Assembly (NCBI GenBank): GCA_026874595.1
Contig: CM049307.1
Span: 78,282,643 to 78,346,642, forward strand
DNA length: 64,000 nucleotides
Direction of reading: 5' to 3'
From: Sipunculus nudus
Taxonomy: Eukaryota > Annelida > Sipuncula > Golfingiida > Sipunculidae
Program-made: the position numbers and the translations under genes
The notes under the pieces: model-generated
Told to the model about the DNA's origin: nothing
Database searches by the model: none
The model's input: only the letters and a program-made list of their open reading frames with translations
In this document: one piece after another, positions 1-64,000 of the stretch
Position numbering within the stretch: the stretch's first letter is position 1
Layout: every line of letters starts with the position of its first letter

Positions 1-544
1 CAGTGGCAGTGATGGGGTATTAAATGGCGAAAATCTAAAAAAAAAGATCAAAGATGGCGCCACTAATCTTCAGTTCAAGAAAATAACTATCCAAGTTCTT
101 CTGGCTACCTGATTGTAAGAACAATTGATCCATGATAACTTGTGATGTCTGGCTTTATGCTGGGAAGGCATAAGAAACATCAAGGTTTTAGGACACTAGA
201 AGAAACAACAGATAAGAATCTGATCGTTTCAGTGAAGTTTAGCATTTTCAAAATAAAGGAAGAAATGCATGGAAATATAAAAAATACAGGTAGCTCCACC
301 AGTCTTCAGAACGCAAGAAACATTGATGATCAATAAGCACCAGGTTTTTTAACTTTAGATTAAACCAAAGATGAGAAACTGACATAATTACTGTTATCTG
401 ACGGTCTAAAATAGAAACAAGTTCGTAAAAATTAGACAGAAGTATAGATGGCGCCACATGTTTTCGGGGACTGACAAAACTAATCAATGTCAATATTCAA
501 GGCACGATTCATGATAATCCATGCATATCATAAAGATACTGGAG

Positions 545-705
545 ATTTTGTATCATTTTTTTATTTAACCCCAGGGTACATACAAACCCATAGCCGGGTG
601 AATATAGGTCGGAGTGACCTTATTTCAGGTTTCCATTGATTTTGAGTAAGAAGTTTCGATGTTCAGCGGTTACGATTTGTGAGGTCATATGTTCAAATGC
701 GGGTC
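545..705 (+). repeat. Fragment of dispersed mollusc-type repeat
   Basis: The block with GGTCGGAGTGACC, followed by a TTTCAGGTTTCC-like run and a GTTACGAT-like run, recurs at 29,385-29,485. There it lies just inside a hairpin-ended repeat terminus. The two copies are diverged and contain small indels, so this is an old fragment of the same interspersed family. Confidence 0.6.
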
Positions 706-734
706 ATCCTACTAATTAAACCTTATTTATACCC

Positions 735-1030
735 GAGTGAGACCGGACGATTCTTTAACCAGGCCAAGGCTGAAAAGTACACCAATGGAATTAAGGACCT
801 AGAGCTAACCCGTGATGCAACAATCGAGTTTGTGATCTAGGAGGCATATTTATTTTGGTTTGGATCCATTTATTTCATTAGCATATGCTTTTAAGACACC
901 AACAACCCTTGTATGGTGATCGATAATTTTATTATAGGCAAGTGGTCTGTTATAACTCTCAAGGTGAAATACGTGGTAACATAAGGGCTTTATGGGGCAC
1001 GGGGATATGTTGGTCATGTTGATCATTCCT
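735..1030 (+). repeat. Direct repeat, copy 1 of 2
   Basis: Shared landmarks with 2105-2385, in the same order, are a GGACGATT block, CAATCGAGTTT, TGGTGATCGATAAT and a GGAGATATGTGG-like block. Copies are clearly diverged. The spacing of about 1.37 kb and the same orientation suggest two insertions of one family or an old tandem duplication. Confidence 0.6.
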
Positions 1031-2104
1031 ATTACGGCAGACTTGTGGATAATCCCTCCTATATATTTATAAAAAGTATTTATAGTTGAGCCTCGAATAT
1101 CTAAATTGTTTGGGAACCTATTATTTGTTCGGATATTTGAAGTAACGGATATGCAAGGTAAACCATTTTTCATCAGGTATCCTGAAGGCTGTCATCGGTA
1201 TATCCAATATGCTTATTCTGCAATTAACCTATTACCAATACACATGTCTCACCGGAACATTTTTCTTTATTTTTTTTCTGTAAGAACACAAAAGTTACAA
1301 ACGTAGCGCTTGTATGCAATGAATTGACAGTGTTTGGTCAAAGCCACCATAATGAATGTTTGCTCACGTCACGCCGGTTTACTAGTGCTACCGGATACAG
1401 GTAATAATGTAAATGATTTAAGTGTATTTTTGAATGAGACATGCGAAATATCATTGTATTAGTGCAAGATTATATACGCATCATAGGTTAAGATCGTTGG
1501 CTTCGTAAATATCGCAGGTGTAGATAATTGATGTAAATCACTGACTATTTAAAGTCGAATGTAAGTAACCTTTACATAGGCATTTTATATAGTGCTTTGC
1601 CTGTAGGCTTATTTCCTATAAATCAAGTCAGTAGCTTCTTTGGTAGCGCAAGATTTTCCCTGCCTCGGAAGAACCGCCTTTCTCTGAAAAACTAGTGAAG
1701 ACAGTAAAGGACGTTCACCAAAGAGTGGAAGTTTAAACTCTGTTTGAATGTTCATTTAAGAGGGTTATTCGACAATAAACGTGATGCAAGGTCGTCATTT
1801 CATTATCCCTTGGCTATCAAGCTCTAAAAACACCCAGGTAGCGTCTGCTACAAAACCGACAGTGTCGCCAGTATCGACATTTTTTCGAAATTATGTTAAA
1901 CATGCTCAAAACTGTGTTTTTTTATTGCAGAAAAATTATGCCGGAACAGTCTTAGTAGTATATAGATTATATTTTAAATGATGACGAATGATTAACGATA
2001 TTCTGATGGCATTTTGTGCAGGGATAAGGTAATATAACCAGGCAACCATAAACATTACGAAGTTGTGTGGATCACCCTAATAGTTTAGCATTATATATAG
2101 AATA

Positions 2105-2385
2105 CCAGAGCGAGGCAGGACGATTAATATAGACTAGGTTGCGATTAATCCAATCGTTAAGGGATCAGTGACCAGTCTACCAGTGACGGAACAATCGAGT
2201 TTATGATCCAGGATTCTTTGTGATTTTTTTGTTTGGATTCATTAGCTCATGCTTATAACACACTAACGTTTGACCAGGCCCTTTACTGGTGATCGATAAT
2301 CTTGGTATAGCCATGTGCTGGTATAGTCATGCTGAGATAACAAAAGGGCTGGTTGGGACAAGGAGATATGTGGATCATAATGATA
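2105..2385 (+). repeat. Direct repeat, copy 2 of 2
   Basis: Collinear with 735-1030: it shares the CAATCGAGTTT, TGGTGATCGATAAT and GGAGATATGTGG landmarks. Short open frames crossing the repeat are not credible genes. Confidence 0.6.
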
Positions 2386-5300
2386 AATTTTTCCACAAAA
2401 GAATGACATAAGACGTCACATAATAACCCATCACCCATTTCCCGTCCTTCAACTTGTGTTGTTGGCATTTATATTTTCTCCTATTGTCGCCCACTAACGC
2501 TAACCACCTGCTCTTGCATTTCTTCCAGATTTTGTTTGTATTTTCCTACATGACACCGCCGTTGGCTTTTTTTGTTATCCCATCATTACTTTATGACATC
2601 AAATGGAAATTTAGGGGTTCAAACACACAGTGTTGAAATCAAACCAGAGGAACCGGCGCGCCGCTGGCGCCCCCTGGCGAAGTAGTTCCTAGTATCCCAT
2701 TATACAATTACCCGACTATTATTATCTACATTATGCAAGGACACTAGAAAAATTGATTTGTAAAGTTTAAGTTTTCCAAATGCTCTAGAATCATAAGGTT
2801 TCCCATATGTTTGACATTATTTATCTACCCGACAGGTTATGATATTTATAAAGGATGTTTTTGCTTCTTTAAGCAGCTTCTGCATCAGTAGTTCACGGTT
2901 CTCTTTTTCCGTATTCTCGAACGAAATCGCAACTAGAGACAAAATAAACACACGGCTTACGGTGGATGACAAGAGGGAAGCGAAATCACGGGATTATGGC
3001 CTAGCAAAACCCGAGAGTGCTTTAAAGACATACATGAACACATAACACCATCTTACGTTAACGTATGCTAAGAATTCCACTCTACCTAGATGATATGTGT
3101 TACAACATTACGTCTTCAATGTATACAAAGATGTGCGTGAATGAATATTGCATCAACATGCTTGAAAACGGAAAGCAGAAAAAGATTATGTATCATAATT
3201 ATTGGTACAAATCAACGATTCCATACCACAAAGTAATGGACATCAAAATAAAAAAAAATGACAAGCAGTCCTTTCCCTGTAAACGTATTCCTAGTATGCC
3301 TTTGTAATCATTACTTCTAGCAAAAATTTCAAAATTATTCTGAGAAATTGCAGAGACGATACTCTCTTTCAGTGTCAAATAAAAGGTCGACAACCGAAGT
3401 CAAATGAGAAGCTGATAATCAATATGGAGACTTGTTTAATGAACAACCCTTGTCAATATTCGCATATTTTTTTTTATTTTTCTCTACAGTGAAGACATAA
3501 CAGCTGACATTAAAATTCGTATTGAAAAAAAATATAAAGACAATATATTTTTACACATAAGATGTTTACAGTTTGGTGAAAAATGTATAGAAACTAAAAA
3601 CTTGCAATGCCGGGAAACAATATACATAGAAAAACGATATGATAAGTTCAACGATCAGGTAAATTTATAATATATCCAGGCTGTGTAGGATCCTATTCCT
3701 ATTATAAACTCGTCACGAACTGTAGTCAAGAACTGAAAGCTGACGGCTCGAACGCCGTGACTCGTGAACGTCAGCACAAAAGTGACAAATTCCTTTCTTC
3801 CAGCCGTCAGCCGGAAGGCTTGTCCCGATCCCGAGTAATTGCTAAAATCACAATTATTTTAAATTAGAATTATGAAATGAAACGGAAGTTGACGCGGTTG
3901 GTAGGGGCGTCAGCGTCAAGTTTTGGATTACACTTTTCATTCCTTATATCAGGTTGTCTTGGTAGCCACCAAGGGGGACTATAATATGTAAGATATATAT
4001 AGACAAAGATAGACAATAAATAAAGTAAACAACACCTATAGTCTCCAAAATGTTGCAGTTGTATTGAAAATTTGATACCTTTGTCATGGTGAAGAAGTTT
4101 TAAAGTCACCCTATTCGTGAAACCTTTATAAAACTGCCTTTCCCTGAAAATACGATCGTATCGGGGTCAAATACTTCTTATCTCTATATATTTAAAGGCG
4201 ACGAAACAGTCTTCCGTTAACGGTACAAGACGTTTCGTGGCTGCTGGTGGCTATTCGTTTTAGGAGACCGCTCATGCATAGAAATAGCTCTCTCTATATT
4301 CTATGGCTTGTACCATTCAATGCACATGTACTAAGACGTAACCAATTGTATGTACATTTTCTATACCACATCCCATAAAATGTACAAACCCGATGGTTTG
4401 GATCTTGGGGTGCATATATTCTATTGTTTGCCTATGGAATACATACATTCTGTTATTAGCTAAATGCATCATTATCTGCGTATTCATATTCTAGTTTGTG
4501 AATGTAGCCATATATTATAAAATACATGGCATCATAACAAATATTAATTGCACTAAGGCAACAGCTTACATCATGCAAATGAATGTAGTCAACATTATGT
4601 TTATAATCATGTGTAACGAAATATATACACCATGTTCCATCTGACTCAATAGGACTTAAAAAGGACATTACATTTTAATAAAAAAAAAAAGAATGACAAA
4701 CAATTTAAGATAAATGACATCTGACTCGGGCCGGACCTCACAAAAGTCCTCATCCAAGCAGCTGGTTCGAATGTGTTCTTTGGCATACAATATATTTACT
4801 TCACGTCCACCTAAACGGAACAAACGTTTATATATTACGACAGATGGTGAAACATTGTAGTCATTTTAAGGTAATTTGTGGAGGGTCAGCAAATGCGAAA
4901 CTTGCTACAGTAAGTGAGACAATAAGTGTACTAGTATATGAACAGTATATTAAGCTTGTGTCTGGTTTGTTGCCCATTCAAATTCATTTTCCATCCACTT
5001 CAATTTACCGTTGATCTACACCAAATCGAACAAATACCATATAATTTAACCATGTATTTATGATAAATGCATATCAAAATTACTGACAAAAGTGAGACAA
5101 TCTTAAGTATGATTTTAACATGTGTTACAGAAATACCATACCCATGAACTGAGGTGAACACAATTTTCTCAGTTGAAAAGATTGATAAAATTATATGGTG
5201 GTCAGATTAAGTTTAGCTAAAAAAATAAATGATAATGGAAAGGAGTATATAATTTCAAAGATATCCAAACTTCATGAGGTAACATAGTTGAACAAGAATC

Positions 5301-5592
5301 GCAGTCATACTAATAGTGCTGGATGAGGACGAAACAATTCAGAATTCAAGATTCGGGTGCAGCTGATCTGTGTACACATAAGTACTGTTTGTTGTTATCA
5401 TCCTGTCTGGCTATAACAAATTTCAGTAAAAAAAAGTATAAAATAATATTTCTGACCAAAGTCCTTCTGACTCATGATAATGATCAGAGAATCCATGTAA
5501 AAACAATTACCTTTCGTTGTCAATCTCTGTATACTCGTTACAGGTTCTGGTAGATTTTACCCTCAACCTCAGTATCTAAAATAGACCATAAA

Positions 5593-5595
<3 letters not shown>

Positions 5596-5638
<43 letters not shown>
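5596..5638. repeat. (TA)n microsatellite
   Basis: Uninterrupted alternating TA of about 43 bp. Confidence 0.95.
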
Positions 5639-5639
<1 letters not shown>

Positions 5640-6009
5640 GGTGATTAAACCAATTTCAAAATTTAGGAGTTATCAATTTTATAAATACTATAAAACTATA
5701 TAAATACTGTTATTAGTAATTGGTGTGTAGATAGATATATATATAATTCGTTATGTCTGTAAAAATTTCCAGATTAATGACCAGAATACATTGGCAAAAT
5801 GAAATTTGTTATATTTAGTGATGGTTACTGCATGTTACACCTGATAGGTCGGTGTCAGCTGGTGACAGTCTGTTGGTTAAAGGGGTGATGACCTTACTGT
5901 GACAGTTTGTCATTAAGTTTGTCATTATCAGTTTGTTAGCTTTTTTAAGGGGCTTACGAAATATTTTTTTCGAAAACTCATTCCATTTGAACACTACCAA
6001 TGTGGGTAG

Positions 6010-6013
<4 letters not shown>

Positions 6014-6065
<52 letters not shown>
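6014..6065. repeat. (TA)n microsatellite
   Basis: Uninterrupted alternating TA of about 50 bp. It inflates open frames on both strands (Ile-Tyr runs), which should not be annotated as protein. Confidence 0.95.
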
Positions 6066-6068
<3 letters not shown>

Positions 6069-6584
6069 ACGTGTGCACGCTGGTGATGTGACCAGAAAAA
6101 AGAGTAAACAGGAGCTTTTCCGTAGACCATCATTTATTATCATCATTGTTCTTTGTTGGTACATGAGCACCTCCGTATTAGTAACTTTTTTCTTTAATAC
6201 ATATATTTGTTTTGTTACCACATGTCCTATTAGTCTTTTAGGAGTGTATGCATGCAAGAGTTCAGCTAATTTGTTTGACTTGAAAAAGAACCTGGACGTC
6301 CGCATCTTTACTGGTGTGACAGATAAACGATGTGTATATTGATGGGCATCATTTATTCTTATTTGTGTGTGCGTACACGGTCACTGTATAGAAAAATAAG
6401 AGGTTGTTTGTGTGTATATGTTTGTGCGCAAATACCTCCATCCGATCCATCATTCCCTTCTACATCCTGTCATATTTATACACAGTAGGGTGTCTTCAAA
6501 CATAATAATTACCACTTTGGTAGAACCTTACTTTTGTAGAAAGTCTCACATGTGTAATGTAGTCAGACATGAGTTGGCAACAGT

Positions 6585-7547
6585 TTAATCAACAACATTT
6601 TTGTATTTTATCGACCGATAAGTCTGGAAAAATGACGATAAAATAAGCTTCATTACCCCTTCTAAGGCTTTCCTAAATGCAGATTTCGATCCCAAACCAT
6701 TTCTTCAGCCCCCGTAAAACGTTGGTCCAACAAAGCACACGCCCTAATGTACAAATATCTTTTTACTCATGTTATATATATATATTTCTAGGATATTTCC
6801 TGTAGTATTGTATAAAATATTAAGTGTACAGGTATTTTGTAAATTACCTGTCGAAATAGTGTTCTGTTCTGCACACACCTGAAAGAAGAAGATTATTATT
6901 ACTGACATTAATTAGCTAGTTTTAATCTTTAACCTGTACATAAATTCTTTGTTTTACCAATAGCATGACCATAATCAAGAAAGTGATTTCCATTCCTACC
7001 TGACGAAGAACGTCATTAGGAGCCCGGTCACTATCAGGAACAGGATAGCAAACACCACTGCCATAATAAAGGCAATACCACACGTTTCTGTCTGCCCGGA
7101 AGAGTTATCCAATTTTCCTGTGGAGTCATTTAACAAAATATTATAATCATAAACATGAACGTCTGCCACTTTTTTTTTTACATTATGTGTTCAACAGCAA
7201 CACCCATCCATCCTGAAAATAATATTTATTGTTTCAAGCCGAAATTTATTCGACAATAACACCTTCCTAAAATAGGTTTTAATAGCTATTTAACGGCGTT
7301 ATATTTTTATTTTCGATGCCCATAACTTGGTTTGTGATGTATAAAAACATCTCCCCTTAACTTGCATCTATGTGATTATAAAACTGTCAGTGCCTAATTT
7401 CTTTTTCTTAAAATTTACGTTCAGAACATGTGGGGCCCTTGAAATCACAACGGCATTTGCACGTTCCGTTCACGTGATCACATGATCCGTCACATCCTGC
7501 ACTGCAGGAAGATGTACAGTTCATACCGTACGTACCAGGAGGACACT
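6585..7547 (-). CDS. EGF-like / single-TM membrane protein, 3' exons (5' partial)
   Basis: Four collinear minus-strand exons with matching phases are proposed. Exon 7547-7419 follows AACAG and ends at GTAAAT. It encodes a Cys-rich EGF-like module of the MEGF/SREC type: ECPPGTYGMNC, then paired CxxxC spacings, GTCKCRC and GPTC. It is a symmetrical phase 1-1 exon, as is usual for EGF modules. Exon 7162-7000 encodes an ectodomain stalk with NDS and NSS glycosylation sequons, then a ~25-residue hydrophobic helix (GIAFIMAVV to LLMTFFV), and ends in a good AG/GTAGGA donor. A 31-nt microexon (6878-6848) sits between CTTTCAG and GTAATT and adds a basic juxtamembrane stretch. The last exon (6623-6585) after TTTTCCAG encodes about 12 residues to TAA. 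Together these suggest a type I receptor with a short cytosolic tail. The acceptor of the TM exon lacks a pyrimidine tract and is the weakest link. Upstream exons were not found. MEGF-like identity is inferred from the Cys pattern only. Confidence 0.6.
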
Positions 7548-7689
7548 CTGTTAACATTTACATGGAAAAAAATTTCAATATATATTTTCCTATGGAGTAT
7601 CTTTAATAAGTTGATATCTTCCATTAAATTCGAAAATGGAAACCTACCTTCAGAAATAATACATACATATAGAATTTCCAAGATTGATT

Positions 7690-7770
7690 TCGGGAGGACA
7701 CTCTGTTCATTTACATGTGCATCGGAAAATTCTATGGAGATCAACATATATAGTCTAGGGGTATATCTTT
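7690..7770 (-). repeat. Partial duplication of EGF exon start and adjoining intron
   Basis: GGAGGACACTCTGTT, the complement of the EGF exon's first codons and acceptor, occurs at 7538-7552 and again near 7693-7707. In both places it is followed by ATTTACATG and a TCTATGGAG-like stretch. The second copy diverges after about five codons, so it is not a second EGF exon. Confidence 0.55.
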
Positions 7771-9640
7771 AAATCTTGGCTGCTGAAATATAACGTAGAT
7801 CTAGAATTTCTACGATTGGAATAAAGGTTTTGCTTATGTTGATCCTTTTTTACCATTCACGCTTTCAAAATTTACTAAATAAAAAGGTCTGTTTACAAAA
7901 ATATCCACTCACTGTTTTCTCATGTTGGCATTTGGAACCTAGCTTCGCACATACAAAATCCTTTCACTCCTTTCATTTTTACGTTATGAGATGCGTGGCG
8001 ACCAGTATTGACACTAATTAAAAAATGACCACAGTACTCTTGCTATCTGACAGTCATTGTATTAACTTGATATCTTTGCCATTTTTACCTCTTCCTTGAT
8101 CTTGATCTTTCTGTGACCTTGATCTTTGGCCTGCTTATCCTAACTGTTCCACGATGTAACATTTTAGAAATAGCTTTCAAACATAATTGAAATATGATTG
8201 TTCCGTCTTCAGTTTTGACGGATGCGTTGAAAATGATAACGTCACGTTTCGCTGTATGCATATTATTTATAAACACTTAAAGATATCGCTACTAAACTTG
8301 CCATCGTACTCCTACATTGTAAATGGCACGTCTGTAAAAGTTTCATCTTTCTAGGTCAAATGCTTTAGTTGGAAACGTAGCCTACCTAGCGTATGCTGAG
8401 TCACATCTCTGGACTTTCCGTGATCCTAAAATGCCACAAAAACATTTGGAATTTAGATATGATAAAGGTCCCTCCTACATACAAATGTCACATCATGTGG
8501 CAATAATGATAACCCCTTCGAACTGGCTTAGCAACATCAAAGCGATATGAGTGTGTTGGGGGGGGGGGGGGGGGGTCGAGAGTGACATGGCACTCGGAGC
8601 TGGATCAAGAGGGTGTTGTTCAAGGAAATACTTACCACGCGTGCCTTTTTTTAACGCGAGGGTTTTAAATTCACTTACAGCCTACAGATAAAGCCTTAGT
8701 GAAACGGTTATGTACACATCCATACGTTTAGCCGGCAACGTACAACTGCGACAACAACGACAATGCGTTTTGGATATACACATTCATCCGTCAAAACTTA
8801 CAATATGCGGCCAAATCTTACGTGTTTTGTTCATCACGATGTACCTCGCGGATGACGATATCCTTCTAAATAGTGCCTTCGCTTTAAATTACCATGCCAG
8901 CAAGATGAAGAAGTAAAGGGATATACTGGATCAAATTTATTAATCACAGATTGAGACAGAAAGGAACGTATCGGGACTTATTTCCTACACCTTGTGAAAA
9001 CTAAGTGTGATTAAGATCATATTATCGTGAATCTAGACAACGGTTCTCCACCTTACCATTTGTTCAATCCTTTGAGATGACATTTGCATTTCGGTTCATC
9101 AAAGTTCTGTTAAACTTGAGTGCTTTTAAAGGATACCCATGCTTGCTGATAGTGGCGTCACTCTATGGGAGTGCCGCCGAAAGATGTCCTGCAACAGCAA
9201 AAAAAACGCTCACAGGCCGATTCGAAATATTCCTGTATAGTCCTACTGTAATGTCGTCGCCTTGCCGTGCCCATGTGTACACGCATGAATGTCCGTATGA
9301 CCCTTTTCTTGCCGTTGCTGCCTCAAAAACGCTTTGATAGGTCATTACTCTTTATAGCATGAATTTACCGATATCCAGTAGGTTAAAGAACTTATAAAAA
9401 ATACACGGGGTGGATCGACATCATCCACGAGGTCAATTTTGCCCATGAAACAAAAACAAGGCCTGCAGGCCTAATGGGAACCTGTGCGATGGGATACACA
9501 TCAGGTTTAATGCTTCCATGCTGGACCGTTACTTTTCAAGTACATGTGCGGCAAATATATGTACAATGCAAGCACTGAACATTTTGAACCCGAGAGTATG
9601 CACCAATTTCACAAATGTTACTGCTGAAATACTGGCATAG
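7771..9640. other. No gene recognised
   Basis: Short open frames on both strands without domain or splice support. It contains an 18-bp poly-G tract near 8557-8574. Upstream exons of the EGF-like gene could lie here but none was seen. Confidence 0.5.
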
Positions 9641-10330
9641 GGGCACAAAACACAAAAATGAATGTAACTGGCACCACCAGTCTTGTGTACGAGAAAGCTA
9701 TTAAAGATGTATGGACATAAACAATTTCAGGCTTCAAACCACTCTTCGGCTATGTGCACAGATGCATGAAACAACTGGATACAGGTAGTCGAAGGCGACG
9801 ACGTGTATCTGCCGATATCGGAGTAGTACAGGTGAAGTGAGGCATGGATTGGGTGGTGGTAGGAAATAGAGTTAGATGGATGTCTGCCACGTACACATGA
9901 TTGTAGGTTGCACCACATTGGGCCAATGCTGCAAATCACTCCTGAAAAAGGACACTAATGTATTAAACAAAAACGTAAATGTTAGTGGCGCCACTGTCTC
10001 GTTTACGAAACTTTCCAAGATGGGTAAACATGCCAAATTTCAGCCCAATATCTAGACCCAAACCTAAGATATGAGCAATTTTCACCCAACGCACATGCAC
10101 GAATCGACGCCACGGGAAAACGCTGGTAGCTGGCGCCACCAGTCTTAAGTACAAGATGGAGTAGTCCAGGATCTATAGATATGCACAATTACAGAACAAT
10201 ACTGCGAATCACACCTGAGGAAAGGGCATTTTTTATCTTACAAAAACAAAGGTAGGTGACACCACCTGTCTGTTTAACGAGAAAACTTTCCAAGATGGAT
10301 GAGCATATCAAATTTCATATTTCATATAAA
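9640..10330. repeat. GGTGGCGCCACC-type repeat cluster
   Basis: Near 9670, 9985, 10,128 and 10,255 the sequence carries variants of GGTGGCGCCACCTGTCT, followed by a TTTACGA-like run and then TTTCCAAGATGG. Segments resembling CACACCTGAGGAAAGG also recur. The same core appears at 58,470 and 47,945. This looks like nested or tandem insertions of one interspersed family, not coding DNA. Confidence 0.6.
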
Positions 10331-11350
10331 TTAACTTTGAATTAAACAAACTTGCATTGACTTGTTTAAAATAATTCAATTAACTTACCATGAAAACACC
10401 ACACCAAGCTGTTATAGTAGTCAGGCTGCTGCACATAGGCCTCTTCCAAGCCTGGCACTGTGCCTAAGCTATTTATAGAGCTGAAATAATTTTAGCCAAT
10501 GGCCAACATCCAGGCACTGGCAAATGTTGGCAATCTGCCAATGGTAAACAAGTGCTGCCATCTGTACAAAAAGTTGTCCTAACTTAAAATCACTTTGAAA
10601 TAAATTTTCCCAACACAAAATGCTTTTTAGCTGACTTTTTATAAAAAATACATTAGAAATATATGAAAAATTATTACAGATGCATACTGAATGCAAAATT
10701 ATAATACAAATACATCTCACTGATGGCAAATTCTTGAATTCAGTTGAGTATTTATATCATTGTTTTTATTTTCCATCTACAGCCATCTCTATATAGCTAC
10801 AGAGAACTGAATACCCATGGTTGTTTGCACTGTGTACCATGGCCTGGTACAATGACTAATTCAAATCATAAATCTGATTTTTTTAAAGATTATAAAATAA
10901 AACTCTTGTCAATATTAACCATAGATAACCTGAAATCTAAATGCCTAGTTGCATGATGTAATATATGCTGATAAACTGGTGCCAGGCTAGATGTAACTGC
11001 TTCACACAGCTAACATATATGGACTATATATGGACATATATGGACTATAATGACTCAATTCAATCGCCATAATTCAGCCAAAAATCATTCGTGTGGAAGC
11101 ATTAAAGACAATCATAATAAGAATTATGTTGGGGATTATTCTTGTAAAATATTACAGAGATTTGCTTCAGTGGTGTCAGTCGAAAACGTTTTGCAGGTTT
11201 ATAATTCATATAGGAAGATACAGGAAACTGGCTAATTTCAGCTTTCCGTAACTCAGCCAAAAATCACTGAACCATAACCTTTTGAACAAACCTGAATTAT
11301 CAACATCTGGGGATATTTAATGTGCGTGATTTAAGAATTTGGCCCAGTGG
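10331..11350. other. No gene recognised
   Basis: AT-rich with a small internal tandem (ATATGGACTATA-like) near 11,015-11,050 and short unconvincing open frames. Confidence 0.5.
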
Positions 11351-12845
11351 TTTTTAGCTCAGCTGACTGAAAGTCATCTGAGCCATATCGGTCACTCTTT
11401 GTCCGGCGTCCGTCCGTCCGTTAACCAGGCACAACTCGTAACTGCTGGTTCTGAAATCCTCTTACTTCACATCTAAGGAGGTCCAAGAAAATTTTTATTG
11501 GTAAACCAGAAATCAGGTCTATGTGGCTCCAAATTACTCCACAGAACAATGGAAAATTCGATACAAGAGCTCAAGTATCTGAACAACTAATGCATTCATA
11601 ACCATTATTCTTTGCATGGATATTGATCATGGGGGTGTTTCATCAGTGTCTGCAGACTGGTGGCGCCTGATGAATTTTTCGAGTTTATAAATTTTCTCTA
11701 TTTTTGAGACCTCTTAAGATGCAACCATCTGTTAACAGGGAACAAATTGTAACGTCTTGACCTAGAATCTTGTCTCTTGACATGCACGGAGGCCCATATA
11801 AAGTCTCTTTGGAAACCTGAAATAAGTTACCTGTTACCCATATCCTATAATCTATGAGGGTCCAAAATATCCCCCCCCCCCAGAATAATGGATAATTTTA
11901 TACAAAAGCTCCAGTATCTGAACAACTACTATATTCATCTCCTTGATTTTTTGCATGGATATTAATCATGAAATATTTCATCCGTTTCTGCACACAGGTG
12001 GCGCCATCTTGATTTTTTTCGTATTTTTATGCGTTTTTTTTTATTTTTGAGACTTTCAAAGATGCAGTCATCTGTTAACAGGTTACAATTCGTAACCATA
12101 TAGCCAAGAATCTTATTATTTAAAACGGAGAGACATCCATGAAAAATCTCCTCGAGCCTAAAATAGTGTCTCTGTAGCCCATATCCTTTGAGCTATAGGG
12201 CGAAATTGACTAAATTCAGTTTCCCATAACTCAGCCAAAACCAACTGAACAGAGACCATTTTAACGAACTTAAGAAAGCACTACCCTAGAATCATTTCTG
12301 TGCGATATTAATCAATTTGGCCGTATGGTTTCATAGGGGAAGTGTTTTGTAGCCCTCAGTATGATACAGGCACTGATGACCCCCCGAACAAAATAGACCG
12401 ATGGAGATGGCGCCAACAATACCTCAATTTCAGATAAGACTCATGTGACCAACATTGCCATAAAATTTGGTGATGACAGCTCCAGCCGTTTCTGAGATTG
12501 AAATTTTAGTATGCTTCTTTGGACAGATGAATAAATCTTGAGAGAGGCTGTTTCTGGAATTATTTCTGTGGAAAACTGGACAATTTGGCTGAAAGGTTTT
12601 GGAGAAGAAGATTTTTAGAGGTTTTTAAGCTTTCTTTTTCCCTATAAAATCGAAGTTAATGGAGATAAATAATAAAAAAGTAAGCTCAATCCGATAAAGT
12701 TTGACATGTGACCGATTCTTACATTCAATTTGGAGCTGCTAGCTCTGACGGTTTCTGAGATAGCATGGGTTACCGTACGGACGGCGGACAGCGGACGGCG
12801 GACGGACGACGCTGCGTAATCGCATAAGTTCACAGGTTCGCTAAA
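11351..12845 (+). mobile_element. Hairpin/GTCC-ended composite repeat element
   Basis: The left end has a hairpin, TAGCTCAGCTGACT pairing imperfectly with AGTCATCTGAGC, followed by a GTCCGTCCGTCC run (to 11,420). The right end has inverted CGGACGGCGGAC runs (12,776-12,812) and a TTCGCTAAAA-like terminus. Inside are three diverged tandem segments of about 300-350 bp, each starting with a GTTAACAGG..ACAA...GTAAC landmark near 11,421, 11,730 and 12,075. There is no credible protein. It is likely a non-autonomous interspersed element of a type common in mollusc genomes. Confidence 0.6.
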
Positions 12846-13020
12846 AACCGAGCACGCTCTCCAACATACGCATAAACACATACTCTTCTAAAATAATAAG
12901 TCATTATATTTTCACATTGTTCCCGCTTCACCGACAGATAATGCGTTAGGTTTATTTTATTTTAGGTATCTATCATTATAACAGCTGTTATACAATTCGT
13001 TATTCCAGCCTGCGGACACC

Positions 13021-13185
13021 CATCCAGCGAGGAATGCCCAGAGCCAATGTTGCAACTGGGTCATAAGAAGAACCCTGACAACCCGGCAGTAGAGAGCCCT
13101 ATACACTTGGGTTGCTGGGCCTGTTAGCTGTCAGTCAAAATTAAATGTAACAACATTGGGTTTGGGCACTCCTCGCTGGATTGCA
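13021..13185. mobile_element. Short fold-back (MITE-like) element
   Basis: The arm CCAGCGAGGAATGCCCAGAG with CCAATGTTG (13,023-13,055) is matched in inverse by CAACATTGG and GGGCACTCCTCGCTGG (about 13,150-13,182). The spacer is about 95 bp. No clear target duplication is visible, so the exact ends are uncertain. Confidence 0.65.
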
Positions 13186-14356
13186 TGAATCTTACTACAA
13201 TGTAATTTTAATAAAAAATGGCTTGGTGGTAACTATTGGCTGTACGAAGCTTGAAAATTAATCAGAAGCTGCTGTTACCACGCTAAATGCAGGAGGGAGG
13301 GGGTGGGGGTCCAAAATGAAACACCTGAGGACTTTATTTAGTCTTAATTTTTCTCGTGCAAGCCTTTCAGCAGTCAAACTGAGACACAGAGTAGGATATG
13401 AAAATTTTGATCTCTAACATCCTGGTTTAACGAAAGCAAAGGGTGACACGGTATGAATAGTGACCTGCTACAGAACCCTAAATGCTAGACCGTCTGTAAT
13501 TACCAAATTATTACTTGCTATTGCGTTGAAACCTGTCGGCGTGAATTCGGTCGTGTTTGTCCGGGAGGGGTTTTGATGACCATTACTGATATGGGCCGAG
13601 TCCACTGTCGAAGGTTATGATATATTGCACTTAGAGAGACCTTCGTCAAATAATGTCGTATTTTTCAGGATTTATGGGAGATATGGAGAATGACCCCCTT
13701 TGCATCATTCGAAACACTTCAACCCCCCCCCCCCCCCAAAAAAAAAGAATGGACAAACCGAGGCCTTACCACAGAAAAGAGTTATGTCCAATGCTATTAT
13801 GGACTTTACTCAGATAGGACCTTCTGCAGGTGATCATATTTACGCCTGTAGCGGGTGTTGGTATGGTGGGTTAATTCCCCTACATCTCGCAGCACACTGT
13901 TTACCTGTTATATTGTTTGAGAAATGTTAATTTGCCAGCAAAACTTATTCTAATGTAAATTGCTCGAATACAGAATAAACAGTAATCTGTGACTGCGGTC
14001 GACCCATCCGTTTCCCGGAGGAGTGTGTTATAATACTGAGTGCCACACCATCACAAAGTTGGTCTGCTTGCCAGGCTTTACCAGTCTGCAGGTGTGATAG
14101 GATAAAACTACAAGATATAACTTGAGTTTCAGAATAAAAAAATCCTCAATATGAGCCTCCCGATCGCCTGTCCCCCCCCCCAAAAAAAATGACATCCCTG
14201 TAGCCATTTTGTATGTCAGATTGGCCTGAACTGTATTACCACAAATAATTTTCAGCTTACAGAGCTATTTTTTAATCGCAGTATTATCATAAAATATAAT
14301 TGAGAATAAAATATTTGCCTGGCAGACATATTGGATTTTACTCGAGTCTGATGCCG
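13186..14356. other. No gene recognised; compound poly-C/poly-A tracts
   Basis: Contains C15A9-like tracts near 13,724-13,746 and a second poly-C/poly-A tract near 14,172-14,189. Open frames starting in these tracts are artefacts of low complexity. Confidence 0.5.
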
Positions 14357-14730
14357 TAATGTTTGTCTGTGTTCTATTAAATATCATAAAATAACATAAT
14401 ACTGGATATTAGGCAGGTTTGTCAATGGAAAAAGTCTGATTTTACCTTAAAAATATTGCAACAAAAGGTTTTTTGATTTCATATTGTTTATTTGGTCATA
14501 AAAATCCCTAGAAAAAAATCGGAGCCCTGGAAAGGGTGAGATTACATAATTTCAAGATGGCGGTCGACAAGAATTTTACTCGTCTATTACTCCTTAATGC
14601 TTCATTTTAACTCCCATAAATGTATTACAGGCAGATAGAAACATGATACCAAAGAACCAAATAAGCATAATAATAATAGTTCTGTTTGACGTCATCATGA
14701 CGTCAAGTTAATGTCATGACGTCATGAACA
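14357..14730 (+). repeat. Left terminal inverted repeat
   Basis: Pairs with the reverse complement of 19,580-19,983 through many blocks, the best being TTTCAAGATGGCGGTCGAC. Its inner edge contains three TGACGTCA palindromes (14,687-14,694; 14,698-14,705; 14,717-14,724). Confidence 0.8.
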
Positions 14731-15082
14731 ATCACTTTTACTTCTAGAGCAATTCGACTTTGCAAATTTGTTAGTAATATATTAGAAAAAAACTACACAA
14801 CTAGGTCTTTCAACAGAATGACACCAGGCTGACATCATATTGACTTCATGTGTCGTCATTGCACGGGGCTAGGTAGGCTATTTTGTACATTTCCATGTAC
14901 CATGTTCAAACATCAGATTAAGAGTCATCGTTTTCGTCTTGGTCTTTGTCAGAATCTACAAGATCAGATCGGTTAAACGGGTTTTCACAAGACAAAGTCT
15001 GACACTGCCCACATGCAGATGTACAAGGTAAGCTATATACCTGACAGGTGCAGCGTCGTGAGGTACATCCAGCTGTACAATT

Positions 15083-16257
15083 TCAATGAACGACCTTCAG
15101 CAGGCTATCCGGCTCTGGAGATTTCGCAGTCATAATTGGACGGAATTGGCCATTTTCATATTGCCAACCCCACTGTGTAGCATCATGATCACTCTCTTTG
15201 CCGAGCCATGTCATTATTTGGTAATAACATCTAAGAGAATGGTACGTAGTGGCTGATGGATTAGGGGGGAGCCTTTTTGGGGCCACGAAACTTGTGCCAG
15301 AAACAACCTTTCTTTTCAATACACGTTGCCTCAAACCAACCAATTCATCGGATGCTTTTCCTTCAAACAGCAGAATCATGGCTTCATGCCAATTCTGTTC
15401 AATTTTCTCACAGGTCTCACCAGGGTTGGTAAAGCAAACTGCACATGATTTCATATCTTCCTCACCCTTAACCAACCTCTGGAAAAGTGGCTTTTTCCCA
15501 ACACCAAATATTCGCGAAGTCGTATCACACCCTGTAAAGCTGTGCGCGAATAGCAAGACTTTGAGTTTGTTAATGTTGTACACATGAATAGTGTCCTTGG
15601 ATTTCTTGTCAGAGCGAAAGAACAAGCTCTAATTATCTGGATTCATGAAACACAGGAGAAGCACCAACAAATCTGTGTCCTCTCCAATAAGAGCGGTGGA
15701 CCCATACGCAGAAGCTGCAATGGCAGCTTGAACAATTTCCGTATTAGCGTCGCCCTCACAGTCCACAACATGGCAGCCTTTTTTCCTCAGCTTGGCACTT
15801 ATGACATTTATCAGTGCTTTGTTTCTGGAGTAACACTGACTAATGGTTGCGATTTTTGTTGACGCCTCTCATGGCAACTATCCTTGATGGATGGTACATT
15901 ATCTTTGTATCCGTCAAACACCACAGTAGTTTTTCCATAGTTCTTAAGGGTGAAGTCAACATATGAATCAGCGATGGTGCCATAGGTATCGCCTTTAGTC
16001 CATGAGACCCGATGAATGAGGGATCCACCATCTAAAACATAATTGTCAGTCTTAGGGATTTCAGTTGTTACAGCTTTGCCAGGATGTCCTTTCGCATATT
16101 CCTCAATAGCTCTGGCCAGTTGCGGTTTCTCTGGCTTTCTGAGGACATACTTTGCCTCAAATAGAGCTGGCGGAAATGGACTTAATTCATATTCAAGTGC
16201 ACTTTCCAAAGACAAATCTCCAGCCCCAGAAATCACAATCAGTCCCTGAAACAGCAA
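15083..16257 (-). pseudogene. FEN/XPG-like PIN nuclease domain (broken)
   Basis: Acidic motifs occur in flap-endonuclease order: VVFDGY followed by KD..HERR; CEGDANTEI then GEDTDLLVLLL; and FAHSFTGCDTTSRIFGVGKK. These parallel the FEN1/XPG family's VFDG, the EAEA glutamates, the TxDxD aspartates and the GCDY..GIGPK helix-hairpin segment. They would supply the metal-binding acidic set of a 5' nuclease. A frameshift near 15,830 and a TAG at 15,629-15,631 interrupt it, so this copy cannot make the whole domain. A C-terminal extension ends in SLLKVVH before TGA at 15,083. Domain assignment is by motif correspondence, not by search. Confidence 0.65.
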
Positions 16258-18413
16258 TGCGGGGTCTATGGACTTGTCTGGTGCTAATTTGTGCTACTTT
16301 GACAGCGGATAAGTCACCAAGTGCTTTTAAAAGAGTATGTAAATACCGGTTGCCCCACAAGCTTTTCGATCACTTTCTGTCCTACGCTTTGAAAGTCATC
16401 AACGTCAACAGTTTCATGAGCTACTAAACCTGTAACAATATTGCGCAAAGTACTGTCCTCTGAAAATGGGCTACATGACTCTAGTTTTGCCTTGATCTTT
16501 GACAAGTCTGACTGGTCTCTTTTTATCCTTGCCTCTGACAGGATACGCTGCTCGTCAGTTACACCGCTGCCTCTTGTGAGACCTCCAGAAGATTTCAGTG
16601 ACCTCATCAAAGTCTGCTCAATCACAAGATCTGCCCCAAGTCCAGCCCAAAACTGATCTGTTCTTCGAATTACATGGAATCCCTCCATGAACTTTCTGAA
16701 TACTTCTGGGTGTCAAGATTCAAGGTCTTTCATCTCTTGCAGATATAGATATACTGACTTCAGATAATTATTATGCCCTGCTGCTGCAAAGATAGGTAAA
16801 CATTGCCCTAAAGCCCAGAGGTGTTAACAATGAACTGTAGAGTTCATCACATTCAGTGACAATCCCTGCAAAATCTGCATCTTGGTCCTTCTATTCAGTG
16901 ACCAGCATCCCATTTAAACACTTCTCAACCAACAGATGGCCCCTGAAACCACGTTGTACAGACTTCCCTGTCATGATATGTTTCACAGCATTATCTCCAT
17001 AAATCTCTTCAAAAACGTCTTGGAGACCAGACCCGGCCATGAGGGTCCCAATGGCACCGATCAAGTTCATTAGAGTTTGAAAGCTACCGAACATTACCAC
17101 GATTGTTTTCAATGGGCTGTCCTTTGGTGAGTTGTGGATGATTTCAGTAGCCTTCCAGAAAAGGGGTTGATCAAACGTAATGACGGGTGGAACATTGTGC
17201 CTGTGCGCAAGACTGCTGATGTAGGTAAGAGTGGACAAGATACAGGTTGGGTTCCCTGGATACATGTCAGTCATGGGCAAGTAGTTAATAGAAGACTTGC
17301 CGGGGTGTTCCCGACCGCTGTGGATAACATGCATCATTCCTCCCAGTTAGGGACTGGTTTACGGAAACGGAGAGAGCTCCCAAAGGATGTCGACGGACGG
17401 TTCTGAGCCACAAAACTGTGGAAAAGTTTGAAAAAGATTACATTGCGACGCGCGTAGTTCGAAAAGCGGTAATCTCTAATGTCAATCCTTGCCATTTCTG
17501 TGACCTTCAGAACCGATGAACTTCTTCTAGGTATTACATGCGTGGTTTTACTCCTGGCGTGGTGGCAGCAATCATACCCATGCCTTGAAAGGTCCCTTTC
17601 CCATCGATGGTTAAGATATTGTGGTTAACGTTGTCTGCTGCAAACACAAACATATGCAGTATCGGTCCTAATACCCCCATCATTCGAAACCACATCTGCA
17701 GCATTCTTCTGAAATCTTTGCACCTCAGAACATGAGGAACAAAACCCCATGGTCGACAGATTGTCCACAAGAATTCTAGAATTGTACAGGTAGTGCAACT
17801 GTGACGCCAGCCCAAATTGTAGTGGGGCTATTACAGCACGTGGACGAGCAGCCTGTATAATTGATTATTGACCAATGGATGCTACTTTCTGATGCTTGGC
17901 AGTCCCAACAATGATCAGGTCTAACAATGAACGAAAGGACATCGAAGAAAGTCAAAGGCGGGACTCAAACTAGGACTTGTTGACGGAGGATACTGATAAG
18001 TAACCGACGGAACAGTGGTCTTGATTTCACTTTTGATTTACCTAGCAGCAGCATCAATGATGGCATGTTTCTGACTATCTTCATCTCCACAACGAGCAGT
18101 TCTAAAATATTCGCGAAGTATTTTCGATGTATTTTCTCGCATAGTCACTATATCATGGAGCCCTTCACCCTCAGCTATAAAAATTGAGTTGTCATAGCGC
18201 TCTTTCAGTTTTTCTTTAAAGTATTGATTCCCATATGGGACAGAGTCATCCTCTAGTTAATAGCCTTTCATTTCACTCACCAAATCTGAAATCGTCAACT
18301 GTTCTTCATCATTCATTTCTAAATATATACATGCTTTCAAAAAAAGCCTGCTGGTGGTCCTCATTTTTGGGTCGACCCAGTCTCTTTCTTTTTATCTCAG
18401 ATAGTCTGAATTA

Positions 18414-18995
18414 CTAAGGAATGTCCCGTCCTGTTCGAAAGTTTGTCCTACATTGATTGTGATTGATACAATCTGCAGCATGAAGATCTTCACCGAAATA
18501 CTGAATTCGGCCACGAACAGTAAATGCCCAATCATCTCCACGTTCTTCACAATGTCTTAGTACAGTCTGAGGGAAAGAACTAGTTTTCACTTCACTTACA
18601 AGCTCATCACGACCGTGGTTACTCCTTACGATGTCCTGTCCACAGAACAAGCAGTCTGTTTTATTATTATAGGGACCCAAGCTTACACGTGCACTCCTCT
18701 TCTTTATTTGTGAATGTGATGGACCAGGGATTAAGTCTCGTTTAACGGCTTTCGAATCCGTCCAATGCTTCCGACATTTCTTATGGACTCTTTGACCAGC
18801 TTTTGCAACAACATCCCTCTGGCCACGCATCCGACTGTATTTATTGATTGTATCAGCACCTTTCTCAAAAAGAGTGCTGATCTCTCTGTCATCTTCATTA
18901 CCTAATTCTTCTTTACAGATTGGACAGACTTCTGCTTCAGGATCACTTAAACTCATGCTTAGGCTCGTATGAATAAAAACCCAAAAATTCTTCAT
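18414..18995 (-). pseudogene. N-terminal Cys/His-rich (zinc-binding-like) segment of the transposon protein
   Basis: An open stretch of 193 codons starting at ATG 18,995-18,993 is proposed as the start of the element's protein. Cys and His residues are arranged in two sets. The first is VCPICKEE with a distal HKKCRKH. The second is CLFCGQD with HGRDELV, LRHCEE and AADCINHNQC. This spacing is typical of structural zinc sites used for DNA or protein binding. It ends with NFRTGRDIP at the stop next to 18,414, where the conserved protein would be expected to continue. The break there is either an intron or a lesion. Confidence 0.65.
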
Positions 18996-19579
18996 ACTCT
19001 TATTTGGGCTTAGACTCCCATCTCTTCAAATTGAAAGTACATGTAATTTATGAAATATCTGCATTCTGTAGACATGTGCTTTAGGCCACAGGACATCAAG
19101 TTGAACAAATAACTCATTTTAAACTTGCATGACAGTTTGGTATATACCTGGTGTTTCCTTTCATTATGTTTTCATGCATATGGCTACAAGTCTAATGTCA
19201 TTTTTCTGCAGATCAAGACACTTGCAAGCATGGCTTCAACTAATTTTTCGTTTATTTAATTAAAAGTCTGTGATGACAGCACTAAAATAATAAAATGTAT
19301 TAGGTGCTAAGTAAACACAAAATTTGGCTTACCATTGATAATGAAAGTCTGGCCTTCTGCACTTTCATAAATTTAAAAGACCATGCCTATTTCTTAAAGT
19401 TAATACTATCTTTCATAATTAATTGCACCCAGCATCTCCACAGAACATTAAAGAGACAGAAATTACATTAAATTAGCAAGTTATTTTGAAATTAGAGAGC
19501 TGAATTCAAATAAGCTTATAAAAATTTCTGTATGACGTAACCATGACGTCAGGTCAGATAAAATTTGTAAAAAATAAAG

Positions 19580-19983
19580 CGCTGTGACAAATTTTACCTG
19601 TCATGACGTCATTGTGATGTTATACAGAACTTTCTATTAAGCTTATTTGATTCATTGGTATCATGATTTTATTTGTTTGTAATACATTTATGCGGTTAAA
19701 ATGAAGCATAAAAGAGTTGTTGGCAATTGAAATTCAGGTCGACCGCCATCTTGAAATTATGTGATCTTACCCCTTTTCCGGGCTCCGATTTCGGGAGACT
19801 TTTTTTCGGGAGATGCGGAAAGCCTACATAACTATTTAAAGCAAAAAAAAAACTTTTGTTGCAATTTTTTTTAGGGTCAGGAGATATAATTTCATATATT
19901 GACCTGCCTAAAATACGACCTCCACCTAAAATGTATGTGCATACTTTATAGCGTGTGATAGAAAATGGTAAAACATGAAACAA
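19580..19983 (-). repeat. Right terminal inverted repeat
   Basis: Reverse complement matches the left arm across about 370 bp with substitutions and small indels. A TGACGTCA palindrome lies at 19,604-19,611 and another just inside the arm at 19,544-19,551. Since the gene reads from this side, any promoter is expected near here. Confidence 0.8.
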
Positions 19984-20129
19984 GTAAAGTATTACAGGCT
20001 ATGAAGAAAACCACAAAACTGCAATATAAACGAAACATCGGGATAACAGCAGAAGTAACAGGAGTAGTTTTGATACAGAGCTCCATTATTAGCCTTGTTT
20101 CCCTAGAAATGTGAAATACAAAAAATGTT

Positions 20130-21010
20130 GTTAAAAATTATTCATAACAAATGCACTGCAAACGTGCATAATATGCCAATTGTGTATTTAGCCACCTCTG
20201 ACCTCATTACAAATGAGTTTTGATGAGTATAAAATTCAGGTGAAAAACTCGTTTGGTAAATATGTTCTTGGAGTTTCATGAAAATCCATCGTATTCCTCG
20301 TAAGTTGTAGCGGCGACACCACAAAGTAGCCTTGTGACCTCTGACCTTATTATATATGCGGGTATTTTGCCAATAATCGAACTTGGGTGGGTAAATATAT
20401 TGGTAAGAATTTATGGTGATTTCCTAAAAAAAATCACTCTAAAGCCCTGTTCAGTTATCGGGACGACACTAAAAGTTAACTGACAGAAACGGACAGACTC
20501 TTTGAGAAATAGTATTACGTTTGAAATGTAAAAGTTTTGTATAAAATCAATTAAAAAATCCAAAAATCATTCAAGTATGACCTAATCCTAACCAGACCCA
20601 AAAGATGACCCTACCACCACGATAAGAAGTAAGTCTGAGTCGCTTGAGAAATGTTCAAATTTTGCATAAAAAAAATCAGAAAAAAAATTTAAAAATCATT
20701 CAAGTGAACCAAAACCTAGTCAGCTCTGATTTTTTAAAGAAGATCCGGGTAAAACTTTTTGAGATATCGGGTTGCATATGTTATGTCTAAATTTTGCATA
20801 AAAATACATAAAAAATAAGAAATCAAAACCTAACCAGCTTCGGACACCTAAAAGATACACCTGCTTCTACAATTTGAAGTAAATCTGAGTAACACTTTTT
20901 GAGATATCGCCTCGCATAAAATTGATAACGGACAGACAAACGGACAGATGGCACGACGGACGGCACGATGGATTGAAAGAGGAACGGAGCTGATCACTTT
21001 ATCCCCCGCT
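20130..21010 (+). repeat. Tandem-structured interspersed repeat with GGAC-rich end
   Basis: Around 20,500-20,930 three degenerate units of about 130-150 bp repeat the landmarks TTTTGCATAAAA, CCTAACCAG, GTAAGTCTGAGT-like and TTTTTGAGATATCG. The block ends with ACGGACAGAC and GACGGACGGC-like runs and a TTTATCCCCC terminus. Upstream, two copies of a CCTCTGACCT..ATTA landmark occur at about 20,195 and 20,338. Typical of interspersed mollusc repeats; no coding capacity. Confidence 0.6.
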
Positions 21011-23689
21011 CAAAGGAGTCTGATGATAACTAAATTTCGTTGACGTAAGGTCAAGTCATGTTCAAAGATTCAACCACTTAAAACAACTAAACAAGTGAGG
21101 CCAATTCAATAAAGGAACTGACGCATTCCATATCCTAATGTTCTCGTTATGAAATGCATCGTTGTTAAATTACTGAGGAAAATATGAGAGAATCGTTTAC
21201 TAGATGATGGGATGTCAAATGTTTAGTGCAAATGAAAAAAGGGTAAGAAAAGTAACCGTTTTAAAAGTGAGGACGGCAAGTTCCCCTGTTCGACCATGAA
21301 ATGTCCAATATATGTCTGAAATATCTCCCTTTATAATAAGTAGACAATGTTAAAGTCTTTGCATTAACATTTTTATTCAAGGAAACATGTCGGTGAACAA
21401 AGCTTTCGACGGGAGAGAAGATATTCGTGTATCAGAATCAATACCCATGTCATTGTGTGACGTGAGCGAGTACCTGTGCCAGTCCAATACATTTTGCAAT
21501 CGGAAATGCAAGTCCGGACACAGCAAACGAAGAAAATCATGAATATATAGACGCTAATACTACCAATACCAGCCCATATTTTGTATCATCACTACAAGAT
21601 AATATGAGGACTCCTAGTCATGGGTGCTCTGGTCGATTAAATGATGACAGCATAGAAACACGGTATAGCTACCTTGTACTTGCCGTATGCTTTGTCACAT
21701 TTGTTCTATCGGACGGAGTACTGTTCCTGTACGGAATCATCTATCAAGACTTAAAGTCAAGTTTCGACACTGACACATCTACTCTAGCCCTGCCGTCTTC
21801 AGTACAAACTGCTATGTCTTATTTTGGAGGCAAGTCACCTTTAACATTTTAGATAATGTCAAAATAAAAAAGGACAATATACGTTGGGATGATACAAAAT
21901 ATGCCATTAAAGTAATAGTGTTCACTAAGGCAATTGACCACACGGTGCCCTTATGCTCCCCGATATTATAATAATTATTATAATGAACCCAAATCGCTCC
22001 AACGCGGAAGGTATTCGATGCCCATGTTTGCGAAAGCTGTTTAGAAGACAATCAGCTGTTTAGAATGATGTCACAAAGTTCGATGACGTAGACATCGCAT
22101 TGACTGACGTCATCAACTTGAATCGCTGCACTGATAAATATATCGCAGTCATTGTGAACTGTCTTGCCATATTTTAAATTAGTTGAGGGCAGGACGTTAT
22201 CATCGATTCGGTAGTCGGGAGTGGCCTAGATTTTTTTTTAAATATCCCGAAAAACATGCCGACTGGTACAGACTTCACGTGTTCTGTTTGGGAGAGATCT
22301 CCCAAATTATGCAAATTTTATTATTTTCATGTGATTAACATTTTAGAGTAATATTGGCGACCTGATTGGCTGCACGGAACATTTTTTCTCATGATTATTC
22401 ATTTAATTAATATGCTTATAAAGTCAAGTAAAGTTCATGGTCAGGTAAATTGTTTTACTCACCTACTGCATATGTTTGGATATCTTTTTAGGAAAGTAAA
22501 TTACAGCACAAATTATTGTTCATTTTTTTACATACGTCTTTACATATTTTTGCAAATTTCCATGGAGTTGTCCAGTTTATTCATCTTGTTATAAATTTAT
22601 TATTTTAGCATTGATCACCAGTCCGCTACTGAAGGTCTTGTCTCTTTGCGTCGCTGGTATGATCGGGGGACTTTTAGCCGCTGCAGGTTTACTGTGGACT
22701 TCATTTGTCAAAAGTCTTGCTGTGTTCACTGTAACTTACGGCTTGGTAACAGGTATTTAAATAAATGGTTATGTACCAAATCAAACATGCTTGCACCCTT
22801 GAAATCAAACGTCATTCCCATACTCAAATTTTTAATTTATGCATATACAAAGCGTACACACACTTCAATATGACCTTGTTTCATTCGCATTTTAGGTTTT
22901 GGATATTCATTACTAGTGCTCTTGGCATCAATAGGCGTTCCAAAATATTTTGACCGACATCGCGCCGTAGCCAGGGGAATCGCAAACGCAGGGTCAAGTG
23001 TAGGCGTGTTTGCGATGGGTCCTCTGACCAGGTATCTTCTGGACAAATACACATGGCGTGGGTGCATGTTGATTCAAGCCGGTATAGTTCTTCAGTGTTG
23101 GTGGTTGTCGATGCTGCTCCGACCTGATAAAGAAATATAAGACACACGTCTAGTCGATAATCTTCAAGAGCCGCGTGACCAATCAAATATAGAAGGTAAC
23201 ACCCAGACGGAAAATAACCTGTTGGCAACATTAAAGACCGCCGTGGATTTCAGTCTGTTGAAGGAGCTGTCGTTTGTCCTCTACATGCTGGCACTTTTTA
23301 CTACTCAGCTTGGATATCCACTGGTGTACGTGTTTGCACCTGACAAAGGTACAGGAATGGGATTTACTAAACACGAGACCGGATGATTTGTTTCTTGCCT
23401 TGGGATTGGCAGTCTATTAGGACGGATATTGGTCGGATTGATTGGTGATGCATCCTTCCCACAAGGACGACATATTCGGCCACATCGCTTCTGTCTCTTC
23501 CTGGCTGGCGTGAATCATATTTTGATACCGTCTTTAAGGAGTCTTTGGTCAAGAATAATTATCCAGAACATTGTCGATATCTCCTTGATAATGTGAAATT
23601 CGGTTACGATAACCTCTACACTGCACGATACGGGCAAAAAGCATTATTTTAATTGGCAAGACGGGACAGAAATGGTCACCATTAGTCCT

Positions 23690-24010
23690 AGAATATTATG
23701 ACACAACATCCAAGGAGGTTCTGGCCAACTTTCTTTGGTCGGAAACTAGATCGGTCAAAATCACCTTAATTCTGCAGCGACTGGCAAAAAGTATAATTAT
23801 GGGCACCAAGGCAGGCAAGGCAAAAAATTTACCTTTGGACCTAGAACTTTTAGATATAACATCTAGAGAGGTCCTTGGCAATTTTCGTTTGGATCCTGAA
23901 ATTAGGTCACTGTGTTCTATTTTCTATGAGGTACAGGTAGAAAACCTGATTTTGAGCACCCAGGAAGTCACACAGGACAAAAAACATATCTTTCTTAAAG
24001 GCCGAGTTCC
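23690..24010 (+). repeat. Dispersed repeat in intron of SLC16-like copy 1
   Basis: Landmarks (CATCCAAGGAGGT, TCTAGAGAGGTCCTTGG, GAAATTAGGTCACTGTG, CTATGAGGTACAGG) are shared with 25,310-25,580 and with the composite element at 11,440-11,860. An open frame here (23,799-24,131) is only repeat sequence. Confidence 0.6.
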
Positions 24011-25309
24011 CGAACCATCCGGTTACAGGAGAGGTCATGTGACTGTGACTGACAGCCAGATCTGGGCTTATCATACAGACATCAGCCTAGGCACGTGGCT
24101 TACTGCTGACATGTATACATGTGCTGGTTAATTGTGAATGTGTCTGAACAAGTAAATAGTAACGTTATGTCCCCATCTGGATCTCCATAAGTGTATTATC
24201 ATTTAAAAAATGGTATGGGACATTATATAAATATGAACACCGTTTAATCATATAAACCTTTTGAGTAACCTGAAGAAGATACTAATTAACAGGATTACCA
24301 ACAGACACCCTCTCACTGAGGCTGCCTGTGTATATAACATCACAAAGCAGCTGTACCCCTGGTGAGTGTCGCCTTGCTGGCCCCAGTATCCAAAGGGTAA
24401 ATTAAGATTAATAGCGGGACTGAAAGATGTATACAAGCTGGAAGGCAGATAACCATGGCAGCATGAAGAAATTCTGTGGTTATTGTGTTTGCCATGCATA
24501 TTTAATTTCCAATGCATTTTGAGTGCTACTAAATTGAATATGTGACAATAACTTAAAATACAACTTCATTTCAAGCAGACTCACTAAAATCTGTTCAACA
24601 AATGTTGCTGTCTGTTACCCTAAGTAAATGAGAAATTCCTAACATTATTGAAGTAACCCAATGTGGTTCATGTTTCATGTCCATGACCTAGCAATAAACA
24701 AACCCAGAAGTTTTATTCAGCCAAGCCAAAGCTTCACTCAGAAACTTGGTGTACAGGTTCATGTGATTGTGTAGTGTGTACTCTCATGCTGTTCATCAAG
24801 GTGTAATTTCTAACAAAGCTTGATTTACCGGTAAACTGGGCTTATAAAGTTAACATTTAAAAGCCAATATGGATTTGTATGGTGCATGAAGTTTCAGCAG
24901 AGCTTGTTCTGGTGAGTACCAGTATTTAGAACAGAGACAGACAGTCACTGACTAATGACATGGCAGGCCTGCTTGTGCACAAAGCCACGGGCTGTTGTTT
25001 ATATACATCATGGCTGCTAACTGATTGGCTCCTGCCGTGGCTGTGCACCTCCCCCGCTAAATTTGAACTGGGACTGGCATGGACACTTATAATTCATTTT
25101 CCTGCAGACGCCACATAAATTGACCTGGAAATGATAATTTATTTCAGTTACTTGCAGTACTAGGAACATGTCTGCCAAAATCCAGCTCTGGTAACATCTT
25201 CCTTCTCAGCTAATATTCAGATTACAGTCAGAGCCCAAGTGAACAGTTGCAGATATTATGTTAAACTCCATGTTGCCAAGTTACGCCCCCTGGTATTTAT
25301 AGTGGCACT

Positions 25310-25580
25310 CGGTCTTTAACGTTAACGGAGATCATTGTAATGTCTCGTTGGACATCCAAATAAAGTCACTGTGACCTATATTCTGTACACTATGTCACTG
25401 TGAAAGAAAATGATTTTATGTACCCTATCAGTCAGATTGACACACGTTTGATGTAGAACCTTCTAACTTAGCATTTAAGGACTTCCTTGTAAAATCCTCT
25501 TGGAAACCTCAAATTAGGTCACTGTTACTTATATTCCGAGAACTTTTGGGAAAACATGATTTTGAGCACACTGGAAGTCT
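25310..25580 (+). repeat. Dispersed repeat, second intronic copy
   Basis: Shares AAATTAGGTCACTGT, a TTACTTATATTC-like run, and GATTTTGAGCAC followed by TGGAAGTC with 23,870-23,980, in the same orientation. The rest of the 2.8-kb intron (24,010-26,420) shows no exon. A small hairpin at about 24,972-25,050 uses GTGCACAAAGCCACGG and its near-complement. Confidence 0.55.
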
Positions 25581-26895
25581 TCCGATTTTCAAGGTTCCTT
25601 AACAAATATATTTAACCAAATCATAACATCAATAATTATTACATGCATCAACTGTATGTCAATTCATACAGAATGAGCGTCATGATCTGTACGTTTTCTG
25701 TACGTAGAATCCTACAATACGCATTCAGTTACATGAAAGTAGTCAATTTTTAGCATAAACATTTCTTCTTGTGTATTCTTTGTTACATTCTGGTGTCCAT
25801 AGCAGTAAGTCAGAAAATGTCAGACTAATATGAAGAAAAAGTGTTTATCCTAATTCCAACCTAACCATGTCTCTTTTTGGCATAAACTGAAAAATAAGCG
25901 ATGATTCCTTTGTTAACGAACTTTAAATCTATTGCATAAAAAACTTGCCTCCAAATGTTAGAAACTGCCTGAGTACCACCTAATACCTTTTGCAATTTAA
26001 AGGCAACTTGTAAATATAAAATGACGCCAATAAAAGTTTGACAGAATGCACATTCCGGTCGTCATATACAACGACACATGCAGAATTACAGAAATTGTGC
26101 TTTGAGCCTAAACCTTACTTCAACTTATTAGGGAAATACTGAGAAAATAAAGAAATTTGAGTTCTATTATCAGTTTAGTTTTGAAGATTGACTGTAACAA
26201 TACATTAAGTTTTTGAAAAGAAAATATTAGAATTTAATCAGGTTTTCTGTTTTGAGCAACGTTATAAGCTTATTCTCTGCCTCTTTTGATTTTATATATA
26301 TTTGTATTAGAGAATATTAACTGATGTTATATTGGCAATGATGGAACCACTACACGACCAGACTGGGTATTCTGTTGGATAATGTGCACTTTAACTTAAG
26401 TTGTGTGTTTTATTTTACAGGTGGACACATTGATATGCTTCAGGTCGTTATTGTAGAATTGTTTGGACAAGAGAGAGTCGCTCGTTCTTTCTGCATTTGG
26501 TTCTTTGTGTTTGGTGTGGCTTACGTTACTGCGGCGCAACGTGTCTAAGGCTGAGCAACAGCATTGATTTGATAATATACGAAACAACAAAATACATGAA
26601 TTATTGAAAACAAAATACTCTGCATTCTTCAATTCAAGCGTGTCTCCAGATAGACTGACATTTGGTTGTATTCTCTTCTTCAGTTACGATTAATTTATCG
26701 ATTACGTTTATTATTTAACTGCTTGGTATATTGCTTTTTCTTTAAACATTTTTTTATACTGTAGGCTTATTTCCCATACGTTTGTTTCAGGGTTTATCCG
26801 GGGTAACCTGAACTCCTACGACCCTGCGTTTTACCTGGCCTGGGGGCATTTTTTTCATCGTTTTTAATTACATTCCTCGTTCGATCTCCTGATGG

Positions 26896-27555
26896 GCCTT
26901 CAGAAAAAAAGTTCAGGATGACTGTTTATGAGGATGTGCAGTGTGTTTATCAAAAGAATCTCATCATATCCTGTATAGTCACTTGGAAACCCAGAAAAAC
27001 AATATAACCAGGAATGCAGGAAATTTTCTCATTTGAATCAAAATAGATATGTGTGCGAGCGAATATTAATTGTTATGCCAACCTTATGCGAAATGGCATA
27101 TATTTTATCCGTTATTTGTCAAACACGTACGTTTAAGTCATGTAGGAAGCAACTGATGACTGACGAACTTAATCAAAATACGGAAATATTCACTCCATTG
27201 TAGATAATCAATGATATAAAAAGTAACCTTGTCTTAGCATATGATCTACATTCACTTAACATACCCATTTCTCAAATTTAAATGAAATACTTGGGGACAC
27301 GACCGTTGTTATTTACCAATTGAAGCTTTTGCTTTTCAGCACCATCTAGTGTTTAGATGTTACACTATTAGCCGATTTTTATTATCTCGTGGTTAACTTA
27401 ATCATGCCAACTCATATAAGTGAAAACAGTTAATTCTACGTTTGCAATCCACACTACTTTATTAGGATGTCTTTTTCACGTGTTGTGTTTCACCGAATAA
27501 ACACAATAAAGCAAAAAGATAATGATGATAATAATTATTTTCATTATTAGTATAC

Positions 27556-27589
<34 letters not shown>

Positions 27590-28329
27590 CATTATCAAAA
27601 TACTAAATTGCTGTACAATAAAATGCATAAACGCTAAAGTAAAACGAACAACATCACGAAAAGTTTTAAAAGAAATTAAACATTTAAAAATTAATCGGCA
27701 CGTTATACAAAGTCAGGTAAACTTTATTGCATTGCTTGAGTGATTTTAGTAGACCTGGCAGATACTATGTTATTATACTAACAAAACAATATGAGTATTC
27801 CAATAAAAGATTTAATGATGTGCATTATTGCATTTGCTTATATTTGTTCTGAGCACACCTCTTAATTGACAGATTAGATGCATCAATGTGTCCCAGGTGT
27901 CGCCATAGTCGGCACATGGTACACATTATGCATTACCGTGTTTGACCAGGCAGCGTTAAAAGTCGACACCACTGTTAAATTGTAACTACATATATAGCAA
28001 TTTATCATAAATAGTATACATACATATGTAGTAAATCAAACGTTATATTTGTATAAAATACTTAGTTACCTAAGTTACATATAAAGCGTGTGAAATAAAT
28101 CAAGATTACATTATATTAAATTTAGTCTAATTTATTTAAAATGGCTTTTTTTCGGAACTTCATATTTAGTCGATTGCAAGGGTATAATAAATAGAGGAGG
28201 ACCATATTTTTTCCCCGATCAAACCCGTACTGGTCGAGTCTTACTGGCCTTGTTGTTGAAATCGACAATGAAATCTACAAGCACCGACAAGAAACTCTGG
28301 GGCCGGGACAAAACAAGCCAGGTTACCAA
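26896..28329. other. No gene recognised; ATT/ATC microsatellite
   Basis: AT-rich, with an imperfect trinucleotide run of ATT/ATC type at 27,526-27,597. An Ile-rich open frame across it is low-complexity. Confidence 0.6.
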
Positions 28330-29110
28330 TAGCCCCATTTACACACGTTTTTCTTGAGCTCTCTGCATCGTTAAGCGCGCCATGTACCCGAATCGCGCCA
28401 GATTTCGAGGATTTTCGTTCTAGAGCGCGCTACATTTTGACCAACGGTTTGAGTCGTTTCTACATTCTCGCGAGCGCCAGACGCTGTCTGGCGCCGCCTA
28501 TATTTGTTCTTCGAACGTGTGTAAACAGCAGTGGAGAGCGCTATGTAAATAGCGCGCTCCAGTAAAACTCGGCTGTCATATGAATGGGATTACCCATGCG
28601 CGGAAGGGGGAATTTAATCTAGACATTGCTAGATTGCAGTATTTATCTACGTGTAAAATCAATGCAGATTCTAGGCCGGACCAAGTGCAATTCGGCCTAA
28701 CTTGACAGGATAGCTCGCTCTACATGGTCATTTGGTCCGTCAAAGTGTGAAGGCAAGTTAAAATATAGCCCGCTCCACATTGCTATGGACCGGTCTATCG
28801 CGCGTCACATTTTTGTAGTATTAATGGGGCTAGTGTGACCTTACGTTATATACCCCCTATTGACAATTGAAAAGTTCCCTGCACATGTAAAGGCACAGCC
28901 GATTCCCGATTCGTTGGTGTAATTTTATCAAGAAGTCGAGAAAGTGACAATAGCACAAGAATAGCTGCTAGAATCTGGAACCGACTCAAACCGATGGCCA
29001 AAATGTAGCGCGCTCCAGACCAAAAATCCTCGAGATCCGGCGCGTTTTGGGGACTTGGCGCGCGCTAAACGATGTAGAGCTCTCCAGAAAAACGTGTGTA
29101 AATTTGGCTA
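28330..29110. mobile_element. 781-bp MITE with ~140-bp inverted repeats
   Basis: Left end TAGCCCCATTTACACACGTT and right end, read in reverse complement, TAGCCAAATTTACACACGTT begin a match that continues inward about 140 bp (GTTTTTCT, AGCGCGC, TCGAGGATTTT, GAGCGCGCTACATTTTG, CGGTTTGAGTCG). The outermost TA on each side is compatible with a TA target duplication, as in Tc1/mariner-type MITEs. The interior is GC-rich compared with its surroundings and carries further GCGCGCTCCA/GCTCCACAT motifs, so there may be subterminal repeats or a nested copy. There is no coding capacity. Family is inferred only from the apparent TA duplication. Confidence 0.75.
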
Positions 29111-29344
29111 ATGACTTGATAAAAAATGTTATTTTGTACCGTGCAATGCATATTTAAATATCAAATTATCTTTTAGCTAAATAATTATCATAATTGTTTA
29201 TAAAATTTTTTATGTGATCTATTTACATAAAATATGGATATTCTTTTGAAATTCCCGTGTTGATGTTTAATTTTGATCAATAACTGATCGTTGTGATGAA
29301 TGAATTAAATATCAATATACCAGAGGTTTTCTATCATTTTTTGA

Positions 29345-29585
29345 ACTATCCTGGAGGATACCAAGAGGCCCCATAGCCCTTTAAAAAATACCGGTCGGAG
29401 TGACCTAATTTCAGATTTCCAGGTTTCCATTTACCTTCCTTAATTATCAGTTAGAAGTTTAAGGTCAACGGGTACGATGTGTGTCTTACTTACGGACGGG
29501 GGGGGGGGGGGACAACCCGACGGACGACGGACAAAGCGCCATTACTATACCTCAGTTGACTTTCAGTCAGCTGAGCTAAAAAAAA
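29345..29585 (-). repeat. Terminus of hairpin/GTCC-type repeat
   Basis: Contains the GGTCGGAGTGACC block, a poly-G run, GACGGACGACGGACAAAG and then a terminal hairpin (TCAGTTGACTTTCAGTCAGCTGA). The last part is the reverse complement of the left end at 11,351-11,384. Confidence 0.65.
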
Positions 29586-29742
29586 TCTACACCACATTTT
29601 TTCTCTATCCCAATCAAGTATATCTCCCTCATGTAGCACGCGTTCTATAGTCACCTCCTGTCCCTAGAAAATCGTTCTTCAGTTTCTTTTTGTTTAATAT
29701 AGTCCTCTTGGAGTGTGTTATGTTCCTGTTGTTGTCGTGCCC

Positions 29743-29890
29743 AGGTACTGGCACTTATGTCAGCATATGATATAGGAATATACGACAGACTTCTTCATCA
29801 ATTATATACAGAGTACGCACTGTTACTCGCTCACCGTGTTGTTCAGGGCATACGCTCGCTGGTAAATCCACACTTCGTGTTAAATGGCGG
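29743..29890 (+). other. Unassigned candidate exon
   Basis: A 49-codon open segment lies between a plausible acceptor (GTGCCCAG) and an excellent donor (GGCG/GTAAGC). It reads VLALMSAYDIGIYDRLLHQL and continues to NPHFVLNG. The amphipathic Leu/Tyr/His composition looks protein-like, but I recognise no family and found no partner exon. It may belong to an unseen gene or be chance. Confidence 0.25.
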
Positions 29891-31895
29891 TAAGCAAATC
29901 ATATATTTACTGTCATGAGTGCTTTTTTGGTGTACTGTGCAGATGATTATATAATCTGTCATTATGCACAGGTAGCAGTGAGTACAGCCACTGCAGGTGA
30001 TGCAAATTAAGCCCTGTGGTTGAATATTGGCTGACAACAGACCGGTAATTATTTTAGATTTTTATTTATGCCTGTGCGAACCTCAAGGGTGAATGCTTCC
30101 ATTGATTATTCACTTGATAATTAGCTTAAAATCCTTATGCCTTTCCATGGGTAATGCTAAGAAATAAGTAATATTTCAGTTGCATTTAGTTAATGTGGAC
30201 CTCTTCGTAAGTCTAGCCCAGATTATGCAACTGTTGGCCACATGCCGACTTGTCTGAAGACTTGTAATTTTGTTCAAGACTTTTAATTTTATTCCAGACT
30301 TGTAATTCATTCCATGAAAATAAGCTTTCCCCCCTCAACATTCGTCACAGTGTTTATGAGTGATAGGCAGATCCGTCTTATTCCTAGGCATCGCCACATT
30401 TACAAAGTGTAAATGAAAACCGGCAGGTTCCCTGGTCGGAAGATGCACGTTATCTTTCTTGATGTTGGTTATCACCTTTCCCCACAAACCGTAAGTCAGC
30501 GGCGTCCGATGTTCCATAGTTAACCATTTTTTCTCTCATTCTTTCCGCTAATTTTCTTTGACAAAATAAGCAGTCAGGAGAAGTGGTGGGAAAGATGTGA
30601 GCGTGCATGAAAATGACATGGCAGCCCATGGTCGATATAATATTATATTACCATGCCATGTACAACAATGCACAATCCTCTGAAACGGGGAAACATAAAT
30701 TAAAAAAAAGGGTTTTGATCGTTCCTCTTTTATCTAATAAGATAAGAATCTTTATAAATGAATCTTAATTACAGTTTATCTCTAGTATAGTAGTGTGCTG
30801 CCGCCGGTGCACGATTAAACTAAAAATTACCATTAGCCAGTCTGTCCCGGAGGACGTGCAGGTGCTCTTAACTGATGTGATTAAAGTTAAAGGGACCCAT
30901 TCCGATGTATGGCGTATATCGAATAAACATAATCTCTGACCTCTATTTTCCTTTATTTTAAAAACTTGTATTTTTAATGCATAAAAATATATTATTGCCT
31001 TTCATAAGGAACAAACCGATTCTACCAATCAATATCATTCTAACATTTTTGTTATTTAATATTACACATAACTAATTTCCATACATAGTCATACTCATAG
31101 ACTGTTTTTTAAAGCTTACCGAGGGGAAAGCATGATGCAATGGACCCTGTCACTGTCACAACCAAACGAAGCGGGGAGTCATACGAAAATTGCGATAGAA
31201 AATAAAATATTGGTGTATTATTAATTCTACGGTTTGGGATATAATTAGGATTTGTCTGAATGTCATAAGTTGGGGGTGCCTATGCCATAGCCATAGGATG
31301 TGGTGAATTCAAAAGTGCGTTTGGGATTGTGTCCGCCGTTGTATACATGTTTCCGCAAGAGATCACCCGGGACTGAGTTTGCTTTCAGAATTTTACAATT
31401 TACATGCACTTGTTGGTGTCTGTTATTTACACGTGTATATTGCTGTTTTTAAATATATAATATTTAAGCCATAATTCAAACGAAATTGAAACGTGTATGT
31501 TTCCGCAATAGCAACAAAATCAGAATAAACGTAAACCGGCATGTTTTCAGTACTGGCACACCTTTAATGTTTGTCAATCATCCTGACTTGATTAAGTCTA
31601 TATAATCAAGGGGGAAGTCCGTTAGTGGAACCAAGAAACAATCAATTAAATCAGATTGCTCCCATTAACGACTCGGCCCTCTGTATTTTCAGCTGTCCAG
31701 CACCTATAAAACTACATTTGTATAATAACATGCCACAGATTCCCTCTCTCCGGGAATAAAGTCTACTGCAGGTTACTTTTAACCAACCCGGGACCCATCG
31801 TCTGTTTGTCGGCCGGAAATTCTGGACCATCTACGTACCGCCTTATATACACGTAAAAGGTATTTGTCGAACAAATAACGTCATTTTAAAAAGAA

Positions 31896-31933
<38 letters not shown>

Positions 31934-32900
31934 GAAAGAGGTCATGGCCACTTCTTTTCTTGACTTCGTAAAAGAAGATTAGTTGTTTGACAAGAGAAAT
32001 TCAATGTTATTCAACTTCTTTGTGATATAACGGTCCATGAGGTAATAAAGTTTTCTCTTATTTGACCGGAAAACTCATGTGATAACAGAACCGGAGTCAG
32101 CCGATATTTAGCAAGGTTGCTCCCTTTTACTATTGAAGACGACAATACAGCATATCCTGACGACGAAACCAGAATTTTGCATAATGACCGGTAAAATTCA
32201 CTTGATGTGCATGTTCGCGCCGTTTCGGCCCTTTAACCCTTAAAAGTCTGCTGACTGTTTGAGTGTCGTTACAACTTTCGAAGAATAACGCACTTTAAGG
32301 CTCTATGGGGATGCAAATATTTCCTTATTTTTCATAATGTATCATGGCCTACAAATACGGTGTCACTTACATACAACTGATCAGTCCTTAGCTTTTTAGT
32401 ATACATTCTAACAAAACCTACCATGAGCGAGAAAACTTCCGTTTCAACTCGGCATATTGGTAAATCCCTTTGCATGTTTGTTGATTTTCTGGCCGCATGA
32501 GTACAAGCATTGCTCGTACGGGTTACTGGACGATAGCACACTTGTAGGCGATAGATGAAAAAAGCTCCTTACCACAGAGACGAATTTTCAGTTTGTGTTG
32601 TGAATTTACATGTATTCTTTTGTGTTAAGTCGTCGTTTGTAGTCTACTGTTATAATCTTATAAAATTTTGGGCTGTTACCACGATATCAATGTAACATGA
32701 TGGATGACCACTGCAATGCCGTCCTTCGTATGGCTGGTGTATTCACGATTATGTGCATGCATGATTAATGTGTAGTTGTGCGGGCATAAGCCGGCCGACC
32801 GGATTTATCAATATATTGGGCGGGCAACAACCCCACATTTTTTCTCGGAAAATATGTAAAAGATCATGTTCTTTTCATAACCTCTCTCTGTGAGCCTTTG

Positions 32901-32954
<54 letters not shown>

Positions 32955-33248
32955 CTGATGATTAACACTAATAATGTAAAATTCCAAAAGAATATAGTAT
33001 GCATATATTATTCATGTCGTGAATATTAAACATAAACACCCGCAACAAAAGGTACTGCTGGCTCTTATTGGCCGCATTGATGTTATTTTAGGTAGCACAG
33101 TAAGACACCATTCATGATCACGAGTTTTTTTTTAATTTCAAATAAAAACACCTACAAATATATTTTCCCTATTCGACCACATTCCAGTTTACCTTGCAGC
33201 ATAGGTACAGAGGCTACGGTAGAATCAAAGTTATAAAAACAAACTGAA
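29891..33248. other. No gene recognised; GA and TA microsatellites
   Basis: Includes (GA)n at 31,899-31,932 and (TA)n at 32,904-32,950. A minus-strand frame near 30,640-30,470 contains SPDCLFCQRKLAERMREK, a CxxC pair resembling zinc-knuckle pieces of transposon proteins. A neighbouring frame continues to CDEC. This could be a transposon relic but is too short to call. Confidence 0.5.
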
Positions 33249-36200
33249 ATGGCGGGAAGTGACGAATGGTCCGAAATATTGATCAAACATGATAATTCGG
33301 GAACTGACAAAAACGCACTTACGTAATCGAGAGGTCAAGTAGATCTAACTCCCTTTCGATCAGGAAAATTGTTAAAAACACCCACAGATAAAAATACTAC
33401 CCAAGGAGAATTAAAACGAAAATGGGCTGATGATAATTTAGAATCGGACTCCGACGGAAAAGGAACAAAAGGAAAAACGGTTCGAGGGACAGGCGGACCA
33501 ACATGGAAATTGGATTGTGGCAAAACGGAACCTAATGATGAAACTGAGAGCATTGAGACCTGGTACAGTTACGTGGTTCTTGCCGTCGGCTTTTATCTTG
33601 TTTTCTTACTGATGGATTACAGTCTGCCTATGGCGTTATCTACAAGGACTTGAAGTCGTATTACACTGCCTACGTCTACAGGCTGTCACTCCCGTTAGCA
33701 ACACTGGATTTCATGACACATTTTGGTGGTAGGATGATTCAAATCTTTCATGGTTTAATAAATGTTTTTTAATAAGGTGTTGTCATTGAGTTGCTTAGCT
33801 AATTCAAATCTGGAAAAAATGGATTAAAAATGCAATGTGTCTGATTTCCGTTTACATATGACCATTTCCTGTGTATTGAAGGGAACCACATATACTTCCC
33901 ACCGCATTACCTTTTAATTTCACATTACATGTTATAAAATAAGCACTTTTTTTTGCTTGACATTTTTATACTCATCATTCTGCTTCATGTTTTCCAAGCA
34001 ATGCCGATTGGGAAATGAAAGTTTGCATATATTTTAATGATCTGTTAATATTTGCAGGAAGATTTGTCATTCGCAGTCATCGGCGGCCAGTCTTATTGAT
34101 ATATAGCGTTCATTGCTGATTAACACGTCTCATATTTCTTAGCATTGTTTACGAGTGCCTTCGTGAAGGTTTTCGGACTGCGTGCTTCTGGATTCATTGG
34201 CAGCCTGGTGTCTGCTTGAGGCTTCGTCATCGCCTATCTTTCCCCGAGTATGTGCCTTCATAAATAACTTATCATAAATTGTGGTGATCAACATGTCTAT
34301 TAGTACGTTCAGGTTTATTTACTGAGTGAATAGGTATAATTTCAAATGATTACTTAATAGTCACCGAACTAGTATTCGTGATACTATATGCAACGAGACG
34401 AGAGCAACCATTAATCTATAGGTGCCATCTTGCGGCTCATTTTATGTTATTACACGTGGCTGCCGGCACACGCATTAGAAAATGCAGAAGTTCCTCATTG
34501 ACGTCAAACTTGGATCCAAGACTTGCGTTCCACTTGATTTAATTTAGTAGCAGATAAAATAATATAAATGTATTGGATTGTCTGGTTGAAATATGTCGTC
34601 CGTAGAGATTGATTCTACCAGACTCAGAGAAAATGAAATAATAATTACTAGGCCATTCCACAAAATACACCAGTACCCACATATCATTGCTATAAGAACT
34701 TTTACACATGCATCATATTAAAGGTGCTGTATAACATTGCTTTGTGTAACTGTCATCCCCATGGTAGCAGTTCCAATATGAATTGCATAACCATATTCGT
34801 TTGTACAATTGATTTTCTTCGATTTAGTACACGCAGATTTTAATCATGTCTTGTATTTATTGTAGGTATCGGCTTTGCATTTATGTATCTGTCAGCCATT
34901 GTATCTGTTCAATCATTTTTTTGACAAGAGACGTTCATAAGCTGCTGGCATTAATAACGCTTGATCAGCTCTTGGTGTGTCCACTATGAGTTCGCTGGTT
35001 CGATTCCTCCTCAATAAGAACACATGGCGGGGGTCTTTGCTGATTAAAGCGGGTATAGTTCTACAATGCACGTGGTTGTGGTTATTGGTCCACCCTATAA
35101 CCAATAATGAACAAAATAAAATTCACAAGGACAACGATCAAAACAGCAGCTCCGTCATGAGCCATAATCAGGAAGTGACGCCATCATCTCATTATAAGGA
35201 ATTAGACGAGAAAGCTGGTACATTTCGAAAAATGTTAACCATGTTGAAAGAAAAATTTGACTTCAAGCTTTTCAAGGAGGTTCACTTTACAGTATATGCA
35301 GTGGCCTTTTTATCGCTCAGATGGGGTTTTCGATCACGTATGCTTTTGCCCCAGACAAAGGCAGCGACATAGGGTTTACACATGAAGACAAAAATTGGTT
35401 CGTCTCGTAAACCGGAGTCGGAGGTCTGATTGGTAGAATGGCATTTGGAGTTATTGGTAACTTTTCCTTATTGCAAGAGCGGCGTTTGCATCTGCAAACG
35501 CTTAGTGTTGGTTTGACCGGTGTCTGCCTCGTTCTGGTGCCAGCTTGTAGAACTCTCACGTCCATGTACATCATTCTTACTGTTTACGGCTTCGCGGTAG
35601 GTGAGTATTTAAGGTAATGTACATTCAGAGGATTTCGTGAGTTTAACCTTTAGCTGTTTTCTTCGAAAGGATATTAAAATATATTCGTCAATGAAACGTG
35701 ATGTAGACATTATAGTATATAGTAAATGATAAACCCACGTTTGGCATCTAGTACTTACTAGTTGTTGACAAGTATAGTAACTTGGGTACTAGTTCTATAA
35801 TTTGGAATAGAATATAGCTATTTCTGTACAATTACACAAGGCTCGTATAGTAAAATACATACCGTGCATGGATATTTATATGCACACCCACTTACTACTT
35901 GTAGTGGCAATTACGCCCCCTTTTATAAGCAAGCTTCTTCTGCTGCCGGCCTGTAAATAAAAGCGCCATTTATTTATTAAATAGTAAAATACACGATTTT
36001 ATGTGGGATGAAAACTCCTCAAAATACTAATGACTGGGTAAATTGGATCCCCTGTTGCCATCAAATTTTATTCTCAGGGAATCGTAAATGGCAGGCGGTC
36101 ATATTGTGATGATACCAGTGGCGCTGTACGACCTCTTTGGTTCTGACGTCATAACCCGGTCATTTGGCCTCAGTTTGGTGATGATAAGTTTGGCGTCCAT

Positions 36201-37112
36201 GGTGACTACACCTCTCTCGGGGTGCGTGACAAGAACTTGTGCAAAACAAATAATCACGTGTTAGTGTCCTATAATATGATATGATATCATGCGACATTTA
36301 TTAAACAAGTGTCCAATGGATAAGCCTGTGTTATTTTAATCTAACAACAACAACTATAATTTTAAAGCAAAGCGGATATTAATCCGATCGGATTTTTGAC
36401 CATGCGCAACTACGTAAATGTAAAAAACGACGACCTCAAAATGATTCCCGTGTTCATACTTAACCGGAGCCGACCTTTTGTCCAAAATTCTTTGGCATGT
36501 AAAATAAAATCCTGATTCCGTCACACGGCAGAGTAAAATCTTGTGGGGAAGCTTCTCATATAAATTCGTAATTAACAACAAACGCATACGTCAGTATAGG
36601 AGCAATATGCACCCGGCTTAAGGAAAAGGAACCGCGAAAACTTAATTTATCATGTGTAACATAAGATGATTTTGCTAAACGATAAAGCAAATAAAAATCT
36701 GTAAATAAATCAAATGTGGCAGTGATGTTAAATTAATTAAAAGTTGGTATTAAAATTTCGCAGATTTTGATCAGCAAAATAATTTGTCCCATTTTCCTGT
36801 ATTTTATATGGTTTGTGTTGAATTACCAGTATCGTTTTCACAACTTATATTTCTGCATTACTTTTGTTCCGCAAAATTACCCTGACGTGTATTTTAAAGA
36901 TTAGTGGTTAATACTTAATGCATTTAAAACAATACTATTATATCATCAAATATTTGGGTATTGCAGGTTTTATCCGGGACAGGACAACTTCGTATGACTC
37001 GGTGTTTTTCCTGGCCGGCGGATACTACGTTTTAGCTATGTGTGTAATGATCACAATCCCTGTGTCAAGAAGGGAGAAAAACAACAAGGAACAATACTTG
37101 GAACTTCCATAG
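33249..37112 (+). pseudogene. SLC16/monocarboxylate-transporter-like gene, copy 2 (disrupted)
   Basis: Same exon plan as the copy at 21.4-26.9 kb. Exon 1 (33,249-33,728) starts with ATG and has SIETWYSYVVLAV and YGVIYKDLKSYY. Exon 2 (34,143 to about 34,249) has LFTSAFVKVFGLRASGF. Exon 3 (34,866-35,600) has RFLLNKNTWRG, the central loop, YAFAPDKGSD, LIGRMAFGVIG and TVYGFAVG. Exon 4 (36,095 to about 36,221) has GGHIVMIPVALYDLFG. Exon 5 (36,967-37,112) has FIRDRTTSYDSVFFLAGGYY to YLELP. Lesions are TAA 33,324-33,326, a frameshift near 33,600, TGA 34,217-34,219, truncation of exon 2, a frameshift near 34,920, TAA 34,938-34,940, TGA 34,962-34,964, a frameshift near 35,310, TAA 35,408-35,410 and a phase mismatch at exon 4/5. 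Introns sit at homologous places and phases, so the two are duplicate, non-retroposed pseudogenes. Confidence 0.8.
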
Positions 37113-37346
37113 AAATGCCTGATCAATAGAAATGCCTGATCCAACACAAACGCAGATTTAAGCAAACTTTCCAACATCTGCCTATACTACGTTATAGCTA
37201 TGTGTGTAATGACCACAATCCTTGTGTCAAGAAGGGAGGACAAAAGCAAGGGACAATACTTAGAACTTCCATAGAAATGCCTGATCAATAGAAATGCCTG
37301 ATCCAACACAAACGCAGATTCAAGCAAACTTTCCAACATCTGTAAA
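37023..37346 (+). repeat. 162-bp tandem duplication of the terminal SLC16-like exon
   Basis: Unit 37,023-37,184 is repeated at 37,185-37,346 with few differences. Landmarks ACTACGTT.TAGCTATG, GTCAAGAAGGGAG and ACTT.GAACTTCCATAG recur 162 bp apart. Each unit carries an internal short repeat AGAAATGCCTGATC. The period is a multiple of three. The second unit keeps an open reading like the first, with its own TAG, although it lies downstream of the first stop. Confidence 0.85.
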
Positions 37347-40300
37347 TACGTATCCGCGGGAGGGTTTACCCTCATTTCTATCAAGGTATAAACAAACTAC
37401 CAAGAATATTTTAGACACATGGCTAATCCTTTGGGTCTATGTTTCAGAAAACGGCAGTGGAGTAATGGTCCCTCTGTAGGGAACGCCGGCGTCAGATTTA
37501 CAAAATTTGGGAGCAATTAACCCGTAGTGAATAAGAAACCAAACTTTAACTGATGGTGATAATTGTGATTAACCAGAGGCACCAATCGTCGATGTATTCT
37601 ATAAGGTGTCAGTTTGACGAAATCAGCAGTGAAGTAAATCCATATTAAGGGATTCGGAACTCATATCAGGCTATATAGTACAGGCAGTTTACCAGATATA
37701 GTTGCTAAACCTCACACAAATTGCAACTAAAGGAGACTCTTCTGATTTTGATTCCTGAGTATGGCCTTAATGTCAGAAAAAGTCAAAAGCAATTGTGTGG
37801 GGGAAGTTTGATAATCTTGACTTGGCAGAAAATACCTTTTTTTACACTAAATTTCAGCGAATGATCTCTTGGTTATCGTCATGCTTATACTTGTTCAAGT
37901 TGCTTTGAAATAAAGTGTATTTCATGAACTGTAATACCCTATGGTATGGATGCAAAAAAGTCGGCAATCTGTGAATTTAAGGGACATCATGGGCAACATT
38001 ATCTGAAAATGGCAAAAATCTGTTGATATACATTACACTTTTCGGTTCAGCTTACTTTAAGTCATCTGAGCTATAGTTATAATCAATTGTCTGTCATCCG
38101 TCCGTCTGTCTGTCTGTCCATTTGACTGCCATCACGAATAAAAATGGACAAACAGTTAGATGCCCATAATGTTTCTTACTTCTCCTACCAAACCCTAAAT
38201 TGGGCTATTACGACTATTGCGACCTGTTGTTACATTTCATTACTGGCTTATATCAAAACCAGTCGTCTGTATTTGTCCATAGTTATAAACATTCATAAAA
38301 TACCTTTAAATATTTCCTATGAACGGGCCTAAAATAGGTCAATATTAATTAAATGTAAACGCTTTGGACCGAAACATTAATTAGGTACCTTATCAAATTA
38401 GCAAGAAATATATTTTCGCTAGTAACATAGTAACTGCTATAGTTAGAGATTTGTTTCAAGGATACAATTTTATTTAATCAAGATTTAATTGTACAAAAGA
38501 TATTAGTTCAAACTTTGACCATGGCATAATTTATTCCTGTAAGCACTGCGGATATGATTTCACAGCAAGTACACATAAAGATTTAATCTGGTAAAATTTG
38601 AAATTTGAAAATAAAAGCTGACAAACAGGGCAAGTTATTGATTTCTTTTTTTTGGGGGGGGGGGGGAAGGGCTCTATTTTATTCACTTGCATTGTCAAGC
38701 TACAAACAGCCCACTGCTGGTCACTGGAGGTCACATGAAGGGACCTAAACAGGAGCAATATTATATCTTTTCTTTTACACTTTCAGTTCGGTTTTGCTTT
38801 ATACAAAAGTTTCCCACCAGAACAATCCCAGCACACAGTCCCATTTCCTGGCATACAGCTGTTTAACACCTTGTTATGGCTCTGCGTGTTGGTAAACCCA
38901 ATCCAAATGTGTCTGTTCACCATAGGAAGACCGCGTGACCGGAGGTCCGATCAAGAGGGGCAATACTCTCTGTTTTAGCCAGCGGGAACATGTATTATAT
39001 TTTTTGGCGAAGTCAGTCAAGACATCTCCTGATTGACACGTGTAGTGGCTCCGTGTTGCCCACAGCCCCAAGCACTGTGTTTATGTTGACACCTTGCGAT
39101 CGCGCCCGGTCCACTGTTTTTAACACTCTTTTACAGGAGTAAGCAAACGGTTTCAAGGCAATAATTTGGCAGGTACAGATTTATTTTAAAGGTAAGAAGC
39201 TATTTTTCGTGTTAACTCAACATTCTTTATAGGTGATTCGGCCCCTTTAAAACAACATAGCCTGCATATGTATAAGAAATTCATCGCTCAGGAGCACCCT
39301 TGCAATATACATAAAGTGTAATGGAATATCTGTCATTGTTTGAACTGAATATCCAAAACTGTAAAGCTGTTTCATCTCCAGTGTAATCCAAACTATGCCA
39401 TGCTGAGGTATTGTGGCACATTCAAAGAAGCTAATTTCCTATTAAATAATTTTAACCAAGCCATGATCCGAAAAAAATAAACCCATCAGTATGCATAATG
39501 TGATGTTATATGAACAAAATTAGGGAAAATGATGGTGATATATAGAATTTTGAATTGATTTATATATCCAGATATATGTTATATTGCAAATGTATGAAAA
39601 TAAAAATCATGAAACCTAAAAAAATGATAAAATAAAAAGTGAGGATCTAATGCAAACTTTTGTTCATTATTTTTCTGCCTATGGAGAATGGGAAATAAAG
39701 TGATAAGCCGTGTCCGTCTTCCTGTCCGTCTGTCCATTTTTCCGTCTGTTGGATCTAATTTCATATCCTATATGTATATACAAAGATGTTGTAACTCCCA
39801 CCAATCAGCGACTCCTACCCCCTCCCCCACAATAAAGTCCTTGCACTAGCTCTCTGGGGACGTTTAAATTTATGTAACTGATAAAATGGTATAATAAAAA
39901 AAATATAATTTAATTAAATAAACGTGCCGACTGCTGAAATGTCACTAACTTATCAAGGAGTCAGCCACTGATAATGGTGATATAGTATAGATCTTTTGTT
40001 TACAAACTGCACACATGCTTCAGTTTCATCATTAGAAAACACACGTTCAGATCACAGAGAATTATTTCTTAGTTATCAGTTCAGATCAATCATATCAAAC
40101 AGTGCCTAGCTTATACTACTACCTTTTCCTCTCAGGATTTTTCTCCATTTGTTTTTATTTTAGATATTTACCTTCAAGGTCAACTTAGGCTGAGCACCAT
40201 GACCCATAGGTCCCTTGTTTTATTCACCATATCAATAAAATCATGTTGATATGTAATGATCACATGTTAAATTTGACGTCATCCTGTCCATCCTTATCAC

Positions 40301-41020
40301 AAAGTGTCTGTTGTGAGTTACACACAGGGTTGCAAGCAGTCTGAAAAAAATCTCTGACTCATCCCTGACTATACCCTGACTTTCAGCTGGTTTTCAAGGA
40401 TAAACTAACCAACCCAATTCAAACAGTCACTCTACTGCTAACGCAAACCAAATCTTTATTAGAAAAATTGTAACTGAAAAGCAAAGCAAACTGAACCTAA
40501 AAATTTGGAATTGACAATTTAACATTCAAAGAAACAAACACTGTTAACAAGCATTTATCATGTGTAAAAATTTATCACAATGACAACAATTGACTTCAGT
40601 TGATCAACTTAACTGTACTCTGTTCTGCCTTTGTAGTTTGTTACCTGTGCAGATTCATGTCCTTGTATAAAATGTCCCTCTTGCAGATTCACGGGAGCAG
40701 GTTGCACCAAATTAACTGATTATACCTGCCCTCAGGAATTATCGGTCAACACCAATGGTGCATATCAAATTTAGGAACTTTCCGAAAGGTTCTGCTGTAA
40801 TACCAAAAACAGCAGTATAACTCTCTGTATTGTTCTTAAGATTCTTGATGGCGTGGAGTTTCCAAGGCTCCCTGTTGTTAACAGGATGATCAACAACTTT
40901 AATATTGTTGTAACACAGCCAGAGAGCGTCATGCTGCAGGATCTGGGGGTTACTGAAAGACGAGCTCATGACATCGAGATGGACACAAGACTGCAGAGTG
41001 ACACCAGTCTGTGACATCAA
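37347..41020. other. No gene recognised; repeat ends
   Basis: Contains a hairpin/GTCC repeat start at 38,044-38,120 (TCAGCTTACTTTAAGTCATCTGAGC-like hairpin, then GTCCGTCTGTC runs), a T/G homopolymer tract at 38,645-38,666 and a GTCCGTCTGTCC tract near 39,713-39,745. Open frames at 38,531-39,071 and a 93-codon minus frame at 40,739-41,020 have no recognisable domain. Confidence 0.5.
38044..38120 (+). repeat. Hairpin/GTCC repeat left end
   Basis: TTCAGCTTACTTTAAGTCATC then GAGC, followed by CATCCGTCCGTCTGTCTGTC. Diverged relative of the end at 11,351. Confidence 0.6.
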
Positions 41021-41340
41021 ATGAGGTCAATCCGGATCACAGCTTCAAAGGCTCACCTTGTGTTAAGGAGACAGAATCACTTTGATACACTAACATTTCT
41101 ATTAAAATCAGGCAGAAGTGTTCAGACTCAAGCCATGAGGGATGGCCTTGCAGATGAGCCCAAAGCGGCAGCAGGATATGTGAAGTCCCTGCAGCGTCCC
41201 GTCAACTTTCTGCCATGTGGTATTATTGTTAGTCCATGGGCATGTTGGTTAGCTGCCAGCCCTGACCGGAAAGTGTACATGCCCAGCAGCACTCCTTCCC
41301 TTGGTTTACTGGAGATAAAATGACCCCATGGCCTTAAAAT
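41021..41340 (+). pseudogene. YqaJ / lambda-exonuclease-like nuclease domain fragment
   Basis: A 100-codon open frame shows the ordered motifs of the YqaJ-type PD-(D/E)XK exonuclease fold: RITASKAHLVL (residues 5-15), AMRDGLADEP (38-47, the G...E-P helix motif), CGIIVSPW with WLAASPD (66-82, the catalytic Asp) and LLEIK (97-100, the ExK pair). The expected following Cys-Pro-His segment is preceded by TGA (41,321-41,323) where relatives usually have Cys, and the frame then continues as PHGLK. In animals this domain is usually found in uncharacterised, multicopy proteins that behave like mobile-element genes. I see no flanking TIRs or N-terminal part, so it is a fragment. Activity would be 5'-3' DNA end resection if it were intact. 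Confidence 0.7.
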
Positions 41341-43179
41341 CAATACGGTAGTGGTAGGCCATACATAAAACAAGTTTAAAATCCAAATGTCAATCCCAAA
41401 AGGAATTAATATTTGGAATTTGTGGAAGGACAGTTAGATATACGAACAAATGGACATACAGACAGACAGGTTGTTTACTATAATAAGGCAACTGCTTATT
41501 CATATATTAATGAATTATATATGTCAAATATGTTACTCTTCGTTCTCAAATAATCTTTCATATCTCATGACCTTCTAGAAGTTCTAGAAACTTGTTATCT
41601 ATCGACTAAAGCAATGCCATATAAGACCCGTTAACTATTATCATTCACATGTATTTATTTACTAAAGCTCTCATCGATAATTTAACAGTCGGCCAGTTTT
41701 CTCATTCAGTTTTCTCTATGACTTCTATAATAGACATTAGAAGACAGGGGCGGATCTAGGATTATGTAATAGGGGATTAACATTTACAATAAAAACTAAG
41801 ACTCTAAAAGTTTAATACCCTAAAGGTTAATACTCTAAAACTCATTTATGGAATGGGGTGTAGCGATCAAAATAAGGGGGAACGCAAAAAAGGGTTTACC
41901 CCCCCCCCCCCATCGAAAAGTATCTTTTTCTGATTTTCTTAATTCCAGGAACAGTTCTCCTTCGGTCGTGGGTGGAGTTTTTTTGCTGGTTTTTTTTTTT
42001 GCCTATTGACTTTAGCGGCGAGAATGATACCAACTGGATCCGACAAAAATCATGTCGAATAACAAATATAGGAGTCACGTGTATATCTTGCATTGGGGAA
42101 ATTCTTCTCTCATAAAACAGACATGAAAATGTTCGGTACGGGCTGCAAAAGGCTGCAAAAAATTCTGAATTTTTTACCCTACCTATTTAAATATAAAATA
42201 GTTTTTCAGATATAAATTCAACACACACACACACAAACTCATATTAAGACTTCCTTTGCAAAACAATCACTGAAATTAAATCTTTTTATTAATTTCTCTA
42301 GCTTTATTATCACGTATTTCATAAGTATATTACACATTTGTGTGGCACTGTATACAATCACATTTAAATTGCACATAACAAAACAAACAAAAATACATAA
42401 AATACTGATGTGTATCAGAAGAGAATTTTTATATAATTAATTTTAATTCTAATCACATATTTAAATGCAACATAATTCCATTACATTTTATAATGGGACA
42501 CTTAAAGATAAATTTAAATTACTACTAATGCTCATCAATAAAGTATTATATTGATATTATTCGCTCACGTATGAAGCATTCTTAATATACGTACTATGTC
42601 TGCCATCAATAATATACAACATCAAGACCGATATGACATTTGTAAAGTGAAATAGATATTCTAATATTATCAGTCAATAAACTTAAATTCTCATCTTTCA
42701 AAACAATTCTTTACTGCGCTTGCCAATGAAGTTATTTCAATAACATATGATCAGGGAAATTTGTTTGCATTGTTTACAGAGTATACGTGCACATACCAGT
42801 GATATATAGTAACAACGTGCATTGCAGAAATATCATGTTTGTATATTTATACATTAGCAGAGACTTGCATTAACTTCTTTAACTTTACATCAGGTAAACG
42901 TTCTATATAAGAGTATAAATTGAAAGTGTGACTCCGGCTTTATCAATTTTTTTTATATAGTGTACGGCCAGTAATATAAAACAATAAATAACGATGGGTG
43001 AAGTGTATGGATATGCATACAGTTATATGTAACATATCAGTAATCTTTTACGATAACCTAAGCTTACGTATAAACATATTATTTTTTACGTTTATACATT
43101 TGTACACATCCACTGAGTAATATTAATTTATGAATCTTTAATACATGAAAGTGAACAATCACATTTAAATATTAGAAAC
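41341..43179. other. AT-rich DNA, probably including the GPCR 3' UTR
   Basis: No coding signal. Contains a GACAGACAGG repeat end near 41,460, a poly-C tract at 41,900-41,910 and a short (CA)n near 42,222-42,234. The part next to 43,180 lies downstream of the receptor stop codon on the minus strand and likely contains its 3' UTR. Confidence 0.5.
41747..41762 (+). repeat. hAT-type terminal motif (solo)
   Basis: CAGGGGCGGATCTAGG closely matches the end at 60,043 (CAGGGGCGGATCCAGG). No matching inverse end was found nearby, so this is a solo or truncated element end. Confidence 0.5.
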
Positions 43180-44203
43180 TCAATCTGAAGAATCACCATT
43201 ACATTTCAGTCTTTGATTCAATTCGTCCCTGGTTTTGCTGTTTGTTAATATGAATGTGGAAAACGGGATTATGTCATAAAATGACAAGAGCATTTCTAAC
43301 AGCATAAGTGTTTGCCGGGATTGAATAAAATCTTGAAACACTATACTTATAAATCGACCCACCACCATAGGAACATGGCAAACAATAAACATAGTAGTAG
43401 TGACGAATGCTGTTACTTTAAATCGGGAAATGACGCTTTGCCAATCTGTATTACATGACGACCCCGGCCTTGCCTTTTTGGCATTAACAAGAAAGATCAG
43501 AATCGCAGTGTTACAACCTATCAAGGTTACCGTACCTATAAAATAAAAAGCGGCAATGATTATCATAGCTACACGCACAGCAAACCGTGTACACTTCTCA
43601 CTCTTGTAATCATGTAGTGTAAGAATAACGGCACCGACAATTAGATTGAAAGTAATGATAAAAGCGGTAGATATTGCAATCCTCTTACGTGACCAAAGTC
43701 TAGCTGCCGAAAAAGGCACAGCCATTGCTCCAAGTTGCATACATGCTATAGCCGTGATAAAAAAGATGACGCAGTCATTGGAAAATGCAGATGTAAGCAG
43801 AAACCAGGGGCAAATATGCCCTGGTTGGGTAAAAACATAGCCATACTCAATTAAAACCAGATGGTTAGCACTGCGTAATATCAGACACACAGACAAAGCA
43901 ATATAGTATATTGATACGGCTTTTGAGATCATGCTTGTTAGACATATTACCAATATAGCGAGCAGGTTAAGGGGAAGCGAAGCACACCTTAAGGTTGTTG
44001 TGATGATTTGTAAAGTGTCCTCTATCTTGATGCCATGGACACCAACAAAGGTTGACGGCGAAACATCAAACGCGACCCCCATGACTCCATGCGTAACGAG
44101 GAAGGGTTGTTTGGTCTGCGGATCATACTGATTGGTGCTTGGATTTATGGTGAAATTTTCATTGACACCAACATACTCCAAGGCAGCACTGCTTTGAAGG
44201 CCC
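43180..44203 (-). CDS. Divergent rhodopsin-like (class A) G-protein-coupled receptor, terminal coding exon
   Basis: One long open exon encodes about 333 residues with seven hydrophobic helices, roughly TM1 58-81, TM2 91-112, TM3 125-152, TM4 168-189, TM5 201-232, TM6 253-277 and TM7 289-312 (residue 1 at 44,181). Class A marks are an N-glycosylation site near the N-terminus (NFT), Asn in TM1 (LPLNLLAI), Cys124 at the top of TM3 with Cys197 in loop 2 as a likely disulfide, CHVP for CWxP in TM6, and a basic cytosolic tail. The DRY motif is absent (QLG in its place) and TM7 has IPFSTF for NPxxY. No ATG lies in frame between the upstream stop and residue 34. TTTCTCTTCAG ends at 44,204, so I place a splice acceptor there and expect the start codon in an upstream exon. 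No lesions are seen. Likely an orphan peptide-type or chemosensory receptor of a lineage-expanded family; ligand unknown. Confidence 0.75.
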
Positions 44204-46594
44204 CTGAAGAGAAATATGTATTTATATTGTACATTTTCATCTTACTATAAAACAGCACTATGAAGAAGGCTTTCATTCAATTGTTACATCATGTGGCTGT
44301 TCATCATGTATTATTCTTAATTCTTCCTCTGTCGCAACACTGGATACCGTGAGCAGAAAAGTTAATCATGTGTAACCTTGTATTTATTTTGTAACTTTAT
44401 GGCTCGAGTCAAACATAGTGCACCAATGGAGACCCTAGATGTAAAACAATTAACAAAAGATAATTATACAATGATACACAACATTTATACGAACAAACAA
44501 GAATATTAAATAAATACAGTTGCATAAAAGATTAGGCAAGTTGGGCAAAATAAGGATCAGGACTACGTGGTTATAAGCAAATACCATACGTACAATTTAT
44601 TTATACAGCCAGGCTGTTCACACTTTCATTTACAATAAGACAATACATTGGGTATGATGTCAACATAATAAGCTCGACTTGGTCGATATCTCGATGCCAT
44701 GCAGAATACTTGTAAAATTTATTTCAGGCAGATACCATGATTTCAAAATTGTCCTTATTATACCTCATTATTGTACATGCTATATTTTTTTTTCAGAATC
44801 ATAAACATTATAAGACAGATTTCATGCCATGAAAGGCTTTAACTCATGTGGGATAATGTCACATTTTTTTTCTTGTAAACCACAAAAAAAAAAAGATTTT
44901 AACAGATTTCCCTTTTTCCACCTCAGAATAGTTATGCTATATCTTGATATTTTTGGCACTGTAGAGGATAACATTATTTGGCAGATGTCATACTGTGAGG
45001 GGCTTATACGAATGATGAAGTGAAACATGTTCAGAAGCGTGTTTGCTTCTTTCACATAAATATTATCTGTAATATGAATCAGTCGAAAATAATTAATATC
45101 TAAATGTGAACGTTTTAGGTATATTTTTTAAATATTTATTAGAGGTATTCGCCTTAATTTTAATGCTTAGTATGCACACTGTATGCGGACTGTATGACAG
45201 GGCAGCAGCACGTTGCACTTGCGGGCCCTGGGTGTGTAATCTTCCCCTAAAACTTGCAGAGTGCTCACCCTTAGCGGGGACAGACCGTTAAAAGTCTCAC
45301 CATCTCGGCTGAGATTCGAACTCGGCTGTGGGTTCATCCCTCTACCGGGAGACCACAGAAGCCGTTTTAAGTATACTAATCAATATAATCTTGCTCAAAT
45401 ATCATGTGTCATGTTGAATGGGGATGGGTATACTATTTATGATAGACAAGTAATGACATGGCTGATATATTTAGAATATCAACTTCATTAGGCACTTTGA
45501 ATCGGGATGTATATTTCAGAGATATCCGCAAAGTCACTTTTTTTATTAAGTCTCCCGCCGCAATTCTATGTTGGTACAACAGTCCCTTCAGCTCTGCTTA
45601 ACATTACAAATAAATATATATATTTTTTAGTTTCACAACATTCTAGTACAGGACAATCACTGAACTGAATGTTATCTGTATTCCTGGAATACAAATAATT
45701 CAAAAACATCAAAATAGTCAGATGTCAGTGTTAGTTAATTCCAGCGCCAGCTGATTTGATTAGCTGAAATGGTAGGACTTGTGACCCTTGTTGGAAGGAT
45801 TTGATACATTTTGGATTTTAAACTCTATCGAAAGACATGTTGGAGTTCTGTCTGTTTGAAATGTTTAGGTTTGAAAGGTAAAAAATTTAGGGGTACATTT
45901 TAATGAAATTCTGAACAGCAGTAATAAAGTTAAGATATTATCTTTATTCACGCAATGTCAGACGAGAGCAAGTCAACCTGTCGTTGAGTAACGTATTTAG
46001 TTCTCCTTAATTTATTCAATTAAATCCATTTAGATAAAATCCAACTATTACTCAATGAATGAAATCCAATTATCGTTCGATGAACATAAATCCACAGGCC
46101 TTGGAATAGACTTCAGTCCAAAAAAAAACATGAAAAATCCATCTTCATTTTGAGCAATATGACCGATGCCAAACGGCAGTTCCATGGCATAACATAAAAA
46201 AACTAAGGAAATTGCCCTTGTTTACACGAAATTATTTGAAATCAAAATAAAATTCTCTTTCACTAAGGAAATATAGGGTGTGGAAACAAGCGATTGAAAA
46301 ATAACATAATAAGACCTTACCTACTTAAAGTAGACAAATACATGATATATCCATCACGTCTCGGGGTAGACGCTCTGAGTGCTTGTCTGATTATCGTTGT
46401 GAATCGGTCATATATATCTCCGTAACTTTATTCACCAGTCAAAGCTCTCATTAACATAGCTGGCAAAGACGCTCCAATCACATTCGAAAAGCGGGCTCTT
46501 AGTAACATATATAATCATGCTGGCTTGTTCAGTCATGAATATGAAATTAAAGCAAGAACATCTTGTGCACTATTGATTGGATATCATGATTTTC
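44204..46594. other. Intergenic/intronic stretch, tRNA-derived SINE, no gene
   Basis: The receptor's upstream exon(s) may lie here but none was recognised. Short open frames at 44,822-45,055 and 45,106-45,491 are AT-rich or cross the SINE-like segment. Confidence 0.45.
45285..45368 (-). repeat. tRNA-derived SINE head (Pol III box-like)
   Basis: On the minus strand a box A-like TGGTCTCCCGGTAGAGGG is followed about 30 bp later by GAGTTCGAATCTCAG, close to the tRNA B-box consensus. The region reads like a degraded tRNA with an acceptor-like GGCTTCTG start. It cannot fold into a full tRNA by eye, so I call a SINE head. Confidence 0.5.
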
Positions 46595-48130
46595 AGGTAC
46601 ATTGGTTGCCCCCCCCCCCCGCAAAAAAAGAAAAATCTCGAAATTTCTGAATTATTTAATGTATTTAAAGTATTTTAATTCAGGGGCGAATTGACATATT
46701 CTAGAGTGCTTATACGGAAAATTGGACAGCTTTGGCTGGATTCGAACTCAGATCAAAATTCCAAATTTAAATCTCACTGCTCGGTCCCAAAATGTTTTTA
46801 TTTTTATCACGTTTGGTCATTGCCGATCCTTCCATAAACAAATTCACCAGTCACGCCGAGAAAAGTTTTAAATCCGGAGTGCTATAAAGCATGGATCGTT
46901 GTATGACTCTCAGAATAGTAGACACCGTGTTTGGATATTAAGCAAGATCCTTAGAGTTCCATGGTTTTGGTGTTTACCCTTTTCGGTCTTCAAGATGGCG
47001 TATTTATCGCTCATATGACACAAACTTTTAATTTGCTTGGGGAATCACGTCAGATTCGAACATCATATAAAAAAGATTATCTCCACCATATTTTATAAGA
47101 TTATCACAATTTACGACATAACATAATATTACGTAAGATGCCACATGAGATTTCGTTAAACGTCACATTACCCAAGAATTTCACGTCTTGACATTTCATG
47201 ATCAGCATCACATTTTACAACATAACAAAGTTCCCGCATCATTTAAAAGTATATGTATTGAACAGAAGGATAATTATCATACATTAATAAGGATTTTTTT
47301 TTTCTATTTGAAATAAGAATGGAATCAACCCAAGATCTAAGAAAGTGAAATAAATTTAATGAAATAATAAATTAATAATTAATAAATAAAGCAATATTGA
47401 TAATTAGGGTAATTGGCGTTATCTTGCTTTTTTACAAAAAAAAGATGGGTTTGGGAGCAGAACTAAAGCTGACAAGTTGTATACATATTCCTGCTGACAG
47501 AGAACGGTAACTTGATATTTAAGTTTCAACCGCTAGATATCGCTTGTACCCCCCCCCCCCCCTTCCCCGGAAATGAGGAGCTCTTTTTCTTTCTTTTAAA
47601 AATACTGCCTTTATAATCTTTTATGATCAGCCAGCCTGGACTTATCTGTTCCCTTCCTGTATTACAAAGACAGGTCCGTCCTTGGCGTAAATGTCAGGTA
47701 CACAATAGCCTTTTCATGAATAAGTTCATTCTATTCTAAAAAATCAGGTACACAAAAAGATACCCTAAGCACAATTTTATTCCCCCAGTGAGATATAAAT
47801 GTACTCCACTTTAAGCCCATAGTCAGTGATATCCATGGCGCGGCGTCAGTGCGCCCTCTGTCGGTATAGTCTTCTGTTTTATTAGCAGCTCAGGATTGGG
47901 TGGTCGTATTCTCACGAAAGTGGGTATGTTATACCAAGCGCAGTAAAACGCATATTGTGGCGCCACCTGTATGTTTTACGTTTGTTCGTTCTTTCTCACA
48001 CTTTGGTCACTGATTAAGAAAAATCTCAATTATTCCAACATATATCCCTGTCACCATGCAGCTTTTTATGAGGATCAAATTTATCAATATTTTTCCAGAA
48101 CTGTGGTAGACACATTTGAGAACTTGACTT
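46595..48130 (+). repeat. Large inverted duplication, outer block, left arm
   Basis: Aligns with the reverse complement of 58,300-59,750 along its whole length. Shared landmarks in order are a TTGCCCCCC tract, TATTCTAGAG, GCTGGATTCGAACTCAGAT-like, GGAAGGAT region, ATGACGT/CATGATCAGCATCACATTT-like, GATGGGTTTGGG-like, ACAGAGAACG, poly-C, CTTATCTGTTCC, AAATGTCAGGTACACAAT, GCGCCCTCTGTCGGTA, GGTCGTATTCTCACGAAA, TATTGTGGCGCCACCTGT and CATATATCCCTGTCA. There are many substitutions and indels, so it is old. No gene is present. Confidence 0.8.
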
Positions 48131-49003
48131 GGGGAGGGTGAGGGGGGCAAAAATTAATGACTGCTGACCCTTTGTGCCATCTCAATATAACTAAGATTTC
48201 ATTCAGAAGAAGTCATTCTGTACAAATATTGCCATCAAATTTAATACCTATATGAATATATCTTGTATGAAATAACTTTAACAAAAAAATCAATTATTTT
48301 CTTATTTGCATGTTTTATATGAAAATGCGAATTGTATGGTATAAAAATGTTTCTGATACAATTTGGTTATGGCGCGCTTTGCCTGGTCGACCGGACTTCC
48401 GTGTGAAGATGTATTCTCGGCGCTCTTTGCCTCATTAGCCTGTTCTCTAGGAGAAAACAGTCTGTCGGTGAAAGCAAGGCCGCTCATCACTATCACTACG
48501 CATATCTGTCAAAATGCAGTTAAATATATGGTGTGGAATGCAGAATTGCATAACACGTGAAACGGTCATTAAATCGAGATCAGTAAATTTTGAATTACAA
48601 AGCGTATGTAAATTTCTGTCTGGCAAGTAACAATCCATACAGCCTTATCCTTGATAGATATTATATAACTTATATCAAAATATAGATGTTATGTATTTTC
48701 TGTTAATTCATGGGCGTCAAAAAGTAGGGGAGGGGGATATACCAAATTCATCCTAACTGTTTACCTGGGGGCGAGGGTAACATATAAAGTGTCAATGCGC
48801 TTTTTAGTCACGTTTAGACTACGCTTAAAAAATCGGTCTTTAGGATTTTTTTATTAATTTTGTTCATGTTTGTGAAATGCCACTTTCTATTTCATTTCAT
48901 TTTAATACCAAGTTTTATAATAAAAAAAGTACTGTTTTAACCAAAAAATTCTATTGTCTTAAATGGCGCTTTGGTGTATTTTCGAATGCTGAATTAGCTC
49001 TAG

Positions 49004-49050
<47 letters not shown>

Positions 49051-49982
49051 AATATTTATATATAATTTTCTATAAATATAAACAGGTATATCTCCCCCCC
49101 CCCACCCCAAAACCAACCAACCAACCATTCAACGTCAATGTTTGATATACAGTTTACAGATTACCTAAGTGTGTAATATTTTCATAGATAAACCTTGACA
49201 TGCGGACGTATGTGACTCGTGTCCAAAAGAGGTGATCAATTCCACTGTCGAAATCACGATGTGCAGGTAAAGACAGACATCAGTCTGGGAAATCCCCTCC
49301 AGAAGCGCCATCTGTTTGGATATTGGTGATTTAAGTTAACCTGATGATAGTCTCTTCAACAGATGCCGAAGCCGCTACATGTTTAGATCGAGTGCGTCTC
49401 TTATTGGACATAGTTTCGTGGAAGATTACTTAAAAATGAGATCTCGATTAGGATCCTCTCAGCTCGGTCACCCTAGCAAAATATAGCGTGTAGCCTTTTC
49501 TTCGTAATCTATCCATAATATTTCTCTTTGTGTTTGTTTATTAAGCTAACAACATGTTTAATCAATCAGATATCTCATTCTGTCAGATGTAACTATATAT
49601 TATAATGTATACAGACATCTCACGCCTCACATATATCAACCTTATGTTCTACGAAATAGATAAAAAAAGTACCGTTAAATGAGTGTGTTATTCATGATTA
49701 TGTAGAGCTGCCATACATGGATAAAAAAATAAATATAAAGACCCATACTTATTACAAGTACAGTCGAACCTCTATAATGTGGGCGACCTTGGGACTTGAC
49801 CAAACTGCTCACTTTATAGAGGTGCCCACCATACGGAGTTATTAGCTGCCACATTCTGTGCTGCCACCTTCTTTGAAATATAGTTGCTCCTGTTTTAAGA
49901 GTACTTCATTAAATTGATGCTTGCACTTATATGATATTCCTGTTTTAAAACATGAAGGTTAATAATAAATAAGTTTTGATTG

Positions 49983-50040
<58 letters not shown>

Positions 50041-50794
50041 TACATAATTACACGTGTGGGTGTGTATTGTAACATATAATGATGGACATAACCTAAGTTA
50101 CCCAATGAATCTTCCTTAGATATACCATAATATTCTACAAACCTTCTTTTAGATAAGCCACTCTAAGAATCTTCTAACAGGTACAACTTTAGAGCTATGC
50201 TAAACCTTTATAACGTTTTCAGTTTGGGGTTGACATTTTATAAGCGGACAGTAATAGTGAATATGCACAGGATGCATGTGAATGACCACTGTTTGGTGTT
50301 TATTATTAAGTGGTACGTAAGTAAACATTGCACTGTGCCAGAGGGACGTAAAACTATTACCTGATCACAGAGTACCAAGTAGATGGGTGAATATCGAGGG
50401 CATCAATTCGTGGTACTCACTTTAGCAGTTTCTTTGCTTCGATGACATAAGACAAGTGTATGTTATGAGTTAATGTACCACACTGGCCATTTTGAGGTGA
50501 TATGTTGCAAGGCTTTCCTATAAAGTATACATTTGTACATATATGCCCTCCATTCTTGCTCTGAAATGAAAATTGACATGCAGAAATGACCAAACCTCCT
50601 TAGAAAAATTTGCACCATATTATTTTGCAAAGGTTAAGGCCAACTGATAACAAAAATGTAGGGTGTCAACTTAAAAAAAATACTCTGTGACATATACTTC
50701 CATGTTAGTAACTATCATCAGGAACTGAGCCCCTCCTCCCCGACATGTAATGTGAATTCCATGTGTTTAAAAATATTTTATGACGACATGGAGC
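48131..50794. other. Sequence present only in the left arm; TA microsatellites and a pogo-like end
   Basis: The corresponding position in the right arm (58,195-58,300) is only about 100 bp. Either 2.6 kb was inserted here or lost there. Contains (TA)n at 49,004-49,046 and 49,987-50,038, a poly-C/CCAA tract at 49,094-49,128 and overlapping open frames at 48,300-48,640 without recognisable domain. Confidence 0.55.
49761..49850 (+). repeat. Pogo/Tigger-like terminal motif
   Basis: TA followed by CAGTCGAACCTCTATAATG matches the style of pogo-group ends. A near-inverse segment, CTTTATAGAGGTGCCCACC, lies 60 bp downstream, so this may be a tiny fold-back or a truncated end. No distal partner was found. 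Confidence 0.45.
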
Positions 50795-51463
50795 CCACAT
50801 GACAATTTGTGATTAGTATCCAGAGATGCCAGTAGGGGGCGATGTATGATGCTGGACTCAGAGCATTCACTACGCTTCGGCCTTTTGAAATCAGTTCGGC
50901 AAAGTCAAAACGAAAGGCCTCACTCGCACCTCCTGGGGTGTCTTCCGGGGCTGCCCTAAAACACGGAACGCGGAACAGGGGCTAAAATAAAAAAAAAAAT
51001 AACAAATCACATTTTTTGAAATACGTTTATTACTATAAATTATGTCATGAAGCATTCATCCATTTAAAAGTTTTGACACTTTTTATATCTTGGTTCGTTC
51101 CGTTCCGTAAATTAGGCCCTTGTACCGCGTTCAATGTTCCGGTCCATTCCGTGTTTTAGGGCTGCCCCGGAAGACCCCCAAGGAGGTGTGAGTGAGGCCA
51201 TTCGGTTTGACTTTGTTTTTGATTTCAAAAGGCCGAAGCGTAGTGAATGGACTCAGAGGCGGCTTGTAGAGGAATCTGCAAGTGGGGCAGGCGCACTTTT
51301 TAGAACCAGGGAAAGAGGCCAAGCTCTTGATACGACTTGATTAGCTTCCATGGTGACTTCGTATTGATATGTGTCACCCCTAATAAAAATGATTCTCTTA
51401 TTTGTTTTTCCTATTAGCAGAGCGCAAAGACAACCACTCCCCTCTTTCTCTCCTGGTATGTCT
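50795..51463 (+). repeat. Inverted duplication, inner block, left copy (occupied)
   Basis: 50,795-50,863 and 51,259-51,463 together align with the reverse complement of 57,905-58,195. Landmarks are AATTTGTGATTAGTA, GCCAGTAGGGG.CGAT, GGCGGCTTGTAGAGG, GCGCACTTTTTAGAACCAGG, CATGGTGACTTCGT, TGTCACCCCTAATAAAAAT and TATTAGCAGAGCGCAAA. The alignment is split by the fold-back element at 50,864-51,249. Confidence 0.85.
50864..51249. mobile_element. 386-bp fold-back element with perfect 9-bp target duplication
   Basis: Begins CATTCACTACGCTTCGGCC and ends with its inverse, GGCCGAAGCGTAGTGAATG. The arms extend about 120 bp each (for example CCTAAAACACGGAA against TTCCGTGTTTTAGG) around a ~145-bp AT-rich centre. 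GACTCAGAG flanks it directly on both sides (50,855-50,863 and 51,250-51,258). The related copy at 57,905-58,195 lacks the element, giving an empty-site comparison. A 9-bp duplication with long arms suggests a Mutator-like (MULE) fold-back. No coding capacity. Confidence 0.85.
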
Positions 51464-52311
51464 TGTAAGCCACTGACTGTTGCTGACTAGAAAATGTTCG
51501 AAAATATTATCAGAACTTAAAAACTACCAAAATACTCTATTTGTTTAATGGGTGCAAATTATTATTTTTATTTTTTTATTATGATTATTATTATAACATA
51601 TTTTAGTAACGTTTCATTGGTAACGCGTACACGTGATAGATATTGTCACTAGAAGAGTTCACTAAATATAAGTCATCAATATCACATCTTAAATCATTTT
51701 TGATTCGTGCATTAAAATTTTCAGGGAATGAGCTTACATTATTTTTTTATGAAAGAATAAATATATATATAATGTATGATGGATGCGAGTCACAACCGCC
51801 GCTGTCTTGCCAGATCACTAGAGCCCTGGGCACCCCGGGATTTAGACCTCGCACCCGCACCGAAATTGGGGGAAAAAAAACCGCCCCTTACCAAACCGCA
51901 CCTACGAAGAAAAGCCTCGTCCCGCCCTGCTCCGCAATTGTTCACCCCTAAAACCGAGTTCAACCCGCAATGACTTTTCTGTTGTGAGTGGAAGACATTT
52001 CCTTGTTATTCTGATGGTATGACTTAATTCAGTTTATTTGCTAGAAGGGGAGTGTTATGGGTTATCACAGACTAAAATACAAGTATTTACTTGCTCTTTT
52101 ATTAAATAGTTTCAGCACACTTAATATCTTCAGGTATATAGCTCAACAGAAAATCAGCAGATGCACTGAAGAACGTTTTCTGAAGAAATGTTTCACTCTT
52201 ACCTTCCATCTAAGTACATTTTCCTTCTAAAAGTTTGCAAAAGAAAGTAAAAATAATTAAATTTCCACACAATTCTTCCGTTGACTTGGAAGGACAGGAT
52301 TAAGGACACCA
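51464..52311. other. No gene recognised
   Basis: AT-rich with a GC-rich island at 51,780-51,970. Two overlapping plus-strand frames there are Pro/Arg-rich and probably not protein. Confidence 0.45.
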
Positions 52312-52640
52312 AAAGGACAGCTGGGCAGTGTCCTAGGTTTATAGGGCACAATAAGCTATAGTAACAGGACAGTGTCACAGGACAGTGTGGTCGAGGAGAG
52401 GGACACCACAATTCAGAGTCGTTGGACAACAGGGCCCGGTCGAAGGACAGCAGGACAGTGTCCCAGGCTTGATGGACAGAATAAGGCTTTAGTCGTAGGA
52501 CAGTGTTCCAGGACAGTGTTGCCGGACAGAAGTACACTGCAATCCAGAGTCGTAGGACAGCAGGGTCTGGTCTCAGGACAGCAGGCCAGTGGTCTTGGTT
52601 TGTAGGGCTGCACAAGCTATATACACAGGGCAGTGTCACA
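52312..52640 (+). repeat. GGACAG minisatellite with ~130-bp higher-order unit
   Basis: Many copies of AGGACAGTGT, AGGACAGCAGG and close variants. A longer pattern repeats at about 52,310, 52,446 and 52,577: GGACAGCAGG, then a GGCTT/GGTTT...AAGCTATA run, then ACAGGACAGTGT, then ATTCAGAGTCGT. Open frames run through both strands because the unit is repetitive and GC-rich; they are not evidence for genes. Confidence 0.8.
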
Positions 52641-54479
52641 GAACAACTTTGCTCCATTCCAAAATCAAACCTAAGAAAAAAAGAAAGTTTTTATATTGCC
52701 TAATCTTCATTTTTATTTCCATATATGACAAAATTTTAATGTTTCCCAACACAAGTTCTCTGACAATAAAACAACTAATCAATTCTGTCCCTCGTGATGC
52801 TGGATGATGTAGAACAGTTATATGCGCGTCCTGATATCAGTTCTCAATACACAACAAATAGCCCTGCCTGGGCTTTAGTATTGCAGTTTGCTACTAAAAT
52901 GCGTAAAATAAATGAGATTCCATGTACCGAAAGACGTAACTCAGAGTCCGGTCTTATCTGAAATAGTCGGCGAGAGAGCCATACTTTTGTTATTATGCCG
53001 CGAGGTTGTAGTACCATGTCCTAAGCGTTGCGATACAGCAAGAGTACGTTTGATGGCTCTGCTAGTAGGAGGAATTATGTCTCAATCGTTTCATCGACTG
53101 GGCCAGTCTACACAACAAACAAAAACTTCCTGGTCAAATCAGCATCCTACTCTGAAAGGGAAATGTTAACAAAGAGTGTGCGATGGTCACTCTTAACATC
53201 AGTACATGAAAGGGTGTGATCTACAAAGCCGGCTGCTTGGTATTCTGTCAGAACACGTGGCTGTTTTTGTTTTCCCTTTATAATATTTGTAAAACAGCTG
53301 AGGTTTGGACCTTCTTTTAAACAGTTTTCAAAATACATTCTGATATTAATTATTACCCCCTGGACAAGCAAGAGCAAGAAATTCGGGGCTTGTGTATCTC
53401 ACTTTTCGGGTCCGAATGCAGTAAAGTCAAAATTTCCCCTTCAAGCAGCTTCAAACAAGTAATTTTTCAAAAATTGACCATTTGAATTAATTCCACCATG
53501 CACAGGAAAAATGAGTTTCTCAGTTTCTAGATTTTGGGCATGGGGAAAAGCTCATGACATTTTGACTTTTATTGAAAGTCTTTCATTTCACTGTGATCTG
53601 TAAGTTTGCAAGGTTTCCAGCCATTAGCACAGAAACCTTGCTGTTGTTTGTGTCCTGCTGGTTACAAGTAATTTTATTTATACAACATAACCAATTAAAA
53701 GAATGATTTTTTTCTTTCCAACCGGGCTCTTAAAAAAGAATAATGTGATGCATAAACTGTTGGATGTGTTATAAGCCCAGACATCTGGCAAAATGTTCGG
53801 TACCATTACGAGTTGTGGTTTTATATTTCTTTTTAATTTTGGTGGTAGGAAAATAAAAATAAAAAAGTTATCTTTAGATATTCTTTTTCTTACCGCCGTT
53901 AAGAAATGATGATAATAATAAAATTATTAATAATAATAATAATAATAATAATAATTCTTTGTCTGTAACAATATAGCCTTTGATATATATATTATCATAC
54001 TTTTAGAAGATAAATGAAATTTTCCACAGCTTGTAATTTTTGTTTATAATTAGTCCAGAACTGTCCTGTTCGGGGCCTATTTATTATCTGATAGTCTATG
54101 TTGCCCCGTCACATAAACTATCTGATTATAAATAGGCCCAAAACAGTCCAGTTCTTGACTATTATTTACTATACTTGCTCTTCCTCCGTTTCAGTTATAA
54201 CACATGGCAATGAGTTATGTATTGCAATGTATAATACTGTAATTACAATGTACAATGTTATCATTATTGTTGTTTTTATTGTTGCAGCTGTTCCTCTTCT
54301 TCTCCTTCTTCTCATTATTGTTATAACACAATAATCCGAAACACGCGGACATATATTCTCTGAATTTAATAAAAGTTTCCCTTAAAATTCTAAGCGCCTT
54401 TACTGAGTTCATCCAGGTGCGTCAAGTGGCTTGAAATGAACAAATCTCACCTTGTATATTTCAGTGTAACAGCTGGTTT
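52641..54479. other. No gene recognised; (AAT)n microsatellite
   Basis: Contains (AAT)n at about 53,905-53,956 and a loosely repeated CCATGT-containing segment near 52,920 and 53,020. A minus-strand frame at 53,147-53,377 has balanced composition but no recognised domain. Confidence 0.5.
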
Positions 54480-56122
54480 GATAAGTCAGGTTTATAAGTG
54501 CAGGCGCACTGACAAATAGCAATTTTCATAACAAATGCATATGTACGGAGTTCTTTTCCGCAGTGCCTGCAGATGCTTGCCTGATTTTTGGTGTGTGGGC
54601 AGATAATGACCAGTTACAGATCGAGTTCTCGTTTTGTCCTAGTTGACCTACTTTTGACCGTTTGAGGGTGCCCTTACATAGAAAATTTCATGAAAAATAT
54701 AAATTTTCATGACAAGTGCACATGTAGGGACTTCCTTTCGCGATGCCTGCAGATATGGGCCCGATTTTTGGTGTGGGGGCAGAAAATGACCAGTTACAGA
54801 TCGAGTTCGTGTTTTGTCCCAGTTGACCTATTTTTTTACCGTTTGACTGCTCCTGAACATAGAAAATTTCATGAAAAATAGAAATTTTCATTATAAATGC
54901 ATATGTACGGATTTTTTTCCGCAATACTTGCAGATACCGCCCTGAATTTTTTATGTGTTGGCAGATAATGACCAGTCTCAGATCGAGTTCGCGTTTTGTC
55001 CCGGTTGACCTACTTTTGACCGTTTTAAGGCTCCTAAATATAGACAATTTCATGAAAAATAGAAATTTTTAACAGATATGTACATGTACAGCCTTTTTAG
55101 CCCTCGATCAGCTCATGACTGATGGGCTATTGTCGTCACCCAAGCTGTCCGTCTGTCTGTCCGTCAATCCGTCTGGCGTCCATTAACTTTTACCTTGTGA
55201 CCGGGATATCTCTAAAAGGATTCACCGTTGGAATTTTATTTCATCAGTGAAGATGTATATCGATAAAATCTCAGTCAAGTTTGAAGATGGGTGACCATGA
55301 CCCACTTTTCTACATTTTAGAGCTGATTATAGAAAACACTCAGAAGCTTATATCTGAGGAACCAATGTGTGGATTTTCACAAAACTCATAGGGAATGATG
55401 GTCTGTACGAGCTGCACAATTTTGGTGGCAAAACCTACAATTTCTGATTTTTTAATGAATTTTTATCGGATTTTTCAACTTTGGCCTTTTGTGGAGATAT
55501 CTCCAAAGGTATTCAACGCAGGAACTTCATTTCTTCAGTGCTATTTCATATTTACACAATCTTGGTCAAGTTCAAAGATGGGTGATCTTGGCCTACTTTT
55601 CAAGGTCACAGAGCTTAGAATAAAAAAAAAACTTAGGAGCTTATTTCTCAGGAAGCATTTGGTGGATTGTAATGAAGTATGGTACATACCTCTCCAATTT
55701 AAATTTATAACTGATTATCAGCTTTTGCTAATATTCTAGTTTCGCAATGCAATGCTTACAGATACTGGCCTAATGTTTGGTCTGTGGGCACATAATAACC
55801 ACTTACAGATCGAGTTCGCGTTTCGTCCCAGTTGACCTATTTTTGACCAATGACAGATCCTGAACATAGAAAATTTCATGAAAAACAGAAACTTTTTTGA
55901 AGAATTGCACATGTATGGACTTGCCTCAATGCCTGCAGATACTGGCCTGATTTTGGCGTCTTGCTTGATAATGACCTGTTACAGATCGCGTTTGCATTTT
56001 GCCCCCGTTGACCGACTTTTGACCTTATGACAGCTCCTGAACCTAAATTTTTTTACAAAATTTAACAAATATTTCTAATTTGCTCAAGGCGGGGGCATTC
56101 GTGTCGTTCCGACACATCTAGT
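54480..56122 (+). mobile_element. Tandem-structured interspersed repeat with GTGTCG palindromic end
   Basis: Three units of 181 bp start at 54,536, 54,717 and 54,898, each with TGCA.ATGTA, GCCTGCAGATA-like, AATGACCAGT.ACAGATCGAG, TTGACCTA.TTTT and AAATTTCATGAAAAAT. Two more occur at about 55,740 and 55,906. Between them (55,090-55,740) lies a hairpin/GTCC-type segment with its own pair of ~290-bp repeats (GATATCTC, TTCAAAGATGGGTGA.C.TG). The right end, GTGTCGTTCCGACAC then ATCTAGTT, resembles a common terminus of mollusc interspersed repeats. Confidence 0.7.
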
Positions 56123-57904
56123 TATTGGTATAAACCACAAATATTCGTCCATTGTTTTGCTTTATATCAAATTTATGTCCAATGTGTTGTGTTTGACACA
56201 TTTGACCATGATATACTAGATAAATCGAATTATATGGTATTCAGGAATCACGGAGGTTTGTAACAGGGTCTCATTTGTCGATTTTACTAAATCCTTTTAC
56301 AACACATGCACAGAAACTACTTTAATACGACAAAGTTGATCCTTTTTGTATATTATATACATAAGCGACATGCATGACAACAGTAATTTATTTTTTCTCC
56401 ACATGTCACGTTTCAGCCCATTGAAAAATTACAGTAAACATAAACCAAGCAATCGTCAACCATGAGCCAGCTAATTACACAACTGGTTAAAAACTGACAA
56501 ATTCTCATTAAATTGAACAATATCATGAATTTTTCCAAGAATCTGAAATATTGACTTTATATTCAATTAATAGATATATATATATATGAATATATATTTT
56601 GTGCAAAATTTAATTGCATATAATATCATTTATCCTGTCTTGGCTCAATGTCCACGCGCGCGTTGTAAGGCCATAAAAAAATAATAAATAAATAACTCGT
56701 ACTCTGAGACAAAGAAAAAATCGGTTGCGAGCCGTCAAATTGTATTTTATCGAGACACAATAAGTAAAATTTTGCGAAATTGCCTACAAATTAAAAACAA
56801 TTGGCTCCAATTCTTGAAATGGTGTGTATTTATGATCAACACAAATTTAGTCCTTTCACCAATACCCTCAGGAATTATTAAATGGAATTTATAACCCAGC
56901 AAAATTGGGAACATAACCAGGGACCTGGTCGGTCTTCAGTTGCAAAAGATAATTTATTTGGCAAATCCGTAGAACATTATTATTTTATGGATGGCCTGAT
57001 ATATTATGATAGACAATATCAAATGCCTTGGGAAAAATCAAAAACTTGAAAACGCTTCGTAGATGATCACCGTCATGAAGTAAATTCACCATCTTGTGTT
57101 CCAATGTAGCAAAAGTAAATTGTGCTCTCTAAATATAAATAACTAATCATGTTATACTTTTTCTTATTTCCAATTACATTAAACTATATTCTACATGACG
57201 TTTTTCTAGAATTTCAAGAAAATTATTTATATTGTGCTGCTATTAATGAAATCCATATGGTTGCCCAGTATAGACTCTCATGTAAATGGCTACGTTTTCA
57301 CAGGACAAAGCAATTGAACCAATACAATGACTCGCGTGCCTGCACAAATCCTACGCGGAGTGGTGCGATTGGATTACTGTCACAGACGCGTTCACACTAC
57401 TCGTTATGGTGTGTCAACGTTCGGAGAATGCATTTTCTCCATGAGAATTACCATTGACGAATGTCATTTTTAGACTTTTCCAAGGCTTTCGACTTTGTCT
57501 ACCATTCGTTTCCTAAATCTCATGGACATTGCATCATCCATACAAACTGCTGTGCAGAACCACATTCACACAGGTAGGACTCTGCTGTTTAGGGATTATG
57601 GGCGTCATATCCTGAACACCAAAATGCACTGCCGCTTCTATATACACCAGCCGTATAGGTAAAAATGTGGTGAAGAGTTTAATGTAGTCGGGTCCAATAT
57701 GTTGGGTTAGAATTGTTTTTAAGAAAATTACACAAAAATGTTGTAAGGATTTCACTGTATAAGTAATATATTGTAACTATGCTCGTGCGAAATAAGAACG
57801 AAATATTTCCTGAAAATGTAACGAAAACAAAAATGATTTTGAAATTTGACAGTTGAGAGAAGTAGTCCTGGCCGTCCAACAGTGCCTACTGGGAACAGAT
57901 TCGA
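56123..57904. pseudogene. LINE reverse-transcriptase relics in opposite orientations
   Basis: On the plus strand 57,467-57,514 reads FLDFSKAFDFVYHSFP, the palm motif A of non-LTR (LINE) reverse transcriptases. On the minus strand 57,050-57,001 reads FLIFPKAFDIVYHNIS, the same motif from another copy. Neither is embedded in a long open frame. The rest is AT-rich without recognisable genes. The two pieces face away from each other, so they are separate insertions or an inverted rearrangement. Confidence 0.55.
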
Positions 57905-58195
57905 AACGACCTCTAGCGGAAGGGTATCAGGAGAGAGAGGGAGAGAGAAGGGGGTGGTTGCTTTTGCGCTCTGCTAATAGGAATAGCAAAGAAGAGAAAG
58001 ATTTTTATTAGGGGTGACATATATGAACACGAAGTCACCATGGAAGGTTATTCAAGTCATACCAAGAGATGGCCTCCTTCCCTGGTTCTAAAAAGTGCGC
58101 TGCCCTACTTTCAGCGCCCTCTACAAGCCGCCCTGGATCATAAATCGGCCCCTACTGGCAATCCTAGGTACTAATCACAATTTAAAGTCACATTT
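57905..58195 (-). repeat. Inverted duplication, inner block, right copy (empty site)
   Basis: Reverse complement of 50,795-50,863 plus 51,259-51,463, without the fold-back element. Across the junction it reads (minus strand) GATTTATGATCCAGGGCGGC then TTGTAGAGG. Confidence 0.85.
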
Positions 58196-58299
58196 TTGTA
58201 ATCAGCAGGCTTTCTCCCCCCCCCCCCCCAAAAAAAAAAAGCTAAAAGCGTTAAAAAAAATGCAATTCTATGGCTGAGAATTGCTGTTGGTTGTTTCTA

Positions 58300-59750
58300 A
58301 ATTAAAAAAAAAAACTCTCTTCAGTCCAGTTCTCAAATGTATCTACCACAGTTCTGTTAAGAAGTTACAAGTTGCATGATGACAGGGATATATGTTGAAA
58401 TATTGGAGATTTATAATTTTGATAAGTGACCAACATATGAGAAAGACCTAAACATCGTCATACAAACAGGTGGCGCCACAATATGGTTTCTGCTTCGCTC
58501 TTGGAAAAAACATACCCACTGTACAATATTTCGTGAGAATACGACCAGCCACACCTGAGAAAAGCTGCTGATAGAAAGACATCTTCCGACAGAGGGCGCA
58601 CAACTACCGACAGAGGGCGCACCATGGACGCACGCCGCGTCATGGATATCTTTAACTGTGAGCCGCAAGAGGACCACAGGTATTTCCATTCCCTGGGGAA
58701 TAGAATTGTGCTTTTGTTATCTAATTGTGTACCTGACATTTACACCCAGGACGGGCCTGTCTTGGTAACACAGGTATGGAACAGATAAGTTCAGACTGGC
58801 TAATTTAAAAACGATTATAAAGAACTCTTTTAAAGAAAAGAAAAAACCTCTTTATTTGGGGGGGGGGGGGGGGGTGAAAGGCGACATCTTGCGGTTGAAA
58901 ATTTAAATATAAATTCGTTCTCTGTGAGCAGGAAATTTTATATATACATCATGTGTGCTATAGTTTTGCCCCAAAGCCCATCTTTTTTAAAGAAGCAAGA
59001 AACCGCCAAAAATTACCCGAATTATCAATATTGATTTTATCAATTACTTGTTTCATTAAATTTATTTCACTTTCTTAGGTCATGGGTCCATGTCATATTT
59101 ATATCAAATGGAAATATTCCTTATTAATGTCTGATTATTATCCTTCTGTTTTATACATATACTTTTAAATGATGCGGGAAAATTGTTATGTTGTAAAATG
59201 TGATGCTGATCAGGAAATGTCATGACGTGAAAATCCTAGGTAATGTGATGTTAAATGCGACTGTGTCATTTTACGAAATGTCATGTGAAATGTTACTGAA
59301 TGATATGTTATGTCGAAAATTGTGATAAGCTTATCAAATATGACGGAGATAATCTTTTTTATATGATTTTTTAATCTGAAGTGTTATCGTGCGACGTTAT
59401 ATCCAAGTCAAGTCAAAAGATTGCATCATATGAGCGAGAACACGCCATCTCGAAAACTGATACAAAAACCATGGAACTCAAAGGATCTTGCTCAAGATCC
59501 AGACATGATGACTACTATTCTGAAAGTCATACGGCGATCCATGCTTTATTGCACTCCGATTTCAAATTTTTCTCTCCTTGACTGGTGAATTTGTTGTGGA
59601 AGGATTTAAATTTAAATTTGGAATTTCAATCTGAGTTCGAATCCAGCTAAACTTGTCCATTTCCGAATAAACCCTCTAGAATATATGAGTTTTTTTTTTG
59701 GGGGGGGGGGGAGATGGGGGGCAAGCAATTGTTGTACTTTGTCGGTACGA
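58300..59750 (-). repeat. Large inverted duplication, outer block, right arm
   Basis: Reverse complement aligns with 46,595-48,130. This arm has an extra local duplication of CGACAGAGGGCGCAC (58,587-58,621), present once in the other arm. Poly-G tracts (58,858-58,874; 59,700-59,711) mirror the poly-C tracts of the left arm. It also keeps TGAGTTCGAATCCAGC, a B-box-like motif found in both arms. Confidence 0.8.
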
Positions 59751-60042
59751 CTTTGTCATGGTCACGCCGGTGAAATCTTCATCATGCAAGGTTGGTGCTA
59801 TGTGAGATAAATGACAATTACGTTATAACAAGGTCCCGTGGGATAGAAACACTTTATATCATTGTTACCATTTATAAAGACATATTTTTTTGAATGACTG
59901 AACGCTGTCACTGTGTCGTATTTAGGTGTCAGTCTTTACTTTTTTGAGTGTTCGAAGCTGGGCTGGCGGCGGGTCTCAGATAAGTCCCCTCCATAACGTC
60001 ACCGCCCGGCACTCACCATAAGTCAATCTGCACGGTACAAAG
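59751..60042. other. No gene recognised
   Basis: Short stretch between the inverted duplication and the hAT-like element. Nothing notable apart from a GC-rich patch at 59,955-60,015. Confidence 0.5.
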
Positions 60043-60091
60043 CAGGGGCGGATCCAGGATTTTGCAAGGGGGTAGGCTAGATACTTTGCAA

Positions 60092-60141
<50 letters not shown>

Positions 60142-60214
60142 TATATATATATTGAGCAGACACTTGCCATAGACATTTATCTTATTATCTATCAATTTAT
60201 ATACATAAATAAGA

Positions 60215-60260
<46 letters not shown>

Positions 60261-62624
60261 CAGTGTAAACTTATGATGTTCAAAGGTTATAATAAGTGAA
60301 ACGTTGGATACGTTAAATGAATTTAAGTCACTTTATACCTATAAAAACACAACTCTTTGCCGTTTTAAAAAACGAAAAACTGCCCTTTTTTATTCTTGAA
60401 CTTCAGAATAATGATTTTACAAAAAAAAATCAACTGTTGTTGATGAATAAATGAAAGAGATATTAGATAGCCACTACCACATTAAATCTTTTGTAAACAT
60501 GTAGTCTTAATTTTAGTTTAACATTAAATATTTGCAGACTTCAAACTAACAAAACATGACTCCCCGGATATGGATATCAAAGTACACCTTTTGTATTTTT
60601 CCACTTTATATACAATCTGAAATTTAATTTGTAAATTGTGAATTTGTATAAATGGGTACAGATGTGCAATTTATTATATTTCCAAGACATAGTTTACAAC
60701 TGGAAACTCATGAACAAAGTTGAAACAAAACGTTAAAGCAGACATTGAAGCCAGACAATTCATATTACGTGTATTTTTTGTATTTACAGTTTGTAGCGTG
60801 ATGATTATATTTATTCATGAGGAATGTGTGACAAGTTCACCAACTCGATTTTGCATACCCGGTCTGCTCGCCTCTTCCGGGAATTTATATTCATTAAAAA
60901 ATTCCCCTAAAACCAAAAAATAAAGACGGTCTTTCGATCGCCTTTTTTCCACAATAGTTAAGCATCTTTTAAATAGAAATATTATTGTGATCCAGGTAAA
61001 CTCTAAATTATTTTGGATTTTTTCTCGGTCTCCTCATAAGTCCGTCTATAACTGTTGAGTACAGCTGCTAACAGACGAATCAACCAACGTCGATAATTGC
61101 GTGGTAAACCTTGCTTCGCAGAGGATTAATTTACTCAGCAAATAAAGACTCTCCTGGAGCAAGCAGTAAGAATGGGGAATTCATAGCAATAGAATAAATG
61201 ATTTGGAAAATATTTTTTTTTTCTATCAACCGATTTAAAAATAAAAATAAGACTTTGGTATATTAATAATCTCTTTTTAAGTTGTCCTTCAGGTGTGAAC
61301 ATGAGATGTGAGCATAAGTGGCCAACGATCATGTGAACATTTCATTCATTATTTAATCTCAATTAATTGATCAGTCATAAAATAAAGACACAGCTACATA
61401 TACACATTAAAGTGCATTAAACATCATTGAAAAAGGCAAACAAATAACTCGTGATGGAATATCATTATCTAACTACTTTTTAATATATTACTCACCAGCG
61501 TTCATTTTGATTAACTGGTATAGCTTAACTTACTTTTCCATATGTGCAGTTGCTTCTTTAGTCTGTAGCTTGCTTTTATACGTTCAAACGTCAGATCTCT
61601 TTTATTAATACGTCTGAAGTATAAAATGCATTTCTTTCGTTCGCATATTTATGCATTATCATTTCCATATTTATTTGGTCATTTATACATTTGTAATAGA
61701 TAAAAAATCTTCCATAAAAAGATGCTAAAGGTATAAAACATTGTCGGTTTACTAAAGTTTCTTGTACCGTTTTGTACATTTTTTCTTTTTTTCTTTTAAA
61801 GAGCGACAAGGACAAATAATTTTAACAAAGATTCCCGATTAAGGATTCAAACTGATATATACAGCCACAATCCCAGTCCCCCATACATGTTATTTATGAC
61901 GAGGCAGTAAATTACCTCTTCCTATCATGAAAAACAAATGCTATGATGTAAGTATTTTCAGACATTGTTTATTATTTTTTATTTGAATGATAATGTATTG
62001 ACATTTTGTTTAAAAGAGGAAATGGTTTTATTTCTAGGATAAAGAGAGGTGAAAAAGGCTTGTTGTTTTATTTAAACGCTTAATCATGTTCACAAGCAAG
62101 ATGTCGAAGCCCAAGGAAAGCTGGAGCATTGCATAAGAAATGCTTGAGGGAGCCACGGATGATAGATTCTGTAATTCGAAATTTTTAACGTCTATAACCA
62201 ATGTTGGAAAATGCCCAATTAATTATTTAAAAATCGGAAGGACCTAGGGCAACAATGGTCCCCGGCTATATGTTAACCATGAAAGTGTGGCATCAGTTAT
62301 GGTGTGGGACGGACGGACGGATTTTGAAGGACAGGTGGACGAAAGGACGGAGGGACTGACTGACGCGGCCCATTTTAGTAGTCCTCTTACTTAGCGCGGG
62401 GGAATAAAAAGATGCCTGATCCTGGCGTAGACATGCGCCTCTCCTAACGATTCCTTGGGAATTCAACTTTTATGTTTCAGTTAAAAGGGTGATATTTGTA
62501 TGACGGCAACTGAAATAAGGTAATGAAAATCCACTGATAAAAAATGATAACATTGTTTCCACCCTTGAAGGTGGGGGGAGGGGGGGCTTCAGCCCTCAAA
62601 GCTACCCCTCTGGATCCGCCACTG
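60043..62624. mobile_element. Probable non-autonomous hAT-like element (2.58 kb)
   Basis: Left end CAGGGGCGGATCCAG (60,043-60,057) and right end CTGGATCCGCCACTG (62,610-62,624) are inverse repeats matching at 14 of 15 positions. The direct repeat CAAAG lies immediately outside both (60,038-60,042 and 62,625-62,629). hAT elements normally give 8-bp duplications, and a subgroup with 5-bp duplications is known, so the assignment is plausible. The inside holds two long TA runs (60,098-60,152; 60,216-60,259), AT-rich filler and a GGACGGACGG repeat end near 62,305. No transposase is seen. The ends could belong to separate elements that happen to face each other. Confidence 0.55.
60098..60259. repeat. 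Paired (TA)n microsatellites
   Basis: Two alternating TA runs (60,098-60,152 with one break, and 60,216-60,259) separated by about 60 bp. Confidence 0.9.
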
Positions 62625-62629
62625 CAAAG

Positions 62630-63214
62630 TTTTAAGTTTGTCATAACATACACTATAATCTGCCAAAGTTCTTATTATTCGAAATTTTGTAGAAGGATGG
62701 TCAATATAGGCATTTTCCTATTTCGTGGTTTATGTTTGTTGTCATTAAAACACAATATATTCAATGAATTTAAATGAATTAATGTTACATGATGAACAAC
62801 GGGTAGATTAAATTATGGGGAAGATCATGACGTTGGTGCAGGCGTTGGTGGAGGTTTGCGCTCTATCTGTGCTTTCTCATCAAGATTAAGCTGTTTTGAT
62901 TTCTGGATTACTTTTCATTCCCGCATTCGTAATCTTCCATACTTCTTCAAAGGGAGTTTCACAACCAGTATTAAGACAAACAAGAACAAAGGTCTTACAT
63001 TTATACTTAAGTGGTGCATTTCAATCCAGTTTGAGAAACAACATGCAGTGTAGTGCATTCATGTTCAGCTAAACAAGAAAGTTATAGTTATATTTATGTA
63101 TGAATCAAGTTTTGATTCCTTATTTTATTCAGACAGGCATTTAGTTACAAACAATTGGTGAAATCACCTTGTTTTCTCTTCTCTCATCTCACACCTCTGG
63201 TCCACATAGTGAAT
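62630..63214. other. No gene recognised
   Basis: AT-rich; a 65-codon plus frame (62,856-63,053) has no recognisable domain. It could contain eroded 5' endonuclease sequence of the adjacent LINE. Confidence 0.45.
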
Positions 63215-64000
63215 TGTATTACTAAATTACCAAATTAATAATAGTCTACTTCATAAGGTAGATGGATCCTGTGTATTATCAGATGATCCGTCCGATCACT
63301 TTCCTTTGGGCTGTTCACTTAATCTTATCAGACCAAGGTAAAAGATTTCGAAGGAACACATATGCGAACTGACAAAATGGGTAAAATTTTCTCAGACTGA
63401 TGAAGATAAAACCAATATTTCAAAATCATTAGAACAAATAGAACGTGCGTTACTTTTCAACACATTTAATGAAACCTTAGAAACATACCCGGACAAAGTA
63501 AGTGAGGCATTGGTTAGTATTTATCAAAATATATCCTACAGAAATAAACAAAACTTCCGAGACAACATTAAACTAAAGCAAACAAAATCGTGGGACAAAG
63601 AATGCGAATTTTGGAAAATGAAAATATATAGCTTTGAATAAGTATAGATGTACAATATCAGATGGCAACTTACCGAATTATTAGCAAACAAAACAGAGGT
63701 TTAAAAAATTATGTGAAGAAAAGAAGGCAATTATCCAAGCCTCAGAGGTGCAAAAGGTGATTGGTGCAAAAGACACTGATTCCATGTGGAAAAACATGAG
63801 ATGTTTATATAAATGAAAATTGTTACAACAGTAGAACCAGTACGTTGGTACAAACATTTTAAGGAACTTTTGAATTCATCAACACATGAAATTAATCAAG
63901 AGTTTAAGAATCATACTCTGGAATATTTAAAAAAATGTATTAGAAATTGAAAATGATACAGAGCTTGATAAGACCAGGCCTGACGGGATAACGGTAGATA
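63215..64000 (+). pseudogene. Non-LTR retrotransposon ORF2 fragment (endonuclease end to RT start), runs off window
   Basis: The first segment reads LSDDPSDHFPLGCSL; SDHxP is the last motif of APE-type LINE endonucleases. After a TAA and frameshift, a long linker follows (KEHICELTKWVKF, then TKSWDKECEFWK, like the W-D-x-E-C stretch of LINE linkers). Further on, in shifted frames, come ALNKYR-like, KLCEEKKAIIQ, WYKHFKELLNSS and finally ELDK..RPDGITVD at 63,961-63,998, the PDGI motif that opens the reverse transcriptase. At least three frame changes and several stops show that it is dead. RT should continue beyond 64,000. Confidence 0.7.

Follow-up and report, generated by a model that had tools for sequence, protein, structure and literature searches.

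The window, the whole 64,000-nucleotide stretch of Sipunculus nudus DNA analysed here, very probably carries the decayed remains of a cut-and-paste DNA transposon of the AcademX type, a reading in which we include the multi-domain architecture and mechanism proposed below. Elements of this type are already described as AcademX; what is new is this family as a further member. The nuclease of AcademX elements is reported to be of the XPG type, and Kojima 2020 is the paper that defined them. An initial annotation of the same DNA had proposed AcademX or a relative, and that assignment is supported by copies with both ends, a 3-bp target site duplication and a nuclease domain of the XPG/FEN/EXO1 type.

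The own-genome search (1.43-Gb assembly, 153 contigs) used positions 14357-15000 as query and returned at least 38 matches: 20 left-end places (the window included; 4 with the inner part only), 14 at the opposite, inverted end and 4 in the flank only. The 18 regions examined correspond to the remaining 19 left-end places. Copies having both ends, which the initial annotation had wanted checked, were found among them, and ten entered the comparison of duplications, leaving out L009 (a duplicate) and seven without a match at one or both ends. An exact 3-bp duplication flanked eight of the ten (CAG, TGA, TAT, AGT, TAC, AAC, ATT and TTA). In the ninth, L011, the two sides read AAG provided that one allows, by eye, for a substitution of its first base, and the flanks of the tenth, L023, differ (TCC v TGC). 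The duplication length of 3 bp falls within the 3-4 bp predicted. The window copy preserves neither its left tip nor its duplication, as might be expected of a host gene or of a chance pair of inverted repeats with no transposon involved; against this stand the many copies with identical ends and 3-bp duplications, whose flanks are unlike one another by eye except in the duplicated sets L009, L012-L014 and L020/L021. The probability of that explanation is negligible, and we regard it as refuted by the both-ended copies and their duplications.

L009 (C2:80355160-80362720), on the same contig at a distance of about 2 Mb, is a duplicate of the window copy and the sequence around it (13339-20871, 96.7% identity), and is therefore no independent insertion. 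L012, L013 and L014 (C9:36.150-36.178 Mb) are three transposon copies in units 9,790 bp apart, and may be either a recent tandem duplication or an assembly artefact; the matches of L013 and L014 end at window position 18969, so that their right end is seemingly absent. L020 and L021 (C2:80.77-80.79 Mb) lie about 14 kb apart and are probably a duplicated pair, since both have the same sequence on their left flank.

The two ends of the window copy form an inverted repeat in which 14406-14716 pairs with 19585-19914 by local alignment. Identity was 81.7% over 191 bp (BLAST), and looser scoring with flanking bases included gave 169 against a shuffle maximum of 56.5 (n = 50). Inverted repeats thus do surround one coding unit as first claimed, at a measured length of roughly 270-330 bp rather than 370-400 bp. 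The outer limits had also been set too wide: other copies put the right end at 19910, not 19983, and the left end at about 14428-14433, not 14357. The family terminates in 5'-TAGTCAGATC on the left and, reading inward, 5'-TAGGCAGGTC on the right. BLAST and an open-frame survey found no second transposon copy within the 64-kb window. Palindromes of the form TGACGTCA were grouped towards the two ends of this copy; in the whole window there were 41 with at most one mismatch, against 19 expected, and the family consensus has three exact sites, at the left end only.

The bases from 14359 to 14427 belong to a separate repeat family, which spans 13888-14427 in the window and has relatives in the four regions of flanking repeat examined (L027-L030). 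An exact 10-mer at 14409, TTAGGCAGGT, resembles the left transposon terminus and lies inside this repeat. It recurs exactly in L027 and L029, and L028 and L030 have TAAGGCAGGT instead. We therefore ruled out TTAGGCAGGT as the left terminus; its mimicry explains why the left boundary had been misplaced by eye. A clean insertion of the window copy into the repeat was likewise ruled out, because the repeat does not continue at the right flank, which scored 21, 21, 26 and 21 against the flanking repeat (shuffle means about 20, maxima 25-26). With the left tip missing and no continuation on the right, the window copy's own duplication is unreadable.

Table. Positions of the transposon copy and its parts in the window.
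Feature	Position	Strand	Basis
Decayed AcademX-like transposon copy	14428..19910	- (gene strand)	Other copies align to 14431-19910; left end lacks first ~13 bp
Left terminal inverted repeat, gene's 3' side, outer tip truncated	14428..14716	n/a	End alignments and other copies
Right terminal inverted repeat, gene's 5' side, ending ...CCTGCCTA	19585..19910	n/a	End alignments and other copies
N-terminal Cys/His-rich part (CxxC...HxxC blocks)	18417..19025	-	Translation; similar blocks in L114, L115
Central block ADNVNHN...DGKGTF, aligned with invariant L114 D447	17537..17827	-	Translation and family alignment
Central block TFDQPLFWKA, aligned with invariant L114 D605	16894..17346	-	Translation and family alignment
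Central block LVIEQTLMRSLKSSGGLTRG, aligned with invariant L114 E864	16317..16712	-	Translation and family alignment
XPG/EXO1-like nuclease domain, start (VLDGGS, VVFDGY)	15814..16293	-	Translation and family alignment
Nuclease domain, remainder (EGDANTE, EDTDLL, GCDTTSRIFGVGK)	15086..15868	-	Translation; family alignment, profile, fold
Cys-rich C-terminal tail, CXC (Tesmin/TSO1)-like	14921..15082	-	Translation; weak PF03638 match in L114, E 0.22
TGACGTCA exact sites, left end (n = 3)	14687..14724	n/a	Motif scan
TGACGTCA exact sites, right end (n = 2)	19544-19551, 19604-19611	n/a	Motif scan

Translation of the window copy placed the minus-strand gene pieces between these ends in three frames with several stops, so the single minus-strand coding unit that had been described stands with its reading frame broken. 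The gene also lacks stretches of about 96 bp and about 180 bp that other copies have, the remainder of the nuclease domain is broken by a single TAG at 15629-15631, and the GxFHT block of relatives reads GSFQT here (16894..17346, minus strand). The layout noticed at the outset was recovered by translation, family alignment, profile and predicted fold: the coding unit starts with a part rich in Cys and His, has conserved blocks in its centre and closes with a C-terminus like that of XPG/EXO1.

The majority consensus built from 13 copies runs to 5,868 bp and holds one 1,492-codon frame with no intron; single copies are 84.9-98.9% identical to it, and the window copy 96.2%. Two relatives are themselves uninterrupted, L114 with 1,471 codons and L115 with 1,532, the Cys-rich tail of L115 appearing disrupted. 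The L114 element occupies positions 55-6145 of its locus, starts with TAGGCTGGTC and is flanked on both sides by TAT. Identity to L114 is 98.6% in L109 (831 aa compared) and 95.7% in L113 (652 aa compared, 3 stops), which suggests that this family moved recently. The transposase-like and nuclease regions share one frame in L114, L115 and the consensus, and both regions were matched in 34 of 34 loci (L084-L117, several of which represent the same copy). When the consensus nuclease region (316 aa) was searched against the genome, at least 131 matches were obtained at E 1e-5 or better, falling from 98% to 28% identity; these are matches rather than elements, as one copy may account for several. 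A distant nuclease branch at 26-28% identity (L118:60-965 and L120:3-896) has VDGQQLLYR, FDKY, DEAD and GCDTVS in long open frames, and may represent either host genes or a separate transposon family.

Family profile and predicted fold both identify the C-terminal domain as a nuclease of the XPG/FEN/EXO1 type. The predicted fold and the metal-binding, catalytic acids match those of the FEN1/EXO1/XPG superfamily, with human EXO1, FEN1, XPG and GEN1 among the structural alignments; unlike these enzymes, the element's nuclease is one domain within a transposon protein, and identity in the alignments listed is only 11-18%. The profile search that had been proposed as a check thus succeeded at the level of the family, while the single consensus protein had no Pfam XPG match: XPG_N and XPG_I matched neither the window pieces nor the consensus nor the relatives. 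Archaeal FEN1 gave no significant match to the single consensus protein (hhalign); the whole protein matched best at residues 559-607 (prob 1.6), which are not part of the nuclease, and by piece the nuclease scored prob 0.5, with one other piece higher at 3.9. Single sequences searched against the PDB returned weak unrelated hits only (phmmer), and the nuclease piece of the window copy, modelled by AlphaFold2 as a single sequence, reached a pLDDT of 34, so that this model was set aside. Among viral contigs, two window pieces gave 4 and 36 pattern-matching stretches, none of them a relative; a phage set contained no match, and the three proteins searched against PHROGs gave nothing below E 0.3. 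Because the nuclease is too diverged for Pfam, such elements may be under-annotated.

The central part had been described as having no classical DDE spacing, a statement that the aligned relatives soften. In L114 numbering, D447 (5/5), D605 (7/7), H636 (7/7) and E864 (9/9) are invariant in the rows that cover them, fewer rows (5 to 9) covering the core than other parts, and they fall in the blocks ADNxDH, TFDQPLW, GxFHT and DLxIEQ. We infer from these residues that the core is a DDE transposase. The predicted model has pLDDT below 50 over L114 423-578 and also around D447 and E864, and shows no resolved RNase H fold, so it is conservation that carries the DDE assignment. A structure search reported no known fold for the central part, which that search barely tested. 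The sole family lead for the core is DUF6589, from sub-threshold Pfam matches (E 0.0011 and 0.00044), that in L114 covering the region which corresponds to the window's TFDQPLFWKA block. This lead is weak, because an implausible family, OmpA_membrane, matched L114 about as well (Pfam, E 0.001). DUF6589 was not mentioned among the literature matches listed, from which its absence from the literature at large does not follow. Neither the consensus protein nor L114 matched a helicase in Pfam, in a search that missed the nuclease too.

According to a published description (PMC10045372), AcademX elements make 3- or 4-bp duplications and AcademH elements duplications of 9 or 10 bp, differences linked to an encoded nuclease and helicase, respectively. 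Our family resembles AcademX as a DNA transposon that encodes a nuclease and makes 3-bp duplications, and we found no difference from it in a comparison made by that description rather than by transposase sequence. AcademH, the sister lineage, also has an accessory DNA-processing enzyme; it is described as having a helicase instead of a nuclease, and it differs from the family in duplication length, 9 or 10 bp against 3 bp here. The length of the family is close to the mean of 5,565 bp given for curated bivalve Academ elements (PMC10294476). Nuclease, duplication and length together fit AcademX/Academ, and the element therefore belongs to an already known kind. As AcademX likeness was judged by description and Pfam gave only the sub-threshold DUF6589 match, the family could instead represent a different or unnamed superfamily that joins a FEN/EXO1-type nuclease to a transposase of its own and is like AcademX in duplication length and nuclease only. 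We consider this improbable, since a nuclease with a 3- or 4-bp duplication is the stated trait pair of AcademX and the length also fits, albeit to a set from bivalves.

Taking the element as AcademX-type, we propose that the unbroken protein of about 1,470 residues would combine a zinc-binding-like N-terminus, a transposase core with the conserved D...D...H...E set, a putative FEN1/EXO1/XPG-type 5' nuclease and a CXC-like Cys-rich tail. The 3-bp duplication shows that joining at the target is staggered, and the core would most likely cut the element ends and join them there with this stagger. The zinc and CXC parts probably bind DNA. The nuclease would probably trim away single-stranded 5' flaps or overhangs, either at the donor site or at the ends of the element, before the host fills the gaps. 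Its most likely substrates would be 5' single-stranded ends from staggered cutting and joining, by analogy with phage Mu, whose transposase resects 5' flaps at freshly inserted ends (PMC3325207); the likeness to Mu is one of mechanism, neither of descent nor of sequence. For Metnase, a transposase-derived SET-transposase protein, cleavage of single-strand overhangs at their 5' end has been reported (PMC4593633), an activity that the title of that report ties to the SET domain. A more tentative suggestion is that, with a flap endonuclease carried in the transposase, a single protein cuts, joins and then trims the 5' flaps or overhangs, whether at the donor site or at the ends of the element. 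If true, it would make this repair step independent of host FEN1/EXO1, and end processing would be built into the transposition pathway.

The role of the nuclease in transposition is putative, and a transposon of the same architecture could use the domain outside the chemistry of transposition, for DNA binding, regulation or countering host repair. Two of the seven acid positions have a substitution, D1198 being replaced by N in one row out of 14 and D1282 by E in one out of 13, in keeping with that alternative, which we think unlikely. With these two exceptions, all seven acids are retained among rows only 26-53% identical to L114, and between L114 and L115 the nuclease is conserved about as well as the transposase core (39% and 43%). 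A purely structural nuclease would presumably not require every metal ligand. A limited literature search found no tests of such a nuclease's role in eukaryotic DNA transposons. The L114 family is suited to a direct test of what a repair-type nuclease does in a transposon, because its ends, 3-bp duplications and catalytic residues are defined and the unbroken L114 has near-identical sister copies.

Elsewhere in the window, an inverted repeat pair of 1.3 kb (46826-48129 and 58323-59605, 72.7% identity, about 10 kb apart) is possibly another large element, and a further pair (46696-46772 and 59610-59684) lies beside it. A tandem repeat of about three 181-bp units occupies 54510-55098, with a related copy downstream at 55749-56045. 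On the minus strand, a 353-codon open stretch at 43183-44241 looks by eye like a G-protein-coupled receptor.
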